A stretch of 64,000 nt of DNA, taken from the NCBI GenBank assembly GCA_014361455.1, contig JACIVP010000003.1, positions 1-64,000 on the forward strand. The letters run 5' to 3'. Positions 1-64,000 of this stretch are shown one piece after another; the first letter of the stretch is position 1; each line of letters starts with the position of its first letter. The position numbers and the translations under genes are program-made. The stretch is from Candidatus Methanosuratincola sp. Lineage in GTDB: Archaea > Thermoproteota > Methanomethylicia > Methanomethylicales > Methanomethylicaceae. Below the pieces are notes generated by a model. The model did not search any database. It was not told the DNA's origin and worked only from the letters and a program-made list of their open reading frames with translations.

Positions 1-117
1 CATCTTCATCGACTCTCCGAACTCAATTCCAAACTCCGATTTTACAGCGTCCTCCCGCTCAGCCAGCTCCCCAGAAACCTTCACACCAACGAGGAAATAA
101 CGCTCCCCAAGGTCAAA
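1..117 (-). pseudogene. Inverted fragment resembling tRNA pseudouridine synthase Pus10
   Basis: Read on the minus strand, this edge segment gives a fluent open frame containing GERYFLVGVKVSGELAERE and then EFGIEFGESMKM at the window boundary. That pattern (FLVGvk, a charged helix, then fG..yGESmK) is what I recall from the THUMP-containing part of archaeal Pus10. The frame turns into antisense rpoF at about position 90-118, where the sense reading EEITLPKVK of rpoF begins. In many archaea pus10 lies just upstream of L21e and rpoF in the same direction, so an inverted copy fused to rpoF is odd. It may be a real rearrangement or a fold-back assembly chimera. The Pus10 name is from memory of the family and is moderately sure only. 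Confidence 0.45.
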
Positions 118-396
118 TTGCTGCTTGAGCAGCGCCAGAAGGAGGGGGAGTTGAGCCACCTTCAGAAGCTGACATATGACTATGCGTCCAAGTTCGCAAA
201 GATTGATGCGGAGAAGGCGGATGCACTCCTGGCAAGGCTGAAGGAGGAGGGTGTCTCAGGACTCTTGGCGACGCAGATCGTGAACATAATGCCGACGAGT
301 GTCGAGGAGCTGAGGACGATATTTTCTGCGGAGAGCAGACCGGTACTTCCATCCGAGCTCGAGAAGCTCTTGAGCGTCGTCAATATGTTCAGGTAA
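88..396 (+). CDS. rpoF: DNA-directed RNA polymerase subunit F (Rpb4 homologue), 5' end missing
   Basis: RpoF pairs with RpoE to form the stalk of archaeal RNA polymerase, which binds nascent RNA and helps initiation. The readable part starts EEITLPKVKLLLEQRQKEGE and continues with SHLQKLTYDYASKFAKID, the usual RpoF helices, ending in VEELRTIFSAES and LEKLLSVV, typical of the C-terminal helical domain. No ATG, GTG or TTG occurs in frame between position 1 and the TTG at 118, and the conserved N-terminal helix begins before 118. The native start (about 10 residues more) is therefore absent, replaced by sequence that codes on the other strand. It heads the rpoF-DUF655-ksgA-hemK run common in archaea, which supports the identification. 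Confidence 0.85.
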   Translation, partial: NEEITLPKVKLLLEQRQKEGELSHLQKLTYDYASKFAKIDAEKADALLARLKEEGVSGLLATQIVNIMPTSVEELRTIFSAESRPVLPSELEKLLSVVNMFR

Positions 397-462
397 GCCT
401 ATAACTATTTTGATTCTAATAACGCGTATGTATATAGTGTAATACGAAGAAGGGTGAGGTTT

Positions 463-1053
463 ATGAGCATCCCGAGGGATCAGCCGAGGAAGTTTGAGGA
501 CTTTGCAGTAGTCCTGGATCACCTCCCTTACGGGCATCCGAGAGACACGAGACCGTTGTACAGAAGGGAGCCGCTGGTACAAGCGGTCGGAACCGAGTAC
601 TTCACACTGCTCGAGCTGATCCCAGTGCCTGGGGCGTCGTTCCAGCACAGGGAGATCATAGCGATAGGAAAGTGGGGTAGGGACAAGATCGACCATGTGA
701 AGAGGAGGATCGACTATGATGATCTCACGCAAAACGCCAAAGACGAGCTCCCAAGCGTGGTAGAGGAGCTTGTGACCAAGAACATGGACAGGTTCGTTTC
801 GTTCTTCAACAACGCCGGACCGGTCACAACCAGGATGCACTCGCTCGAGCTACTCCCGGGGATAGGGAAGAAGGCAATGTGGCAGATCCTCGAGGAGAGA
901 AAGAAAGGGCTGTTCGCAAGCTTTGAGGAGATCCAGAGCAGAACACGCATACCAGACCCGAAGAAGACGGTCGTGAAAAGGATCCTCCAGGAGATAATGA
1001 ACGCGGACAAGTACTACATATTCACCAAGCCCCCGATTAAGAAGGAGTTCTGA
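463..1053 (+). CDS. DUF655 family nucleic-acid-binding protein
   Basis: This is the conserved archaeal protein of about 190-200 residues that sits between rpoF and ksgA in many archaeal genomes. An N-terminal OB-like part (residues about 14-75, with FAVVLDHLPYGHP near the start) is followed by a helix-hairpin-helix segment (LELLPGIGKKAMWQILEER, about residue 125-145), a non-specific nucleic-acid-binding motif. A role in rRNA or RNA metabolism is inferred from the neighbours; no enzymatic activity is established. I chose ATG 463 over the in-frame GTG 454 because GGTGAGG lies at proper distance before 463. The stop is two bases before the ksgA start, so the two are probably co-transcribed. Confidence 0.85.
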   Translation: MSIPRDQPRKFEDFAVVLDHLPYGHPRDTRPLYRREPLVQAVGTEYFTLLELIPVPGASFQHREIIAIGKWGRDKIDHVKRRIDYDDLTQNAKDELPSVVEELVTKNMDRFVSFFNNAGPVTTRMHSLELLPGIGKKAMWQILEERKKGLFASFEEIQSRTRIPDPKKTVVKRILQEIMNADKYYIFTKPPIKKEF

Positions 1054-1055
1054 TC

Positions 1056-1892
1056 TTGATTGACCGGCCGCTCCTAGCGATCACCAGAAGGTCACTATCA
1101 GAGGCAGGAATAAGACCGAGCAGATTCCATGGTCAGAACTACGTGGTGGATCCCGAGCTCGTCAGAACCATTGTTGAGTCTGCCGAGATCTCTGTCGATG
1201 AGACTGTGCTCGAGATCGGGCCAGGGGTCGGCACACTGACAAGGGAGATCGCTGGGAGGGCGAGGAGGGTAATAGCCGTCGAGAAGGATCCAGCCTCTGC
1301 AAGGTACCTGAGGGCGAAGTTCTCAGGATCGAATGTAGAGGTCATCCAGGGCGATGTGCTCAGGCTCGAAATCCCTGAGACGGACAAGGTCATTTCGAAC
1401 CTGCCGTATTCTATATCGACCCCGATAACTTTCAAGCTCCTCTATAGCAAGTGGTTCAGGTTTGGCGTTCTCACCTACCAGAAGGAGGTTGCGGAGAGGC
1501 TTCTGTCACAGCCATCTGACCCGGAGTACTCCAGGCTTAGCGTGGCAGTTGCGCTCTTGGCTGAGGTCAGGGCAGTCTCGGATTTCCCTCCCGAGTCATT
1601 TTACCCTGCCCCGAGGGTGAGCAGCACGGTTGTGATGCTTAAGAGGAAGACGCAGGCAGAGGATTTTGACAAGGGCACGCTAGACGCCACGCTGAAATTC
1701 CTCTTCTCGCAGAGGAGGAGGACCCTGAGGAAGGCGCTGGAGACCTTCTCGAAGATATCTGGGGGGAGAAGGGCTGAGATTGATGCCAAGATCAGGAGCG
1801 AAATGCTCGAGAAGAGGGTGTTCGAACTGAGCCCCCGTGACTTTATAGAGATCAGCAGAGCCTTTGCAGAGCAGGAGGGGAGGGGCTGTTAG
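1056..1892 (+). CDS. ksgA: 16S rRNA dimethyladenosine transferase KsgA/Dim1
   Basis: KsgA/Dim1 dimethylates two adjacent adenosines in helix 45 of 16S rRNA during late small-subunit assembly, using S-adenosylmethionine. The sequence shows motif I as VLEIGPGVGTLT (residues 51-62), the acidic loop VIAVEKD, and the catalytic NLPYSIS (115-121). The C-terminal helical domain has SQRRRTLRKAL. Its 278 residues fit the family. The start is TTG at 1056, two bases after the DUF655 stop. The gene overlaps the next methyltransferase gene, consistent with translational coupling. Confidence 0.95.
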   Translation: MIDRPLLAITRRSLSEAGIRPSRFHGQNYVVDPELVRTIVESAEISVDETVLEIGPGVGTLTREIAGRARRVIAVEKDPASARYLRAKFSGSNVEVIQGDVLRLEIPETDKVISNLPYSISTPITFKLLYSKWFRFGVLTYQKEVAERLLSQPSDPEYSRLSVAVALLAEVRAVSDFPPESFYPAPRVSSTVVMLKRKTQAEDFDKGTLDATLKFLFSQRRRTLRKALETFSKISGGRRAEIDAKIRSEMLEKRVFELSPRDFIEISRAFAEQEGRGC

Positions 1893-2490
1893 GATCAGAG
1901 GGCTTGATCTCGATGTCTTTGATGGGGTGTACCCTCCTTCGGAGGACACACTCCTTCTGATGGATGCGGTGCGTGTTGAGAGTGCGATCAGGGGGCTCGA
2001 ACTTTGCTCCGGCACTGGCGCAGTCGGCCTGAGCGTGGCTGGCTGTGTTGAGTTCATGATCGAGATTGACTTGAGTCCAGTGGCTGCAATGAACACGCTC
2101 CACAACTTCAGGAAGAATGAGGTACAGGCGCACATAATAGTCGGCGATCTCTTCTCGCCAGTCCGCGGTGAATTCGACCTGATAATGATCAACCCCCCTT
2201 ACCTGCCCGACGGTGACGGCGCCCTGGGTGATCTTGCCTGGAGTGGCGGGGCTTCAGGCAGATCGGTCATAGACAGGTTCCTGTCGGATGTCTGCAGTTT
2301 CCTGAGCAGTGGAGGGAGGGCATACATGCTCCAGTCGAGCCTGAATGGGATCAAAGAGAGCCTAGAGACGGCGGAGGGGTTTGGGCTGGATGCAGAGGTC
2401 GTAGCGCGCAGGGATTTTGATTTCGAGAGCCTGGTAGTGATAAAAATGGAGCGTGGAGGCAATGGTCTGGGGCAAGCATGGAAAAGCTAA
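1864..2490 (+). CDS. HemK2/Mtq2-type release-factor glutamine methyltransferase
   Basis: This is an archaeal HemK-related N5-glutamine methyltransferase, expected to methylate the GGQ glutamine of aRF1 together with a Trm112-type partner. The N-terminal VYPPSEDTLLLMDA (residues 23-36), motif I LELCSGTGAVGL (45-56) and the catalytic NPPY (110-113) are the family marks. The start used is TTG 1864, which overlaps the end of ksgA by 29 bases; an A/G-rich stretch follows, so a slightly later start cannot be excluded. A candidate Trm112-like zinc partner is encoded in this window at 50598. Confidence 0.85.
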   Translation: MQSRRGGAVRIRGLDLDVFDGVYPPSEDTLLLMDAVRVESAIRGLELCSGTGAVGLSVAGCVEFMIEIDLSPVAAMNTLHNFRKNEVQAHIIVGDLFSPVRGEFDLIMINPPYLPDGDGALGDLAWSGGASGRSVIDRFLSDVCSFLSSGGRAYMLQSSLNGIKESLETAEGFGLDAEVVARRDFDFESLVVIKMERGGNGLGQAWKS

Positions 2491-2537
2491 AATACTAAGG
2501 ACTTCACTTCCATCTGGAAGTGTTCGGAGGGATAATC

Positions 2538-3038
2538 ATGCCAGAGAGGCCGGCACACTGCTATCGGTATTTCGATACGCCAGCTTACACCAGAAGGGAA
2601 TACATCAGGGGCGTCCCAGGATCCAAGATCACCAAGTTCGATTATGGAGATCCCAACGGCAACTTCCCCACGATCGTCAGGCTGGTTCCGCTAGAGGCAG
2701 GACAGATCAGACATAATGCGCTTGAGGCTGCAAGGGTAACAGCAACTAAGCATCTCCAAACCATACTCGGCGAGAAGGGGTTCCACCTGAAAGTCAGGGC
2801 ATACCCGCACCAGGTGCTTAGGGAGAACAAGATGATGGCATTCGCAGGGGCAGACAGGTTGCAGGACGGGATGAGGAGGTCTTTCGGGAAACCGGCCGGA
2901 ACCGCTGCCAGGTTCAGGGCGATGCAGTCAATTATTGATGTAAGGGTCACTCCAGATAAGAAGGAAGTGGCAAAGCATGCACTCAAGCTTGCCTGTGCGA
3001 AGATGCCGATGCCATGCAGAGTAATAGAAGTGACGTAA
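2538..3038 (+). CDS. rpl10e: 50S ribosomal protein L10e (uL16)
   Basis: This is the archaeal/eukaryotic uL16 protein, which sits near the peptidyl-transferase centre and the P/A tRNA region of the large subunit. Recognised from the N-terminal CYRYFDTPAYTRREYI, the central KMMAFAGADRLQDGMRRSFG and the closing LACAKMPMPCRVIEV. The start is ATG 2538, with GGAGG at 2526-2530; an in-frame GTG at 2520 would precede this ribosome binding site and is less likely. AT-rich sequence before 2500 may be its promoter. Its 166 residues are close to the family norm. Confidence 0.95.
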   Translation: MPERPAHCYRYFDTPAYTRREYIRGVPGSKITKFDYGDPNGNFPTIVRLVPLEAGQIRHNALEAARVTATKHLQTILGEKGFHLKVRAYPHQVLRENKMMAFAGADRLQDGMRRSFGKPAGTAARFRAMQSIIDVRVTPDKKEVAKHALKLACAKMPMPCRVIEVT

Positions 3039-3121
3039 GTAAGTAAGCGGCGCGCGCCAATCTTTGTTCCCGGATTTTTTAATTTGTCTTGCCTGTCCCT
3101 GTTTTTTGAGGGGGTGAAAAG

Positions 3122-4096
3122 GTGTACGATTTCGAGTTCGAGCGGGCCGCGGCAGAAGTGAAGAGAAGGGGGGTCAAGAGGGTCCTTGTGCAAGCGCCCG
3201 ACGGGCTGAAGCAGTTCCTCCAAGAGTTCATTTCAAGGCTCTCCGAAATATGCGAGGTCTACGTCTCGGTAAGCCCCTGCTACGGGGGCTGCGATTTGGA
3301 GGACGAGAGGGCAGCAAGGATCGGGGCAGAGATGGTCCTCCACATAGGTCACAAGAAGTTCGTCGGGGGCGCCGAGAAGGTGCACACGGTGTATCTGCCG
3401 GCCCCGCATCTGGCGAATATCGATGAGCTGGCTAACTTGGCGGCTCATGAGATGAAGGAAAGGGGGTTCAAGAAGGTCGGGGTGATCGCGAACACCCAGC
3501 ATGCCATTTACGTTGGGGACTTTGTCAGTGCGCTGGGAACAGCAGGAGTGGCGCCCGTAGTAGACGGGGAGACCGGAGGGCTAGTGCTTGGATGCAGGAC
3601 AGATGCCGCGAAGAGGATAGAAGGTGAGGTGGATGCATTTCTCTTCATAGGGGGAGGTGAGTTCCACCCGCTAGGGGTCGCAATAGATGTGGAGAAGGAG
3701 GTCTTCGTGGCAGATCCGTACAGAAACGAGGTGAGGAGCACCGATGCTGCCAGGAGGAGGGTCCTGGCGCAGAGATGGTGGGCAATAATGGAGGCAGCCA
3801 AGTCCAGGCGTATTGGGGTAGTCGTCGTGACAAAGCCAGGGCAGTTCAACCTGCACTCAGCCGAAAAAATTGCGTGGGGGCTAAGGGCTGCAGGGAAGGA
3901 GGCATATATGCTTGCAGGGGACGAGATCGGGATGGAGAGGCTTTCGGCATTCCCATTTATAGAATCGTTCATAATCACCGGGTGCCCGAGGATAGCGACT
4001 GACTCCACTCAGGATCCGCAGAGACCGGTACTTAACGAGGCAGAGGGCTGGAAGCTGCTCGAGTTCATAAAGCTGGGCCAGGGACAAAGGGTTTGA
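3122..4096 (+). CDS. dph2: Diphthamide biosynthesis enzyme Dph2 (radical 3-amino-3-carboxypropyl transferase)
   Basis: Dph2 makes the first intermediate of diphthamide on aEF2 by transferring the aminocarboxypropyl group of SAM to a histidine through a 4Fe-4S radical mechanism. The three cluster cysteines are visible and well spread: SPCYGGC (C53), LVLGCRT (C158) and ITGCPRI (C288), in the usual three-domain layout. The length of 324 residues is normal. Translation starts at GTG 3122 after GGGGGTG. It follows L10e by 83 bases and its stop overlaps the next gene's possible TTG start. Confidence 0.93.
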   Translation: MYDFEFERAAAEVKRRGVKRVLVQAPDGLKQFLQEFISRLSEICEVYVSVSPCYGGCDLEDERAARIGAEMVLHIGHKKFVGGAEKVHTVYLPAPHLANIDELANLAAHEMKERGFKKVGVIANTQHAIYVGDFVSALGTAGVAPVVDGETGGLVLGCRTDAAKRIEGEVDAFLFIGGGEFHPLGVAIDVEKEVFVADPYRNEVRSTDAARRRVLAQRWWAIMEAAKSRRIGVVVVTKPGQFNLHSAEKIAWGLRAAGKEAYMLAGDEIGMERLSAFPFIESFIITGCPRIATDSTQDPQRPVLNEAEGWKLLEFIKLGQGQRV

Positions 4097-4101
4097 TCGG
4101 A

Positions 4102-4764
4102 ATGGCTCAATGTCCAAACGGCTTGGGTGGAACGCGCCCGACGGTTAGGTCAAAGAGAGAACTCGAGATCCTCCTCGAGACCGTTGGCGAGTTCTACGAC
4201 CCGAAGATATGGTATGAGCAGTACAGGCTGCCGGCTCAGGTCGCATCCGAAGTTATATGGTACATTGAGATGAGGCATCAGGACATACGAGGAAAGCGGG
4301 TCGTCGACCTCGGGTGCGGGACTGGGATGCTCACGGCTGGAGCGGCACTGATGGGGGCGGATTACGTGGTCGGAGTCGATATCGATCTCGGGTCAATCCT
4401 CCAAGCAAGGAGGGCCTGCAAAACGCTCTCGGTGGCTTCGTCCGTCGACTTTGTAAATTCTGAGGTGGGTCAGCTCGAGTTGGGCGCAGATGTTGTTGTC
4501 CAGAACCCCCCTTTTGGGATCAGGGTGAGGGGGGCTGACAGGGCATTCATAAGGAAGGGGCTTGAGGTTGCGCCGAGGGTCTATTCGATTCACAAGGGCG
4601 GAGAGGACGTAATGAGATTCATCTTAGCATTCGTGGCCGAGTGTAGTGGGTGCGTCGATGAGATCCTTCCGTTAAAGATAAAACTAACGCCAACCTATCA
4701 TTTCCATAAAAAGAGATCATATGTCTTTGAGGCTTATCTGTTTAGGATCGTAAGGTGCAAGTAG
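4102..4764 (+). CDS. METTL5-type N6-adenine rRNA methyltransferase
   Basis: This is a class I SAM-dependent methyltransferase of the archaeal METTL5-like family; the eukaryotic member methylates an adenosine of small-subunit rRNA with Trm112. Seen here: LEILLETVGEFYDPKIWYEQY (N-terminal family signature), VVDLGCGTGML (motif I), VVGVDID, and the catalytic NPPFGIRVRGADRAF. Basic C-terminal residues follow. The start is uncertain: TTG 4093 overlaps the dph2 stop, ATG 4102 is in frame and is used here. An rRNA target is inferred from family and neighbours. Confidence 0.85.
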   Translation: MAQCPNGLGGTRPTVRSKRELEILLETVGEFYDPKIWYEQYRLPAQVASEVIWYIEMRHQDIRGKRVVDLGCGTGMLTAGAALMGADYVVGVDIDLGSILQARRACKTLSVASSVDFVNSEVGQLELGADVVVQNPPFGIRVRGADRAFIRKGLEVAPRVYSIHKGGEDVMRFILAFVAECSGCVDEILPLKIKLTPTYHFHKKRSYVFEAYLFRIVRCK

Positions 4765-4766
4765 AA

Positions 4767-5318
4767 ATGTCAAAAACAAAGATAGTTACACCTGGGGAGA
4801 AGCTCGGGGTCATCGAGGAGTACATTCCAGGGAACGGCACTTATGAGGAGGACGGGAAGATCTTCTCGAGCATGGCTGGGGAGCTTGATCTGGATGCCAA
4901 GAACAGGACTGTCAGCATAGTCTCTAAAAAGACTTTGATCCCCGAAATCGGCGACGTAGTGGAGGGGATCGTGGTCGGTATGAAGGAGGATGTGGCACTC
5001 GTGAAGATCGTCGGTATAAAGGGCAAGAGGCCGCTGACTGGAGACTTCTCCGCACAGCTGCACGTCTCGCAGGTTTCGAAGGAGTACACCAAGAGCATAT
5101 TCGACGCTGTAAATCTGAACGACAGAATCCTTGCGAAGGTCACCACTGGATGGATCCCATATCAGCTATCGATCGTGGATGACGAGTTGGGCGTGGTATA
5201 TGCCACATGCACCAAATGCGGCTGGGAGCTTGTGCTGAGGAAGGGGAAGCTTTACTGCACCAATGACAATATATCGGAGAGGAAGAAAATCTCGAGTTTG
5301 TATCTTCTGAAGGAGTAG
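4767..5318 (+). CDS. csl4: Exosome complex RNA-binding subunit Csl4
   Basis: Csl4 caps the archaeal exosome (Rrp41/Rrp42) and binds RNA for 3'-5' degradation or tailing. The order is N-terminal beta domain (VTPGEKLGVIEEYIPGNGTY), central S1 domain (EIGDVVEGIVVGMKEDVALV...), and a C-terminal zinc ribbon with CTKCG and a later cysteine in KLYCTND. ATG 4767 is preferred over GTG 4755. The stop lies six bases before rpoL, and csl4-rpoL adjacency is common in archaea, which supports both calls. Confidence 0.93.
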   Translation: MSKTKIVTPGEKLGVIEEYIPGNGTYEEDGKIFSSMAGELDLDAKNRTVSIVSKKTLIPEIGDVVEGIVVGMKEDVALVKIVGIKGKRPLTGDFSAQLHVSQVSKEYTKSIFDAVNLNDRILAKVTTGWIPYQLSIVDDELGVVYATCTKCGWELVLRKGKLYCTNDNISERKKISSLYLLKE

Positions 5319-5323
5319 ATCGT

Positions 5324-5599
5324 ATGGAGCTCAAAATTATAAGCGAAGGGGAAAAAAGGCTTGAATTCGAGATACCCGGCGAAGACCACACATTGGGCAA
5401 CTACCTTAGGGCGACCCTGCTCTCGGTCGAGGGCGTTAAGCAGGCCGGATACGACATAGTCCATCCACTCACAGGGGGGATCAGGATGGTAGTAGTTACA
5501 GAAGAGGGGGTTGCGCCAAGGGCGGCGGTTGCTGAGGCCCTGAGCAGGATGGGCAAGGAAGTCGAAGAGTTCAAGGAGAAGCTCAAGGCGGGCATCTGA
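5324..5599 (+). CDS. rpoL: DNA-directed RNA polymerase subunit L (Rpb11 homologue)
   Basis: RpoL heterodimerises with RpoD to form the assembly platform of archaeal RNA polymerase. The 91-residue sequence shows the alpha-like motif EIPGEDHTLGNYLRATLL, then VKQAGYDIVHPLTGGIRMVV and a terminal helix of the usual length. It is translated from ATG 5324 directly after csl4, very likely in the same transcript. Confidence 0.95.
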   Translation: MELKIISEGEKRLEFEIPGEDHTLGNYLRATLLSVEGVKQAGYDIVHPLTGGIRMVVVTEEGVAPRAAVAEALSRMGKEVEEFKEKLKAGI

Positions 5600-5714
5600 G
5601 GGGCATGGGCCTGATTCCCCCAGAATTGTTTGCAGGCAATTAATCTTTAATTAGGCTGGCTCTGCCACAACAATATATTTTTGGATCGAGGAAAGCATTT
5701 GGCACAGCCACGCG

Positions 5715-6152
5715 GTGAAAATTTTGGGAGAACCTCCGACCAATGATATGTATGGGACGCTCCAGGTGATCTCGAAGGACAAAGGGCTGTCCAGACTTGG
5801 AGATGCCTTCGTCAACCTTGTGTATTCGTCTGCCAAATCCAGGTCCTCAGGAAAGCCTTTCGGAGGCAAAGTGCCCGACCGGGTTCTCTCGAGGTCGCTT
5901 TCGATCGCAGGGGTGAGGACCCCACCAAGGCTAAACCACGGGGAGAGGGGGGACATAGTCGAGGGGACCTTGGCTTACGCGTGGATGAGGGGGCTCCTGA
6001 CGCTGGAGGAGGCGGTCGGGGTGCTGGAGGCTGGGCTCCGGGGGGTCGGGTGCGATAGCAGACAGAAGGAGGAGGAAGGCGCGGCCAAGGCGTTCTCGGC
6101 CATTTTCTTGACAGCGATAAAGAGGATCTGCGGGCCAGGGGCGGAGGGGTGA
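5715..6152 (+). CDS. RNase III-like family protein (archaeal)
   Basis: The protein resembles the short archaeal ribonuclease III-like family. It has an N-terminal helix with LGDAFVNLVYSSAKS, then GKPFGGKVPDRVLSRSL, then the catalytic-type segment HGERGDIVEGTLAYAWM and a following LTLEEAVGVLEAGL helix. The G-D-x-x-E pattern corresponds to metal-binding residues of RNase III. There is no dsRNA-binding domain, as usual for this small family. Its substrate is unknown; rRNA maturation is an inference from the family name and neighbours. The GTG start at 5715 is the first good choice in frame. Confidence 0.65.
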   Translation: MKILGEPPTNDMYGTLQVISKDKGLSRLGDAFVNLVYSSAKSRSSGKPFGGKVPDRVLSRSLSIAGVRTPPRLNHGERGDIVEGTLAYAWMRGLLTLEEAVGVLEAGLRGVGCDSRQKEEEGAAKAFSAIFLTAIKRICGPGAEG

Positions 6153-6514
6153 TGGCGACCAAGAAGGAGGCGAGGATAGCTTACATAGAGGTGATCCCTG
6201 GAATTGGGAAAGTTTTGATCGTGGTCTTCCGCGGCGGGTGGATCGATTCCATTGTGTCCTGCGAGGCTGGAAGCATGGACGATCTGGTCAGGTGGCTCGG
6301 AACATCAGGATACATCGAAGAGATCAGGGGATTCGAAACCGGCGAAAACTTTCGGGCACTCCCGGATGCCGCGAGGCTCGAGTGTTGGCTCAAGGGGCTT
6401 GGGATCCAGAAGCAGGGCTTACCGGAAAGGAACATGGAACAGGTCGCAGTAATCATGGAAGGGCTTGCAGAGTATCAGCGGGCGAAGAGCTGTAAGACAA
6501 GGGCAGGGTCGTAA
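6152..6514 (+). CDS. Uncharacterised 120-residue protein
   Basis: I do not recognise this family. The protein is soluble, begins with a beta-rich half (ARIAYIEVIPGIGKVLIVVF and later GGWIDSIVS) and ends in amphipathic helices with EQVAVIMEGLAEYQRAK. Its ATG overlaps the TGA of the RNase III-like gene (ATG at 6152, GGAGG at 6143-6147), so it is translationally coupled to it. It precedes the TFS gene by 55 bases. The coding bias (AAG, GAG, AGG) matches the neighbours, so it is a real gene. Confidence 0.7.
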   Translation: MATKKEARIAYIEVIPGIGKVLIVVFRGGWIDSIVSCEAGSMDDLVRWLGTSGYIEEIRGFETGENFRALPDAARLECWLKGLGIQKQGLPERNMEQVAVIMEGLAEYQRAKSCKTRAGS

Positions 6515-6569
6515 AGAAATACCCAAAAGTATTAAATCAGGTTGTCTGGATGTTTGGTAGGGGTCAACA

Positions 6570-6899
6570 TTGGAGTTTTGTCCCAATTGCAACTGCATAC
6601 TGCTCGAAGACAGAAAGAGGAAGGTGCTTGTCTGCAGAAAGTGCAAGTTCGAGAAGAGCATTGGTGTCGAGAGCAGTCAGAGGTTCGTGGAAGTACTGGA
6701 GAGGAAGGGAGATACTGTGATTGTTAAGGAAGACGACCCAAGCAAGGAGAGGACGCTTCCCATCACGAGGGCAGAGTGTAAGAGGTGTGGGAACATGGAA
6801 GCGTACTACTGGATGATGCAGACAAGGAGCGCAGACGAGCCTTCCACGCGTTTTTACAGGTGCACCAAGTGCGGCACTACATGGCGCGAATATGAGTGA
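6570..6899 (+). CDS. tfs: Transcription factor S (TFIIS/RPB9-like cleavage factor)
   Basis: TFS stimulates RNA cleavage by backtracked archaeal RNA polymerase. There are two zinc ribbons: C4-C7 with C22-C25 at the N-terminus, and C70-C73 with C98-C101 at the C-terminus. The catalytic acidic pair D89-E90 sits in the tip loop TRSADEPST, so it should be an active cleavage factor rather than a plain Rpb9 homologue. Translation starts at TTG 6570; the 109 residues are typical. It directly precedes the PCNA gene, a common archaeal order. Confidence 0.95.
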   Translation: MEFCPNCNCILLEDRKRKVLVCRKCKFEKSIGVESSQRFVEVLERKGDTVIVKEDDPSKERTLPITRAECKRCGNMEAYYWMMQTRSADEPSTRFYRCTKCGTTWREYE

Positions 6900-6976
6900 A
6901 GACTGCAATAGCTCATCATTTATGGACAGCAGGTCTTAAGTATTAAGACAGATTATAGGTTGACGGAGGCGCGTAT

Positions 6977-7729
6977 ATGTTTAAAGCAGTTCTCGCCGAG
7001 AGCAAGGTCTGGAAGAACATAATTGATTCAGTCTCAACGCTTGTAGAAGAGGGGGTCTTTGTTGCAGACCAGTCCGGCATAAAGCTTAGGGCAATGGATC
7101 CTTCCAGGGTCGCGATGGTCGACCTAGACCTACCAAAGGGGGCATTCGAGTCATATGAATGCGCAGGGGAGATCCCAATCGGCGTCAATTTCGAGGATAT
7201 GAAGAATGTTATGAGGAGAGCCGGATCAAACGAGAGGCTGGAGATCGAGAAGGGCGAGGACGAGTCTAGGCTCAAGATAAGGCTGAAGGGCAAGACAACA
7301 AGGACCTTTTCGATGCCGCTTTTGGACACCGGAAAGGAAGAGCTCTCGGTGCCCAGGATCCCGTTCAATGTTACGGTAAAGGCTCCTGCTTCCACCATAA
7401 CCGAAGCGATCAAAGATGCAGAGGTGGTCAGCGATTTCGTCAGGATGACGGTTGAGGACAGCCAAATGAGGATCACTGCGAGTGGCGACAGAGGGGAGGT
7501 GGAGGTCGTGATCACCAAGGAGAGCGGGGAGCTACTGTCCGTCGAGGTCAAAGAACCGTCACAGGCTCTGTACAGCCTGAACTACCTCAGTAAGATGATG
7601 ATCGCAGCTTCGCTCTCGGAGATAGTTGCCATCATGTTCTCCAAGGACATGCCGCTGAGGCTGGACTTCAACCTCTCCAGCGGGGGCAAGATAGTCTATT
7701 ATCTGGCCCCGAGGATGGAGTCTGAGTAG
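6977..7729 (+). CDS. pcn: DNA polymerase sliding clamp (PCNA)
   Basis: PCNA forms a ring on DNA and tethers polymerases, FEN1 and ligase through PIP boxes. Two PCNA folds are seen: an N-terminal half from MFKAVLAESKVWKNII and a C-terminal half ending in MPLRLDFNLSSGGKIVYYLAPRM. Interdomain connector and DNA-facing basic residues are in the expected places, and the 250 residues are standard. Only one PCNA gene is seen here, so a homotrimer is likely unless paralogues lie elsewhere. ATG 6977 is preceded by GGAGG at 6965-6969. It begins the PCNA-priL-priS-GINS replication block. Confidence 0.97.
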   Translation: MFKAVLAESKVWKNIIDSVSTLVEEGVFVADQSGIKLRAMDPSRVAMVDLDLPKGAFESYECAGEIPIGVNFEDMKNVMRRAGSNERLEIEKGEDESRLKIRLKGKTTRTFSMPLLDTGKEELSVPRIPFNVTVKAPASTITEAIKDAEVVSDFVRMTVEDSQMRITASGDRGEVEVVITKESGELLSVEVKEPSQALYSLNYLSKMMIAASLSEIVAIMFSKDMPLRLDFNLSSGGKIVYYLAPRMESE

Positions 7730-7743
7730 CCCCGCAACGATAG

Positions 7744-8826
7744 ATGAGCCTGATGCTGACCAAGGAAGACCTTGCCAAATATCCATTTCTAAAAGAGTCG
7801 GCAACATTTGTAGAGAGCCTACAGCTAGACCTAAGCGATCTCGCTACAGAGGAGTATTCTTGCGTACTCATGAAGGCATTGGCAAGGATAAGGAACGGCA
7901 TAGATCGGACAGCAAAGCCTGTGGATCTCTCTGATCCGGAGACAGAAATCCTTGCTTACCCGCTATCCCTTGCCTTTGTGTACGGCAGTAAGTCCAACTG
8001 GCTCCTCAACAGATTTGCCACTGTTGAGGCCAAGAGGGTTGAGGAGGAGCTCAGAAGAGAACCGGAGGGGAAGCTTGTTGAGATCGCAGAGCTTGGTTTC
8101 GCATGGGATATACAACAGGAGAACCTTAAACTGGAATGGGAGGAGCTCTCATTCAGCATGCCAGTTCATGCGTATCTTGAGGCAGCCACAGGCTTCAATG
8201 ATACCCACTGGAAGCTAATAAACCGCTATGTGAAGGGTGGGCGCGTGTTCCTAAATTCCGGCAGCCTTTCCCGGCTCATTTCCGAGGGTTTTAAGATGAA
8301 GATAATAAGGAGGGGCGCAGAGAGGGAGCTAGCCGACTTTAGACTGCCCGAGGCGCTAAGACGGCACCTGGATGAAATAATGAAGTATGCGCAAAGGAAC
8401 GCGCAGTACGATGAGAAACTCCCTCAGGGCCTGGTCAGCGACGCCAGGCCTCCGTGCATCGTGGCAATAATGGAGGACGTGAAGGCTGGAAAGAGCCTCT
8501 CGCACATGGCTAGGTTTGCGCTTACGACGTTCATGGTAAACGTGGGCGAGGGCGTTGACGAAGTGCTCAAGCTCTTTGGCAATGTCGCGGACTTTGACGA
8601 AGGGAAGGCCAGATACCAGATCGAGCACATAGCAGGGATGATCGGTTCAAAGACAAAATACAAACCCCCTAAATGCGACGTGCTAAGGTCGTTCGGTCTC
8701 TGCGTCGGCATGAATGAGTCCTGCAGAAACGCCAAGCACCCTCTTAACTACTACAGGAGGGAGCTGAAGCGCATGAGTAGGTTCGGAGGTCAGGTTGATG
8801 CGCGAGGTCGTAAGAAGAGAGTTTAA
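7744..8826 (+). CDS. priL: DNA primase large subunit PriL
   Basis: PriL is the regulatory subunit of archaeal primase; its C-terminal 4Fe-4S domain is needed for primer initiation. Four candidate cluster cysteines are visible: C238 (RPPCIV), C311, C320 (CDVLRSFGLC) and C327 (NESCRNA), followed by HPLNYYRRELKRM. The N-terminal helical part contacts PriS. The 360 residues fit the family. It starts 14 bases after the PCNA stop and overlaps priS by 29 bases, implying coupled synthesis of the two subunits. Confidence 0.95.
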   Translation: MSLMLTKEDLAKYPFLKESATFVESLQLDLSDLATEEYSCVLMKALARIRNGIDRTAKPVDLSDPETEILAYPLSLAFVYGSKSNWLLNRFATVEAKRVEEELRREPEGKLVEIAELGFAWDIQQENLKLEWEELSFSMPVHAYLEAATGFNDTHWKLINRYVKGGRVFLNSGSLSRLISEGFKMKIIRRGAERELADFRLPEALRRHLDEIMKYAQRNAQYDEKLPQGLVSDARPPCIVAIMEDVKAGKSLSHMARFALTTFMVNVGEGVDEVLKLFGNVADFDEGKARYQIEHIAGMIGSKTKYKPPKCDVLRSFGLCVGMNESCRNAKHPLNYYRRELKRMSRFGGQVDARGRKKRV

Positions 8827-10021
8827 CCGGTACTATTCAGGGTTGGAAGCAGAAGAACTCAGAGTGCCTGAGATGCCCAAGAGGGAGTTTGCGTTTCTGC
8901 AGTTTGGGGGGGAGGTCATGATAAGACACATGAAGTTCAATGACCCCGCCTCCCTCAAGGGGTACATCGTGGAGAACACGCCTGCCCACATTTACCACTC
9001 CTCTGCGTATTACAAGACCCCCGATGCGGTGGACATGAACGAAAAGGGGTGGCAGAGTGCGGATCTAGTATTCGACGTGGACTCGGACCACATTCGAACA
9101 GTGTGCAAGGAAAAGCACGATAGGTGGCGATGCATGGAGTGCGGCAGGGAAGGCCTAGGGTTCCCACCCGAGAGCTGCCCGAATTGCAGTATGAAGAAGA
9201 TCGATACGCGAACCTGGATCTGCGAGGATTGCCTTGAGGCTGCTAAGAAGGAGGTGATCAAGGTTATCGACGAGTACCTAATCCCTGACTTTGGGATTGG
9301 AGGGTCCGATTTCGATGTCTTCTTCTCTGGACACAGAGGGTACCACATACATGTAAGGAGCGAATCGGTCCGCGCGCTTTCTGGGGACGGTAGGAGGGAG
9401 ATCGCGGACTACGTCAGGGGGATCGGACTGGACGTTAGGTCGCACGGATTCAGGGATGTGAAAAACGAGATCCTTGTGGGTCCAGACATGAAGGATGGCG
9501 GCTGGAGAGGAAGGATCGCAAGGGCAGTCTATGAATTCGTCAACAGGTCTTCCTTCGTGGAGCTAAAGGAGGTGGTAGCTCCGAATGTAGCGAAGAACCT
9601 CTCTGAGAACAAGGAGAAGTTTCTAAAGAACATCGCATCCGACCCGCCTTACTGGGGGGGTCTGAAGGGATACACCTTAGAAAGCCTTGAGAAGATCGCA
9701 CTGGCATCGATCAAGGACCTCGTCTGCAACATTGACGAGAGGGTCACGATCGACTCGAAGAGGCTCATCAGGTGCCCCAACAGCCTCCATGGGAAATCAG
9801 CGCTCAAGACCCTCCGCGTAGGGTACAGCAATATTGACGATTTCGATCCGCTGAAGGAGGCCGTCGCCTTCAGGCGGGGGAGCATAAGGGTATATGTTAA
9901 AGAAGCTCCCCGTGTTAGGATAGGGGATGACGAGCTGGGGCCTCTCGACGATAAGACCTTGGAGGTCCCCCTAGCGCTTGGCCTATATCTTATATGTAGG
10001 GGGGCGGCCGAGCCGAGGTGA
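8798..10021 (+). CDS. priS: DNA primase small catalytic subunit PriS
   Basis: PriS is the catalytic subunit of archaeal/eukaryotic-type primase. The first two catalytic aspartates are in ADLVFDVDSDH (D93 and D95), and SGHRGYHIHV supplies the conserved histidine region. A zinc-binding insertion carries CKEKHDRWRCMECG, PESCPNC and ICEDC. Start ATG 8798 follows GGAGGT at 8785-8790 and lies inside priL; the alternative TTG 8795 is only one codon upstream. Its TGA is followed after seven bases by the GINS gene. Confidence 0.95.
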   Translation: MREVVRREFNRYYSGLEAEELRVPEMPKREFAFLQFGGEVMIRHMKFNDPASLKGYIVENTPAHIYHSSAYYKTPDAVDMNEKGWQSADLVFDVDSDHIRTVCKEKHDRWRCMECGREGLGFPPESCPNCSMKKIDTRTWICEDCLEAAKKEVIKVIDEYLIPDFGIGGSDFDVFFSGHRGYHIHVRSESVRALSGDGRREIADYVRGIGLDVRSHGFRDVKNEILVGPDMKDGGWRGRIARAVYEFVNRSSFVELKEVVAPNVAKNLSENKEKFLKNIASDPPYWGGLKGYTLESLEKIALASIKDLVCNIDERVTIDSKRLIRCPNSLHGKSALKTLRVGYSNIDDFDPLKEAVAFRRGSIRVYVKEAPRVRIGDDELGPLDDKTLEVPLALGLYLICRGAAEPR

Positions 10022-10028
10022 AATTTGG

Positions 10029-10502
10029 ATGTACAAGAGAATATTGGATTCCTGGACCGCCGAGAGGGAAAGCGAGGAACTGCAGAGGCTCCCGGAAGGA
10101 TTCAATGATGAAGTGAACAGGTATCTCGAAATGCTCGGTGGAGGGGCTGAAGGCGTAAGAGGAAGACTGATGGAGGAAGAGCTCAGAAGAGCGAAGGTCG
10201 CCCTTACGGAACTCAGGCTCCTTAGGAAAGGCAAGATATGCAGGGACTTTTTGTCCGGCACGCTGGATCTCGAAAGACTGCTAGACGACGAGAAGGGGCT
10301 ATTCAAAGAAAAAGTGGCTGAACCTGCACCGACCGACGGTACAAAAAAGATATTAGCCAGATTGCTCCGAGATGTTCCACCGTTCGTAGGGGTAGATTTA
10401 AAAACATATGGCCCCTATAAGACCGAGGATGTTGCGCTGCTTCCAGCGCAGAATGCTGAGGCCCTCATCAAGAGGGGGATTGCAGTAGAGATCAAGAGGT
10501 AA
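10029..10502 (+). CDS. gins15: GINS complex subunit, Gins51/Gins15 type
   Basis: GINS joins MCM and Cdc45/GAN in the archaeal replicative helicase. The protein has an N-terminal helical A domain (MYKRILDSWTAERESEELQ..., with LMEEELRRAKVALTELRLLRKGKI) followed by a small C-terminal beta domain (VPPFVGVDLKTYGPYKTEDVA...). This A-then-B order marks the Sld5/Psf1-like (Gins15/51) subunit rather than Gins23. The start ATG 10029 is chosen because GAGGTGA at 10015-10021 is a ribosome binding site and because the sequence before it is not conserved-looking. It sits directly downstream of priS. Confidence 0.85.
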   Translation: MYKRILDSWTAERESEELQRLPEGFNDEVNRYLEMLGGGAEGVRGRLMEEELRRAKVALTELRLLRKGKICRDFLSGTLDLERLLDDEKGLFKEKVAEPAPTDGTKKILARLLRDVPPFVGVDLKTYGPYKTEDVALLPAQNAEALIKRGIAVEIKR

Positions 10503-10508
10503 TTCAGG

Positions 10509-10784
10509 ATGAAGGCGCCAAAAGAGATGAATACGTATTGTCCGAGGTGCAAGGCATACACGGCCCACAGCGTGACCCTTTATAAGAAGGGGAAGGAGAG
10601 GGCACTGGCAGAGGGCACAAGAAGGTACGAGAGGAAGAAGCTCGGTTACGGTAGCTCCAGGAAGCCGGTCCAGAAGAGGACTGCAAAAACCACCAAGAAA
10701 CTCAGCCTCAAGCTGAAGTGCAAGAAGTGCGGCTACCAGAACCAGAAGAAGGGAATCAGGCTCAAGAAGCTGGAGATAGTCTGA
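10509..10784 (+). CDS. rpl44e: 50S ribosomal protein L44e
   Basis: L44e (eL42) is a zinc-binding large-subunit protein near the E site. The sequence opens with [20 protein letters not shown] and has a second CKKCG pair near the end, with the basic [18 protein letters not shown] stretch between them that is typical of the family. It starts seven bases after the GINS stop and is followed immediately by S27e, the usual archaeal pairing. Confidence 0.96.
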
Positions 10785-10794
10785 GGTGCACAAT

Positions 10795-10992
10795 ATGAAG
10801 AGAAAAGAGATGCTCACACCAGTACCGAGAAGCAGATTTTACATGGTACAGTGCCCCGAATGCGGGAACGAACAGACCGTGTTCTCGCATGTCGCCACTG
10901 TTGTGAAGTGCAATATTTGCGGAAAGGATCTGGCACTGCCGACCGGTGGTAAGAGCATGATACTCTCTGACAAGATCAGGGAGATCAGCTAG
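10795..10992 (+). CDS. rps27e: 30S ribosomal protein S27e
   Basis: S27e is a small zinc-ribbon protein of the 30S subunit. The sequence shows VQCPECGNEQTVFSHVATVVKCNICG, the C4 ribbon, followed by LALPTGGKS. ATG 10795 gives a standard 65-residue product; GTG 10786 would add three residues. It sits ten bases after L44e and is followed by a 120-base gap before the aIF2-alpha gene. Confidence 0.95.
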   Translation: MKRKEMLTPVPRSRFYMVQCPECGNEQTVFSHVATVVKCNICGKDLALPTGGKSMILSDKIREIS

Positions 10993-11113
10993 ATCATCTT
11001 TTTTGGCTTTTTTGCGTTCCCAATACTTGTTGGGATAAACTTATAACTTGTCGTTTGGTATGCTTACTTCAAGTTGAATGTAATACTCACTCGATGATCA
11101 AAGGTGTTTACTA

Positions 11114-11899
11114 ATGGTGCTGAGAAGGAAGGAATACCCAGAGATCGGGGAGTACATCATCGCGACTGCGGTGAGGCTCCAAGAGCACGGCGTGTATGTG
11201 AGCTTGGATGAATACGGAAAGAATGGCTACATCCCCATCGGCGAGATTGCTTCTACCTGGGTAAAGAACATAAAGGACTTTGTGAAGGAGGGGCAGAAGC
11301 TCGTACTCAAGGTGATAAGGATCGATGAGAAGAAGGGGCACATCGACCTTTCCCTCAGGAAAGTGACCGAGAGGGAGAAGAAGGAGAAGCTCATCCAGTG
11401 GAAGAAGTCGAAGAAGGCTGAGAAGATCTTGGAGATGACTGCCAAGAAGCTTGGTGTTGAGTTACAGGAAGCGGTCAGGCTGATCGGGATTCCTCTAGAA
11501 GATAAGTTCGGCGATCTCTACTCTGCACTCGAGCAGCTTGTTCAGAGGGGCCCAAAGTCACTCTTAGATGCAGGCATAACCGAAGAGTGGGCGAACGCGC
11601 TCTACAATGCTGCGAAGGATCACATCGAGGCTCCGATGGTCCAGATAACGGGAGAGGTCAAGCTCACCACGTACAGGCCCGAGGGCATCGAGGACATCAA
11701 GAGTGCACTCACTGAAGGGATTAAGGCTATCGACCCGAAGGTCGCCAAGGTAGAGATGTACACGCTGGGCGCACCCAGGTACAGGATAGAGGTCTCTGCC
11801 AAGGACTACAGGATTGCAGAGGAGCAGATGAAGTCGGCGGTCGATGCAATTGTGACTAGATTCAAGAAGTCTGGCGGGGCTGCCGAGTTCGTCCGGTAA
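11114..11899 (+). CDS. eif2a: Translation initiation factor 2 subunit alpha
   Basis: aIF2-alpha is part of the heterotrimer that brings initiator tRNA to the ribosome. The N-terminal S1 domain is clear (PEIGEYIIATAVRLQEHGVYVSLDEYG... ending HIDLSLRKV). A helical middle domain follows, then a C-terminal alpha/beta domain (VQITGEVKLTTYRPEGIEDIK, YRIEVSAKDYRIAEEQM) that contacts the gamma subunit. The start is ATG 11114. AT-rich sequence around 11037-11050 may be a promoter separating this gene from S27e. Nop10 follows after 15 bases, as in many archaea. Confidence 0.96.
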   Translation: MVLRRKEYPEIGEYIIATAVRLQEHGVYVSLDEYGKNGYIPIGEIASTWVKNIKDFVKEGQKLVLKVIRIDEKKGHIDLSLRKVTEREKKEKLIQWKKSKKAEKILEMTAKKLGVELQEAVRLIGIPLEDKFGDLYSALEQLVQRGPKSLLDAGITEEWANALYNAAKDHIEAPMVQITGEVKLTTYRPEGIEDIKSALTEGIKAIDPKVAKVEMYTLGAPRYRIEVSAKDYRIAEEQMKSAVDAIVTRFKKSGGAAEFVR

Positions 11900-11914
11900 A
11901 GCGGGGGTTTGCAG

Positions 11915-12088
11915 ATGAGGGGGATGCTGAGGAGGTGCACATCGTGCGGCGCATACACCATAAAACAGGATTCGTGCCCTCGTTGCGGCGGAGCCCTCAA
12001 GATCCCACACCCTGCGAAATTCTCTCCGTATGACAAGTATAGCAGGTTCCGCCTAGCTCTGAAGGAAGAAAGCGCCAAGAAAGGTTAG
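11915..12088 (+). CDS. nop10: H/ACA ribonucleoprotein protein Nop10
   Basis: Nop10 is the small zinc-containing component of the H/ACA RNP that guides pseudouridylation, binding Cbf5. The 57-residue product contains LRRCTSCGAYTIKQDSCPRC (the C4 zinc ribbon) and then HPAKFSPYDKYSRFRLALK, the conserved Cbf5-binding linear part. ATG 11915 is used; ATG 11924 would also leave the family core intact. It is downstream of aIF2-alpha, its usual archaeal neighbour. Confidence 0.93.
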   Translation: MRGMLRRCTSCGAYTIKQDSCPRCGGALKIPHPAKFSPYDKYSRFRLALKEESAKKG

Positions 12089-12110
12089 GTTAGAAAAAAA
12101 GGGCATCAGG

Positions 12111-14144
12111 TCACGGGTAATTGATCTTGTAGACCAGCACCCACCCGTTGCTTGGCGACCTGTAGACTAGATCGTAGTTTTGTGGGGCGGAGATCGTTAT
12201 CCCAAGCGTCTGGTTGTAGGCTTCTATATACGGGTAGAAGAGCAGCTGATATAGCGTTGTGTTTGCAGCCTTCGGACCGGCCGGGAGCGGGTAGCTGTAG
12301 AGTGTGCCTCCGATGTTTATTGTCACTGCCGAGATGTAGTCGGATACGTTGTAGCCTGCCCACACCATCATTGCAGTAGACTTCTCAAAGTCTCCAAGTA
12401 TGTACCATGGGGGCAGCGCTAGCGGCGGATTAGTGGACACTAGTGTGAACGGCTCGTATACGACGACGTATGAGACGTTCAGCTGCCTAAATATATCAAG
12501 AGAGACGGACTCGTTGTTGAGTAAGGCTTCCGCCACTAGAGTGATCTGCGTCCCGTTGATTGTGGCATTGTCATCTATAACGGATTTGTTGGCCATGACA
12601 TTTATCCAGTAGCCATAGTCCCACCAGCAACCGACAATCGCATCTTGAGGGATGTTGTCTCTCATCCATGCGAGGGCCTCTATCCAGTCGGGGATTTCCT
12701 GGCTCAGCCCAGTTGAAGCCGAGACGATCATTGCCGGGCGGTCGGCGTACTTGAGACCGGCAGAGTCGACAACAATAGGCATCAGAGTGGCAGCAATCAA
12801 GGCGATCGTGAAGAATCCATAATACTTGCTGAGCTGCGAGGCTTTACTCTTTCGGTCCAGCTCATGCTTCAGAACAGGCCTGACCGTTGTGATTATAGAT
12901 GTCAGGGCATAACCTGCAGCTATTGCTATCGCCGGGGCCGCAAGGATCATGAGGCGGACGAACGAGCCTGCACCGTAGAGGGCGGTTAGCGCCAAAAGGG
13001 CGATGAAGATGGCCTCGTCGCTGAAGCGCCTCACTGCATAGAATACCCCCACCGGCAGTAGCAGCACCAAGGAACGGTACGTCAAGAAGAAATGAGACCA
13101 TGTGGATGGATTCTGCTCCCCGACTGTCCTGACAGCCTCTTCCGCCCGCGAGAACGGGTTCACAATCGCCAAGAACTTTCCACTGATGTCTCCGAACACC
13201 CCCGAAAGCGTCAGAACTCCTGCCACGGCAAGGACAGAAATGATCACGCCGAGGGTGAACCTGGTCCTCTTCTTCGGGTCAGGTATCTCATCAGCGAGGG
13301 TCCGTACGATGCACACGAAGAACGCGACAAATGAGCCGATAGTGTACGGTGATATGAGCATCCCAATGCCGTATGCAGGGGTCGCTGCGACGGCGAAGAG
13401 CGTTATCGAGGAGACAATCGTAAAGGAGGTGGTCATCCTCCGGCTCCACCTGCCGATTAGAACCATTATCAGGACATAGAGTGCCAGGAAGTTTATAGTG
13501 TAGAGGAAGCCCCTCCAGGAGATTGCCATCAGGGCAAGCCCAAGCCCAGAGATCACTGCATACGGAACGGTCTTACCGCGGAGTGACTTGACGAAGAAGA
13601 CGAGAGCCACGAGCATCCCAATCATCCCAACCGACTCGGTGTCGAAAAAGCCGAGCGAAGTCCTCTGGATTGCTGTTGAGTCTATGGCCAAGATCAGGGA
13701 TGTGAGCAACCCCACCCCCCTGTTTACGAGCTCCTTACCGAGGAAGTAGCCGAGAAGGATGATGACACCACCAGCAAAAACTGGGAAGAAGACGACCACG
13801 TCAAAGAGCGGCACATTTATGCCTAGGAAGTTCAACAGGAGGTAGACGGCCGCGCCTGTGAAAGGAACCCCTGGCAGACCAGCCGTGGACTGGTCGGTGC
13901 CCCAGGGCGCCCACCTAGTGGGATCAAACCAAGTATACCATGCGCTGAACCCGTTCTCGACAATATACTGCGCCCCCTTATACTGGATGTAAGGGTCGAA
14001 TTCGTCGAGGTAAATCCCCCATTTCATTGGGAGGAGACGAACCGCCACTCCAAAGGCGACTAACGCAATTAGTGAGATGTAGACCACAAGGTCATCGAGA
14101 CCGAACTTAACGCCCCTCGAAAGGGAATCTGCCCAACGACCCAT
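12111..14144 (-). CDS. aglB: Oligosaccharyltransferase, STT3/AglB family
   Basis: AglB transfers a dolichol-linked glycan to asparagine in N-x-S/T sequons on the outer face of the membrane. The protein has about a dozen membrane segments in the first 450 residues, an early acidic motif (MKWGIYLDEFDPYIQYKG, with the catalytic-type DEFD), and then the WWDYGYW motif at about residues 503-509 in the C-terminal extracellular domain. Its 677 residues are at the short end for the family. It is divergent from ileS across a 152-base gap that should hold both promoters, and its end lies 22 bases from the convergent Nop10 stop. Confidence 0.93.
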   Translation of the reverse strand: MGRWADSLSRGVKFGLDDLVVYISLIALVAFGVAVRLLPMKWGIYLDEFDPYIQYKGAQYIVENGFSAWYTWFDPTRWAPWGTDQSTAGLPGVPFTGAAVYLLLNFLGINVPLFDVVVFFPVFAGGVIILLGYFLGKELVNRGVGLLTSLILAIDSTAIQRTSLGFFDTESVGMIGMLVALVFFVKSLRGKTVPYAVISGLGLALMAISWRGFLYTINFLALYVLIMVLIGRWSRRMTTSFTIVSSITLFAVAATPAYGIGMLISPYTIGSFVAFFVCIVRTLADEIPDPKKRTRFTLGVIISVLAVAGVLTLSGVFGDISGKFLAIVNPFSRAEEAVRTVGEQNPSTWSHFFLTYRSLVLLLPVGVFYAVRRFSDEAIFIALLALTALYGAGSFVRLMILAAPAIAIAAGYALTSIITTVRPVLKHELDRKSKASQLSKYYGFFTIALIAATLMPIVVDSAGLKYADRPAMIVSASTGLSQEIPDWIEALAWMRDNIPQDAIVGCWWDYGYWINVMANKSVIDDNATINGTQITLVAEALLNNESVSLDIFRQLNVSYVVVYEPFTLVSTNPPLALPPWYILGDFEKSTAMMVWAGYNVSDYISAVTINIGGTLYSYPLPAGPKAANTTLYQLLFYPYIEAYNQTLGITISAPQNYDLVYRSPSNGWVLVYKINYP

Positions 14145-14296
14145 TATCGATACACCAAAACAATTGACCTTATCCTGGGAATAATTTAAACCCTATGGTG
14201 TTGACTACCATCCGGAGGCCCTATAGAAGACTCAAGTATCAAGGAAAGAGTTAATATCGAAGCGGCTCAAGATTTCAGATAATCGGGGTAGACGGC

Positions 14297-17200
14297 ATGT
14301 CGCGGATAGGTAGGATGCCAAAGGACTACGACTCAAAGACTGTCGAGGAAGGGGTTTTTGCATATTGGAGGGAGAGAGGGATCGAGAAAAAGGTCAGGGA
14401 TGCAGGTGAAGGCAAGTTCTATTTCCTGGACGGCCCCCCGTATGTGACTAACCCGATACATGTAGGCACGGCCTGGAACAAGATCCTAAAAGATGCTTAC
14501 ATAAGGTTTTACAGGATGAACGGGTTCAGGGTGAGGGATCAGCCTGGGTTCGACATGCACGGTCTCCCCATAGAAGTGATGGTCGAGAAGAAGATCGGCA
14601 TAAAGAGCAAGAAAGAGATAGAAGCACTGGGCATAGAGAACTTCATAAGGACCTGCAAGGCGTTCGCCCTCGAGAACCTTCAGATTGCGACGAAACAGTT
14701 CAAGAACCTCGGGGTCTGGATGGACTGGGACGCACCTTACAAGACCCTTGACGACCACTATATAGAGTCCGTATGGGCGATGCTGAAAAGAGCAGACGAA
14801 AAGAGGCTCCTCGAGAAGGGGAAGAAGGTCGTCCACTGGTGCCCGCGGTGTGAGACAGTCCTCGCAGGGTACGAGGCCACGGACGAGTATATGGAACTCG
14901 AAGAGGAATCCATATACGTAAAGTTCAAAGTCGAAAGGAAGGAGGACGAGTATATACTGATCTGGACAACGACCCCATGGACCTTGCCTGCAAACGTCGC
15001 TGTGATGGTTCACCCCGATTACACGTATGCGCGTGTCAGATCAGGGGGAGAGACGTACATACTAGCAGAGGATAGGCTTGAACACGTCTTCTCGGATACA
15101 GGAAAGGAGTATGAGGTAATCGAGAGGTTTCCCGGTTCTTACCTGAGGGGGCTGGGCTACAGGGCGCCTCTACTCGAGGAGGTGCCTAAGCAGGCAAAGC
15201 TGAGCCCTGCACATTTCGTCGTGCTCAGCGACCAGTACGTCACGCTTGAGGAGGGGACGGGCTGTGTGCACACCGCGCCAGGCCACGGCGAGGAAGACCA
15301 TGCTGTCGGGGAGCAATATGGTCTCCCAGACTTCTGCCCGGTCGACGATCGCGGGCGCTTTACTGAGGAGGCTGGAAAGTACGTAGGGAAGAGCGTCAGG
15401 GAGACGAACGAAGAGATAATCATGGATCTGAAGTCGAAAGGTCTGCTTTTCAAGACAGAGAGGACGAGGCACAGGTATCCCCACTGCTGGAGGTGCAAGA
15501 CGCCGCTGATCCTGCGGACCGCCTCGCAGTGGTTCATCAGGGTAACAGACCTGAAGGAGCGACTACTTGAGGAGAACGATAAGGTTGACTGGATACCAAA
15601 CTGGGCAGGGAATGCCAGGTTCGGCAACTGGATAAAGAACGCAAAAGACTGGGTTATATCAAGGCAGAGGTACTGGGGGATACCGCTCCCGATCTGGGTC
15701 TGCGACTCATGCGGGAGGCACCGCGTAGTCGGGTCACTTGAGGAGCTCAGGGATAGCACCTCCTCCGAATTTGGCGAGCTTGAGCTCCACCGCCCGTGGG
15801 TAGACAGGATAAAGCTGAGGTGTGACTGCGGTGCCGAGATGCACAGGATCCCGGACGTCGCAGACGTTTGGATGGACTCAGGATCCGCCTCGTTTGCGAG
15901 CCTCGGCTACCCGCGGCAGCAGGAAAACTTTGAAAGGTGGTGGCCGGCCGACCTGATCCTAGAGGGGCAGGATCAGACGAGGGGATGGTTCTACACGCTC
16001 ATGATCTGCAGCGTTGTGCTCTTCGACAAAGCACCCTATAGGAGAGTTCTGATGCATGGCTTCACGACCGCCCAGGACGGGCGGGCGATGCATAAGTCGC
16101 TCGGCAATGTCGTCTTCCCGGAGGAGGTGATTGAGAAGTTCGGCAGGGACGCCCTGAGGTGGTACGAATTGGGCTGCACCACCTGGGAGGACTTAAGATT
16201 CACATGGAAGGCAATAGAGGAGGCTTCCCGGTTCCTCAACATCCTCTGGAGCACCTATTACTTCGCCAGCCTTTACATGAACTTGGACAATTTCGACCCG
16301 GGGAAGCACACAATTGTTGAGGCTGAGAGGGATCTGAGGCTCGAGGATAGGTGGATAATCTCGAAGCTCGAGGGTCTGGTCAGGAGGGTGACCGAAGCGA
16401 TGGACGGGTGCAGGGTATTCGAGGCTGTGAAGGAGCTTGAAGGATTCATGAGGGACGACCTCAGCAGGTGGTACATAAAGCTGATAAGGAGGAGGACATG
16501 GTCCGAGGAGGAGGGCCCGGATAAGATGGCCGCGTACGCAACCCTCAGCCACATCCTGCTGAACTATCTGAAGCTGATCGCCCCGATCGTGCCTTTCATC
16601 TCCGAAGAGATATACAGGAAGGCCTTCTCCGGGCTCGATGGGATGCCGGAGAGCGTCCACATGCTCAGATGGCCTTACCCGTCCGAAGGGAGGATCGACC
16701 CTGCGCTCGAGGAGGAGATGAAGATTGCCAAGGAGATCATAGAAGCATCATTCAGTGCCAGGCAGTCAGCCAGGATAAAGACGAGGATGCCGCTCCTCAG
16801 CATGAAGGTCGTGACGGAGAGCGAAGCCGTCAAGAGGGCGGTCGAGACGATGAGGGGGGTGATAATGGATCAGGCGAACGTGAAGGGGGTCGAAGTGATC
16901 ACCCCCGAGGAGGGGTGGAGAATGAAGGAAGTGGATCTAATTCCGAATAGATCGATCCTTGGACCAGTCTTCAGGGAGAAGAGCGGACTGGTCGCACATG
17001 CCATCAGCAAGATCAACGGAAAGGAGGCGATTGGTGCCTTTGAGAGGGGAGAGACGCTAGTGCTGGAAGTTGATGGTGCCGGCAAGGTAGAGATAAAGAA
17101 GGATTATGTGACATTCCAGGAGAAGCTACCTGAAAACTACAGGAGCGAAAAGTGCAGGTACGGGGAGGTCTTCATCGACACGACCCAGAGTGAAGATCTG

Positions 17201-17467
17201 CTAACAGAGGGGCTCGCCAGGGACGTAGTGAGGAGGATCCAGGAGATGAGGAAGAGGGCCGACCTTAATGTGGATGACTATATCAAAGCCTTTGTGAAGG
17301 TACCGTCCGATGATGCAAGAAAGGTACTTGAGAAGAAGGCGGCGGAAATAGCCAGCGAGGTCAGGGCTAAGGAGCTAACGATATCTCTTGGGGATCCGGA
17401 TTTTGGGGCTCCAGAAGCATGGGAGATCGATGGGGAGAAGTATACCATTAGCATCCAGAAAGTCTAG
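14297..17467 (+). CDS. ileS: Isoleucyl-tRNA synthetase
   Basis: This class I synthetase charges tRNA-Ile. The HIGH-type motif is in GPPYVTNPIHVGTAWNKILK (around residue 50-65), and the KMSKS-type loop is AMHKSLGNVV (about residue 595-605). The CP1 editing domain is present (WTTTPWTLPANVAV and a later TGCVHTAPGHGEED). The 1056-residue length and the archaeal/eukaryotic-type C-terminal domain agree with IleRS. It stands alone on its transcript, with a decayed gene downstream. Confidence 0.97.
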   Translation: MSRIGRMPKDYDSKTVEEGVFAYWRERGIEKKVRDAGEGKFYFLDGPPYVTNPIHVGTAWNKILKDAYIRFYRMNGFRVRDQPGFDMHGLPIEVMVEKKIGIKSKKEIEALGIENFIRTCKAFALENLQIATKQFKNLGVWMDWDAPYKTLDDHYIESVWAMLKRADEKRLLEKGKKVVHWCPRCETVLAGYEATDEYMELEEESIYVKFKVERKEDEYILIWTTTPWTLPANVAVMVHPDYTYARVRSGGETYILAEDRLEHVFSDTGKEYEVIERFPGSYLRGLGYRAPLLEEVPKQAKLSPAHFVVLSDQYVTLEEGTGCVHTAPGHGEEDHAVGEQYGLPDFCPVDDRGRFTEEAGKYVGKSVRETNEEIIMDLKSKGLLFKTERTRHRYPHCWRCKTPLILRTASQWFIRVTDLKERLLEENDKVDWIPNWAGNARFGNWIKNAKDWVISRQRYWGIPLPIWVCDSCGRHRVVGSLEELRDSTSSEFGELELHRPWVDRIKLRCDCGAEMHRIPDVADVWMDSGSASFASLGYPRQQENFERWWPADLILEGQDQTRGWFYTLMICSVVLFDKAPYRRVLMHGFTTAQDGRAMHKSLGNVVFPEEVIEKFGRDALRWYELGCTTWEDLRFTWKAIEEASRFLNILWSTYYFASLYMNLDNFDPGKHTIVEAERDLRLEDRWIISKLEGLVRRVTEAMDGCRVFEAVKELEGFMRDDLSRWYIKLIRRRTWSEEEGPDKMAAYATLSHILLNYLKLIAPIVPFISEEIYRKAFSGLDGMPESVHMLRWPYPSEGRIDPALEEEMKIAKEIIEASFSARQSARIKTRMPLLSMKVVTESEAVKRAVETMRGVIMDQANVKGVEVITPEEGWRMKEVDLIPNRSILGPVFREKSGLVAHAISKINGKEAIGAFERGETLVLEVDGAGKVEIKKDYVTFQEKLPENYRSEKCRYGEVFIDTTQSEDLLTEGLARDVVRRIQEMRKRADLNVDDYIKAFVKVPSDDARKVLEKKAAEIASEVRAKELTISLGDPDFGAPEAWEIDGEKYTISIQKV

Positions 17468-17502
17468 GCGCGCCACTCTCCTAGGTGTTCTTGGGACGGT
17501 GC

Positions 17503-18459
17503 GTAGACTGATTCTTACCCCAAACCGAAAGGCGTGACTGAGAGTAAACCACGTAGCCGGAATGTGTGATGCAGCAGGAGTGAAAGGGCAGACGGCGTGG
17601 CAGAGAGGGCGCTTCAGCTAGGCGCCGTGCCGGTTTCCATCAGGAGAGCCTTGAGGTTCTTGGAGAGGCTTAGACCAGATGGCAGGGCAATAGACCGCCT
17701 TACTTGCCCTAGCGATATGGAGAAGAGTTCAGGAAGGCTGAGATCTCATTCCTACACTTCATGGCACAGATAGGAAGGAGGGGCGAACTGCGAGGATAAA
17801 GCTGGCGACCGCAAGGATGGCAGAGAGGTGGAAGTAATCGTATTTTGCAGCGGAGACGATACCGCGAAAGACATCTTTAGTTCGGTCGGAGGAGGCCCCA
17901 ATCCATGGGATCTGCTGGTGTCAATATGCACAGCGGATCTTCGCCGTGATCCCAGAGACAGCGTCCTGGATATTCACGAAGTTCCTGTGGGAGGATCCCC
18001 TGATTGAGGAGGCTTCGGGGAGGCACATGCCCAAGATATACGGCTACATGAATGTCCCCTACGACCCAGGAAGGGTACATGAATGAAGCTGTCAACAGAT
18101 GATGCCAATGGGAACGCGATAGTGATAGCGGTAGTCAATGGGATGGAAGATAGGGTGGCGTATGTGCTCAGTCCTGGTATCGCAGTCAAGAAGATCGAGG
18201 TTTTTGGAATCGATGGAATCCTGCTCTGCGTGGACGTCCTGATGGGCAGGTAGCTCGTGACCAGATGCCACATGTGTGGTCTTTCAGAACCGCCAGGGAC
18301 TGTGATGCCAAGATAATCGTGTCACCAATAGGCAACAAGGGTTCATTCGCTGGGGGGAGCCAGCAGACAAGCCCAAGAGCCGTCAGGGCGGTCGGGAAGG
18401 AGAACGTTGCCGTTGTAGTAATGAGAGAAGGCCAGGGATATGAATGCACTGAGGAGTGA
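17503..18459 (+). pseudogene. Decayed ATP-NAD kinase-like gene (COG3199 family)
   Basis: Pieces of one protein family appear in the expected order but in shifting frames. They are VAGMCDAAGVKG near 17553 (family: P-I-A-G-M-G-G.. L-K-G-T-D-G), then GVAERALQLGAVPVSIRRAL from about 17597 with ERLRPDGRAIDRLTCP, then VIVFCSGDDTAKDIF near 17830-17880 (family GGDGTARD), then VAYVLSPGIAVKKIEVFGID, and finally AKIIVSPIGNKGSFAGGSQQ with TSPRAVRAVGKENVAVVV before a TGA at 18457. The conserved glycines of the GGDGT motif are damaged (SGDDT), and several stops and frameshifts separate the parts. I infer an inactivated member of the COG3199 predicted ATP-NAD/polyphosphate kinase family. A sequencing-error explanation is unlikely given the number of lesions. 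Confidence 0.65.
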
Positions 18460-18596
18460 CACAGACGACCAAGAACTGGACTGGACGCCCTATCCTTGGC
18501 TTGGGCATGGCAGGGCAGGGCGATAGTGGATTACAACTTCACTAAGATAATGAGCGCCATCGGATCATTAGCAACGCTAGAATCCCAACAAAAATG

Positions 18597-19004
18597 TCAG
18601 AGTTGCTGCCGCACCAATTCAGAGTACTCCTCGGCTTCGAGGAGATCGTCCGTTCCGCCCATCACCTGTAATTTAACAAGCCAGCCTCTCCCGTACGGAT
18701 CCTTGTTGACAAGCTCAGGCGCGCCCTCGAGCTCGGAGTTTACCTCCACGACTACGCCGTCAACTGGAGAGTAAACCTCGGCGACAGCCTTGATCGACTC
18801 CAGTGTGCAGAGAGCGACACCGCGCTTGACGGTATGACCCACCTTCGGGAGATCCGCGTAAACCACGTCGTGGAGGCTTCTCTGTGCGAAGTCGGAGATA
18901 CCGACTCTCGAGGGCGAGACGGACAGGTCTATCCACTCGTGGGTCTTTGCATATCGTATTCCCTTCTTTACCAAATTCCCTGAAACGTCTATGAATTCAG
19001 ACAT
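18597..19004 (-). CDS. gcvH: Glycine cleavage system H protein (lipoyl carrier)
   Basis: GcvH carries the aminomethyl group on a lipoyl-lysine between the P, T and L proteins of glycine cleavage. The lipoylation site is LESIKAVAEVYSP (lysine at about residue 71), preceded by the usual YAKTHEWI and GISDFAQRSLHDVVYADLP. ATG 19004 is used, with GGTGGTG upstream; the longer reading from 19037 adds unconserved residues. No other glycine-cleavage or lipoylation gene lies in the window, so its partners must be elsewhere, or it may serve a lipoate-carrier role. Confidence 0.93.
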   Translation of the reverse strand: MSEFIDVSGNLVKKGIRYAKTHEWIDLSVSPSRVGISDFAQRSLHDVVYADLPKVGHTVKRGVALCTLESIKAVAEVYSPVDGVVVEVNSELEGAPELVNKDPYGRGWLVKLQVMGGTDDLLEAEEYSELVRQQL

Positions 19005-19105
19005 CCCAACACCACCTCGGTCCGATTCTGGTATCATGCTATTACTATTTATTTATTAGGAGTGCCCTCCAGTAGAAGTATATCTGGAGGCCACCGAGTG
19101 GCGGC

Positions 19106-19312
19106 TCAGATTTTCTTCTGGAAGATCTTCATGAGGCCACGTTTGTTTTCGTCGGAGATGTATATCCTGAGGCTATTCGCATCGAAGCTCATGGTGGCTG
19201 AGCACTTCGGGCATCGCCCGTTGTTCTTTTCGAGCACCTCTTTTGGAGAAACGAGTTCAAGATCCTCGTACAGGACGGCTTTACATTGATGACATAAGAC
19301 TCGTATTGGCAA
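19106..19312 (-). CDS. Small two-CxxC zinc-ribbon protein
   Basis: This 68-residue protein starts at TTG 19312, with GGGTGAT just upstream, and begins PIRVLCHQCKAVLYEDLEL. A second pair follows in GRCPKCSATMSF, so C-x2-C and C-x2-C form a likely zinc ribbon. The tail is basic (ENKRGLMKIFQKKI). I do not recognise a named family. Its start lies within the 3' end of the upstream membrane-protein gene (32-base overlap), so the two are translationally coupled and probably functionally linked. Regulation or membrane-associated nucleic-acid work is conceivable but not shown. Confidence 0.7.
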   Translation of the reverse strand: MPIRVLCHQCKAVLYEDLELVSPKEVLEKNNGRCPKCSATMSFDANSLRIYISDENKRGLMKIFQKKI

Positions 19313-19835
19313 TAATATCACCCAAGCTACCATTCTCAAGGGCACGCTCTATCTTTATCAGGCCCTTTCTGGCCATGGACTCGATCCATATCTCTGCTGC
19401 GAACCTCAAATACTTCTCAGATGCTTTTAAACCATTCTCCATGCCGACTTCCTGTGACGCGTTTAATACCCCCTCGATGTACGCAGAGGACTGCATAGAG
19501 TCGTCGAGAAAGCACAGGACAGTCCCCTTCGATCTCAGCAGCCCCCAGGACTTCTCGAGGTCAAAGGCGATCACGATGCCCCCGTTCCAAGCACCCACGA
19601 GGAAGAGCGCCAGTCCGACTAACACCCCGAAGTCCGAGTAAGGTGAGGTGCCCGTAGATAAGACGCGGTCGATGGAGTAGACGGCTGCCGATATGCCTAT
19701 AAGAAGCGTGCCTACCATGCCAGCGAATGTCCGCCTCAGCTTCGGATCAGTCCATATTCGGTTTACGAATGCTGCATCGTAGAAGAGTGAAAGTGAGAGG
19801 AGGATAACCTTTGACTTGATCGAGGAGAAAGGCAT
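19281..19835 (-). CDS. Uncharacterised two-helix membrane protein
   Basis: The 184-residue protein has two clear hydrophobic segments (FAGMVGTLLIGISAAVYSI and VLVGLALFLVGAWNGGIVIAF, about residues 37-90). A soluble C-terminal half rich in helix follows (SSAYIEGVLNASQEVGMENG, KYLRFAAEIWIESMARKGL). No family is recognised. It is transcribed away from the topoisomerase gene across a short gap (about 60 bases) that must hold both promoters, and its 3' end overlaps the zinc-ribbon gene. Confidence 0.7.
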   Translation of the reverse strand: MPFSSIKSKVILLSLSLFYDAAFVNRIWTDPKLRRTFAGMVGTLLIGISAAVYSIDRVLSTGTSPYSDFGVLVGLALFLVGAWNGGIVIAFDLEKSWGLLRSKGTVLCFLDDSMQSSAYIEGVLNASQEVGMENGLKASEKYLRFAAEIWIESMARKGLIKIERALENGSLGDIIANTSLMSSM

Positions 19836-19894
19836 ACCATATTAAATAAATCCTGGAGCAGTAATAAGTTTTGGGTTGGGTTGGGTCGGGCTTC

Positions 19895-21952
19895 GTGACG
19901 CATCACCTGCTTGTCTGCGAGAAGCCGAGCGCTGCAAAGAAGATCGCGTACGCGCTCGGCGGTCGGGGCGTGGTCAAGATCGGGCGCGGGGTCCCGTTCT
20001 ACAGGCTTCAGAGGGGAGGGGAGACGGTCACAGTTGTCTCGGCCATAGGGCACCTCTACAGCCCGGTCCAGCAGGGCAAGGGTTGGATCTTCCCAGTTTT
20101 TAATCTTGTCTGGGAGCCGATCAGGAACAGGCGCATCAGGGTTTTCTTGGAAGAGATCGCAAGGCTTGCGGGAGAGGCGGACTCGTTCATAAGCGCCTGC
20201 GATTACGACACCGAGGGAAGCCTGATAGCGTTCATGATACTTAGGAACGCGTGCGGGGGCGCAGATGCTAATGCCAGGCGAATGAAGTTCTCATCACTCA
20301 CAAGGGAGGAGCTCATAAAGGCGTACGAGAATGCCGCTGAGCTTGACATGCCAGTGATAATGGCAGGGCTTGTCAGGCATGAGATAGACTGGATCTTCGG
20401 GGTGAACGTCTCGAGGGCTATAATGGACGCGTACAGCTGCAACTCAGGCGGTTTCGAGGTACTGAGTGCTGGGAGGGTCCAGAGCCCGACGCTGAACGCA
20501 TTATGTGAGAGGGATGACGAGATAGACCTCCACGTGCCAGACCCATACTGGACTGCATGGGCCGAGATCAAGCTACTCTCGAACGGAGAGGTCTTCCAGG
20601 CAGAGTACTACAGAAACCCGATATTGGAGGGCGGGGAGGGCAAAGCACTGAAATCAAGGTGCGAGGGGGCATCAGGAGTGATCCAGCGGATCGAGAACTG
20701 CGAATCAGTAATCCCTCCGCCGTACCCATTCGACCTAGGGGAGCTGCAGAGTGAAGCATACAGGGCTTTTAGGATCCAGCCCTGGAAGACCCAGAAGATA
20801 GCGGAGGGGCTTTACCTGGACGGGGCAATCTCTTACCCGAGGACATCAAGCCAGCAGCTCCCCCCTTCAATAGGGTTCAGGAGCATATTGACAAAGCTCA
20901 GAACCAATATTGTGTACTCCGAGAGTATCAATGAGATACTCAGTTATGCAGACGCGGGGAATGGGCTCTGGCCAAGGCAGGGCAAAAAGACGGACCCCGC
21001 CCACCCGGCGATACACCCAACAGGAGTCGCGCCTAAGGGACTTAAGCAGGACGGGGAAAAAATCTACGATCTGATTGTAAAGAGGTTCATCGCGACCTTC
21101 GGCCCAACCGCCCGGAAAGCATCCAGGTCCATAGAAGTCAAGTTGGACCGGGGCGACATCTTCGTGATCAAGGTCGAGTCAGTGACTGACCCAGGCTGGA
21201 TGAAGTACTACGCTCCCTATACGAAGGCAGGCAGTGCAGGCTTGCCGGAGGCGGATGAAGGGGAGGAGGCGATGGTCGATAAGGTCTGGGTCGAGGAGAG
21301 GTTCACTGAACCGCCCCCGCGGTTCAATCAGAGCAGTCTGATAAAGTTCATGGAGAGGAACGGGCTCGGCACTAAGTCCACCCGAGCAGAGATCATAAAC
21401 ACCCTGTACAAGCGGGGGTATATATCCGGGAGTAGCATCCACGTGACAGGGCTGGGCCGCGGGGTTGTCGAGGTATTGAGAAAGCACTTCCAAGACCTGG
21501 TTTCAATAGGGCTGACCAGGGACCTCGAAGAGAGAATGGAGGCGATAGAAGAGGGAAGAGAGGACTACACAGCAGTTCTGATAAGGGGTGCGGAGGTGGT
21601 GAAGAAAGCATTTGATGATATGGTCTCTGAGTTCGATAGTGTTGGCGCGGAGATCGCTTCCCTGGTGAAGGAGCTCAGGGATCAGAGGGGTAGGATCGGC
21701 CCGTGCCCGTCCTGCCGAACGGGCGAACTGAGGGTCATCAGGTCAAGGAAGACCGGCAAGAGGTTTGTGGGATGCTCTAACTACGGCAGAGGATGCAGTT
21801 TCTCGGCCCCCCTCCCGCAGAGGGGGGTAGTCAGTACCACAGGGGGCACCTGCAAGGGATGCGGGTACCCTACAGTGACGGTTATGGGCGTCGGATCCAG
21901 ACGCTGGAAGATCTGTTTAAATCCAAAGTGCCCCTTGAGGGTGAAATATTGA
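19895..21952 (+). CDS. topA: DNA topoisomerase IA (topoisomerase III-like)
   Basis: This type IA enzyme relaxes negative supercoils or decatenates DNA through a 5'-phosphotyrosine. The TOPRIM part has CEKPSAAKKIAYALG and CDYDTEGSLIA (the DxD/E metal site). The active-site tyrosine is in AISYPRTSSQ (about residue 314). The C-terminal end carries zinc motifs (CPSCRTGEL ... GCSNYGRGC ... CKGCG ... CLNPKCP). It is 685 residues long. GTG 19895 is preferred because the family starts at HHLLVCEKPSAA; upstream TTG codons would add a glycine-rich tail. The stop TGA overlaps the TTG of the next gene. Confidence 0.92.
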   Translation: MTHHLLVCEKPSAAKKIAYALGGRGVVKIGRGVPFYRLQRGGETVTVVSAIGHLYSPVQQGKGWIFPVFNLVWEPIRNRRIRVFLEEIARLAGEADSFISACDYDTEGSLIAFMILRNACGGADANARRMKFSSLTREELIKAYENAAELDMPVIMAGLVRHEIDWIFGVNVSRAIMDAYSCNSGGFEVLSAGRVQSPTLNALCERDDEIDLHVPDPYWTAWAEIKLLSNGEVFQAEYYRNPILEGGEGKALKSRCEGASGVIQRIENCESVIPPPYPFDLGELQSEAYRAFRIQPWKTQKIAEGLYLDGAISYPRTSSQQLPPSIGFRSILTKLRTNIVYSESINEILSYADAGNGLWPRQGKKTDPAHPAIHPTGVAPKGLKQDGEKIYDLIVKRFIATFGPTARKASRSIEVKLDRGDIFVIKVESVTDPGWMKYYAPYTKAGSAGLPEADEGEEAMVDKVWVEERFTEPPPRFNQSSLIKFMERNGLGTKSTRAEIINTLYKRGYISGSSIHVTGLGRGVVEVLRKHFQDLVSIGLTRDLEERMEAIEEGREDYTAVLIRGAEVVKKAFDDMVSEFDSVGAEIASLVKELRDQRGRIGPCPSCRTGELRVIRSRKTGKRFVGCSNYGRGCSFSAPLPQRGVVSTTGGTCKGCGYPTVTVMGVGSRRWKICLNPKCPLRVKY

Positions 21953-22158
21953 ACTGCAGGGTGTGCGGGGCGCCCAGCAGAGAGGGGATGTGCAAGAAGC
22001 ATGCAAAGGCAGAGAGGAAGCTCAGAGATCACTTCAGGGTCTGGGCTGAACGGACCGGATTAGAATGGATGGATTATTTGGAGGCGATCATTGAAAACGA
22101 TCGGACGGGGAGGCTGGTGAAGGAAGTCGCTACGTATCTGCGCAGCGCTGAAGGGTAG
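21949..22158 (+). CDS. Small CxxC protein coupled to topA
   Basis: The 69-residue protein starts with a TTG that shares two bases with the topA stop (ATTGA), after GAGGGTGAA. It opens LNCRVCGAPSREGMCKKHAKAERKL, giving C-x2-C plus a C and H nearby, a possible zinc knuckle. The rest is helical (LRDHFRVWAERTGLEWMDYLEAIIENDRTG). I know no named family. The stop-start overlap suggests a helper of the topoisomerase, which is inference. Its 3' end overlaps the convergent argH gene by 29 bases. Confidence 0.7.
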   Translation: MNCRVCGAPSREGMCKKHAKAERKLRDHFRVWAERTGLEWMDYLEAIIENDRTGRLVKEVATYLRSAEG

Positions 22159-23617
22159 AAAGTTCCCTCTGCATCTCCGCCCTTGCTTCGATCAACCTCC
22201 GGCGGATCGAATCCAGAGCTTTGGACTCTTCGTCCAGTAATGCCATCCTTTCTTTTATCATCCTATCCGACTCTGCGTATGCAGGACCGCCGTGCACATT
22301 CCTCACGTCGACGTTCATCTTAGGCGAGACCGCGCGCTCTATCGAGGAGAGTGGGAGAGAAACTCCAGACTCGGCAGCCATCATTGCAAGCAGGCGCTGG
22401 GGATCGACTTCTGACAGCGAAGTTCCTTCATCCGAGAGCGCCTTGACGATCGCCCCCACAAGGTGGTGAGCCTTGCGGAACGGCAGACCACCCTCTCTGA
22501 CCAAGACGTCCGCAAGCTCGGTTGCCACGGATGACCCCTTATCCAGGGATGCCTTGATCCGGGACTCGTTGAACGTCACTTTACTGACAAAATCTGCAAG
22601 AACCGCGAGGGACGCTGCCGTTGACTCGCAGGCGCTCCATAGGTGGGGGGTCAGCTCCTGCATGTCCAAGTTGTAGGTCAGTGGCAATGCCTTCATGATG
22701 GACATCATAGAAAACAGCTCGCCGAGGACTGAGCCGCTCTTTGCCCGCACCATCTCGAGCGTGACAGGGTTCTTCTTCTGGGGCATAATACTGCTAGTCG
22801 AAGCGTGGTCATCTGGAACATTTATGTAACTGAACTCCGAGGACGACCATACGATCATCTCCTCGGAGAACCTGCTAAGGTCGAGCATCAGGATCGCCAG
22901 GGAGGATACGTCCTCAAGGGCGAAGTCCCTGGAGGCGACGGCGTCCATCGTGTTCTCCAATACCCCGTCGAAGCCGAGGTACCTTGCCACCAAAGACCTG
23001 TCGATTTTGAATCCTGTACCTGCAAGCGCGGCCGCTCCCATGGGGCATAGACTGATCCTAGGGTATGAACTGATCAGCCGATCGAAGCTCCTCTTTATAG
23101 AGTCGTGGTGAGCGAGGAGGTAGTGTGCAAGTGTCACTGGCTGGGCGTGTTGGAGGTGGGTGTAACCTGGTACGACGATCCTGCCTTCTGGCGAGGCTGC
23201 CTTCTCCAGTAGTCTCCGCTGGAGGGAGATGATGCCCTGGCACAGGTCGATTGTAAAGTCCCTCAGGCGCATCCTTATGGCTGTCGCCACCTGATCGTTG
23301 CGGCTCTTTCCAGTATGCATCTTCCCCCCTATCTCCTGACCGACTAGCCTTGTGACCTCCTCCTCGATGACCATGTGGACGTCCTCCATATCTGGAGGGA
23401 CCTGCTCCACCTTGCCGAGCAGATTCTCGAGGGCGGAAAGGATCGCTACGGCCTCTCTCTGCCCAATGTAATTGGCCTTTGCCAGAGCTATGACGTGTGC
23501 CATGTTTATCTCAATCACAGCGTCGGAGATATAGTGGTCGTAATCTGCAGAAGAGATGAACCTCGCAACATCACGGGTCAGATCTCCTGTGAGCCGCCCG
23601 CCGCGAGTTATTTTCAA
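22130..23617 (-). CDS. argH: Argininosuccinate lyase
   Basis: ArgH splits argininosuccinate into arginine and fumarate, the last step of arginine synthesis. The fumarase-superfamily signature SSIMPQKKNPVTLEMVRAK is intact (about residue 275-295), and TGKSRNDQVATAIRMRLRD is the family's substrate-binding segment. Its 495 residues are normal. It lies 16 bases downstream of argG on the same strand, forming an argGH operon. Confidence 0.96.
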   Translation of the reverse strand: MKITRGGRLTGDLTRDVARFISSADYDHYISDAVIEINMAHVIALAKANYIGQREAVAILSALENLLGKVEQVPPDMEDVHMVIEEEVTRLVGQEIGGKMHTGKSRNDQVATAIRMRLRDFTIDLCQGIISLQRRLLEKAASPEGRIVVPGYTHLQHAQPVTLAHYLLAHHDSIKRSFDRLISSYPRISLCPMGAAALAGTGFKIDRSLVARYLGFDGVLENTMDAVASRDFALEDVSSLAILMLDLSRFSEEMIVWSSSEFSYINVPDDHASTSSIMPQKKNPVTLEMVRAKSGSVLGELFSMMSIMKALPLTYNLDMQELTPHLWSACESTAASLAVLADFVSKVTFNESRIKASLDKGSSVATELADVLVREGGLPFRKAHHLVGAIVKALSDEGTSLSEVDPQRLLAMMAAESGVSLPLSSIERAVSPKMNVDVRNVHGGPAYAESDRMIKERMALLDEESKALDSIRRRLIEARAEMQRELSTLQRCADT

Positions 23618-23633
23618 GATAGGACCCCCTAGA

Positions 23634-24830
23634 TCAACGACTTGACATAACCTTCCTAGAGACGACCGTTGGGAGCCCCCAGAGCTCTACGAAGCCCTTC
23701 GAGAGGGACTGGTCAAAAGTGGATGATGAATCGTAGGTTGCAGTCTTGAAGTCATAGACCGAGTTGGAGGATTCCCTGCCGATGACCATCATAGACCCCT
23801 TGTATAGCTTGATCTTCACTCTCCCGTCAAGGCGGTCGTTGGCCTTATTAATGAAGGCGTCGAGCTCCTCCCTCAGAGGGTCGTCCCAGAAGCCCGCGTA
23901 TGCCATGAAAGTCCACTGCTCGTCGACAAGCCTCTTGAAGCTGAGCTCATGCCTGTTCAGGATCAGCTTCTCGAGGTCCTTGTGAGACTCCAGTATTGTG
24001 ACTGCGGCAGGGCACTCGTAGGTCTCGCGTGACTTTATTCCGACTATCCTGTCCTCCATGTGGTCTATCCTGCCTACGCCGTTCTCGCCAGCTATCCTGT
24101 TCAGTCTCCTCACGAGCTCAAGCGGAGAGCATTCCTCCCCATCGATCCCAACCGGAACCCCCCTCTTGAACTCCAGCTCGACGACCGTTGGGCAATCTGG
24201 CGCGAGCTCGGGGGATGTGGTCCACTCCCACCCGTCATCCTCCGGGCTGTTCCACGGGTTCTCCAAGGGACCGCTTTCTATGGACCTGCCCCAAAGGTTC
24301 TGGTCTATGCTGTACTTCTTTGCAGCTCTGGAAACGGGGATCCCATGCTTCATCGCATACTCGATCTCCTGGTCCCGGCTCATTCCCCAGTCCCTGATCG
24401 GGGCGAGTATCTTCATCGTTGGGTCGAGCGCCCTGCAGGAGATCTCTATCCTGAGCTGATCGTTGCCCTTTCCCGTGCAGCCGTGGGCAACCGCATCGCA
24501 GCCCTCTCTGTGGGCGATCTCTATCAGCTTCCTCGCTATTAGCGGCCTGCTGAGCGCCGTAGAGATAGGATACTTCCCTTGGTAAAGCCCGTTTGCTTTG
24601 ACCGAAGGGAAGACATAGTCCCTTACGAACTCTTCCTTTGCGTCAACTGTGTAGTGGTTCTCGGCACCCACATTGCATGCCTTCTCGCCTATTGCCTTAA
24701 AGTCCTCCGCCTGGCCGACGTCGACCGTGACCGTCACAATCTTCGATCCGTAACTCTCAGAAAGCCACCTGATCGCGACAGAGGTATCGAGACCGCCGGA
24801 ATAGGCAAGGGCAATCTTCTTTATTGACAT
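23634..24830 (-). CDS. argG: Argininosuccinate synthase
   Basis: ArgG condenses citrulline and aspartate using ATP. The N-terminal P-loop-like IALAYSGGLDTSVAIRWL and the later GCTGKGNDQLRIEI are signature segments; the central part has YSIDQNLWGRSIESGPLENPW. ATG 24830 (MSIKKIALAYSGG) is used; an upstream ATG in frame would add ten residues unlike the family. An AT-rich gap with a TTTAAA stretch upstream is the probable promoter of the argGH operon. Confidence 0.96.
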   Translation of the reverse strand: MSIKKIALAYSGGLDTSVAIRWLSESYGSKIVTVTVDVGQAEDFKAIGEKACNVGAENHYTVDAKEEFVRDYVFPSVKANGLYQGKYPISTALSRPLIARKLIEIAHREGCDAVAHGCTGKGNDQLRIEISCRALDPTMKILAPIRDWGMSRDQEIEYAMKHGIPVSRAAKKYSIDQNLWGRSIESGPLENPWNSPEDDGWEWTTSPELAPDCPTVVELEFKRGVPVGIDGEECSPLELVRRLNRIAGENGVGRIDHMEDRIVGIKSRETYECPAAVTILESHKDLEKLILNRHELSFKRLVDEQWTFMAYAGFWDDPLREELDAFINKANDRLDGRVKIKLYKGSMMVIGRESSNSVYDFKTATYDSSSTFDQSLSKGFVELWGLPTVVSRKVMSSR

Positions 24831-24894
24831 GTTGAAAACCTTCCAATCGATTATAAGCAAACAGAAAGAAATTTTCAGAGTTTAAAAGCTTTTT

Positions 24895-26349
24895 CTATCT
24901 GCATTCAGCCAATTCAAAGGTTGAGTTGGAGTTTGGGCCTTGGATAAGCGCATAGTACTCAGACTCGTTGCGGACGCATCCCGGATCCGGAAAGCTGAGG
25001 TCTCCGAAGTACCCGTATGCCCTTGCCCTGCAGCCACCGCAGACGAACCTGTAATTGCAGGAGCTGCAGCTCCCTTTGAGCACGTTCCTGTCCCTGAGGA
25101 TCCGGAAATCTTCGAGCCCAACCCAGAGGCGCTCGAGCGAGTCGCAGAGGATGTTCCCGACCTTCTTCGGCAGGAAGACGCATGGGGTGATGTCTCCGTT
25201 CGGTTCGAGTGCGATGTAGAAGCGCCCAGCCCCGCAGCCGCCTATGAACTCGGCGAGCGAACTGAGCCGCCCAGGCAGCTCAGTGTTGGAGAAGTGGGTC
25301 GGCACGACGCTGCATGACGCGCCCTCGATCTCGAGTGCGACCCTCGCGAACTGTGGCGCGGTTGAGAGGAGGCTTATCTTGCTTGTCTTCATCCTCCCCC
25401 AGAGCGACCTAAGCAGATCCTCCCTCTCCTTAGGTGAGAGATCGTTCTCCTCTATAAACCTCCCCCTTCCGGTCGGGACGAAGTTGTACATCATGAACCA
25501 ATCGACCCCAAGGTCCTCGCAGAGGTCTATCATCTCAGGCACCTCATCGAGGTTGTACCTGGTGACCGTGGTGGCTATGTTCACGAAGAAGCCAGCTTCA
25601 ACTGCGTTCCGGATCCCCTCGACGGTTCTGGTGAACATCCCATCGACCCCCCTGAAAGCGTCGTGGGTCGATGCCCTCGCGCCGTCGAGGCTTATCTGAA
25701 GGTATTCCACCCCAGCACTCCTGAGTTCGCGGCACTTCTCCTTTGAGAGGAGGACGCCGTTCGTGGCCATGGCCGTGTAGAGTCCACTAGAGGAGGCGTG
25801 CCTTGCAAGCTCAAGAATGTCTCTCCTGACCAGTGGCTCCCCTCCCGAGAATGCAAGCACCACCACGCCCCACTCGGCTATCCTGTCAATGATCCGTTTC
25901 GCATCTGCAGTGGGGAGATCATGATTAGCACCACTCCCGGCGTTGGCGTAGCAGTGCTTGCACCGCAGGTTGCAGCTGTTGGTGACATTCCAGACGACCT
26001 GGAAGGGAGCGCCAGGCACGAATGGCTTCCTGATCCCGAAGAGAGAGATGCCCTTTATGACATTCGCCAGACCGCGCCTCCAATACTTGTCCCTGAACTT
26101 CCCCACCATATCATCCTTGCTGGCACCGAATGTCTTCCCACCCAACGAAAGGAACGCGGAGACGGCCTTCTCAGTCATCTTGCACTTTAGGCATGCATCT
26201 TCTCTGACGCCGGTGTAGAGTTCGAGCGCAACCTCGAGCCTCGACCTGCCATCATCATGGCAGTACTCACCCATCTTCCTGAGCGCGGCTTGGACAGGCT
26301 TGCTTCCCGCAACCGCGCCTAATAACTGAACAGCGGTCTTCGTTTCCAA
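24895..26349 (-). CDS. Radical SAM / SPASM domain protein
   Basis: The 484-residue product has a helical N-terminal region of about 115 residues with a C-x2-C (DACLKCKM), then the radical SAM cluster motif CNLRCKHCYA (about residues 125-134), GGEP, and a C-terminal SPASM region with CGAGRFYIALEPNGDITPC and CSSCNYRFVCGGCRARAYG. It resembles AhbC/AhbD- and PqqE-type enzymes (heme decarboxylation or peptide modification), but I cannot choose. No obvious peptide substrate gene is adjacent. The start is TTG 26349 after AGGAGTG; GTG codons just before are alternatives. The frame stays open upstream, but that part is a duplicated promoter (see the repeat entries), not coding. Confidence 0.8.
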   Translation of the reverse strand: METKTAVQLLGAVAGSKPVQAALRKMGEYCHDDGRSRLEVALELYTGVREDACLKCKMTEKAVSAFLSLGGKTFGASKDDMVGKFRDKYWRRGLANVIKGISLFGIRKPFVPGAPFQVVWNVTNSCNLRCKHCYANAGSGANHDLPTADAKRIIDRIAEWGVVVLAFSGGEPLVRRDILELARHASSSGLYTAMATNGVLLSKEKCRELRSAGVEYLQISLDGARASTHDAFRGVDGMFTRTVEGIRNAVEAGFFVNIATTVTRYNLDEVPEMIDLCEDLGVDWFMMYNFVPTGRGRFIEENDLSPKEREDLLRSLWGRMKTSKISLLSTAPQFARVALEIEGASCSVVPTHFSNTELPGRLSSLAEFIGGCGAGRFYIALEPNGDITPCVFLPKKVGNILCDSLERLWVGLEDFRILRDRNVLKGSCSSCNYRFVCGGCRARAYGYFGDLSFPDPGCVRNESEYYALIQGPNSNSTFELAECR

Positions 26350-26359
26350 ACACACCACT

Positions 26360-26395
26360 CCTGGGTGGCAGCACCGCTGTCGCCCATATATAACT
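26360..26395 (-). repeat. Promoter repeat copy 1 (proximal to the radical SAM gene)
   Basis: A 36-base unit identical to 26433-26468. On the minus strand it begins with the TATA-box-like AGTTATATATGGG and ends CCACCCAGG just before the SD-like AGGAGTG of the radical SAM gene. A transcript starting about 25 bases after this TATA box would have almost no leader. Confidence 0.85.
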
Positions 26396-26416
26396 TGCGG
26401 TTGCAGCTGTGGGGGC

Positions 26417-26433
26417 GCTGGTAACATACCAGC
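26417..26433. promoter_or_regulatory. Palindrome between the two promoter copies
   Basis: GCTGGTA-ACA-TACCAGC is a perfect 7-base inverted repeat with a 3-base centre. It lies between the two promoter repeats, so it could be an operator or, if transcribed from the distal promoter, a hairpin in the leader. Function is inferred only from position. Confidence 0.5.
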
Positions 26434-26468
26434 CTGGGTGGCAGCACCGCTGTCGCCCATATATAACT
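26433..26468 (-). repeat. Promoter repeat copy 2 (distal)
   Basis: Exact 36-base copy of 26360-26395, with a period of 73 bases. It carries the same TATA-like core. In the continuous reading frame the two copies are translated in different frames, so the identity is not due to protein constraint. Confidence 0.85.
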
Positions 26469-26529
26469 CCCCTTGCTCAGATATATTCTTACCATCGAAT
26501 ATGAGGGGGGTCGAAGGGTTTTTCCGATG

Positions 26530-27045
26530 GAAATGGGTTGATCGCAACCAGGATCTTTTGAATGACGCATTATAGAAGCGGCACAGATCGGCGACGGCGA
26601 CGGCGACGGCGATGGCGAAAAGCACCACATTGACTGTCATGAATGCTATTATAGGGGGCACTGCCATGAGCCATGCAACCAGAAAGACTGGGTAGGTCAT
26701 GATCGTAGGTATAGTACGACCACCCCAAGATGCGAAGGCATAATGGCTTAACCGACCCCCACGATCGCAAGGATGGGGGTTACCCTCGAGACCACATCTC
26801 CATTATGCCCACTAATACCAGCTGGCACCGCTATAAGGACTAATCGATCCGGAGGGGATACCAGCCTGGTTATCAATCCGACCGCGAGCATGGCAAATCT
26901 TAGCAAGGCTACTGTGGTGATGGAGATGAAGGTTGATCCAAAGTTCGGTTTTCCTAGCAGAATAGCTATAACGCTACCCATAACTATGGAGAGGATCCCG
27001 AAGACTGCGATGCAGATCAGCAGGTAAGACCGACAGTCAATGACA
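26530..27045 (-). pseudogene. Broken membrane-protein gene (relic)
   Basis: Reading leftwards from 27045 there is a hydrophobic frame (YLLICIAVFGILSIVMGSVI, later TTVALLRFAMLAVGLITRL and ending TPILAIVGVG stop at 26748). A second hydrophobic frame then continues to about 26560 (MTYPVFLVAWLMAVPPIIAF, then NVVLFAIAVAVAVAD). The two halves are in different frames with a stop between, and no good start codon heads the first. A GGCGAC-type short tandem repeat at about 26590-26616 encodes the AVAVAVA stretch. I infer a decayed multi-helix membrane protein; the family is not recognised. Confidence 0.4.
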
Positions 27046-27047
27046 TA

Positions 27048-27821
27048 TCACTGTTCCTCAGCAAGCCTGCTGAGGCGGTTCCTTATGTGTATCAGCATGC
27101 TGGACAGGTTCTTCCTGTTGACGAAACTTTCGAGCATCCCCCTCAGCGCAGACCTGTCCTGGCACTTCAGCTCATTCACGGCAGACACCAGGTTCGGCAA
27201 TGCGCGGATTATGTTGTCCACGATCGTGATGTCTGCAGTCTGTGCAGTCCTTGACAGCGGGTTCAGGTCGATTGCTATAACAAATTTGCCCATCCTCTTC
27301 AGGGCCATCGTCCTGTCCCCATCTTCGAGTGGGACAAGAACTACATCAGCCGAATGGATGCCCCTTGGATCGACTTTCCGCCTCTCGCTGAAGAGCTCAG
27401 GGATCCTGGCACTCGCCGCACGACCGACCCCCAGAACCTGCTTGGCGCCAGCTGCAACAAGTGCTTCCTTGACGGCGAGTTCTCTATCCCTGCTCCTATA
27501 GAAGAGGTTGACCTCGAGGGGGGCAGGTACCGAATCCGAGAGCCTCACCATCTCCCCGGGGACCAGTGCGGCTGCATTGCCGTTGACCGAGATCACCGGG
27601 CGAGAGGCCAGGAGCAGCGCGGCTGCGGCAGCCCTCGTGGCAAAGAGGGCGGCAGGCGTTGTCTCCTCTCCTATGAGGTAGTCGAAAGCCTCTCCTCTCC
27701 CGTGGGCGATCAGGCCGGACTTTGCGACTACGTTCTTTTCTTCTCCCTCGATGAGCCTCTCCCTGACCATCAGAGAGGCTGCCCTCACATGGTTTTTCGG
27801 TATTTTCAGACGGACTCCCAT
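27048..27821 (-). CDS. 4-phosphopantoate--beta-alanine ligase (phosphopantothenate synthetase)
   Basis: This archaeal enzyme (COG1701 family) joins 4-phosphopantoate and beta-alanine using ATP, replacing bacterial PanC in the reordered archaeal CoA pathway. The family signature is plain: IPKNHVRAASLMVRERLIEG, then SGLIAHGRGEAFDYLIGEET and PVISVNGNAAALVPGE. Its 257 residues are normal. It overlaps the pantoate kinase gene by 16 bases and so is made with its upstream partner in the pathway. Confidence 0.93.
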   Translation of the reverse strand: MGVRLKIPKNHVRAASLMVRERLIEGEEKNVVAKSGLIAHGRGEAFDYLIGEETTPAALFATRAAAAALLLASRPVISVNGNAAALVPGEMVRLSDSVPAPLEVNLFYRSRDRELAVKEALVAAGAKQVLGVGRAASARIPELFSERRKVDPRGIHSADVVLVPLEDGDRTMALKRMGKFVIAIDLNPLSRTAQTADITIVDNIIRALPNLVSAVNELKCQDRSALRGMLESFVNRKNLSSMLIHIRNRLSRLAEEQ

Positions 27822-28756
27822 TCCACTCCACTCCTGTGAATCTCAGAGACTATCAGCCTAAGACCTCCAGGCATCACTGCGATGCTGTGGGCCAGAGATC
27901 CCACCCCATCGCCCACAAGCCGCTTCAGGACTACGGGAAGCCGATCCCGATCCACGACGGCAAAGACTATCCCCTTCTTGGCGGAGGGACACTCAACCCC
28001 CGCGTCCTCGTACCTCCTGAGCACGGACCGGATCGAGCCGTTAGAGATCCCGACCCCGTCCCAGAACTTCCTAGACTGGAGCATGAAGTTCTCGACAGTC
28101 TGGCTCTCAAGGAATGCCTCGAGAGCAGTTCTCCCTAACTGATTTATTCGGCTCACTAGACGGTGCTCAGTGATCATGATCCTCGTCTGGAACTCGGTGA
28201 CTGGCGTGGAGATAATGGCATAATCACCGTCAAATGGGACCTGCTTGGCTACCCCTACTCCAGGTCCCCCGGGGCGCGCCCTCAACTCCAGCCCTCCGAT
28301 GGTCTCAGCCATTACGTCGCCGAGACCGGTCTCGTTCACGACCTCGGCTATGTGGGCTACGGATGCGACCTCAATCAGGCGCTTCCCTAGACCGAATGCG
28401 CGGTTGATCGAGATAGCAAGGCTCAGGGATGAGGCGCCGCTCACCCCGTACCCGTAGTTCGCTGGAAGGATCGACTCCTGCTCCGCGATGATCGCATATT
28501 TCTCGGGTTCATGGACCATATTCGATACAACGTACTCGCATGTCGGGGAGGTTGTGGGTGAGCCGTTGCAGCGGAGCTCAAAGCCAGGGGACTTCGCTTC
28601 CCTTGCAATGAGCCTAGTCCTAACACCACCACTTATGCAGACGCCTGCACCGGTCGACCCTGACCTTATCGGATCCTCAGACCTGTGTATCATGAAGAAG
28701 CCCGTTATGTGCCCCGGGGCATAGCCTTCCCCCACCAATGGCTCAGAGGTCAGCAC
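27806..28756 (-). CDS. Pantoate kinase
   Basis: Pantoate kinase (COG1829, GHMP superfamily) phosphorylates pantoate before condensation with beta-alanine in archaea. Near the N-terminus the sequence has YAPGHITGFF and RSGSTGAGVCISGG, then the GHMP glycine/serine motif YGYGVSGASSLSLAIS. It starts at GTG 28756, which overlaps the end of coaBC by 7 bases, and runs into the phosphopantothenate synthetase gene, giving a tight three-gene operon. Confidence 0.93.
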   Translation of the reverse strand: MLTSEPLVGEGYAPGHITGFFMIHRSEDPIRSGSTGAGVCISGGVRTRLIAREAKSPGFELRCNGSPTTSPTCEYVVSNMVHEPEKYAIIAEQESILPANYGYGVSGASSLSLAISINRAFGLGKRLIEVASVAHIAEVVNETGLGDVMAETIGGLELRARPGGPGVGVAKQVPFDGDYAIISTPVTEFQTRIMITEHRLVSRINQLGRTALEAFLESQTVENFMLQSRKFWDGVGISNGSIRSVLRRYEDAGVECPSAKKGIVFAVVDRDRLPVVLKRLVGDGVGSLAHSIAVMPGGLRLIVSEIHRSGVEWESV

Positions 28757-29994
28757 CTCTTACTCCTCCGGAGGTAGATGTCGAGGACCTGGCTGGCGAC
28801 CTCTCTCTTTGTCTTGAGCGGAATGTGGAAGGGCGATCCATCTGGGAAGACTACGTAAGTCTCGTTTGTTTCGGACCCGAAGCCCCTGTCTGGGAGGGAA
28901 AGTTCATTCGTGACCATCATCTCGCAGCCGGACCCGACAAGCCTGGCCATTGCTCTGGAGACGAGATCCTCTTTTGCTAGCCCGTACTCAGCCTTGAAGC
29001 CAATAACGAAGGTCCGGGGGGACAGCCTTTTCGCCTCGTCCAGTATCTTGGGGACCGGCACAAGTCGCAGGTCAACAGGAGAGGCGCTCGATAGCTTCCC
29101 ATCGAATCTGTGGTCGAACTCGAAGTCCAGCGGGGCGGCGGCCATCACCAGCAGGTCGTATGCCGAGGATGAGAGCTCACTTATCACGGCGTCCCTCATT
29201 TCTTGAGTGGTGCTCACGCTGATCACCCTTGCCCTCATTCGAGGTATCGAGATGGGGCCTGCTATGATCGTGACCTCCGCACCCCTTGCGGCTGCTTCGG
29301 CCGCAAAGGCATTCCCCATCTTTCCGGAACTGGGGTTCGTAATGTATCGTATGCTGTCCATGTAGGAGCGTGTTGGCCCGGAGGTGACTAGCACCCTCAG
29401 GCCGGACATATCCTTCGGGCGGAGGGCAGCAATGGTCTCCTCGACTATTGCATCATCTTCCAGAAGCTTAGCCTTCCCTTCTGAGAGCTCGGGGAGGAGG
29501 ATCTGGACGCCCATCGATTGGATCTTTCTTATGTTCTCCAGCACTGCTGGGTGTCGGTACATGCTCGCATGCATCGCCGGCGCCACAATGATTGGCAGAC
29601 CAGCGCCTACAGCAGTCGTCGCGAGGGAGGTGACAGGAGTATCGTCTATGCCTGTAGCGATCTTCCCGATCGTATTAGCAGTGGCAGGGGCGATCAGCAC
29701 GAGGTCCGCGCTGCCCTCGCCAGCGTACCCAAGCGCCACATGCTCGATCCCGCCGGTAAGCTTGGTGACCACCGCGTTCCCAGTCGCCCACTCCATTAGG
29801 GCGGGGGAGATAAGCTGCTGGGCGGCATCCGTCATAACAGCCCAGACGTCCCCTCCATGGCGCATAAGCTCCCGTGCTATCCCGGGTGCCTTAACGCAGG
29901 CTACGCTGCCGCAGATTCCGAGTGCAATCTTCTTACCCCAGATGAGCCTGCTCTTGGAACCAATTATGTCCTTGGAGGGATGAATTTCAGACAC
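28750..29994 (-). CDS. coaBC: Bifunctional phosphopantothenoylcysteine decarboxylase / phosphopantothenate--cysteine ligase
   Basis: CoaBC turns 4'-phosphopantothenate and cysteine into 4'-phosphopantetheine. The N-terminal flavin-dependent CoaC half shows ALGICGSVACVKAPGIARELM, LIAPATANTIGKIATGI and APAMHASMY. The C-terminal CoaB half shows VLVTSGPTRSYMDSIRYITN with NPSSGKMGNAFA. A possible TATA box (TATATA near 30017) lies upstream. It is first in the coaBC - pantoate kinase - PPS operon. Confidence 0.96.
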   Translation of the reverse strand: MSEIHPSKDIIGSKSRLIWGKKIALGICGSVACVKAPGIARELMRHGGDVWAVMTDAAQQLISPALMEWATGNAVVTKLTGGIEHVALGYAGEGSADLVLIAPATANTIGKIATGIDDTPVTSLATTAVGAGLPIIVAPAMHASMYRHPAVLENIRKIQSMGVQILLPELSEGKAKLLEDDAIVEETIAALRPKDMSGLRVLVTSGPTRSYMDSIRYITNPSSGKMGNAFAAEAAARGAEVTIIAGPISIPRMRARVISVSTTQEMRDAVISELSSSAYDLLVMAAAPLDFEFDHRFDGKLSSASPVDLRLVPVPKILDEAKRLSPRTFVIGFKAEYGLAKEDLVSRAMARLVGSGCEMMVTNELSLPDRGFGSETNETYVVFPDGSPFHIPLKTKREVASQVLDIYLRRSKRC

Positions 29995-30130
29995 CGCCTA
30001 TCATTCATCAATCGTCTATATATGTAATTTATGCATGTACAACGCATAAAAGATAATTTTTCAATAGTTTACATAGACTACATTCCAAGACAGACCGTTA
30101 AGCATATAGATTCTTGGAGCGACATTCATC

Positions 30131-30496
30131 TTGCGGTGGCATCATTTGTACAGAGATCTATTCACGAAGAGAACCCTCTCCTACATCGCTGCGCTCTTCG
30201 CAGCATTCCTTACGAGCGGTGGAGTCTACCTCATCGTGATGGAGCCCGAGGCGATGACCGCGAGTGGTGCAGGGGCGAGCTTCTTAGTAAGGTCGAGCAG
30301 TAGCCAGACCTCGACCGAGTTCTTTGTGATCTTCTTCATCACGCTGGCAGGGATGGCAGGATTTGTGGCCCTTGAGAGCGCGCTGCGCAGAACCTTCGAT
30401 CTTGAGGGGGCGAAGCTGAAGTTCCTTGGAGGCACGACGCTCATTGTAATTGCGGTTATACTGCTCGAGTACCTGCTTAGGGCTAAGTTATACTGA
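30131..30496 (+). CDS. Small three-helix membrane protein
   Basis: The 121-residue product has three hydrophobic stretches (TLSYIAALFAAFLTSGGVYLIV, FFVIFFITLAGMAGFVALES and LGGTTLIVIAVILLEYLL) and a charged N-terminus. I do not recognise the family. A later TTG (30146) is an alternative start. It faces the convergent carS gene with a 27-base gap and is divergent from coaBC. Confidence 0.65.
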   Translation: MRWHHLYRDLFTKRTLSYIAALFAAFLTSGGVYLIVMEPEAMTASGAGASFLVRSSSSQTSTEFFVIFFITLAGMAGFVALESALRRTFDLEGAKLKFLGGTTLIVIAVILLEYLLRAKLY

Positions 30497-30523
30497 TCTG
30501 ATTCGCAATGGGATCACTCAACT

Positions 30524-31006
30524 CTACCATGGGTACTTCTTCAGCCCCATCTTGTAGGCCACGTAATTGGTTAGAATGTGGATAGGCGGAGTGACCAAGA
30601 CAATGAAGACCACTTGCTCCCAGTTTGGCTGGTAGATCGGGTAGAGGAAGATGAGCGCGCCAGCCACGAAGTCCAACTGATCGAGGACAGGCGCAGGACG
30701 CCCCCTCTCTATGCCAATCCTCCGCTTTATGAAGGCACCGAGCATATCCCCCAGGAGGGCGCCGAGCGCAAGCAGAAAGGAGTGAAGAGGGTACCCGAAG
30801 ACAGCCCCTGCCAGCGTGCCAAAGAAGAGACCAGCGAATAAGCCCTCGAATGTCTTACCGTCTCCGAGCACGCGCCTGCCATCACCCATTGACCTCCCGA
30901 GGTCGATCGGATGGCGACCCCTCGCCAGGACTGGGACGGAGTTGGCTATGTATGCCGGAATGATCAGTACGAATGATGAGAAGGCGAGGTCGAGGATGTC
31001 AGTCAT
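30524..31006 (-). CDS. carS: CDP-archaeol synthase
   Basis: CarS activates unsaturated archaeol (2,3-digeranylgeranylglyceryl phosphate) with CTP in archaeal phospholipid synthesis. The 160 residues form about four to five membrane helices, with the signature GDGKTFEGLFAG, then GDMLGAFIKRRIGIERGRPAP and VLDQLDFVAGALI. It lies downstream of radB with an 8-base overlap. Confidence 0.95.
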   Translation of the reverse strand: MTDILDLAFSSFVLIIPAYIANSVPVLARGRHPIDLGRSMGDGRRVLGDGKTFEGLFAGLFFGTLAGAVFGYPLHSFLLALGALLGDMLGAFIKRRIGIERGRPAPVLDQLDFVAGALIFLYPIYQPNWEQVVFIVLVTPPIHILTNYVAYKMGLKKYPW

Positions 31007-31757
31007 TTCCAGTACCCGTTCCGGAGAAACCTCTTGATGTCAATCGTATTAATATATCACGCGGGGGCTGTGGCTTCAGGAGGCGGGCCCGCCTTACTTC
31101 GCCGTGGATCCGCTCTAGTCTGACAACTTTGTCTGACCAGTATGTCAGGATCGCGGAGGCCACGGGCTCGTCCCCAGTCCCGTCTGGGATCTCCCTCACC
31201 TCGCTTGTTATCAGAACTGCCAGCCCTCTCCGCCTCGCCAAGTCCTTGATTAGCGCTAACTGCCTGTTTAGCATCTTGTTGGCCAGGATGTTTTCGTCAT
31301 ACTCCCCGAGTTCGGCCCTGTACATCCCTGTTGCCGAGTCCAGTGCCAGCATGGATACGCCCGGAGGAAGGTTTGTCTCGAGGGATTCGACAATAGAGTC
31401 CTGGTCCTCGAAGTTCTTCACCTCTACGACCCATATCCTGTCACTGATCTCTGACCACTCCGGACCTGAGATCTCGGAGAGGCGACTGAGAGGGAGGCGC
31501 CCCTCGGAGTAGACGACAACGCTGATCTGCCCCGACGATGCAGTGGTGGAAGCTGCCTGGAGGACGAGGGTGGTCTTTCCAGCGCCTCGCTTCCCGAAGA
31601 CGAGAACGATCTCGCCTGGCGCCAGACCCCCCAGCAGGAAGTCAATATCCACGCAGCCAGTGGAAAGTGGAACCCCCTGCAGCTTTTTGACCCCCTCAGA
31701 TGAACATTGTAGACTCGATATGCGTCTCTTTCTTTTGACGTTTTCCGTACTGGGCAT
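30999..31757 (-). CDS. radB: DNA repair and recombination protein RadB
   Basis: RadB is a RadA/RecA paralogue that acts as a recombination mediator. LSTGCVDIDFLLGGLAPGEI opens the core. Walker A is GKRGAGKTT (about residues 56-64), and the Walker B region is SMLALDSATGMYR. It lacks the N-terminal helix-hairpin-helix domain of RadA. ATG 31757 is chosen; the frame extends upstream without family likeness. RadB is best known from Euryarchaeota, so its presence beside crenarchaeal-type traits helps place the organism among deep TACK lineages (inference). Confidence 0.85.
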   Translation of the reverse strand: MPSTENVKRKRRISSLQCSSEGVKKLQGVPLSTGCVDIDFLLGGLAPGEIVLVFGKRGAGKTTLVLQAASTTASSGQISVVVYSEGRLPLSRLSEISGPEWSEISDRIWVVEVKNFEDQDSIVESLETNLPPGVSMLALDSATGMYRAELGEYDENILANKMLNRQLALIKDLARRRGLAVLITSEVREIPDGTGDEPVASAILTYWSDKVVRLERIHGEVRRARLLKPQPPRDILIRLTSRGFSGTGTGND

Positions 31758-31805
31758 ATGAAACGGACAGTAGATCTGCGACAGGCAGGTCAATAGGAGA
31801 TCGTT

Positions 31806-33713
31806 TCAGCCCGTACCCCTGTAGAATCCACTGATCAGGCTCGAGAGGCTCCCCTCCTGGTCTTCGACTACAATGATCCGCTCCCTGATCCACGCTGGGA
31901 GGAGGCGGCGCAGGTACGGGGATGCAAAGCGGTAGTCCATGAACACGACCACTCCACGGTCTCCTAGGTTCCTGAATGGCCTGCCTGCGGCCTGGGAGGC
32001 TTTCCGCATTGCAGGGATCGTGTATGCATACTCCCTCCCCCTGCCGGGGAAGATCGACTCATAGTAGCTTATCTGGGCGTTGATCTTCGCGGTGGGCTTA
32101 GGGTATGGGACGCCGACTATGACAACCGAGTTCATCTCGTCGCCCGGGTAGTCTTCACCCTCGCTGAACCTGCCGCCCGTGACTCCTAGGAGGACAGCCC
32201 CGCCTGAGACTGCCATTGACTTATACTCCTCGATCAGGCGGTCCTGGTCGATGGATCTGACCTTCTGTTGCTCCATGTAAAGTGGCTTACCCACGGCGGA
32301 CTCGATGCCAGCCTCGATCAGCCCTTCCATCACACCGTAGGAAGAACAGAAGACGCCCGTGTTGCCCGGGGTGTTCGAGACGACCTCGGAGATCTTCAAG
32401 ACCATCAGCGAATAGGATTCCTTGCCCCGCTTGTCGTAGAGTGTTGAGACCCCCCTGCAGACGAGGACTAGTGTCTGATCTCTGCTGAATGGGGAGGGGA
32501 GAGTGGTCTTGATCGCCCCTTCCAGTATGCCCATCACCGAGGCGTAGGCATCCATGTCCTCAAGCGTTCCTGACATGCTCACGGTGGCTGCTGCTGTACC
32601 GATCACCTCGGAGGTTGAGGTCCTGGGATCGAGGGAAACGATCTCCACGGTCTTGGTTCCCTCGCCCTCCTCGCTGTGTATTATGTGTACGAACTCCCTC
32701 TTCCCGGAGGTCTCGTATGCCTTGAGGAAGAACTCCCCAAGCCGGTGGATGTAGGACCTCGGTATCCTCCCCTTCGAGAGGAGGTCCATCTTTATCCTCT
32801 CCCCGAACTCGTGGACCTCTTCTAGGAAGACCGGCAGGGACTCGATGACTCTCGCAGACTTCAGCGCCTGCTCCGCAACTGACCTCAGATCCACAACGTG
32901 TTCCCCATACCCTTTTCCCTCTATGATGGACAGGATCGACTCCGCAAACCTGACTACGTCTGCCTTTCCGTAGTTGTCGGCCTCCCTCGAGCAGAGCAGG
33001 ATCGAGTTTACTGAGATCCTGTCGCTCTCGTACTCATTGACGGTCTCCGGGAGGTTGTGTGCCTCGTCCAGTATCACCACGTACTGGGATATCGACTGAC
33101 CGAGGCGCTTCACGAATGTGTCCCTTATCCCCCTGTTGAAGAGGTAGGCATAGCTGAGGGCCACAACGTCCATGTGTGGCAGGACGAGCTTTGCCATCTC
33201 GTAGGGGCATAGCTCGCTGCCTCTTGACTGTGAGATCAGGTCGAATGCTGCTTTAGGGGACTCCAAGAAATCATCTATAAGGTACTTTACAGTTCTGCCC
33301 CCCTCCTCAATGTTCTCGTGGTAGGGGCACTTCCTGCTCTTGACTAGGTCCGAGCAGAGCTCCGAGACTGTCCTTGGATCCCTCGAGAGGCGGAGCACAG
33401 CTTCGTTGACGCACATCTCCGCCCTGCCGCGGATAGAGATCCCCGTGACCTTCTCTCTCTTGCTTATCTCAACGAGCTCCTCGATCACCCTGTCGAGCTC
33501 CTTGTATGTCCTAGCTGCATAGAGTATCCGCAGCCCGGCAGGCTTGCACGCCTGAAGCGTGCCAGCCAAGGATCCCGCAGTCTTCCCGAGGCCGCTGGCG
33601 CCGTCCACTATGGCGTGTGAACGCTTTTCCACAGCAGCGAAGGCTACCCTAAGCAGCTCCTCCTGGTTCGGCTTGAATGATGGGTACGGAAAGTAGCGCC
33701 ACGCTGTCATCAA
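31806..33713 (-). CDS. xpd: XPD-type DNA helicase (Fe-S, superfamily 2)
   Basis: XPD is a 5'-3' DNA helicase with a 4Fe-4S domain, linked to nucleotide excision repair. Walker A is DGASGLGKTA (about residues 37-46). The Fe-S cysteines fall in AEMCVNE, SELCSDL, SRKCPYH and ELCPYE. The DEAH box is VILDEAHNLPE. The C-terminal helicase part has QAAGRPFRNLGDRGVVVFMD. The 635 residues match archaeal XPD. It lies upstream of radB and carS on the same strand. Confidence 0.94.
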   Translation of the reverse strand: MMTAWRYFPYPSFKPNQEELLRVAFAAVEKRSHAIVDGASGLGKTAGSLAGTLQACKPAGLRILYAARTYKELDRVIEELVEISKREKVTGISIRGRAEMCVNEAVLRLSRDPRTVSELCSDLVKSRKCPYHENIEEGGRTVKYLIDDFLESPKAAFDLISQSRGSELCPYEMAKLVLPHMDVVALSYAYLFNRGIRDTFVKRLGQSISQYVVILDEAHNLPETVNEYESDRISVNSILLCSREADNYGKADVVRFAESILSIIEGKGYGEHVVDLRSVAEQALKSARVIESLPVFLEEVHEFGERIKMDLLSKGRIPRSYIHRLGEFFLKAYETSGKREFVHIIHSEEGEGTKTVEIVSLDPRTSTSEVIGTAAATVSMSGTLEDMDAYASVMGILEGAIKTTLPSPFSRDQTLVLVCRGVSTLYDKRGKESYSLMVLKISEVVSNTPGNTGVFCSSYGVMEGLIEAGIESAVGKPLYMEQQKVRSIDQDRLIEEYKSMAVSGGAVLLGVTGGRFSEGEDYPGDEMNSVVIVGVPYPKPTAKINAQISYYESIFPGRGREYAYTIPAMRKASQAAGRPFRNLGDRGVVVFMDYRFASPYLRRLLPAWIRERIIVVEDQEGSLSSLISGFYRGTG

Positions 33714-33958
33714 CTGAATTTACGCCATGCCTTTAAACTGACGGGGTCGATTTAACGCTGTCGGATGCAGGCCTCAGGACGCAAGTAATAGCGCCCGGCG
33801 GGTTAGGGACATGCAGGGGAGGCGGGATGTGAGATGGAATTCTTTGTTGGGGGAGCAGATCCCCAGACCGACCCGATTCTGCTATGCGCGAGGGCAAAAG
33901 GCACAAAAAGGATTTAGCCTCTCCAGGCTGATAAATATCAGTCTTGGAGGTCAAATTT
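33714..33958. other. Intergenic region between xpd and the mevalonate operon
   Basis: This 245-base gap is divergent and should hold two promoters. Its middle is GC-rich with a possible short hairpin (GGGGAGCAGATCCCC, about 33850-33870). I see no coding frame or known RNA motif. The right side carries the ribosome binding site GGAGG at 33946-33950. Confidence 0.4.
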
Positions 33959-35284
33959 GTGAGCCTTAGAGAGTTCATTGAGGCTGAGCGTGCGGTTGGA
34001 GATGCGGTCATTGAGATCGAGGAGGAGGTTTCGACTGATCATGAGGCTGCCGCTCTGATGAAGAAGTACGACGGCGGCCCTACACTGGTGTTCAAGAGGC
34101 TAAAGGGGTACAGGCACCAGGCTGTTGCAGGGGTCTGCGGGACCAGGGACAGGATATACAGGGCGATTGGGGCGGACCATGATACGTACTGCAGGAGGCT
34201 CGCCTGGGCAGTCGAGAACCCGAAACCCCCAGAGGTAGCCGAGGCCGGGCCGGTGTTTGAGGTGGCAGAGCCGCCGGACCTGGAGAGCATACCGATCTTC
34301 AGGCACTACGAGAGGGACCCAGGGAGGTACATAACATCCGGGATTGTCGTCGCGAGGAGCGTGGACGGCAGCTTCCAGAACGCCTCGATCCACAGGCTCC
34401 TGGTCCTTGGCAAGGACAGGCTAGCCATCAGGATAGTGCCCAGGCATCTCCACGCAATGCTGGAAGAGGGGTCAATGATCGGCAAGAACCTCGAGGTAGC
34501 GATCGTCATAGGATCCCACCCCGCAGTGATGGTTGGTGTCAACTCCGGACCGGAGTACAGGGTGAACGAGCTCTGGGTAGCCAACTCGCTGCTCGGGGGC
34601 AAGCTGAAGGTAGTCCGGTGCCCGGATGTCGGGCTCGAAGTCCCATGCGACGCCGAGTACGTGCTCGTGGGCGAGATAAGCACAGACGAGACGGCGGAGG
34701 AGGGACCTTTCGTCGACCTGACAGGGACCTACGACATAGTCAGGAAGCAACCAGTGGTCAGGATAAAGAGGGTCTTTAGGAGGGAAGGCGCGATCTACCA
34801 GGCGCTCCTCCCTGGGGGATCGGAGCACAAGCTGCTGATGGGGGTCCCGAAGGAGGCGAGGATGTACGAGGCAATATCCAAGGCGATCCCCAAGGTGAAG
34901 GGGGTCAGGCTCACCCCTGGGGGTGGGTGCTGGTTCCACGCTGTCGTCTCGGTAAGGAAGCAGGTGGAAGGGGACGGGAAGAATGCAGCGCTGGCAGCGC
35001 TCGGGTCGAACCCCAGCCTGAAGCATGTGGTGGTCGTGGACGAGGACATCAACATCGACAGCTCCGAAGAGGTGGAATGGGCGATAGCGACCAGGTTCCA
35101 GGGGGACAGGGATCTCATAGTCGTGAATGGGGCGAGGGGGTCGTCGCTGGATCCGTCATCGGACCAGGTTAGGATCCTGACCACGAAGCTCGGGATCGAT
35201 GCGACCATACCCTTGGACAAGCCCAAGGAGAAGTTCGTCCGGGCTGTGATACCCGAGGTCGACCATGTTCAGGAGTACCGATGA
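33959..35284 (+). CDS. UbiD-family decarboxylase, probable trans-anhydromevalonate 5-phosphate decarboxylase
   Basis: A UbiD-type prenyl-FMN decarboxylase. It has the early TLVFKRLKGYRHQAVAGVCG, the central IPIFRHYERDPGRYITSGIVVARS with FQNASIHRLLVL, and the C-terminal VVVDEDINIDSSEEVEWAIATR. Because it overlaps the two aconitase-X subunit genes, it is best read as the decarboxylase of the modified archaeal mevalonate pathway, which makes isopentenyl phosphate from trans-anhydromevalonate 5-phosphate. The prenyl-FMN synthase gene is not seen here. Start GTG 33959 follows GGAGG by eight bases. Confidence 0.88.
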   Translation: MSLREFIEAERAVGDAVIEIEEEVSTDHEAAALMKKYDGGPTLVFKRLKGYRHQAVAGVCGTRDRIYRAIGADHDTYCRRLAWAVENPKPPEVAEAGPVFEVAEPPDLESIPIFRHYERDPGRYITSGIVVARSVDGSFQNASIHRLLVLGKDRLAIRIVPRHLHAMLEEGSMIGKNLEVAIVIGSHPAVMVGVNSGPEYRVNELWVANSLLGGKLKVVRCPDVGLEVPCDAEYVLVGEISTDETAEEGPFVDLTGTYDIVRKQPVVRIKRVFRREGAIYQALLPGGSEHKLLMGVPKEARMYEAISKAIPKVKGVRLTPGGGCWFHAVVSVRKQVEGDGKNAALAALGSNPSLKHVVVVDEDINIDSSEEVEWAIATRFQGDRDLIVVNGARGSSLDPSSDQVRILTTKLGIDATIPLDKPKEKFVRAVIPEVDHVQEYR

Positions 35285-36506
35285 GCTTCTTAAAGATGGG
35301 GTGGCTGCGTTGAAACTCAACAGTGAAGAGGAGCGGATGCTCGAGGGCATGGGCGGCCAGACTGCCAAGAAGGCCATGGAGCTGCTGGTGGCGATTGGGG
35401 AAGTGATGGGCGCGGAGAGGATGGTCAGGGTCACGAGTGCGCAGGTCTCAGGGGTCTCTTATGGGAACATAGGCGACGCGGGGGTGGAGTTCCTAGAGGA
35501 GTGGGCCGGGAACGGAGCCAAGGTGGTGATTCCAACCACCCTGAACCCTTGCGGGATGGACCTGGAGAGGTGGTCAGAGATGGGGATTGACGATGCTTAC
35601 CGCTCGAAGCAGATCAGGATCATCGATGCGTTCATGAGGATGGGGGTAAGCGCCACCTGCACCTGCACCCCTTACCTCGTGGGCAACCACCCCAAGTATG
35701 GAGAACATGTAGCATGGTCGGAGTCGTCTGCGATCTGCTACGCGAACTCTGTGATAGGGGCGAGGACGAATAGGGAAGGAGGACCTTCTGCGCTGGCGGC
35801 GGCGATCGTAGGCAGAACGCCCATGTACGGGCTCCACATGGAGGAGGGGAGGAGACCAACGGTCATAATAGATGTGGAGGCAGAGGTCAGGACTAGGCAC
35901 GACTTCAGCCTCCTCGGGTACGCAGTGGGCAGGAGGATCGGAACGGGAGTGCCCCTCTTCGTGGGGATAACCCGAGCAGACAAGAACCAGCTCAAGATAA
36001 TGTGCGCAGCCCTGGCGGCATCTGGTGGGATCGCGCTCTTCCACATACAGGGTATCACCCCGGAAGCCTGGAGGTACCAGCCCCAAGGGCTGGATCGGAT
36101 CCAGATCGGGGCAAGCGACCTGGAGGAGTGCAGGGAGGTGCTTAGCTCCGAAGGCGACCCCGATCTCTGCTGCATAGGGTGCCCCCACTGCAGTCTTGAG
36201 GAGATGGAGGAGGTCGCGCGGATGCTCAGGGGCAGGAGGGTCGCGAGGGGCAAGGCCCTCTGGGTCTGGACCTCGAAGGCTGTCAGGGACGAGGCGGAGA
36301 GGGCTGGGTACGTCCGCGAGATAGAGGAGGCTGGCGGGAGGGTCTTCTCAGATACGTGCATGGTAGTCTGCCCCCTGGAGAAGGCGGGCTTTTCGCACAT
36401 GGTCACGGACTCATGCAAGGCGGCTCACTACGTCCCCTCCACCGCCAGAATGAGGGCATCGGTGGCAGATCTCCGCGAGGCTGTGGCAATGGTGGTCGAG
36501 CCTTGA
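35265..36506 (+). CDS. Phosphomevalonate dehydratase large subunit (aconitase X / DUF521)
   Basis: This is the aconitase-X catalytic subunit that dehydrates (R)-5-phosphomevalonate to trans-anhydromevalonate 5-phosphate with an Fe-S cluster. Seen are VSGVSYGNIGDAGVEFLEEW, the cysteine segments TLNPCGMDLERW, ATCTCTPYLVGNHPKYGEHV, CCIGCPHCSLEEMEEV and SDTCMVVCPLE, all family hallmarks. ATG 35265 lies 20 bases inside the decarboxylase gene and its TGA overlaps the small-subunit start. Three genes are thus fused into one translational unit. Confidence 0.92.
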   Translation: MFRSTDELLKDGVAALKLNSEEERMLEGMGGQTAKKAMELLVAIGEVMGAERMVRVTSAQVSGVSYGNIGDAGVEFLEEWAGNGAKVVIPTTLNPCGMDLERWSEMGIDDAYRSKQIRIIDAFMRMGVSATCTCTPYLVGNHPKYGEHVAWSESSAICYANSVIGARTNREGGPSALAAAIVGRTPMYGLHMEEGRRPTVIIDVEAEVRTRHDFSLLGYAVGRRIGTGVPLFVGITRADKNQLKIMCAALAASGGIALFHIQGITPEAWRYQPQGLDRIQIGASDLEECREVLSSEGDPDLCCIGCPHCSLEEMEEVARMLRGRRVARGKALWVWTSKAVRDEAERAGYVREIEEAGGRVFSDTCMVVCPLEKAGFSHMVTDSCKAAHYVPSTARMRASVADLREAVAMVVEP

Positions 36507-36916
36507 TCGAGATCGTGCTCAGGGGCAGGGGTGTGGCGAAGTTCAGGGGCGAGGGCGAGGCGCTGGTCACGAGGCAGGGGATCTCGTTCTTCGGAGGCGT
36601 CGACCCCGAGATGGGGGTCGTAAGAGAGAGAGGACATGAGATCTTTGGAGCTGATATGACCGGTAGGGTCCTCGTCTTCCCAAAAGGCAAAGGGAGCACG
36701 GTCGGATCATACGTCCTCTACCAGCTGAGGAAGAACGGCCACGCCCCAGCTGCGATAATAAACGTCGAGACAGAGGCGATCATCGTGGCAGGCTGCATAC
36801 TCGCTGAGATCCCCCTAGTGGACAGGCTGGACGCCGACCCGATATCCACGATCAGGAACGGGGATTGGATCGAGGTGGACGGGCGCACAGGCTACGTTAG
36901 GGTTAGGAGGGGCTGA
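36503..36916 (+). CDS. Phosphomevalonate dehydratase small subunit (DUF126)
   Basis: The small swivelling domain partner of aconitase X. It contains GRGVAKFRGEGEALVTRQGISFFGG near the N-terminus and GRVLVFPKGKGSTVGSYVLYQL, the family's phosphate-binding-like loop, then AAIINVETEAIIVAGC and IPLVDRLD. It starts at TTG 36503, overlapping the large-subunit stop (TTGA), and gives a 137-residue product of normal length. Confidence 0.92.
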   Translation: MIEIVLRGRGVAKFRGEGEALVTRQGISFFGGVDPEMGVVRERGHEIFGADMTGRVLVFPKGKGSTVGSYVLYQLRKNGHAPAAIINVETEAIIVAGCILAEIPLVDRLDADPISTIRNGDWIEVDGRTGYVRVRRG

Positions 36917-37009
36917 GGCTGGAACGGCTGGTCAAATGGCTCCCGCAGCAGGTAGACGGCAAAAGTTAAGACAGGAGAGCATTATATCTTTCTTTGGTTG
37001 GGATGGGCG

Positions 37010-38269
37010 ATGGAGAGACCATGGGGCATGATCAAGGACCCGGTCCACGGCTACGTCCACATCACTGAGCCCGAGAGGGAGGCGATCGACACCCTTCCCC
37101 TCCAGAGGCTCAGGAGAATAAAGCAGCTCGTCTTTGCGGACTATGTCTACCCCGGGGCGAACCACACGCGCTTCGAGCACTCGGTGGGCGTGATGCACCT
37201 AGCTGGGCTGCTGGGCAAGACGCTTCCGATCAGCCTTGACAAGGACGAGGTGCAGAAAATAAGGCTGGCAGGGCTCTGCCACGACGTGGGCCATGGCCCA
37301 TTCTCGCACACGTTCGAGCAGGTCCTGATCAAGAGGCTGAACAAGACCCATGAGGATCTCACGCCATGGATCGTGAGGGGGACCGAGCTGAGCGAGATCA
37401 TCTCCAAGCACGGTTATAGCCCAGACGAGGTCGCGGACCTGGCAGTCGGCAGGGACCAGAGGGCGAGGGCGTTTATGAACCAGATAATATCGAGTGCCGT
37501 CGATGTCGATAAGATGGACTTCATCTCGAGGGACACGTACCACACAGGCGCCGAGTACGGGAAAGTCGACATCTACAGGCTGATATACACGATGGACGTG
37601 ATCGAAGAGACGCTCGTCGTTGACAGTTCGGCGCTCGCAGCCCTCGAAGCATTCCTAATTGCCAGGGTAGAGTCGTTCAGGACTATCTACTACCACAAGA
37701 CGGTTAGGTCGGCACAGATCCTACTTGTGAGGGCGCTCGAGGCGGCGGAGGAGGAGCTCGGGCTGTGCAGCTTCGAGATCCCGGACGAGTACCTCGAGCT
37801 CGACGACTACAGCGTCTGGGCGGAGTTGAAGGGGTGTGAGAAGTCGGCGCAGATCATCAGGGACCTCGAGTGCAGGAGACTGCTCAAGTGCGCGTACGAG
37901 AGGGAGCTGCAGGCTGAGGACAAGTCGATCTCTGGGCTCTTCAGCCTAGACGGGATAAGGAGGGAGGTCGAGTCAGAGATTGCCGACCTGGCAGGGATAC
38001 CGGCTTCCAACGTCTTTATAGACACGCCTTCGCTCCCATCAATACCCTACTTCCACAAGCTATCCCTCGATCCGATGGAGATACCGGTGGTCGACGCCGC
38101 AGGGAAGGATGTGTTGAAGGCGACTAAGATCTCCAAAATAATCGAGGTGCTGAAGGGGTTCATGAATATAGTCAGGGTCTACACGCACGAAGGGGACAGG
38201 GAGAGGGTTAGGGAGGCTGCCGAGAAGATACTCGGGCGGCTCCCGGAGGCCGCTAGGGTATCATACTGA
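37010..38269 (+). CDS. HD-domain phosphohydrolase (dGTPase/SAMHD1-like)
   Basis: The protein resembles the archaeal/bacterial HD phosphohydrolases related to dNTP triphosphohydrolases. It begins IKDPVHGYVHITEPEREAID, followed by the metal-binding motifs H (TRFEHSVGVMHLA), HD (GLCHDVGHGPFSHTFE) and D (VDVDKMDFISRDTYHTG). The 419-residue size agrees. A dNTP-controlling role is an inference. ATG 37010 is preferred; an AT-rich TATA-like ATTATATC (36980-36988) sits about 25 bases upstream, so translation from a nearly leaderless mRNA is plausible. Confidence 0.85.
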   Translation: MERPWGMIKDPVHGYVHITEPEREAIDTLPLQRLRRIKQLVFADYVYPGANHTRFEHSVGVMHLAGLLGKTLPISLDKDEVQKIRLAGLCHDVGHGPFSHTFEQVLIKRLNKTHEDLTPWIVRGTELSEIISKHGYSPDEVADLAVGRDQRARAFMNQIISSAVDVDKMDFISRDTYHTGAEYGKVDIYRLIYTMDVIEETLVVDSSALAALEAFLIARVESFRTIYYHKTVRSAQILLVRALEAAEEELGLCSFEIPDEYLELDDYSVWAELKGCEKSAQIIRDLECRRLLKCAYERELQAEDKSISGLFSLDGIRREVESEIADLAGIPASNVFIDTPSLPSIPYFHKLSLDPMEIPVVDAAGKDVLKATKISKIIEVLKGFMNIVRVYTHEGDRERVREAAEKILGRLPEAARVSY

Positions 38270-38292
38270 CCCGGCACCAGTTCTTACACCGA

Positions 38293-38901
38293 CTATGATA
38301 TGACCGAGATGAGCAAGGGGAGAGCTCTTCTGACGATCTGGGCATGGACCTCTTCGACTGGACAGGAGGCGCTCACGACCTCGTGGCCCTTCTTGCCCGC
38401 CCTCTCCAAGAACTTCTGTCTCACCTTATTCAGGAAATCGACCTGCTCGTAACGCTCAGGGGGTGACCCTTTCCTTTTCAGCGAAACCTCGGGGTCAATG
38501 TCCATTATTATAGTCAGATCCGGCTTTAGCGCAAACCTGTTGATCGCCAAGATCCACCTCTCCTCGATCCCTTGGGCACATTGGTAGGCGACAGAGGACT
38601 CCAAGTACCGATCCGAGACGACTATCTTGCGGTCCGACAGTGCCGGCTTTATGAATTGTTCGACATGGTCTGCTCGATCCGCTGCGAATAGGAGGGCATC
38701 AACCACGGGGGAGCCGGAAGGCTGGGCAAGGGATCGCCTGATGGCAGGCTCAATGAAGCCATTGGGGTTTGGCTCCTTGGTCGCGAATGTCCTAAAGCCC
38801 TTTTCCTCAAACAGATCCACGAGGAGGCGGGTCTGCGTCGACAATCCAGCCCCGTCCACGCCCTCCAGGGCGATGAAGATTCCCCTCTTGAGATCAGGCA
38901 T
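38293..38901 (-). CDS. tmk: Thymidylate (dTMP) kinase, variant P-loop
   Basis: dTMP kinase makes dTDP for DNA synthesis. IFIALEGVDGAGLSTQTRLL is the expected P-loop region, but the Walker A lysine is replaced by leucine (GAGLST instead of GxGKST). The rest is regular: TKEPNPNG, LLFAADRADHVEQFI, VVSDRYLESSVAYQ (DRY motif) and the LID-like LKRKGSPPERYEQ. I believe similar GLST/GLTT P-loops occur in some crenarchaeal dTMP kinases, so it may be functional with altered ATP binding. It faces the convergent HD gene with a 23-base gap. Confidence 0.82.
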   Translation of the reverse strand: MPDLKRGIFIALEGVDGAGLSTQTRLLVDLFEEKGFRTFATKEPNPNGFIEPAIRRSLAQPSGSPVVDALLFAADRADHVEQFIKPALSDRKIVVSDRYLESSVAYQCAQGIEERWILAINRFALKPDLTIIMDIDPEVSLKRKGSPPERYEQVDFLNKVRQKFLERAGKKGHEVVSASCPVEEVHAQIVRRALPLLISVIS

Positions 38902-38967
38902 GGGATCAGATCTGGGGGCGATCTGATTATATGCCTATCCCAATCAAGATCTTCCCGGTGATACAGA

Positions 38968-39732
38968 TTGCCCTCTTTAGCCAGGAGGGAAGGGGAGACG
39001 CTCCTGAAGTTCTTCGCTAGCAGGGGAACAGGAGATGCAGGCATAAGTATCGTAGCGGACCGGAGGGAGGGGGCATCCCAGACAGCAAAGGCGCTGGTTG
39101 CACTTGGCGCCCGTGTGGAGTACAGAACGCTAAAGGTCGGCGACTACATCGTCTCCGAGGGGGTCGCGATAGAGAGGAAGACGCAGGCAGACTTTGCGGC
39201 GTCGATAGTGGACAGGCGGCTCTTCTCGCAGGCGCAGGCGCTGAAGGAGTGCTACCCCCGACCGATCATCCTTTTAGAGAAAAATGGTAACGCGGAGACT
39301 GGCGTCTCTAAAGAGGCAATTAGGGGCGCAGTAGCAAGCATGGTCCTGGACTTCGGGATCCCGGTGATCACTGCGGATGGACCCGAGGATGCGGCGGGTT
39401 TCATAGTTGTGATAGCAAGGAGGGAACAGAAACACACCGGCGTGGCACCGGGCGTGAAGGACAGGAGGCGCCCAAAGACCCCGGACGAGGAGAAGGAGTA
39501 CGTCGTTGCCAGCCTTCCGATGATCGAGGTCTCCACGGCAAGGAGGCTCCTAGCGAAGTTCGGGACTGTGCAGGCGGTCTTCTCTGCCAGCGAGGAGGAC
39601 CTTCAGAGGGTCGAGAAGATCGGCCCAAAGAAGGCGAAGAGGATCAGGGAGGTCTCCTCGACGCTCTATGGCAGATCCATGGGTGACCCGCGTAGGGATC
39701 AGGATAACTCGCCAGAGAGTGGATCGGGCTAG
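38968..39732 (+). CDS. XPF/ERCC4-type structure-specific endonuclease without helicase domain
   Basis: The nuclease domain has ISIVADRREGASQT, then VAIERKTQADFAASIVDRRLF (the ERK-x3-D catalytic motif). Tandem helix-hairpin-helix motifs follow (ASLPMIEVSTARRLLAKFGT and VEKIGPKKAKRIREV). With 254 residues and no helicase domain it is the crenarchaeal XPF type, not euryarchaeal Hef. It should cut 3'-flap and branched DNA together with PCNA. The start is TTG 38968. Its 3' end overlaps the convergent zinc-protein gene by four bases. Confidence 0.9.
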   Translation: MPSLARREGETLLKFFASRGTGDAGISIVADRREGASQTAKALVALGARVEYRTLKVGDYIVSEGVAIERKTQADFAASIVDRRLFSQAQALKECYPRPIILLEKNGNAETGVSKEAIRGAVASMVLDFGIPVITADGPEDAAGFIVVIARREQKHTGVAPGVKDRRRPKTPDEEKEYVVASLPMIEVSTARRLLAKFGTVQAVFSASEEDLQRVEKIGPKKAKRIREVSSTLYGRSMGDPRRDQDNSPESGSG

Positions 39733-40082
39733 CGCTTGGAGTTCCGGACCTTACCGAGGAGATCAAAGAGCGCGGATAGGATCCTGACCTCCTTTTCTAT
39801 CTCCAATATGTCACTGGTCTTCTCGAGCTCGGACTGTATCTCTGAGATCTTGCCCATCAGAACATCCTCGAGGCTCGAGACCACTACCGAATGCGCTGCA
39901 ACCCTCTCAGTCTCCGTGGCCTTGGCGAAGACTACCCTCCTCCCGCAGCCAGGGCAGACCACCTCGCCGCTAGAGAATCGGAAGAGGGGCGTCTTGCACT
40001 CTGGGCAGGACTGGGGGAGCATTGTCGCTCCCTCCCTGAGGAGCTCTGCCATGCGCTTGACCTGTGAGTCCCTATCGCTCAT
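39729..40082 (-). CDS. Sjogren's syndrome/scleroderma autoantigen 1 (Sssca1) family zinc protein
   Basis: The 117-residue protein has VKRMAELLREGATMLPQSC, a helix leading into a C4 zinc ribbon (CPECKTPLFRF ... VVCPGCGRRVVF), followed by a long coiled-coil-like helix. This is the autoantigen p27 family, whose archaeal function is not established. It is divergent from the UPF0147 gene, with a shared 65-base AT-rich promoter region. Confidence 0.85.
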   Translation of the reverse strand: MSDRDSQVKRMAELLREGATMLPQSCPECKTPLFRFSSGEVVCPGCGRRVVFAKATETERVAAHSVVVSSLEDVLMGKISEIQSELEKTSDILEIEKEVRILSALFDLLGKVRNSKR

Positions 40083-40147
40083 AAAACCACACAGAATAAA
40101 GGAAATAAGGAAGATTATATGCTTATTTGCTGAAAAGGTGGTTCAAA

Positions 40148-40402
40148 ATGAGCAGCGATAAGATGACTCAGGCAATCAATGTCCTCCAGAGGATAGCCGA
40201 CGACAACGGGGTACCCAGGAACATCAGAAGGGCGGCATCAGAGGCGATGAAGACATTGCAGGGCAAGGCATATACAGACGCGGTCAAGGCTGCGAATGCG
40301 ATCAGCATACTCGAGGAGTGCGGGCAAGACCCAAACATGCCGCTCTTCGCCAGGACGGCGATCTGGCAGGCAATAAGCATACTCGAGCAGGTCAAGGACT
40401 GA
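40148..40402 (+). CDS. UPF0147 family protein
   Basis: A small all-helical archaeal protein of unknown role. The 84-residue product shows INVLQRIADDNGVPRNIRRAA and ISILEECGQDPNMPLFARTAI, the family signature. ATG 40148 is preferred over the upstream in-frame codon because the family starts near MTQAINVLQ. It ends seven bases before the convergent IMPase/FBPase stop. Confidence 0.9.
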   Translation: MSSDKMTQAINVLQRIADDNGVPRNIRRAASEAMKTLQGKAYTDAVKAANAISILEECGQDPNMPLFARTAIWQAISILEQVKD

Positions 40403-40408
40403 TCTTTT

Positions 40409-41236
40409 TCAACGCTGTCCGACGACGCTTCTTCTCATCATGGAAAGGGCTTCCCTGCAGGTCTTCTCTGCACCGGCAACCAGCCCGACCCGCTCCTTCA
40501 GGTTGAGGCTGCAGTCTAGGTCGTTGCCATCGAGGTCCAAGACCTTTGCGCCAGCCTCCCTGAGTATCAGGACGGAGGCTGCGATGTCAGTGACCCGCAG
40601 GAGGCAGCGGTTGTCGAGGTAGAAGTCGAGGGCGTCGCATGCCGTGTAGCAGAGCCCGAGAGCTGCCGACCCGAGGTTCCGTATATGCTTCACAGAGAGG
40701 AGGACTGGGAGGACATCGTAGACCTTTTGAGGGTTGCCCCGGACGTTGAAGTCCACTCCTGCGAGGGATTGGGATATCGCTGTGCCATGGTTCGCCATGA
40801 TCGGAGACCCATCCAGGAAGGCGCCCGCCCCCCTCTCTGCCCAGAAAATCCTCCTTGAAGGTATCTCCATCACGACGGCGGATTCGACGTCCGAGAGGCG
40901 CGGACCACGCGCCAATGCTATCGAAAAAGAGTAGAGGGCGATCCCTCGCGTCGCGTTCGTGGTTCCGTCCACTGGGTCCAGGACCACGAGCGGGTAGTCC
41001 TCGCCGCCGAATTGCCTGAAACCAAGCTCCTCGCTGAGGAGACCGCCCCTGAATCCTGAAGACTCTAGGTACAAGACCGCGGCATCCTCCGCAACCTTGT
41101 CTATCATCTTGGTCAGGTCTCCACTGGCCCCTCTCTTCACCACCTCGCGGAGGGCAGAAGGGGAAGACTGTGTAGAGAGGCGCGATACTGCTGAAAACTC
41201 GGATGTGCAGATGCCTTTTAGGAGGTCCAGACTCAT
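40409..41236 (-). CDS. Inositol monophosphatase / fructose-1,6-bisphosphatase family phosphatase
   Basis: Archaeal members of this Mg2+-dependent family hydrolyse inositol-1-phosphate and often fructose-1,6-bisphosphate. Metal ligands are visible in LLSEELGF, VLDPVDGTTNATRG (the DPxDGT motif) and LRVTDIAASVLILREAGA. Its 275 residues fit. The exact substrate cannot be told from sequence. The gene is divergent from the tRNA-Leu gene, with a 42-base gap. Confidence 0.9.
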   Translation of the reverse strand: MSLDLLKGICTSEFSAVSRLSTQSSPSALREVVKRGASGDLTKMIDKVAEDAAVLYLESSGFRGGLLSEELGFRQFGGEDYPLVVLDPVDGTTNATRGIALYSFSIALARGPRLSDVESAVVMEIPSRRIFWAERGAGAFLDGSPIMANHGTAISQSLAGVDFNVRGNPQKVYDVLPVLLSVKHIRNLGSAALGLCYTACDALDFYLDNRCLLRVTDIAASVLILREAGAKVLDLDGNDLDCSLNLKERVGLVAGAEKTCREALSMMRRSVVGQR

Positions 41237-41242
41237 ACCTGT

Positions 41243-41253
41243 TAAAAATATAT
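41243..41253 (+). promoter_or_regulatory. TATA box of tRNA-Leu
   Basis: The AT-rich core TTAAAAATATATG is centred about 27 bases before the mature 5' end at 41279. A second AT stretch at 41261-41268 (TTATAAAT) lies too close for the normal distance. Confidence 0.55.
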
Positions 41254-41278
41254 GTAACTCTTATAAATAGTAGGGCAA

Positions 41279-41363
41279 GCGGGGGTCGCCAAGTCAGGTC
41301 AAAGGCGCAAGGCTCAGGACCTTGTGGCGAAGGCCTTCGTGGGTTCAAATCCCACTCCCCGCA
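41279..41363 (+). tRNA. tRNA-Leu (anticodon CAG)
   Basis: A class II tRNA of 85 bases. Acceptor stem GCGGGGG pairs with TCCCCGC (one G-T pair) with discriminator A. The anticodon stem CAAGG/CCTTG encloses CTCAGGA, giving anticodon CAG for CUG codons. A long variable arm (TGGCGAAGGCCTTCG) and T arm GTGGG-TTCAAAT-CCCAC follow. CCA is not encoded. The sequence just downstream is T-rich and marks the change to an AT-richer accessory-looking segment. Confidence 0.95.
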
Positions 41364-41931
41364 CTCAAGATTGCCTGTTTGTGTCTGTTTTTTAGCGGTT
41401 TTTCCTAAATAATCCAAAATTATTACCTTTTGTTTTTTAGTTGGCTTTTGATTTAGTAACAAGGTTTAAATTCTCGGTTTTATATGATCAGTATGGAAGC
41501 TGAACCATGGTGCAGTTGATGAACTAGAAACTACCTGCGCTAGGCGACCATAAGTATAACAGGCTTTGGGGTGTCGTGAAGGTAGGATAAGCAAGAGCGC
41601 TGTCTACAACACTCTGTCCGCATGTTTGATGAGGCGGTTATTCCAGTGCACTAAGGGGCCAATTTACGAATTTGAGGATTTAAGGAAAGAGCCGGGATCA
41701 TGCAGACCACTATGCCAGATAATCTCTACGTGAGGCTAGAAGTAGGTAAGATACCATGACGGATGAAAAAACTTAAGGCATGAGAAATAATTTCTGGACA
41801 TGAGGAGCGGAGAGAAGCACGGCAAGGCAAAGACTGCTTGTTCTTCAATGGAAAAAACAGAGATTCTGTCTGAGCATCCAATGCCTGGACCGAAGGTTAT
41901 CAAAAAACACAAAAAAAGAGGGGGCAGGAAA
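41364..41931. other. AT-rich region after tRNA-Leu with a possible regulator relic
   Basis: The first 90 bases are T-rich (a likely terminator zone). At 41587-41733 one frame reads ISKSAVYNTLSACLMRRLFQ then CTKGPIYEFEDLRKEP and stops, which looks like the winged-helix end of a TrmB-type regulator. No start or complete gene is present. A long in-frame extension upstream of panE (from 41800) is not conserved-looking. I see no duplicated tRNA 3' end that would mark an integration site. Confidence 0.35.
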
Positions 41932-42822
41932 ATGCGTTCGATCTTCCAAAAAATTTTTGTTTTAGGTGCCGGAGCAATTGGAAGCGCCTTAGGCGCTTTT
42001 CTGTCACAGAAAAAGGATGTGACATTGATTGGAAACAAAGCTCACGTAGACGCCATCAATACGCATGGATTAATTATTAGAGGGGAGATCAATAGAAGAT
42101 TTTCAACCAAGGCCGAAACCAGCATTAAGGAAGTTCCTCCCAGCTCCCTGATCATACTGACTACCAAGGCTCAGGATTCAGCTGAAGCGATCACTGGCAT
42201 AAAGCCCTTGTTAAAGAGAGGCACAGTCATTTTGGTTTTGCAAAACGGATTCGGAATCAAAGAGATCATTGAGGGGATTGTTGGGGATGAAATCGAAGTT
42301 GTGAGAGGCTTGGTTCTGATGGCTGCGGAATTTTTTGAGCCGGGGAAAATAACATTTTGGGATGGAGAGATAATCATTGAAGCTACCGAAACCGGAGAGA
42401 GAATTGCCACATTGCTCCGTGAAAGCGGGCTGAGAACAAGAATTTCAGAAGACATAAAAAAGGACGAATGGGGTAAACTGGTTGTTAACTGTGTAATAAA
42501 CCCCTTAACAGCAATTCTTAGAGTAAGAAACTACGAAATTGGTGTAGATATCCTAAAAGGAATCAGACACAGAATTGTCCAAGAATGCATTGAAGTTGGA
42601 AAAGCTGAAGGAATGAATTTTGAACCAGATCTAGAAAGGGACATAGACAGTAAAATTTTGAGTTATAAAAATTACTCTTCAATGTCTCAGGACATCATCA
42701 ATGGGAAGAAAACCGAGATTGATTTCCTGAATGGAAAGATTTTTGAGCTCGGAAAGAAACACGGTATTCCGACACCCGTCAATGAAACACTAGTAGGTCT
42801 GATCAAATTCCTGGAGGCTTGA
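41932..42822 (+). CDS. panE: 2-dehydropantoate 2-reductase (ketopantoate reductase)
   Basis: PanE reduces ketopantoate to pantoate with NAD(P)H. The Rossmann motif is FVLGAGAIGSALGAFLS near the N-terminus; the C-terminal domain has DEWGKLVVNCVINPLTAILR and the substrate-site region NGKKTEIDFLNGKI. ATG 41932 follows GGGGCAGGA, giving 296 residues; the longer reading from 41800 adds a lysine-rich tail unlike the family. Codon use is AAA/GAA/ATT-rich, unlike the upstream genes, suggesting acquisition. It overlaps the start region of panB. Confidence 0.92.
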   Translation: MRSIFQKIFVLGAGAIGSALGAFLSQKKDVTLIGNKAHVDAINTHGLIIRGEINRRFSTKAETSIKEVPPSSLIILTTKAQDSAEAITGIKPLLKRGTVILVLQNGFGIKEIIEGIVGDEIEVVRGLVLMAAEFFEPGKITFWDGEIIIEATETGERIATLLRESGLRTRISEDIKKDEWGKLVVNCVINPLTAILRVRNYEIGVDILKGIRHRIVQECIEVGKAEGMNFEPDLERDIDSKILSYKNYSSMSQDIINGKKTEIDFLNGKIFELGKKHGIPTPVNETLVGLIKFLEA

Positions 42823-42824
42823 AT

Positions 42825-43592
42825 ATGGAGCTCGACGCGTTTAGGAACGGCAAGGGGAAGGGCAAAATAATAATGCTGACGGCCTACGATTATCAAATCG
42901 CTAGAATATTAGACGAGGCAGGAATTGACCTTATTCTGGTCGGAGACAGCCTGGGGATGGTAGTTCAAGGGCACATGGATACAAGAAGCGTAACCATGGA
43001 AGATATGATCTATCACACGCAATCCGTGGCTAGAGGGGCCAAAAAAACTCCAATCATTGTAGATATCCCCATAAACTGCGATGAAACACCAAAAGACGCG
43101 TTAGAAAACGCACGACGGCTTTTGAAAGCTGGAGCGCATGGAGTAAAAATCGAGGGGAATAAGCCTGAAGTTATAGAAGCCTTATTAAAAGAGGGCATCC
43201 CGGTGATGGGGCACCTCGGGCTCTTGCCCCAAACGGCACCAAGCTACCGTCTAAAAGGCAAACAGCCCGACGAAGCCGAGAAAATCTTTCAGGACGCTCT
43301 AGAAGTGGACAAATTGGGCGTTTTCAGCATTGTGTTAGAGTGCATCCCTGAAGGTCTTGCTAGGAGAATTACAGAAGCAGTAGGTGCCCCAACAATAGGA
43401 ATCGGCGCTGGAAAATACTGCGATGGTCAAGTCCTAGTGATAAATGACATGTTGGGGCTTGACTTGAGTTTCACTCCGAAGTATCTTAAACGATACACAA
43501 ACCTAAATCAGATAATAAAAGAGGCTGTTGGAAAGTTCAAGGAAGAAGTAAAAAACGGAAAATACCCTGACGAAGAGCACACCTACCAATAA
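42825..43592 (+). CDS. panB: 3-methyl-2-oxobutanoate hydroxymethyltransferase
   Basis: PanB makes ketopantoate from 2-ketoisovalerate and methylene-tetrahydropterin. The sequence shows IIMLTAYDYQIARILDEAGI, ILVGDSLGMVVQGHMDTRSV, GAHGVKIEGN, GHLGLLPQTAPSYR and PTIGIGAGKYCDGQVLVIND, all conserved. ATG 42825 lies seven bases after GGAGG (42813-42817). It shares the AT-rich composition of panE; together they feed pantoate to the pantoate kinase encoded at 27806. Confidence 0.95.
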   Translation: MELDAFRNGKGKGKIIMLTAYDYQIARILDEAGIDLILVGDSLGMVVQGHMDTRSVTMEDMIYHTQSVARGAKKTPIIVDIPINCDETPKDALENARRLLKAGAHGVKIEGNKPEVIEALLKEGIPVMGHLGLLPQTAPSYRLKGKQPDEAEKIFQDALEVDKLGVFSIVLECIPEGLARRITEAVGAPTIGIGAGKYCDGQVLVINDMLGLDLSFTPKYLKRYTNLNQIIKEAVGKFKEEVKNGKYPDEEHTYQ

Positions 43593-43746
43593 CACATTTG
43601 GGGCGGAGCAAGCAAAGCCAAATGAACGAGCCGCCTGTTGACACTCACCCTGCCTAAAGTCGGTAGTTTTCTTGCGGATAATTTATAAAAATGGGACAAA
43701 AAAGGACGCCCAAAAAATGGGCGGGGTGATGGATGGCGCGGGCTGG

Positions 43747-44907
43747 CTACCTCTTGCGCATCGCGAGGTATGCGGCTGCTGCGCCGAGGATGACGACGGC
43801 GGCGACTATCCCAACGTAGACGAGGGTCATGTCGGCTCCGCCTCCTGCTGCTGCCTCGGAGGCGGTTATCATCCACGACTCGGATGCGGTGTTGCCGGCG
43901 GCGTCGGTGAGGAGGAGGGTTATGGTGTGGGCGCCCTCCGAGAGGGTGACGCTGCAGGAGATGCCAGTCGCAGTCACGTTGGCGCTGTGGGTGGCGTCAA
44001 CCCCGTCTATGAGGAGGCGGACCGAGACTGGGAGGGGCCCAATGCTGGAGTAGGAGGCGTTGAACTGGAACGCCCCGGCGGCCACGGTAGAGCCGTTCGC
44101 CAGCGGTGACGAGATGGCCAGAGGGGGCATGGTGTCCACGAGCGGGTGCAGGTCCCGGTTCGAGCCGCCGGTGATGTTGTATGGGATGTCGCCGATGCGG
44201 TCTCTGTTGCTGTCCGGCCCGGTGTAGTCGGAGTAGAAGTTATATTCCCAGAGGTTTGCGGCGTCGGTGTTGTCGTAGGCGTTGGGGGTGTTGAACATCA
44301 GCTCGTTCCACGTGATGTTGTTGTTGGAGGAGGATTCTAGGTAGATGCCGAAGTAGGTGTTGTTGGTCAGGATGTTGTCTGTCAGGTGGTTGTTGGTGGA
44401 GGAGAAGAGGTAGATACCGTAGGAGTCGCTGGTGCAGGTGTTGTTGGTCAGGGTGTTGTCGGAGGAGGATTCTAGGGCGATGCCGAAGTAGGTGTTGTTG
44501 TTGCAGGTGTTGTTGATCAGGGTGTTGTTGGTGGAGTTGAAGAGGTAGATGCCGTTGGAGCCACCAGAGACGGTGTTCCCTTCCACCCTTCCGTTGGTGA
44601 CGTTGTTCAAAACGATGACGGCTGTTGACGACGTGCCGCTCAGCGTGCAGTTCCTGACTATGAAGTATGCATCCGTGTTCGTTATGTTGATGCATGCCCC
44701 AGAAGTGCTGCTGATGTTCAAGTTCTCGATGATGTAAGGGTCTGATTCGGTGCCGCTTCCGGAGGCGACGCCGTTCGCTCGCGTGAAATTGGAGTTGCCG
44801 TCTATGTAGATCGGGGCGTGGGCGGCAAGGTCGGCTGATGCCAAGGGCGTAATCATAACAGCCAAAGAGAGTATTAATAAGCTAATGAAGAATTTTTTTG
44901 TTCTCAT
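43747..44907 (-). CDS. Secreted, membrane-anchored beta-helix (NosD-like) surface protein
   Basis: An N-terminal signal peptide (KKFFISLLILSLAVMITPLASA) is followed by parallel beta-helix repeats with N-N-T and Y-G-I-Y-L motifs (about residues 50-220; NNTLINNTCNNNTYFGIAL type units). An Ig-like beta domain comes next (about 250-345, SSPLANGSTVAAGAFQFNAS). The C-terminal anchor is MTLVYVGIVAAVVILGAAAA then YLAMRKR. It should face the cell exterior and is rich in N-x-T sequons suited to AglB glycosylation. Function (binding, S-layer association) is unknown. Confidence 0.85.
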   Translation of the reverse strand: MRTKKFFISLLILSLAVMITPLASADLAAHAPIYIDGNSNFTRANGVASGSGTESDPYIIENLNISSTSGACINITNTDAYFIVRNCTLSGTSSTAVIVLNNVTNGRVEGNTVSGGSNGIYLFNSTNNTLINNTCNNNTYFGIALESSSDNTLTNNTCTSDSYGIYLFSSTNNHLTDNILTNNTYFGIYLESSSNNNITWNELMFNTPNAYDNTDAANLWEYNFYSDYTGPDSNRDRIGDIPYNITGGSNRDLHPLVDTMPPLAISSPLANGSTVAAGAFQFNASYSSIGPLPVSVRLLIDGVDATHSANVTATGISCSVTLSEGAHTITLLLTDAAGNTASESWMITASEAAAGGGADMTLVYVGIVAAVVILGAAAAYLAMRKR

Positions 44908-45180
44908 ATGGTTTCACCAAAACATTAAACATGCAATGTTAATAATTAATAAGTAAGTTATCCTTATCCTTTTCGGATGCGCCTCAGCATCTTGCTGTTC
45001 GGTGGCACCATCACATATAGTCGATGATGTGCATTCCACTGGATCCGATGCTGGTCCGGCAGATGCTGCTTTTTTGTTTGACCTCATGCGGCTTGCGGGG
45101 CGGGCATCAGCGTGGGTTTACGTTGCAGGCAACTCCAACGGTGGCACGACGGCTTACCGCATGACGGCCGAGTGTCCGGA
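44908..45180. other. Promoter side of the beta-helix gene; no gene seen
   Basis: An AT-rich block at about 44940-44960 (TTAATAATTAATAAG) is the likely promoter of the minus-strand surface-protein gene. The remainder to 45180 has no supportable coding frame. Confidence 0.4.
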
Positions 45181-45372
45181 GGTCATGAAGCTCGACGGGG
45201 AGGGTATCAAGATAGGGCTGCTCAAGGTCTACATGGAGACGATATTCTACAGGGACGTTGTCGAGAGGTTCAGGGTGAGGGACGTCTCTTCCCGAGTACT
45301 TCTCCAAGGCATTGGGAGAGTGCCTCGGCTGCGCTGCTAAGGATTGCGCGGGAGCTCGGCGTCCAAGCATAG
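45170..45372 (+). pseudogene. Relic of an archaeal AAA ATPase (DUF4143-type)
   Basis: The frame passing through 45215-45280 reads LLKVYMETIFYRDVVERFRV, close to the YLETVFYRDVVERF segment that I know from archaeal AAA-type ATPases with a DUF4143/DUF234 C-terminus. After a frameshift the same stretch continues as LPEYFSKALGE-like and then SASAALLRIARELGVQA with a stop at 45370. No ATPase domain is present upstream, so it is only a fragment. Confidence 0.45.
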
Positions 45373-46699
45373 ATTTTGTCGTGAAGACGCTCTGGTCATG
45401 GCTCAAGCAACTGTCTGATGAGGCGTTTATGGGGCGCGATTTTAAGGTGGAGCTGATCATGCCCCCCAGCATATCAGCGAATAGCCAATTGGATGCTCGA
45501 CAAACAAAGGATCAGGTACAAAAATTTGGTTCTCAAGCATTTCAAAAGCAGGCTCACTATTTGCTTATGATTCTAGGAAAATAGTTACTTGGATCCATGC
45601 GCCGCCATCTGCATCCGTTCGCAAAGAGGTACTATAGCAACTTAATTTATGACCCACACCAGTTTCCAGCAACTGCCAGGCTTGAACGAGAAGCCGTACA
45701 AACACCTGGTTCACTCTAGCCCATCCTAATCCGGTTGGACACACAGTCTCAGGTGGAACGGGGGTCGGCATGCTCGCGATATGCATGGCGAGAAAACAGT
45801 AACAGAGTGGCGTGAAATCTCCGCAAGCCAGGCATTCATCAATTGAAAAGAAAGAAAGACCGCCGACCAGTTGAACATTAGCCGGTTAAGGTTAAGCTTC
45901 GAGAGTTTTCGAATGGGTTTGAATGCGTGTCTGATGTTTGTGGTGCAGGCGCCACTGGGCCGAGGGTGGTTGACGCAATGCCAGATCTCTCGGAAATCGC
46001 CTTGGCTAACAATGTTCCTTTGTATGCTGAACCCGCATTCGTCGGTTGCTTTCTTTGTATTGGTGGTGACGAACTGTAACGCAGCGATGTTTTATAGAGA
46101 AGGACTGCCCTCAGAGGCGGCTCATTGATTCAAGCAGCTGATGATCTTGGTTGCATGATCAGGCATCAAGCATCGAGCTGACATGTCATAAATTGGTACA
46201 AGAAACGATTCTAACAGGCTTTCTGGGACGAGCTGATGATGGCGAAGAGTGCCTGACTGAGCAATGAACCAACATCGAGCAGGTGCGCATGCGAAGATCA
46301 TGGGGGCGCCCGATAAATATAGATACAAACTGCATCCCCCCATGTTCGGGAGAACCATTCGTTGGAAGGCAGAGAAAATGATGGCAACGAAGCGGAACGC
46401 CGCAACTCAAGCGTGTGGACAGGCACTTCGGGCAGGCAATACCTCCCGAGAAGGTGGAGATAGCCTTAGGAAAACTTGCAGTGGAGCCGACAACAGAGAT
46501 GCTGCGTGCGCAGGCCGGTGCATAAGGGGTCAAGAAAAGGTGCTGCATCAACTTCGGGATCCATTTCAACAGTCATAAAAAGCAAGGCGCATATCGGAGA
46601 ACAACACGGCTAGGATAAGCATGGACGAGGCGATTAATATGGTCTAGAGCAGAACAGCGGGGCGCTGGTGTCCGCCCAGTTCCAGCCTGCCTCATACAT
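45373..46699. other. Gene-poor stretch with scattered relics
   Basis: About 1.3 kb without an intact gene on either strand. One fluent stretch near 45915-46070 on the plus strand reads CGAGATGPRVVDAMPDLSEI then ALANNVPLYAEPAFVGC before a stop; I cannot name it. The remaining short frames have random-looking composition. I regard the whole as decayed DNA. Confidence 0.45.
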
Positions 46700-46907
46700 A
46701 AACGCGCTTTGCTCCAAACTGTCATAGTATACGGCGCGAACCTCAACTTCCTCCGTGCCGAAGAGCACATAAGGTTGCTGTCCGACCACGGTCTCCTAGG
46801 CACGATGGACGATGGCACGAAATACTACACAAAATGGAAAGGAGTTCCTCCAGCAATACAACAGCCCCTTGGACATAATCAAGGAAGACAAGAAGAAACA
46901 GTCCTGA
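46700..46907 (+). pseudogene. Relic of an archaeal winged-helix regulator (HTH_45-like)
   Basis: From 46717 the frame reads QTVIVYGANLNFLRAEEHIR, LLSDHGLLGTMDDGTKYYTK, and after a one-base shift near 46834 the other frame continues NGKEFLQQYNSPLDIIKED to a TGA at 46905. This is the pattern of short archaeal winged-helix proteins (k-t-k-I-m-y-g-A-N-L-n ... L-L-s-e-h-G-L-L ... y-y-T-e-k-G-k-e-F-L). The start and recognition helix region are lost or shifted. Confidence 0.55.
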
Positions 46908-46945
46908 GTTCTTTCTCCCAGGGCAGGGAATTTTGAATTAAAGGA

Positions 46946-47830
46946 TCATTTCAAGACCTTTCCGGTCATTACATACCACAGGTAGAGGTCCAACTCCGCA
47001 AGGCTTACATTCATGGATCTGGCAATTGCGGATAGCAACCTCTCGATCGATAGATAAGCCATACGCGAGAGCGTCCTCGGGATCGAATCGATAAGGCCCT
47101 TCTGGTCGAGGAAATGCAGGATGTGCCTGTCGATGATCGCAAGATCCTTCCGGCCAATGTTCCTCAGGAAGTGGCTCGCTTCCTTGTACCCCAAGCCCCT
47201 CACATTCTCAACGAGCCACTCCCTCGCCTCAAAGTCTTCCATTTTGAGCGCCTGGAGAACGCCACCATATAGCTGCCTCGCCCCGCAAATAAACTCCGCC
47301 CGCTTGTTCGGAAACCGGTGCCCAAGCGACCTAAGGCATTCAACCAGCTCATGCATGGGCTTGCTCCTGAAGTGCTGCCCTAGGGCCCGCTGTATCCTGA
47401 TCCCCCCCTCCGCAGTGTAGTTTGCGGTGAGTATGCAGAAACAAAGCTCGCTGAATATCTCGTCAGGGTCCATCCGCCCCCCTATAGCCTCGAACTCTCT
47501 CATCCTGGCGTCCACACTCGGACGGACCTCTTCGATGACCTGCCTGAGTTCTTCCAAGAAGTCCAGCCGAGCATAAATGACCACAAAACCTGGTTCCCGG
47601 TTCCTCGAGACCGAGCTGCTCCAAGCAGCATACGCCACATCGTGCGCCTCTTCCAGGATCACAGCTAGCTCCTCGAAGTAATCCGCGGCGCAGCAGCTCT
47701 CTGCTACCCCTCCGCCAAAGAAGACTCTGAGGCGCCTCAGAGACTCCTCGACGGCTTCGGCATAGACCTCCTTAGAGTGCAACCTGTTGAACTTCTCAAT
47801 CGCTTCCTCGGTCTTGGTTGAGATGGGCAT
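46946..47830 (-). CDS. N-glycosylase/DNA lyase, Ogg2-type 8-oxoguanine DNA glycosylase with N-terminal extension
   Basis: The C-terminal 200 residues are an archaeal Ogg2: ELCFCILTANYTAEGGIRIQ, LGHRFPNKRAEFI, then NVRGLGYKEASHFLRNIGRK (catalytic lysine in GYKEASH) and DLAIIDRHILHFL (catalytic aspartate). It removes 8-oxoguanine and nicks the abasic site. Ahead of this is a segment of roughly 90 residues (FFGGGVAESCCAADYFEELA and VAYAAWSSSVSRNREPG) that ordinary Ogg2 proteins of about 210 residues do not have. The extension keeps the same codon bias, so it is translated. Its role is unknown. Confidence 0.88.
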   Translation of the reverse strand: MPISTKTEEAIEKFNRLHSKEVYAEAVEESLRRLRVFFGGGVAESCCAADYFEELAVILEEAHDVAYAAWSSSVSRNREPGFVVIYARLDFLEELRQVIEEVRPSVDARMREFEAIGGRMDPDEIFSELCFCILTANYTAEGGIRIQRALGQHFRSKPMHELVECLRSLGHRFPNKRAEFICGARQLYGGVLQALKMEDFEAREWLVENVRGLGYKEASHFLRNIGRKDLAIIDRHILHFLDQKGLIDSIPRTLSRMAYLSIERLLSAIARSMNVSLAELDLYLWYVMTGKVLK

Positions 47831-47916
47831 CGGGTAAGATTTAGGAAATTCGGTAGTTAAGCTTTTTCTGGCTTCAGATTTAAAGTTTATTAAGAAGGAA
47901 GTTACTATGAGAATAG

Positions 47917-48591
47917 GTGATTAATATTTCAGAAATCAGGAATCTACCTCTGATAGGGGATCCAGCGCCCGCATTCTCCGCGCAGACCACGCAGGGACCA
48001 ATAAACTTCCCAGCAGACTACAGAGGCAAGTGGGTCGTACTGTTCAGCCACCCGGCCGATTATACGCCCGTATGCACGACGGAGTTCGTTGCGTTCGCGA
48101 AGAGATACGACAAGTTCAGGGAGATGAACGCGGAGCTCATTGGGCTCTCCATCGACCAGGTCTACGCCCACATAAAATGGGAAGAGTGGATAGCTGAGAA
48201 GCTTAAGGTCGAGATCCCGTTCCCCATAATCGCAGACAACACTGGAAAGATAGCAACGCTGTACGGGATGCTACACCCTGAGGCGAAGGGCACACAGGCA
48301 GTCAGGGCAACCTTCATAATAGACCCGGACGGGATAGTCAGGGGGATCCTCTACTACCCGCTCTCGGTAGGAAGGAACATGGATGAGATCCTGCGGTTCC
48401 TCAAGGCGCTCCAGGTCAGCGACAATGAAGGCGTGTCGCTCCCGGCTAACTGGCCCAACAACGAGATCATAGGGGACAAGGCCATAGTTTCCCCTCCGAA
48501 TAACGTGAAGGACGCAAGGGAGATGCCCAAGAAGTACGAGTGCTTCGACTGGTGGTTCTGCTACAGGAAGCTCGGGGATGACAAGAGATGA
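47917..48591 (+). CDS. Peroxiredoxin (archaeal Prx6-like)
   Basis: This thiol peroxidase reduces hydrogen and organic peroxides. The peroxidatic cysteine is in [16 protein letters not shown] (about residue 53). The long C-terminal arm ends in [13 protein letters not shown], giving the two extra cysteines known from archaeal Prx enzymes. The 224-residue length is usual. GTG 47917 is the start; the nearby ATG is out of frame. The stop overlaps the next start (ATGA) of the superoxide reductase gene, so both are made together. Confidence 0.95.
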
Positions 48592-48968
48592 CAGAGAGGA
48601 TGCAGGTATACAAGTGCGAGGTCTGTGGCAACATAGTCATGGTCATGCATGCCGGCCCGGGGCAGCTCGTCTGCTGCGGTAAGCCTATGAAGCTACAGAC
48701 CGAGAAGACTGCAGACATGGGCAAGGAGAAGCATGTCCCAGTCGTTGAGAAGACGGAGAAGGGGTACATGGTCAAGATAGGGTCAGTCCCTCACCCGATG
48801 ATGCCAGAACACTACATAGAGTGGATCGAGGCATTGGCGGGCGATATAGTGATGATAAAGTTCTTGACCCACGAGGACAGCCCAGAGGCGGAGTTCGAAA
48901 CCACCGAGGAAATAAAGAAGGCTAGGGAGTACTGCAACATACATAGCCTATGGGCATACCAGAAGTAG
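48588..48968 (+). CDS. dfx: Desulfoferrodoxin (superoxide reductase)
   Basis: Desulfoferrodoxin reduces superoxide to peroxide in anaerobes, and the peroxiredoxin encoded just upstream can remove the product. The N-terminal desulforedoxin site has YKCEVCGNI and LVCCGKPMK (four cysteines). The catalytic centre ligands are in [20 protein letters not shown] and the terminal [11 protein letters not shown] (Cys and His). It is 126 residues, complete in both iron sites. Confidence 0.95.
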
Positions 48969-48975
48969 GCAGGCG

Positions 48976-49035
48976 CACAGCCTTTTTTCTTCATGATTTC
49001 TTTTTCTTTCTCTTTCCTTTTCTTTTTTTCGCATT
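48976..49035 (+). terminator. Long pyrimidine/T-rich terminator
   Basis: Directly after the desulfoferrodoxin stop there is a run of CTTTTTT, TTTCTTTTTCTTTCTC and further T blocks to about 49030. Archaeal RNA polymerase stops at such oligo-T runs, so this is a likely strong terminator between the oxidative-stress pair and glnA. Confidence 0.65.
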
Positions 49036-49097
49036 ATTGTAAAAATTTTTGTATTACGCACATAAAATTGAACATTTTTTATAAATTATGTGGAAAG

Positions 49098-49107
49098 TTT
49101 TATATAT
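49098..49107 (+). promoter_or_regulatory. TATA box of glnA
   Basis: TTTATATATT preceded by a purine-rich GGAAAG (BRE-like). Transcription should begin near 49130, about 20 bases before the ATG at 49152. Confidence 0.55.
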
Positions 49108-49151
49108 TGACAGAAAGATGTTGTTAGGATTGTTGTTTGATCGGTGGTAGT

Positions 49152-50516
49152 ATGAAGAACTTCAAGGATGCCGTCTGGAAAGAGAAAGTGACCGAAGTAG
49201 TCAACGAGATAAACGAGAATGGCATAAAGTTTGCCAGGCTCCAGTTTACTGACCTGAACGGGGTGCTGAAGAGCCTGGCAGTGAGCACGAAGAACATAGA
49301 GAGCATCTTCGAGAACGGGCAGTCGTTCGACGGCTCTTCTATAACCGGATATAGGCCGATAGAGGAGTCTGACATGGTGCTCTACCCGGATCCGACCACG
49401 TTCGCAATGATCCCGTGGAGGACCAAGGAGAAGTCCTCTTGCAGGCTGATCTGTGATATTTACACCCCGGACAACAAGAGGTTTGAGGGGGATCCCAGGC
49501 ACATCCTCGAGAGGGCAATGGCGAAGTGCAAGGAGGCTGGCTTCAGATTCTTCTGCGCCCCGGAGCTCGAGTTCTTTGTGGTGAAGGAGAACGAAAATTC
49601 ACAGACGCCCACACCAATAGACATGGCAGGGTACTTCGACTTGCACCCCGGAGACCTGACCGACGATTTGAGGAGGGAGATCGCAGACACCGCTGAGATG
49701 TTCGGGATCAACATTGAGATCTCCCATCATGAGGTCGCCCTTGGGCAGAACGAGATAGACTTCAGGTACGACGAGGGGCTGCCCACTGCTGACAGGGCCA
49801 TAACGATGAAGATGGTTACAAAGGTGGTTGCCGCCAAGAACGGATACATAGCTACGTACATGCCCAAACCGTTCTTCGGGGTAAACGGGTCTGGGATGCA
49901 CGTCCACCAAAGCCTCTGGAACCTTGACCTCACGAAGAACATGTTCTACTCTGAAGACCAGAGCTCAAACTACCTGTCGGACATCGCCAGGTACAGCATA
50001 GGCGGGCAACTTAGGCACGGTAGGGAGATGTGCTCGGTTCTTGCCTCGTGGCCGAACTCATACAAGAGGCTGGTTCCTGGATACGAGGCACCTGTCTATG
50101 TTGCATGGGCGTTCAAGAACAGATCCCCTCTGATCAGGGTGCCGAACTTCGGAGGCAGGAAGAACGCAGCAAGGTTCGAGATAAGGTGCCCGGACCCTGC
50201 TGGTAACCCGTACCTCCAGTTCGCGGTCCTGAGCATGGCGATGCTCGATGGAATCAAGAACAAAATAGATCCTGGGCCACCAACCGAGCTCAACGTGTAC
50301 AAGATGAGTTATGAGGAGAGAAAAGCACGGAACATCATTTCCCTCCCAGAGTCGCTTAAGGAGGCGCTCGACGAGACGGAGAGGAGCGAGTTCATGAGAG
50401 AGGTGCTAGGCAAGACTGCCTTCGAGAACTACCTCTCCGTTAAGAGGAAGGAGTGGGATGCCTACAGAATCCAAGTGACCAGCTGGGAAGTCGAACGGTA
50501 CATCCGTAGGCTATGA
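49152..50516 (+). CDS. glnA: Glutamine synthetase
   Basis: GlnA makes glutamine from glutamate, ammonia and ATP. Seen are the beta-grasp N-terminus (FARLQFTDLNGVLKSLAV), QSFDGSSITGYRPIEESDM, the metal-binding ELEFFVV, GSGMHVHQSLW, and the ATP-site KRLVPGYEAPVYVAWAFKNR followed by SPLIRVP and ARFEIRCPDP. The 454-residue length fits the type I family. I do not see a clear adenylylation loop motif. ATG 49152 follows GGTGGT. No PII gene is adjacent. Confidence 0.96.
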   Translation: MKNFKDAVWKEKVTEVVNEINENGIKFARLQFTDLNGVLKSLAVSTKNIESIFENGQSFDGSSITGYRPIEESDMVLYPDPTTFAMIPWRTKEKSSCRLICDIYTPDNKRFEGDPRHILERAMAKCKEAGFRFFCAPELEFFVVKENENSQTPTPIDMAGYFDLHPGDLTDDLRREIADTAEMFGINIEISHHEVALGQNEIDFRYDEGLPTADRAITMKMVTKVVAAKNGYIATYMPKPFFGVNGSGMHVHQSLWNLDLTKNMFYSEDQSSNYLSDIARYSIGGQLRHGREMCSVLASWPNSYKRLVPGYEAPVYVAWAFKNRSPLIRVPNFGGRKNAARFEIRCPDPAGNPYLQFAVLSMAMLDGIKNKIDPGPPTELNVYKMSYEERKARNIISLPESLKEALDETERSEFMREVLGKTAFENYLSVKRKEWDAYRIQVTSWEVERYIRRL

Positions 50517-50597
50517 CACTACTACTTCATCCCCTTTTGTATCCCCCTTTTGGAAACGATAAATACCAACTACACCAAAATTAGATCAGGGATTGCT

Positions 50598-50876
50598 ATG
50601 AAGAGGAGGCTTTTGGACATTCTGGCTTGCCCAATGTGTAGGCACTATCCGTTGGATCTTTTTGCGTTCCGAGAGGGGGATGAGATTGATGAAGGTGCGA
50701 TAGTCTGCAGCAACTGCAAGAGGTGGTACCCGATAATCGAGGCGATACCCCATATGCTACCAGACGAACTCCGCAAGGCGGACGAGGATCTGAGCTTCAT
50801 GGAAAGATGGAAAGAAAAGCTCCCAAAGGAGATTGTTGAGAAAGGGAAGCCCTTCAATTTGGTCATGGAAAAGTAG
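50598..50876 (+). CDS. Trm112-like zinc-binding activator protein
   Basis: The 92-residue protein begins MKRRLLDILACPMCRHYPLD and carries a second pair in IVCSNCKRWYPIIEAIPHML, the Trm112/YcaR pattern (C-x2-C ... C-x2-C-x-R-W-Y-P-I). Trm112 proteins stabilise and activate methyltransferases of tRNA, rRNA and release factors. The HemK2-type and METTL5-type enzymes at 1864 and 4102 are possible partners (inference). ATG 50598 gives the family start. Confidence 0.85.
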   Translation: MKRRLLDILACPMCRHYPLDLFAFREGDEIDEGAIVCSNCKRWYPIIEAIPHMLPDELRKADEDLSFMERWKEKLPKEIVEKGKPFNLVMEK

Positions 50877-50902
50877 GACCAAGAAATTCAAGAGAAAGGG
50901 AG

Positions 50903-51046
50903 TTACTTCCTCTTGTCACACTTCTGGCACTGAAGCTCTCCGTTAGGTAGCATCGTTCCTTCCTCACCAAAGGGTGGGCGGTGGCAGATATAGTATACAC
51001 TACCGGACGGGGTCTTATAGACTTCGAATAGCGAACATTGCGGCAT
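50903..51046 (-). CDS. 47-residue zinc-knuckle protein
   Basis: A short gene with a good ribosome binding site (GGAGGTG before ATG 51046). The product reads MPQCSLFEVYKTPSGSVYYI then CHRPPFGEEGTMLPNGELQC and QKCDKRK. Four cysteines (two separated, then C-x2-C at the end) and a histidine suggest a small zinc site. No family is recognised. Its codon use agrees with a real gene; it lies between the Trm112-like gene (convergent) and the nitrilase gene (divergent). Confidence 0.65.
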   Translation of the reverse strand: MPQCSLFEVYKTPSGSVYYICHRPPFGEEGTMLPNGELQCQKCDKRK

Positions 51047-51171
51047 TAATCTACACCTCCAATTAGGGTGATGGAATAAAACATTTCAACTATATAAGAA
51101 TTCCTTATCTGAGGCGGGGCAGCAATGCTCAAGTGCGTGCGTTACTCTAACCATATCGGAGGGCATGTAAC

Positions 51172-51957
51172 TTGAGGGTCGCATTGATTCAGATGTCGAG
51201 CGGCGGGGAGAAGCGGTCGAATTTGCATAAGGCAGCCCAGATGCTCAGGGAGGCGGCTAGGAGAAAGGCAGATCTTGCAGTGCTCCCCGAGATGTTCAAC
51301 TTCTTGCCCCGGAGGATGACAAGGGAGGAATGCCTGCCAAATGCCGAAGAGGAAGGAGGAGAAACGCTGGGGGTACTGAGTGAGGTCTCGAAAGAGACAG
51401 GCGTTGCAATAGTGGCAGGGAGCATAATTGAAAAAGACGAGGATAAACTGTACAATACCGCCTTTGTGGTGACTGAAAGAGGGATCACCGGGAGATACAG
51501 GAAGAACCATCTCTTTAGCTACTCCAATATAAGGGAGGGCGACGTCTTCACGCCCGGGGGCGCGCCGGCAGTGGTCGAGCTTTGCGGAATGAGGGCTGGC
51601 ATAACGATCTGTTACGATCTGAGGTTCCCTGAGCTTTTCAGGGCAGAGGTGATGCAGGGTGCAGAGGCACTCGTAAATGTAGCAGCATTCCTCGAGGAGA
51701 CGGGGAAGGCACACTGGATGCCCCTTTTGAGGGCGAGAGCAATCGAGAACTTGGCTTATGTGATCGCCGCAAACCAAGCGGGAGTCCAGGAAAACAATTT
51801 CAAGTACTACGGGCACAGCTGCATTATCGATCCATGGGGGAAGGTTGCCAGAAAGGCAGGATTCGGGGAGAAGATCATTTTTGGGAAGGTGGGCCTCAGA
51901 AGGGTCCAGGAAGTCAGGGAGAGACTGCCTGTCTTGAAGAATCACAAGCAATACTAA
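51172..51957 (+). CDS. Carbon-nitrogen hydrolase (nitrilase superfamily)
   Basis: The catalytic E-K-C triad is present: LAVLPEMFNF (Glu), GRYRKNHLF (Lys) and AGITICYDLRFPELFRA (Cys). The RFPE context is that of the Nit1/Nit2-type amidases (omega-amidase or deaminated-glutathione amidase), but the substrate is not provable. The 261 residues are standard. It starts at TTG 51172. Confidence 0.88.
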   Translation: MRVALIQMSSGGEKRSNLHKAAQMLREAARRKADLAVLPEMFNFLPRRMTREECLPNAEEEGGETLGVLSEVSKETGVAIVAGSIIEKDEDKLYNTAFVVTERGITGRYRKNHLFSYSNIREGDVFTPGGAPAVVELCGMRAGITICYDLRFPELFRAEVMQGAEALVNVAAFLEETGKAHWMPLLRARAIENLAYVIAANQAGVQENNFKYYGHSCIIDPWGKVARKAGFGEKIIFGKVGLRRVQEVRERLPVLKNHKQY

Positions 51958-52220
51958 ACACTTTAACAAAGGCTACCATCAGACAAATAACAAAAAAATC
52001 TAATCGTTTCAAATATGCTATCGTACTTGTATTATTGCATTATTAAAATCATGGGATTTGCTACATTTATATAAATTGGGTCAGCAAATATTCGAACAGT
52101 TCAGATCAAAATGGCAAAATGAGAAACGGGAAAGGCGGAATAGTTTTTCCTTCCAAAGCGTACAGATGATGAGTTGGTGAAAAGATGCATTTAAAAATTT
52201 TAAAATAAAAAAAGAAAAAG
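51958..52220. other. AT-rich intergenic region
   Basis: It contains a TATA-like TTTATATAAATTG at about 52068-52080 reading rightwards, but no frame longer than a few codons follows it. A short transcript to the T-poor, A-rich block near 52200 is possible; a TGATGA (about 52167) could be a C box but no matching D box is seen. Confidence 0.3.
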
Positions 52221-52379
52221 TTACTTTTGGGCGGCTCTGAAGAAGGCACCACAGCTCGGGCACTTGAAGAGGCCTATTGTTATTGCTTTCTTCCCCTTGG
52301 GTGCGAGCTTCCAAGTCTTTGTAGGCTTAGCAACCTCGGTTCCACATTTTGGGCATTTTGCCAAATAACTCTCCTCCAT
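52221..52379 (-). CDS. Cren7-like chromatin protein with zinc-ribbon cysteines
   Basis: The 52-residue product reads [52 protein letters not shown]. Its core K-x-W-x-LAPKG-x-K-x-x-x-IGLFK-x-P-x-x-G-x-x-FR matches, without gaps, the DNA-binding core of Cren7 as I remember it, including W23, L25 and F38 at the spacing of Cren7 W26, L28 and F41. Unlike Cren7 it has C9-x2-C12 and C40-x2-C43, placed where Cren7 has its two turn segments, so a zinc ribbon is likely. A nucleoid-binding role is inferred. The start ATG 52379 is the only in-frame choice; its upstream region is AT-rich. Confidence 0.75.
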
Positions 52380-52580
52380 TGAGTCCTTGGTATCTCATGG
52401 TGTGTTTACCATTAAAACAGTTATGGTGATGGTGAACCAATGGTTGATCATCAACATGTACCAATAAGCGCCTTATTGGAGGATGGAAACCTTCGGGATG
52501 CTAAATATTTTTAAGTCTTTATATCAAATATCATAAATTATACTTGTGAAAATTTAAAAAAATATTTAAATTTAGATTCT

Positions 52581-53000
52581 TCAGTCTGCCTCTAGTAGCG
52601 TTGAAAACTTGTAGTGGTGCTCTTCCTCGTCCTTTAGGATGCCTTCAAACAGCCGCTTGGTCACAAAGTCCTTCTCAGACTCAGCGACCTCGATTATATT
52701 CTTATAGAGTATTATTGCGTTCTCCTCGTCCTTCTTGTCGATCTCAAGCATTTCTTTTATGTTCTTGCCGTACTTGATCTCGGCAGGCTTGGTCGTCGGG
52801 GTACCTCCAAAGTAATCGATGCGTTCGGCTATCGCTTCGTAATGTTTCATCTCCTCGATGGCTATCTTCTCCAAGACCTCTGAAACGGTCTCGCTAAACA
52901 TCCCTTTGCACATCACATGTTGCCAGATATACTGGATCGAGACCTGGAGTTCTCTTGCAGCAGCATCGTTCAGCATTTCTAAAAGTTTTTGATTCGCCAT
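52581..53000 (-). CDS. Bacterioferritin-like ferritin (four-helix diiron protein)
   Basis: The 139-residue protein has the diiron ligands of ferritins in order: AARELQVSIQY (Glu), EEMKHYEAIAERIDYFGG (Glu and His), DEENAIILYKN (Glu) and LKDEEEHHYKFSTLL (Glu and His). It should store or detoxify iron. ATG 53000 follows GGAGGTC. It belongs, with the nearby peroxiredoxin and superoxide reductase, to the oxidative-stress equipment. AT-rich sequence at 52500-52580 beyond its stop is a probable terminator. Confidence 0.88.
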   Translation of the reverse strand: MANQKLLEMLNDAAARELQVSIQYIWQHVMCKGMFSETVSEVLEKIAIEEMKHYEAIAERIDYFGGTPTTKPAEIKYGKNIKEMLEIDKKDEENAIILYKNIIEVAESEKDFVTKRLFEGILKDEEEHHYKFSTLLEAD

Positions 53001-53738
53001 AAAAAGACCTCCTTTAAATATAAACAAGAACCTTCAGATAAAATTTTAGGTTTTTTCGCGACCAGATCATTTGCAAGAGTGTGTTGATCATCATGCCGAT
53101 TAGGATCAAACCAAAAAGGAGGTGGGAAGGATAATCAAAGTTGCCTTTTTGCTCAACACTGCAACTAGAGGCGGGACTGCGGACGCGCATATACCCCGCC
53201 AGCCAAGGTGAAGGCGATCGCATGCCAACAGGAAGGGCGCTTGCCCCCAAGAGTGAGTGGCGTATCAGTGGCCTGAGTGAATACCGCCTGACCGTGGCAG
53301 AGGTAGACAGGCAGGGCGATCAAAGTAGCGGCCAGCAGACCGGTTTAGCCAAGCAGAGCGCGGTGGAGATCATGGACGAGGAGGCATACTTCGCCACGAT
53401 TGTGCCTGTAAGTATCCATATGAATGTCGGAGGAACAGAAACGAACAAATGCAGATGGCCCCAACATGTACACTTGCAGCAAGCAACGGATAGCTAGGGT
53501 TATCAGTATCGTCGTTCTTTAATGCCTACTCCGACCTATCTGCCATTAGCACCTTGCGGCAGCATCGGGTAGCACAGATAAGGTGGCAGTTACCAAGTAA
53601 GCCCATCTCCTAGCATTCTCCAAGCGAGTCTTTCGTCCCCCTTAGTAAGAGAACTGAGGCAAGAAGAAGGTGGAGATACGTATCCGTCCTGCCGTTACCG
53701 CTGCAGGCACCATACTGGCGTTTATGTAAAACCGATCT
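53001..53738. other. No intact gene; probable relics
   Basis: The left end serves as promoter of the ferritin gene. A short hydrophobic minus-strand stretch (PSHLLFGLILIGMMINTLLQ, about 53060-53120) and a plus-strand frame (KSEWRISGLSEYRLTVAEVD, then IMDEEAYFATIVPVS, about 53250-53420) look like pieces of former proteins. Neither has a complete reading frame or a family I can name. Confidence 0.35.
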
Positions 53739-54434
53739 CTAAAGCCCGAGGAATTCCCTCAGGATGATTAATGTAATTAGTGAGCTGATGGCTATCAGGA
53801 CGTTGTCGTCGATGGGGTTGAATTCGAAGTGTTCGACAATTGATGCCACAATCGCCGCGACGACACCAGCCAGACCGGCATAGAAGTACCCGATTGGCAG
53901 GCACACCATCAGCATCGCGACATTCCCGACCCAGTGCTTCGTCCGTTTCTTGAAAAGCGCATTCCTTACCACGCCGGTGATCGCGTCGCCAAAGGCCATG
54001 AATAAGGCAGTGACAACCCCGTATATGGGATCACCGAATATCAACCAGGAGAAACCTATCACAAACCCCCAAGCTATAGTGAAGTTTACCTCATAAGCGT
54101 TCTCCTTCATTTGAAACCAGTAAAGCATCTTTCCGGTCTTATGGGGGAGGTAAGTGAGTACTGCGATTACTGCGACAAGGATCATCGGTATGGTCATCCC
54201 AGTGAAGAAAAGGGGGAAGAGAAGCGTGAGGACGCCTGCTCCGAACATGTGGATTATCTTACGGTTGTAATACACAGCGATGTTGTGCTCCATGCCCCTC
54301 GCCCTGAGCTTGGCATAGACCCATTTTGTCGAGTAAACTATGAACATCAGGTAGGCAAGCATCGCCAGGGCAATCCCAAGCTCCTCAATAGGCGCTGCGT
54401 TGTAAAGAACTTCGAAGTGGAGCCCAATTGACAT
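53739..54434 (-). CDS. Dolichol/phytol kinase-like membrane protein
   Basis: The 231-residue protein has six to seven membrane helices. Its motifs belong to the CTP-dependent polyprenol/diacylglycerol kinase family (Sec59/VTE5/Dgk1-like): YYNRKIIHMFGAGVLTLLFP, then FMAFGDAITGVVRNALFKKR, and the late ASIVEHFEFNPIDDNVLIAI. Archaeal members are thought to phosphorylate polyprenols for lipid-linked glycan carriers, which would serve the AglB enzyme of this window, but that is inference. Confidence 0.8.
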   Translation of the reverse strand: MSIGLHFEVLYNAAPIEELGIALAMLAYLMFIVYSTKWVYAKLRARGMEHNIAVYYNRKIIHMFGAGVLTLLFPLFFTGMTIPMILVAVIAVLTYLPHKTGKMLYWFQMKENAYEVNFTIAWGFVIGFSWLIFGDPIYGVVTALFMAFGDAITGVVRNALFKKRTKHWVGNVAMLMVCLPIGYFYAGLAGVVAAIVASIVEHFEFNPIDDNVLIAISSLITLIILREFLGL

Positions 54435-54630
54435 TTTTGATCGACCTAGTGCCGTATCTCTTGAATAATTTCTTATAGTTCTGAATTACGCCCGTTAATA
54501 AGTTTTTGATGATTCTTCGGTAATGCGGCTCGTTGGACATGCCCGAGACAAATGTCGACCGTATCTATAGGGCGCTTTAAGGTGGTCTGGTGCAGTGCAA
54601 GCCGCAGAAAGGCGCTTCCATAGACCAAAA

Positions 54631-54644
54631 GAATAATATGTAAA
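54631..54644 (+). promoter_or_regulatory. TATA box of tRNA-Gln
   Basis: AATAATATGTAAAA centred about 27 bases upstream of the tRNA 5' end at 54663. Confidence 0.5.
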
Positions 54645-54662
54645 AGCATGGTCAAATCATTC

Positions 54663-54738
54663 AGCCCGGTGGTGTAGCGGCCAAGCATGGCGGGCTTTGG
54701 CCCCGCCGACAGGAGTTCGAATCTCCTCCGGGCTACCA
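54663..54738 (+). tRNA. tRNA-Gln (anticodon TTG)
   Basis: Acceptor stem AGCCCGG pairs with CCGGGCT, discriminator A, and CCA is encoded (54736-54738). The anticodon stem GCGGG/CCCGC holds the loop CTTTGGC, so the anticodon is TTG, reading CAA. The T arm AGGAG-TTCGAAT-CTCCT is regular. The downstream kilobase is rich in gene relics. Confidence 0.94.
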
Positions 54739-54870
54739 TAAGATTTTTTCCTTTTGTTGCTTTTTCGGGGTTGTTTTGGTGAAAGGCATTTGTTTAATCT
54801 TCATTTGATTTTCCTCATGGTTTCATTTCACTTCAGCGTTTAAATTTCTCAAACGCCCTTACTTATTGTG

Positions 54871-55197
54871 GAGTTGTAGCTGTTGGCGTCGGAGTGTTCT
54901 GGGACAGCGACTGCACTGATCCAGTTTCGTTTATTGATTGGGGGATGGTTGAACCTGGCTCAATGAACAATATGACTGCTTATGTGAGAAATGAAGGGAA
55001 TGTGGCTGCAAGCATATCTCTAGCTACCGAAAACTGGAACCCTTCAAACGCTTCTGATTACCTGAGTAAGCTGGAACGATGACAGTCGACAGCTCAATCC
55101 TTGAGTAGCTCAAACGGCATTAATTATATCTGTTTTTTCAAGTGTTCAGTGAATAGAAAGCTTCAGCTTCGACATAATAATCAGCGTCAGTGGTTAG
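54871..55197 (+). pseudogene. Decayed secreted/surface protein gene
   Basis: The frame opens VVAVGVGVFWDSDCTDPVSF, IDWGMVEPGSMNNMTAYVRN, EGNVAASISLATENWNPSNA, SDYLS, then shifts: the +1 frame continues SWNDDSRQLNP and a later frame ends IESFSFDIIISVSG. I recall this layout (vyWd..C...v..idWG...pG......v.vrNeGn...tLsl...nWnP..a) from small archaeal secreted proteins with a beta-sandwich. The signal/anchor region and reading frame are broken by at least two lesions, so it is a pseudogene. Confidence 0.6.
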
Positions 55198-55509
55198 AGC
55201 CTTTTAGAATGACGCAGACAATTCACATATTAAGTTTTTCAAAAGCGTTAAGGTTTTTGTCCCATTTGCCTAAATCTTTCCCTATATGAAAAGTGTAAGC
55301 CCCTCTATCAGTCCAAGTAGTGCGATTTATCATGCCACATAGCCGTTTTTACTTAAATAAAAAGATATTTGAATTCCGCTCTTGCCAATTTAAAAAGCCA
55401 CGCGATCAATGCCAACATCTCTTGTAGGTATGCAGGTAATCCAACCTCTGAGCTCCAGTTCACCTGAAACGTAATTTTATCCAAAGCCAGCAACTTCTAC
55501 GCTTATGAT
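55198..55509. other. Gene-free AT-rich spacer
   Basis: About 310 bases with no supportable frame on either strand between the secreted-protein relic and the transposon relic. Confidence 0.4.
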
Positions 55510-55890
55510 TCATTCTTCCATAACGAAGAAGGAAAGATTTCCGTATTTACTTTTATCTTTTGTATTCTTCAGAACATTATTCGGCAGGCTACTCTTCAGG
55601 CCAGTATCCCTCGCCATCTGCTCTCGGCTGAATCCCAGTTCAGCAGGCAACATGATCTCACGACCACGATTCTTCATCGGACGACCACGGCCTAAACTTT
55701 TGGATAACACATCTGGATGATCCAAGACGTACGCCTCTGAATTTATCATGTGAGGTGCATCGGAGCGAGGTTTTCGCTTCAAAAGCAACCTAAGAACTCG
55801 TTGCAGACGGTGTTGCACAGCTCGATATTTCTCGCAAGAGAATCATGATAAGGCAACGTTAGTTTGATTGCCCTATGCATCGCAGCCAAC
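55510..55890 (-). pseudogene. Remnant of an IS200/IS605-type TnpB (OrfB) gene
   Basis: Near 55886 the minus strand starts MHRAIKLTLPYHDSLARNIE then LCNTVCNEFLG, and after a frame change FEAKTSLRCTSHDKFRGVR, which resembles the N-terminal part of archaeal TnpB proteins. Downstream minus-strand frames are open but unrelated in frame, ending at 55510. The RuvC and zinc parts are not recognisable. The hairpin at 55944-55962 just outside supports an IS605-type element. It is clearly non-functional. Confidence 0.45.
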
Positions 55891-55943
55891 CAATAAAGTC
55901 TTATAGCATCAACGGCTTAAAGAAAAGGGTTGTGGCGATCCCT

Positions 55944-55962
55944 CCCCGCTTGAAAGCAGGGG
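55944..55962. mobile_element. IS605-like end hairpin
   Basis: CCCCGCTT-GA-AAGC-A-GGGG folds into a hairpin with one bulged A. Such GC-rich imperfect hairpins mark IS200/IS605 ends and are recognised by TnpA. It lies 12 bases before the epimerase ATG and beside the TnpB remnant. Confidence 0.5.
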
Positions 55963-55974
55963 TCTCCTCGCCAG

Positions 55975-56934
55975 ATGAATATGAAGGACAAGAGGGTGGT
56001 CGTTACAGGTGGCGCAGGGTTCATAGGGTCGAACCTCTCAGCGGATCTCTGTCGTGAGAATGAGGTTACAGTAATAGATGATTTTTCTACAGGCAGGGAT
56101 GGAAACATAAAGAACCTTGTGAGTCGAGGGAAGGTCAGACTAGTAAAGGGGAGCATCACGAGCCTCGACGCGCTTAAGACGGCTTTCAGAGGGGCGGACT
56201 ATGTTTTACACCAGGCGGCAATACCATCGGTGCCAAGGTCGGTATCAGATCCGATAAAGACAAACGATGCTGGGATTACCGGCACCCTGACCGTCCTAGT
56301 AGCAGCGCGGGACTGCGGCGTTAGAAAGGTAGTATTTGCTTCATCCTCATCGGTCTATGGCGAAACTCCCGAGCTGCCAAAGAGAGAGAATATGGAGTGT
56401 AGACCAATGTCCCCTTATGCGGTCACGAAGCTCGCTGGCGAGCATTACTGCAGGGTCTTCACCGAAATCTACGGCCTCGAGACGACCTCTCTCAGGTACT
56501 TCAACGTCTACGGACCTATGCAAGACCCGAAATCCGAATACGCAGCAGTGGTGCCGAAGTTCATAGACTGCGCATTGAAAGGGGAGGCATTCCCAATATT
56601 CGGTGACGGACTGCAAAGTAGGGACTTCACCTTCGTTAAGGACGTGGTCAGGGGAAACCTGATGGCAGCCGAGTCGGATGCCACAGGGGTGTACAACATC
56701 GGAGGCGGCAAGAGAACCGCGGTAATCGAACTAGCCAAAACAGTATCAGAGGTGGTTGGATCGGGGATGAAGGTAGTATACTTGCCACCCAGACCTGGGG
56801 ATGTCAGGGACTCCTGGGCGGACACCTCGAAAGCTAAGAAAGACCTAGGGTTTGAGCCCGCTTATTCATTAAGGCAAGGCATAACCGAGACGGTAGAGTG
56901 GTTCGTCAAAGAACGCAAATCCAAAACGCTGTAA
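55975..56934 (+). CDS. NAD-dependent nucleotide-sugar epimerase (UDP-GlcNAc/UDP-glucose 4-epimerase type)
   Basis: An extended SDR enzyme with RVVVTGGAGFIGSNLSADLC (NAD-binding), VLHQAAIPSVPRSVSDP, VFASSSSVYGETPELP and the catalytic SPYAVTKLAGEHYC (Tyr-x3-Lys). RYFNVYGPMQDPKSEYAAVV resembles the WbpP/Gne-type UDP-HexNAc 4-epimerases. It probably makes sugars for surface glycans or N-glycosylation. The start ATG 55975 (or 55981) directly follows the insertion-sequence hairpin, with no good Shine-Dalgarno, so its native promoter may have been replaced. Confidence 0.9.
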   Translation: MNMKDKRVVVTGGAGFIGSNLSADLCRENEVTVIDDFSTGRDGNIKNLVSRGKVRLVKGSITSLDALKTAFRGADYVLHQAAIPSVPRSVSDPIKTNDAGITGTLTVLVAARDCGVRKVVFASSSSVYGETPELPKRENMECRPMSPYAVTKLAGEHYCRVFTEIYGLETTSLRYFNVYGPMQDPKSEYAAVVPKFIDCALKGEAFPIFGDGLQSRDFTFVKDVVRGNLMAAESDATGVYNIGGGKRTAVIELAKTVSEVVGSGMKVVYLPPRPGDVRDSWADTSKAKKDLGFEPAYSLRQGITETVEWFVKERKSKTL

Positions 56935-57542
56935 ATGCTTTTTCTGCGGTGGTTTTGAGCCGAACTATGGAAGATACAGACCTTTGACCATTACAGTTTT
57001 TAGACTGGATTGAGTTGGAAGAAAAACAGAAGAGGGGCTTCGACATCAAGAACTAACGGAGTTTCCAACAGATACCGTTTTTCTCAGGTATTTAACAACG
57101 AAAGTCTTCTTGGTAGTATAGACTTGTAATAGATTGAACCAACGAGGGGATATTTTAGATAAACCAATAATGCAGAGTTCGTCCCGAGTTCAAAAACCCT
57201 GACAGAACCTGCCAGAATTCTAATCCATAGATTGTGACCAAGGTGCGGGCTATCAATACCTCCAAGTTGCCAAGGTTTCTGATGCCAATGGGATTCCACA
57301 GCCTTTTGAGATTGTTGGAATGCCCATCAAGATTAGGTATTTGCTTTCTTTCGGCGGGCATTTGGTCAAGAATGAGATGCAGATACAGCGATCAGGACAA
57401 CTGATCAAAAGGAATATTTTTATTTCTTGGCGTGCATCCGATCCTCCTTTCCCCAAACTTTATAATCGGACATGCAACATACCTTAAAAAAGTTAATGAT
57501 TCAGATCAGATGCATTTATTCTGCAAAAAATGATCAATTGTT
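56935..57542. other. Gene-free region between epimerase and chemoreceptor
   Basis: About 600 AT-rich bases. A minus-strand frame (57155-57361: RKQIPNLDGHSNNLKRLWNP, then VLIARTLVTIYGLEFWQVLS) reads fluently but has no partner frame or family I can name. No RNA gene is visible. Confidence 0.35.
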
Positions 57543-58859
57543 TTAGAGTTTGAATCTGCTTATTGTTGACTTGAGTTGTGATGCAACCTCTGCAAGTTCC
57601 TGTGCCATTCCGGCTAGTCTATCGATGGCAGCGGTCTGCTCCTCGACCGCGCTGGTTATCTCTTCGGAGGAGGCCGCGGTCTCCTCAGATATAGCTGCCA
57701 GATTGCCTATATTTTCATCGACTTTCTTTGTCGCGTCCTCAATTTCTGAAAGCCTTGATTTGAGGCTAGACGAAAGTGATGCCATTTTCTCAATGTCCAT
57801 CGAGATCGAGGGTACTTTGCCAAGCGCCTCACTTATGGTGATCGATCCGGTATCTATGTTTTTCCCAACATCAACTATTGCATTAATTGCCTGTTTTGTC
57901 TTATCCTCGGTGCTCGTGACTAGTTCCTCAACTTTCTCAGCAGCGATCCTTGCTTCACCTGCGAGTTTTCTGATTTCTTCTGCGACCACAGCAAAGCCCC
58001 TGCCTGCCTCCCCAGCCCTTGCCGCTTCAATGGCAGCGTTGAGTGCAAGTAGAGAGACCTGATCTGCTATGTCCTTTATTGCGCCAGTGATACCTGATAT
58101 CTGGGCATTGACAGTGGTCAAAGCATCAGCCGCAGTTTTGGCGATGTTTGTCGATCTTTTTATGTTTTCCAAACTTGACATGGCAATCTCGCCCAGTTTT
58201 ATCACGGTCTTTGCGCTCTCGCCAGCATGCCGGGCATCCGCCTCCATTTCGTCCCCCTGCTTCTTCCCACTAGCCGCAGCCTCAGAAGCTTTCTTAGTCA
58301 TCAATGTAATTTCGTTCACTGACTTCGCCTGTGATTGCATCGTCGTGCTGATCTGTTGTATTGAATGCGAGACTTGGCTTGCTGAAGAAGTAAGTTCCTC
58401 AGCAGAAGATCCGAGTGTCTCTGCGTAATCAGCCACAGTTATGGCAGCCTCTGAAACTTTCACCATCGACGCTTTCAGGCTCTCCCGCATCACCTCGAAA
58501 GACTCGATCAGCTGCTTCAGCTCATCCCCAGACCCACCTGTCAGCATAACTCCTCTGCATCTGCGTCTCACAATGGATCCGTCTTCTCCGTTTATAGCCT
58601 CATTGACCCATTTGATCCAGATGCGCCTTCCATCTTTGCAGGTGTTCTCCATGACACTCGTTGAGTTTGGCTTCGCATTGAAGATCTTTGAAACCATCGC
58701 CAAGTTCGAAGCTGCATCCCTTGAAGGAAGTATCGTACCTATGATGTTTCTACCAACAAGTTCATCATGTCTGAATCCGAATATCTTCAGGCTCTGTTCA
58801 TTTGTAGATAGTATTCTTCCGTCTTTACCAATCTCGATCATTAGTTCATTGCTTGCCAT
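57543..58859 (-). CDS. Soluble methyl-accepting chemotaxis protein with PAS domain
   Basis: The 438-residue protein has an N-terminal PAS fold ([20 protein letters not shown], then [14 protein letters not shown] and [16 protein letters not shown], about residues 1-115) followed by a long helical signalling domain. The hairpin tip is [20 protein letters not shown] with [17 protein letters not shown], where CheA/CheW bind. There is no membrane segment. It starts at ATG 58859 after GGGAGGG and overlaps the upstream sensor gene by 14 bases. Together the two make up the parts of an ordinary transmembrane receptor, split in two. Confidence 0.92.
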
Positions 58860-59979
58860 CGAATTCCCTCCCTTTTAATCCAGCTTCATGAGAGGCGGAT
58901 GCCCTTAGATCCCCCGAGGCAATACGGATTGCCTCTTTTACTACCCGGTTTATTTTTGACGAGAAGTTCCAAGTGAAAATCACGGATAATGCAACCGTAA
59001 CTATCGCTATAATGCCAGAAACCACCAACATCTGCCTGGTTGAACTGCCAATGTATTCGTATACATTCTCAGGGTTAGTCATACAGGCAAAGAAGCCAAT
59101 TTTATAAGGGTACCAAAAAGGCGCCATGCAAACAGCAACAAATCTACCCTGACCATCGAGTGTGTATTCTTTTGTATCAGGAGAAGTCAAAGTAAGGCTT
59201 TCTGGTCGCTTCACGCTGACCTCCTGATAGAAGGCCCACGCTTCCCCGAAAGATGAAGAGTGCAAAAAAGTATTGACGCGATCAGCATTAGTATCGGCCC
59301 AGATTTGGTTACCATTGTCCTCGGGCGTGAATATGTTTGAGCCTATGTTACCAAAGAGAGACTCCTGAATTACCAGCAGGCGGTTTTGCGCGACATCATA
59401 CCAATCCGAGATCATGTAAAGATAGTACTGATTTCCGTCGATGCCTGTGAACGGCTTTCCGAAGACTACGACGAGCGGCTTCGCCTTTTCAGAAACGACA
59501 ACATCCTCAAAGGGCATGGTATAGTACACTTTAGCATCTTCAGACTCAGAAAAAGGATATTCTTGACCTGAACGCATCTGAATAAAGAAGGCTTTCCCCG
59601 AAATATCTGCCCCCACAGCAGTCCAACTTCCAGTCCACTTGGAAGGATCGGTCAGTAGAACAACTTTTCCTGAAGCGTCTGAGATACCGGCGAGTATCAC
59701 CGACTCTTCTAATTTCAATGACTCGAGTGCATAAATCCACTCAGAAGCTGGAGAATTAGCCAGTGAGACTGTTGTGGTCAGTACTATTCTTCCGTTTTCT
59801 TCAAGATATGCAAAGTAGTTTTCTGAAACCTGTTTAGAGACGGATCTAAGAGTTGTGAAAAGCTGACTTTTCGTGTCGTTTGTATTGGTCATACTTGCAT
59901 AGCTAACAGCAACAGCTACAGGCATAAGGGCAACGACCAAGAACATTATCAACAGTTTTATCTTCAGCGAAAGATTCAA
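58846..59979 (-). CDS. Membrane sensor with extracellular Cache-like domain and HAMP, lacking a signalling domain
   Basis: The 377-residue protein has a first membrane helix ([20 protein letters not shown]) and a roughly 270-residue outer domain of dCache type ([68 protein letters not shown]). A second helix ([20 protein letters not shown]) leads into a short HAMP-like piece ([20 protein letters not shown]) and a stop. The receptor signalling helices are missing and are encoded by the overlapping downstream gene. A ligand cannot be predicted. Confidence 0.85.
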
Positions 59980-60343
59980 AACACTACCTCCCTTCAGAAG
60001 CAGTCTCGAAAAAACAATTTAAACATGAGCTCAAAGGGCGCTTTCGAATTACCAGCGTTGGCGATCACTGGTCGCTAAGAGTCGCTTACAGGCATCAATT
60101 TTTTGGTTTAGCTACAGGTCTACCATAACCTCAATATAGCAAGATGCTTTCCCATGCAACATCCCCTAAAACAAGAAATGGGTACATTTGGAGGCAACAT
60201 GATTGCCTAAAGAATGCGTGGCGAAATGATCTTCAGCTTTGACGGACTGGGTTCGGGTTTAGGTGTGGACTTGAACGGCAGATCTGTCTTTTTTCAGCCA
60301 GTTATATATGATTCCTTAAAATCCACGCGTGGTATAATAGTAG
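59980..60343. other. Gap between the sensor and cheR genes
   Basis: 364 bases with no supportable gene. An AT-rich part near 60300-60340 may be the cheR terminator; promoter elements for the sensor gene must lie near 60000-60060. Confidence 0.35.
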
Positions 60344-61276
60344 TTAAAGAGATTTTTTGCGATATATTCTGTTCCTTGAATCATAAGCTTCAAAACTAGT
60401 TCCCTCAAACATAATAACTTCATTCATCCCCAAGACTAGAAAGCCACCTTTTGTGAGCGAGGTTTGTAACTTTCCGATTATAATTTTCTGAGTTTCCTGT
60501 GATAAGTATATCAACAGATTCCTGCAGAAAACTGCATCCATGAAAAGCATTGGCGGATCGACTACTAGATCATGGTACCTGAACCTGACAACTTTTTTTA
60601 CCTCATCTGACACGGAGTAATACATGGTTCCAGATCGATCAGTCAAAGAACTTGCTCCAAGGCAGTCACACTCAAGCAGGTATCGTGTTTTTAAACCCCT
60701 TGGGATGTTTTTTATGGCGGACTCAGAAAAAATGCCATTGTTTCCTTTCCTGAGAGCGTCTCTATCGATGTCAGTTGCCTGTACTGAAAGTTTGGGCTGA
60801 GGGATCCCCAACTCTTTGAAGACCTCCAAAGCAACAATGGCTATAGTGTAAGGTTCCTCCCCGCATGAGCAGCCAACACTCCATATTCTAAGCGTCGGCT
60901 CCAACCCAGAAACGATCTTTTCGCCTATCCTTTCCTTGAATGCCAACTTTACGCCATCCCAAACTAGAGGATCCCTAAAGAACTCTGACACATTGATCGA
61001 TATGCTGTCAAGGAAGGCTTTTTGCTCTTCAGGATTCTTCCTTAGAAGATATATGTAGTCCATTGCAGTTTTTGATCTTGTTGCCATCATCCTGGCAAGG
61101 ATCCTCCTCCTGAGAAAATCCAGCTTGTACGACTCGATTTTGATACCCATTGTAGACAAAGCTTTCATTATCATTCTAAATTCGTTTTCGGATATCTCCA
61201 AGTGCAGTGCACCAATCAAACACTTAATTTTACATGTGCCAGCTTCATGACTGGAAGATGTTAAATTTGAACACAC
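60344..61276 (-). CDS. cheR: Chemotaxis protein methyltransferase CheR
   Basis: CheR methylates glutamates of chemoreceptors with SAM. The N-terminal helical part has DFLRRRILARMMATR, then SINVSEFFRDPLVWDGVKL. The SAM motif is IWSVGCSCGEEPYTIAIVAL, followed by VQATDIDRDAL and AVFCRNLLIYL. The true start is uncertain; the longest frame begins at 61276, but TTG codons near 61200 would begin closer to the conserved EISENEFRMIM. Confidence 0.93.
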   Translation of the reverse strand: MCSNLTSSSHEAGTCKIKCLIGALHLEISENEFRMIMKALSTMGIKIESYKLDFLRRRILARMMATRSKTAMDYIYLLRKNPEEQKAFLDSISINVSEFFRDPLVWDGVKLAFKERIGEKIVSGLEPTLRIWSVGCSCGEEPYTIAIVALEVFKELGIPQPKLSVQATDIDRDALRKGNNGIFSESAIKNIPRGLKTRYLLECDCLGASSLTDRSGTMYYSVSDEVKKVVRFRYHDLVVDPPMLFMDAVFCRNLLIYLSQETQKIIIGKLQTSLTKGGFLVLGMNEVIMFEGTSFEAYDSRNRIYRKKSL

Positions 61277-61309
61277 TACTTGGTCTAGTGTGTTTACTAC
61301 AGATACGCT

Positions 61310-61765
61310 TCAAGTTTTCAATGCCACACATTCCTTTAATATCGGAGGTCTCGATACCATAACCATAACTTTGCCGTTAATAATATCTAATAAAACACTT
61401 CTTCCTCGCTTTCCATCGACTTCTTCAACAAGTATCGGTATTCGTCTAGCCGCAAGCTCTGCTTTGGCAGCTTGGATGTTCTTCTTTCCTATGGCAAGCT
61501 CACCACCGAAGTTGAATATTGTTCCGCCGCCAACAATTCCAGCTACAAGAAAATTTCTTTGTGCGCCGTTCTCCAAAATACTTTTTAAAAGCAGCGCTGT
61601 TCCAGAGTCTACATACTTTGGAAGCGGGGTTTCCTTTGCCTTTGGAAGCATTGCATGAAGAATGCCGCCAATCTTATTTACAGGGTCGTACAAGACTATA
61701 GCCACGCACGATCCGAGCGCCAGGGTAGCCAGCGGGCGATCATCCGAGATACCAATTTCCCCCAT
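61310..61765 (-). CDS. cheD: Chemoreceptor glutamine deamidase CheD
   Basis: CheD deamidates receptor glutamines and interacts with CheC. The catalytic cysteine and histidine are in LATLALGSCVAIVLYDPVNK and IGGILHAMLPKA, and the following VAGIVGGGTIFNFGGELAIG with GKKNIQAAKAEL is conserved. The 151-residue length fits. It lies between cheC and cheR. Confidence 0.94.
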   Translation of the reverse strand: MGEIGISDDRPLATLALGSCVAIVLYDPVNKIGGILHAMLPKAKETPLPKYVDSGTALLLKSILENGAQRNFLVAGIVGGGTIFNFGGELAIGKKNIQAAKAELAARRIPILVEEVDGKRGRSVLLDIINGKVMVMVSRPPILKECVALKT

Positions 61766-61821
61766 GCTGACGATAAGACTTCCTTGGAGGTAATCGGTGA
61801 TCCTTTCAATATAGACTAGGG

Positions 61822-62370
61822 TTAGGCTAATTTTTCACACCCCAATATGTAAAAGAATAGGATTTTTATGTAAATTAAAGGCATAGGGCATTTGAGATCA
61901 AGCAACAGGACTTCTTGGTCATTAGTCTCGGAAATTTTGGAGCATATTGCATCAGCAAGTGCCATCGGAAGATCGACTGCCACTAGCGGGATCTGATAAT
62001 CGACCCTTTCACCAGTCTTCTTTTCCACCTCGGAAGAGAAGGCCCCAATCACAATATTCGCAAGCTCCTGCATAGCGGTTTCCTTATATTCATCTAGTAG
62101 GTATATGTGTTCGTTAGTCAAGGTATTGATCAATTCATCGGCGCTCGAAAGATCCATCAATATCAACGCATAAGCAGTAACTCCACCCTCCAATTTTGAA
62201 AGAATGCCCAAATAGTAAAAGTCTTCTTCAAGAGAGAGTTCCCACACCAAATCGTCGGGATTTATTTTTTTGGTTTTCCAATTAAGCTCGAACGCGATGT
62301 TCAGAAAATCTTCAAATGCCGCAGATATCCTTGAAGCAAACCCCTGATCAAATAAAGGTAATTTATGCAT
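61822..62370 (-). CDS. cheC: CheC-family CheY-P phosphatase
   Basis: CheC dephosphorylates CheY-P in archaeal and Bacillus-type chemotaxis. The motif ETAMQELANIVIGAFSSEVE carries the E-x2-N pair of one active site. A clear second E-x2-N site expected in the C-terminal half (around PMALADAICSKISE) is not seen, so activity may be reduced or CheX-like. ATG 62370 is used; the frame stays open to 62412, with TTG and GTG alternatives overlapping the end of cheY. Confidence 0.85.
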   Translation of the reverse strand: MHKLPLFDQGFASRISAAFEDFLNIAFELNWKTKKINPDDLVWELSLEEDFYYLGILSKLEGGVTAYALILMDLSSADELINTLTNEHIYLLDEYKETAMQELANIVIGAFSSEVEKKTGERVDYQIPLVAVDLPMALADAICSKISETNDQEVLLLDLKCPMPLIYIKILFFYILGCEKLA

Positions 62371-62393
62371 AACGATCAACCCAGAAAGGTGCG

Positions 62394-62774
62394 CTATACA
62401 AATTCTTTGCAAGAAGAAGGAAATAAGACTTTGCTGACTGTATTTATCAACTCCTCTTGTTTGAATGGTTTTGCCAGAAAAGCAGTTACGCCCATGCGCA
62501 TAGCTTCATTCTTTGCCCAAATCTGATCCACCGCAGTCAGCATGATTATCTTCGATGATGGATCTATACTGAGGATCTCTTTTGCGGCATCTATCCCATT
62601 TTTATTTGGCATATTTATATCCATTAAGATGACTTGCGGGGAGTGTTCAAGGAACTTGTTGACTGCATCTAACCCATCGGTGGCTTCAATAATCGATTTA
62701 AACCCTGCCATAGACAATACTCTACATATAAGCCTCCTCATAAACAAAGAGTCGTCTGCTACAAGTACAGACAA
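62394..62774 (-). CDS. cheY: Chemotaxis response regulator CheY
   Basis: A single receiver domain of 126 residues: acidic pair D7-D8, phospho-accepting D52 (QVILMDINMP), T80 (IIMLTAVD) and K102 (FLAKPF). Phosphorylated by CheA, it signals to the archaellum motor through CheF-type adaptors, none of which is in the window. TTG 62774 is the start. Confidence 0.95.
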   Translation of the reverse strand: MSVLVADDSLFMRRLICRVLSMAGFKSIIEATDGLDAVNKFLEHSPQVILMDINMPNKNGIDAAKEILSIDPSSKIIMLTAVDQIWAKNEAMRMGVTAFLAKPFKQEELINTVSKVLFPSSCKEFV

Positions 62775-62791
62775 TTAGACACCCCTAGGTT

Positions 62792-63334
62792 CTAAATCTC
62801 TGCAGATGACGGGGACGAAACAGATGCTGACGGTTTTTCGGATTTTGCAACATTCTTTGTAATTTTAAACGCTGAAGCGCCGTCTTGGCTTACTTGACAG
62901 TGTTCTTGAAGAAGTTTAACAACATCGATTAGGATTGTGAGCTGATTTTCGGATCTAATTATTCCAGATATGAAAGAATTCGATGGACTGGTGGTGATTG
63001 ATGGTGATTTGACAATTTCCCCGATTGGTACCGTAACAACGCCAACAACGCAATCTACAATCAGTCCTACGACATCAGAGTCGAACTCGACCATTATTAT
63101 CCTCGAGTTTTCATCAAATTCTCTTTGAACCATCCCGAAGATCTTCCTGAGATCGACTATTGGCGTTATCTGCCCCCTAAGGTTTATGACTCCCTCCACA
63201 TAGCCAGGTGCATTTGGGACCTTTACATAATCCCTGACCTTGATTATTTCCTTGATCTGATGAACATCAATCCCATATATCTCTTTGTCTAGCTGAAAAG
63301 TAATCGCTTGGACTTCGGTCCTAGTAACACCCAA
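62792..63334 (-). CDS. cheW: Chemotaxis coupling protein CheW
   Basis: CheW links receptors to CheA. It shows QAITFQLDKEIYGIDVHQIK, PNAPGYVEGVINLRGQITPI and VDLRKIFGM, then the second SH3-like half with ILIDVVKLL. A C-terminal serine-rich tail (SEKPSASVSSPSSAEI) extends it to 180 residues. TTG 63334 is the start and the gene leads the minus-strand che operon. Confidence 0.95.
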   Translation of the reverse strand: MGVTRTEVQAITFQLDKEIYGIDVHQIKEIIKVRDYVKVPNAPGYVEGVINLRGQITPIVDLRKIFGMVQREFDENSRIIMVEFDSDVVGLIVDCVVGVVTVPIGEIVKSPSITTSPSNSFISGIIRSENQLTILIDVVKLLQEHCQVSQDGASAFKITKNVAKSEKPSASVSSPSSAEI

Positions 63335-63628
63335 TGCTATTCACCAGTTAGATCAGTTTACTCAATTATATTTTAAGCTGATGAGTTAAAGGCGACTAGC
63401 AGTCGTGGCAGTCTAAATGGTTTCGCATATTTTTAAATAATATAGGACACTTTAGTTGCCATTGATATGCCTTTTTTGATGATCAGATCGAAATACAACT
63501 TTGATGGATAATGAAATGAATAAAGATCGGTAAAGAACCGGTAAAAAGACAATTTATGTCGCCATATGGTCGCCTTTTGATTATTGGTTTATACGATCTG
63601 AACTAAAGCAGTATTTTAGGGGAGAAAG
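63335..63628. promoter_or_regulatory. Divergent promoter region of the che operon and a second receptor
   Basis: An AT-rich 294-base region between divergent genes. TTTTTAAATAATATAGG (about 63430-63446) is a candidate core for the minus-strand operon, and a GGGGAGA ribosome binding site near 63618 serves the plus-strand gene. Confidence 0.4.
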
Positions 63629-64000
63629 TTGATAGGCTTAAGAAAGGCTAAAGACAAAACAATCGAGGTTCAGCATTTGAACAGTTCTGAAGCAAATTTT
63701 GGAGCTGACAAATCACAAGCGATTGGCAAAGATGCACAAGAAAATTTGCTCAAGATCAAGGATCAGGAGATAGCAATCAGCCAGTCGATGCAGCAGATAG
63801 CTCAGTCGGTTCAACAGATCGCGAAAGGGGCACAAACTACATCTGTTGCGATAAACAACATTCTTGCCCAGATACAGAAAGCAGACGGCATAATCCAAGG
63901 AGTGATAAAGTCCAGGGAAGAGGCGAGCGAGGACGCGAGACAAGGAAAAACTCTCGCAGACGAAACGATCGTGAATAGTAAAAAAACAGAGGAAGTTCTT
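63629..64000 (+). CDS. Methyl-accepting chemotaxis protein, soluble type, 3' part beyond the window
   Basis: Starting at TTG 63629 (GGGGAGA just upstream) the frame is open to the window end. It reads LIGLRKAKDKTIEVQHLNSS near the start, then ISQSMQQIAQSVQQIAKGAQ, TTSVAINNILAQIQKADGII, a long helical methylation-region pattern. No membrane segment precedes it, so it looks like a cytoplasmic receptor. The CheA-binding tip would lie beyond the edge. Confidence 0.8.
   Translation, partial: MIGLRKAKDKTIEVQHLNSSEANFGADKSQAIGKDAQENLLKIKDQEIAISQSMQQIAQSVQQIAKGAQTTSVAINNILAQIQKADGIIQGVIKSREEASEDARQGKTLADETIVNSKKTEEVL

Follow-up and report, generated by a model that had tools for sequence, protein, structure and literature searches.

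A four-cysteine Cren7-family protein of Candidatus Methanosuratincola with a probable ancestral zinc ribbon

A small gene on the minus strand of the window (the whole 64,000-nucleotide stretch of a Candidatus Methanosuratincola contig analyzed here) encodes a Cren7-family protein with four cysteines. We consider it probable that this is a stand-alone nucleoid protein retaining the ancestral zinc ribbon of its family, and we infer both zinc and DNA binding from the residues it has kept. One 47-60 residue domain exists today with four cysteines, with three cysteines plus a histidine, with two cysteines, and with none, and these living forms lay out a testable path from a metal-held ribbon to a metal-free barrel. 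The idea that a zinc ribbon became an SH3-like barrel is supported here but is not new, having been in print since 2018, when Kaur, Iyer, Subramanian and Aravind (PMC5906684) described crenarchaeal and bathyarchaeal Cren7 orthologues that carry between two and four cysteines (for example Ignicoccus hospitalis WP_011998075.1) and argued that Cren7 and Sul7 arose from a zinc ribbon through loss of metal binding. What is new is confined to the Methanomethylicia members, the pair of paralogues, and a finer cysteine series, and the main effect is to give the central claim of 2018 a broader base. The literature searched yielded no publications on Cren7 in Methanomethylicia, and no experiments on zinc or DNA binding by any four-cysteine Cren7.

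The gene and its flanking signals

The open reading frame picked out in the sequence-only reading, which gave no strand, is present and lies on the minus strand (Table 1). The start is probably TTG 52364, not ATG 52379, making the product 47 residues long: i) GGAGGAG lies six bases 5′ of the TTG and is overlapped by the ATG; ii) ATG stands at the TTG codon in other genera; and iii) in the congener L041, the ATG further 5′ lies out of frame. The match of our A1 profile also begins exactly at the TTG codon. The 47-residue product (MAKCPKC...) carries eleven lysines or arginines against one acidic residue. Congeneric orthologues depart from it at 1 residue (dN about 0.009, dS 0.6-1.1, dN/dS near 0.01), synonymous sites having taken roughly one change per site; because dN is tiny relative to dS among congeners, this is a real coding gene rather than a chance open reading frame, and it is under strong purifying selection.

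A block consisting of CCATCACCATAACTG and then TTTTAAT, 47-68 bases 5′ of the TTG and kept among six species of the genus, is likely to be the promoter region. The same block, read as CCATCACCATAACTG-TTTTAATGGT, is nearly constant in the six species despite variable flanks, and the ACCAT...ATGGT inside it is a candidate operator. The T-rich run after the stop codon is probably a transcription terminator.

Table 1. Positions of the four-cysteine Cren7 gene, its parts and flanking signals, and two tRNA genes in the window
Feature	Position	Strand	Remarks
Four-cysteine Cren7 open reading frame	52221..52379	minus	52 aa from ATG 52379
Likely true coding sequence	52221..52364	minus	47 aa from TTG 52364
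GGAGGAG, Shine-Dalgarno-like	52371..52377	minus	
Putative zinc knuckle 1, CPKC, residues 9-12	52344..52355	minus	Aligns with β1/β2 turn of Cren7 (turn position: PMC5906684)
Putative zinc knuckle 2, CPSC, residues 40-43	52251..52262	minus	Aligns with DPET of Cren7
Core of the predicted DNA-binding sheet, residues 21-38	52266..52319	minus	Equivalents of Cren7 K24, W26, L28, P30, K31, F41
Upstream block, CCATCACCATAACTG then TTTTAAT	52411..52432	minus	TATA-like part 52411-52417; genus-conserved, six-species alignment
T-rich stretch directly 3′ of stop	52190..52220	minus	Putative transcription terminator
tRNA-Leu (CAG)	41279-41364	plus	
tRNA-Gln (TTG)	54663-54738	plus	

Cren7 membership, knuckles, and predicted fold

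The window protein scores 45.3 bits (E 8e-12) against the Pfam Cren7 family PF11520, clearing the curated 25-bit cut-off by 20 bits, and the zinc-ribbon models listed all fall below theirs. Solved Cren7 chains in the PDB match it with an E of 2e-8, gapless from about residue 15 to 48, Sulfolobus solfataricus Cren7 is identical at 18/30 positions by BLASTP without gaps, and a profile comparison gives 98.3% probability. The gap-free match to the Cren7 core proposed in the sequence-only reading is borne out by these searches, as are the spacing and numbering of W23, L25, and F38, the equivalents of Cren7 W26, L28, and F41. When all non-cysteine residues were permuted with the cysteine positions fixed, 5,000 shuffles reached a maximum of 13.7 bits against a Cren7 profile, compared with 45.2 bits for the actual sequence.

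Twelve residues are invariant over 24 relatives (K8, C9, K11, C12, K21, W23, P27, K28, L37, C40, F47, and R48); L25 and C43 are nearly so, C43 being replaced only in the CPNGH form described below. The residues of Cren7 that we take to contact DNA include W26, P30, F41, and R51. Of the whole DNA-contact set, the equivalents K21, W23, L25, P27, K28, F38, K39, and R48 are kept, and Cren7 K48, replaced by A45, is the sole contact residue not retained. In Cren7 itself, K24, K31, K42, and K48 contact DNA (PMC8927968), and L28 inserts between base pairs from the minor-groove side, giving the duplex a kink of about 50 degrees (PMC5042384). Since the equivalents of K24, K31, and L28 are retained, we propose that the window protein is most likely a monomeric minor-groove DNA bender with its fold held by one zinc; it would bend DNA and would be abundant.

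The window protein has the knuckles of a type 2 zinc ribbon, CPKCG and CPSCG, in the turns of two hairpins. Judging from these conserved ligands, the four cysteines would grip one zinc ion, and the zinc would pin both β-hairpins, where Sulfolobus Cren7 relies on its hydrophobic core alone. The earlier statement that Cren7 has no cysteines at these positions is right for the crystallized Sulfolobus protein but not for the family as a whole. Canonical Sulfolobales Cren7 (PDB 2JTM, 3KXT, 3LWH, 6A2I; PF11520) shares with the window protein the gapless core, the W/L/F spacing, the equivalents of K24, K31, and R51, and the predicted fold; it differs in having no cysteines, a longer N-terminal hairpin, and a C-terminal PDDYPI tail.

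An AlphaFold model built with 24 sequences as input (mean pLDDT 84.8) agrees with membership in the family: the best twelve matches in the PDB are all Cren7, mostly DNA complexes, with TM up to 0.77 and an rmsd of 1.4-1.6 Å for most, although none is better than E 0.001, as can be expected at 52 residues. The overlay on Cren7-DNA structures suggested in the sequence-only reading accordingly gives a predicted Cren7 fold (TM 0.77, 1.6 Å). Neither outcome named there as fatal to the assignment, a missing Cren7 profile match or a split of W23, L25, and F38 between different faces, was found; judged from the overlay only, the three residues appear to share one face. After the twelve Cren7 entries come the zinc-ribbon protein ZPR1 and, further down with weaker scores, RPA12 and NrdR.

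Such zinc ribbons among the later fold matches, together with the weak matches to several zinc-ribbon models, are what one would cite if the window protein were instead a common small zinc ribbon from a different family (RNA polymerase subunit, ribosomal, or FmdB-like), similar to Cren7 by convergence. We find this scarcely credible: the zinc-ribbon models listed mostly cover the CPxC motif alone and all lie below their cut-offs, with Cren7 20 bits above its own; the cysteine-keeping shuffles never come near the Cren7 score; and an unbroken sequence series links the window protein to canonical Cren7. A nucleoid protein of the Cren7 family remains our reading, although several features count against it: many zinc ribbons of similar size bind RNA or proteins; the matching core spans about 32 residues, with weak alignment of the N-terminal hairpin to canonical Cren7; and the protein lacks the PDDYP tail that crenarchaeal Cren7 has at its C terminus.

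Among the relatives of Cren7, the APE_2454.1-type Cren7Znr proteins (PMC5906684) resemble the window protein in their four cysteines and Cren7-like W motif, but extend further at the C terminus, where an acidic residue is conserved; no such extension is found in the window protein, which ends FRAAQK, four residues past FR, and the sequences we assign to Cren7Znr also have a longer central loop. Sul7d/Sso7d is, like Cren7 according to the literature, a small basic DNA-bending barrel, but it does not match the window protein in sequence (it is absent from the 25 Pfam families listed and from the matches to PDB chains with E values up to 10) and is restricted to Sulfolobus and near relatives (PMC5906684). 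The best NCBIfam match, the methanogen Cys-rich peptide TIGR04165, scores 26.6 bits against a cut-off of 60, and was discarded as a possible euryarchaeal Cren7 because with eight relatives it never exceeded 23 bits.

The cysteine series and the direction of change

PF11520 matches occur in 160/398 Thermoproteota genomes drawn, and cysteine types were assigned from an aligned sample of the matching sequences. A survey for the four-cysteine form, as the sequence-only reading had proposed, found CPxC + CPxC in Methanomethylicia, Culexarchaeia, Bathyarchaeia, and several unplaced Thermoprotei; CPKC + CPNGH, in which the histidine is likely to be the fourth ligand, is shared by Nezhaarchaeia, MAGs of Desulfurococcales and Sulfolobales, and a family with small genomes (code f38), in contrast to the window protein with its two full CxxC knuckles; most copies in family f30 have a single cysteine remaining per knuckle; and cysteine-free forms occur in family codes f11, f18, f20, f24, f27, f31, f43, and f53. 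The Cren7 matches read in the Methanomethylicia class are four-cysteine or three-cysteine-plus-histidine, none cysteine-free. Four class members (G025, G028, G034, and G038; three of them less than 80% complete) gave no Cren7 even with the sharper A1 profile, and no relatives were found in plasmid records or viral contigs. No genome among those read holds the short four-cysteine and the cysteine-free forms together.

The f30 genomes (such as G142, G173, and G394) have three to five Cren7 copies each, G173 mixing two-cysteine and cysteine-free copies. In Bathyarchaeia (L138, L140, and L239/L242), a four-cysteine Cren7-like gene lies near a Cren7Znr-like gene on the same strand.

In trees of 42-51 columns, where the Cren7Znr outgroup rows have long branches and fail to group together, cysteine-free crenarchaeal Cren7 nests inside the cysteine-bearing forms. 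Without both knuckles, Sulfolobales-type forms still nest within the three-cysteine-plus-histidine forms, and an f30/f18 group branches apart, although joining all of them is not rejected (p-AU 0.57); that separate branch allows that cysteines may have been lost twice. We regard the trees as support, not proof, for a direction from zinc ribbon to cysteine-free SH3-like barrel.

The reverse direction, with a cysteine-free Cren7 as the ancestor and cysteines gained later in Methanomethylicia and Bathyarchaeia, could appeal to the absence of a firm root in single-domain trees of about 45 columns with long-branched, ungrouped Cren7Znr outgroup rows. We nevertheless judge it very improbable: it needs a joint origin of four matching ligands; among the sequences read, cysteine-free forms are confined to some classical-crenarchaea family codes, whereas four-cysteine forms extend over Bathyarchaeia, Methanomethylicia, Culexarchaeia, and unplaced Thermoprotei; and the nesting of cysteine-free inside cysteine-bearing forms persists even without the knuckle columns. 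Cren7 membership, the zinc-ribbon knuckles, and a zinc-ribbon origin of the Cren7 barrel, one of the two directions raised in the sequence-only reading, are all supported. The description there of the window protein as "ancestral or intermediate" holds for the first term, the protein standing at the ancestral-type four-cysteine end, but not for the second, the intermediates being the CPxC + CPNGH and two-cysteine forms of other lineages. The four-cysteine orthologues of PMC5906684 are likewise single small domains with cysteines in the β1/β2 and β4/β5 turns and a proposed zinc binding and zinc-ribbon origin; the window protein differs in its host, Methanomethylicia, which we did not find named there, and in occurring as two copies per genome.

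Paralogues, neighborhood, and possible tasks

The host is a Candidatus Methanosuratincola (Methanomethylicia) whose 94% complete genome (1.52 Mb in 144 contigs) carries two Cren7 genes, each four-cysteine, along with two Alba genes and one 76-residue histone-fold gene (G000; L245, 169-399 minus). In this methane-cycling lineage, zinc-ribbon Cren7 coexists with histone and Alba genes; a relative of the lineage, Methanosuratincola petrocarbonis LWZ-6, has been isolated (PMC12244365). PF00808 matches were seen in 22/22 high-quality genomes searched, whereas Table 1 of PMC6136690 enters Candidatus Verstraetearchaeota as histone-free.

Copy A, in the window, adjoins CN hydrolase and glutamine synthetase genes, joined by a ferritin gene in many species; copy B adjoins an ACT-type gene (assigned by reading the sequence). 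The two sets of neighbors differ and each persists in many genomes of the family, and the duplication is therefore probably as old as the family, with both copies mostly kept.

Kaur et al. propose that some Cren7 and Cren7Znr proteins anchor DNA to the division apparatus (PMC5906684), and the window protein might similarly be a Cren7-derived zinc ribbon with a specialized task in place of bulk chromatin, for example such an anchor or a regulator of a few genes, with the paralogues splitting tasks. Two paralogues with different yet conserved neighbors, the Cren7 domains fused to FtsZ and CdvA-like parts reported by Kaur et al. (PMC5906684), and a histone and two Alba genes already at hand for packing would suit such a task. 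We think it unlikely, given that the protein is a bare 47-residue domain with no partner domain and no tail, that it retains the residues which in Cren7 contact DNA without sequence preference, and that its neighbors (ferritin, CN hydrolase, and glutamine synthetase) are unrelated to division.

Peroxiredoxin, desulfoferrodoxin, glutamine synthetase, Trm112-like zinc ribbon, CN hydrolase, Cren7, and ferritin genes stand in a row at 47917-53027 of the window, a neighborhood of oxygen and iron defense in a likely anaerobe. With the window copy adjoining ferritin and near the peroxiredoxin and desulfoferrodoxin genes, one could speculate that in Methanomethyliaceae both zinc-ribbon Cren7 paralogues act with histone as non-redundant nucleoid proteins sensitive to metal or redox state, and that oxidation-driven zinc release could switch DNA binding of the window copy; we offer this as a long shot.

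Copy B shows changes of its own in two cases. In L110 (= G016:C20:127076-127177), a decaying copy B beside the ACT-type gene has lost the second cysteine of knuckle 1 (CPKYRTEV), and a stop was counted within the match in the genome search; in L050, from a single Methanosuratincola species, copy B contains a duplication in frame, CGAFFRAFFRASSK.
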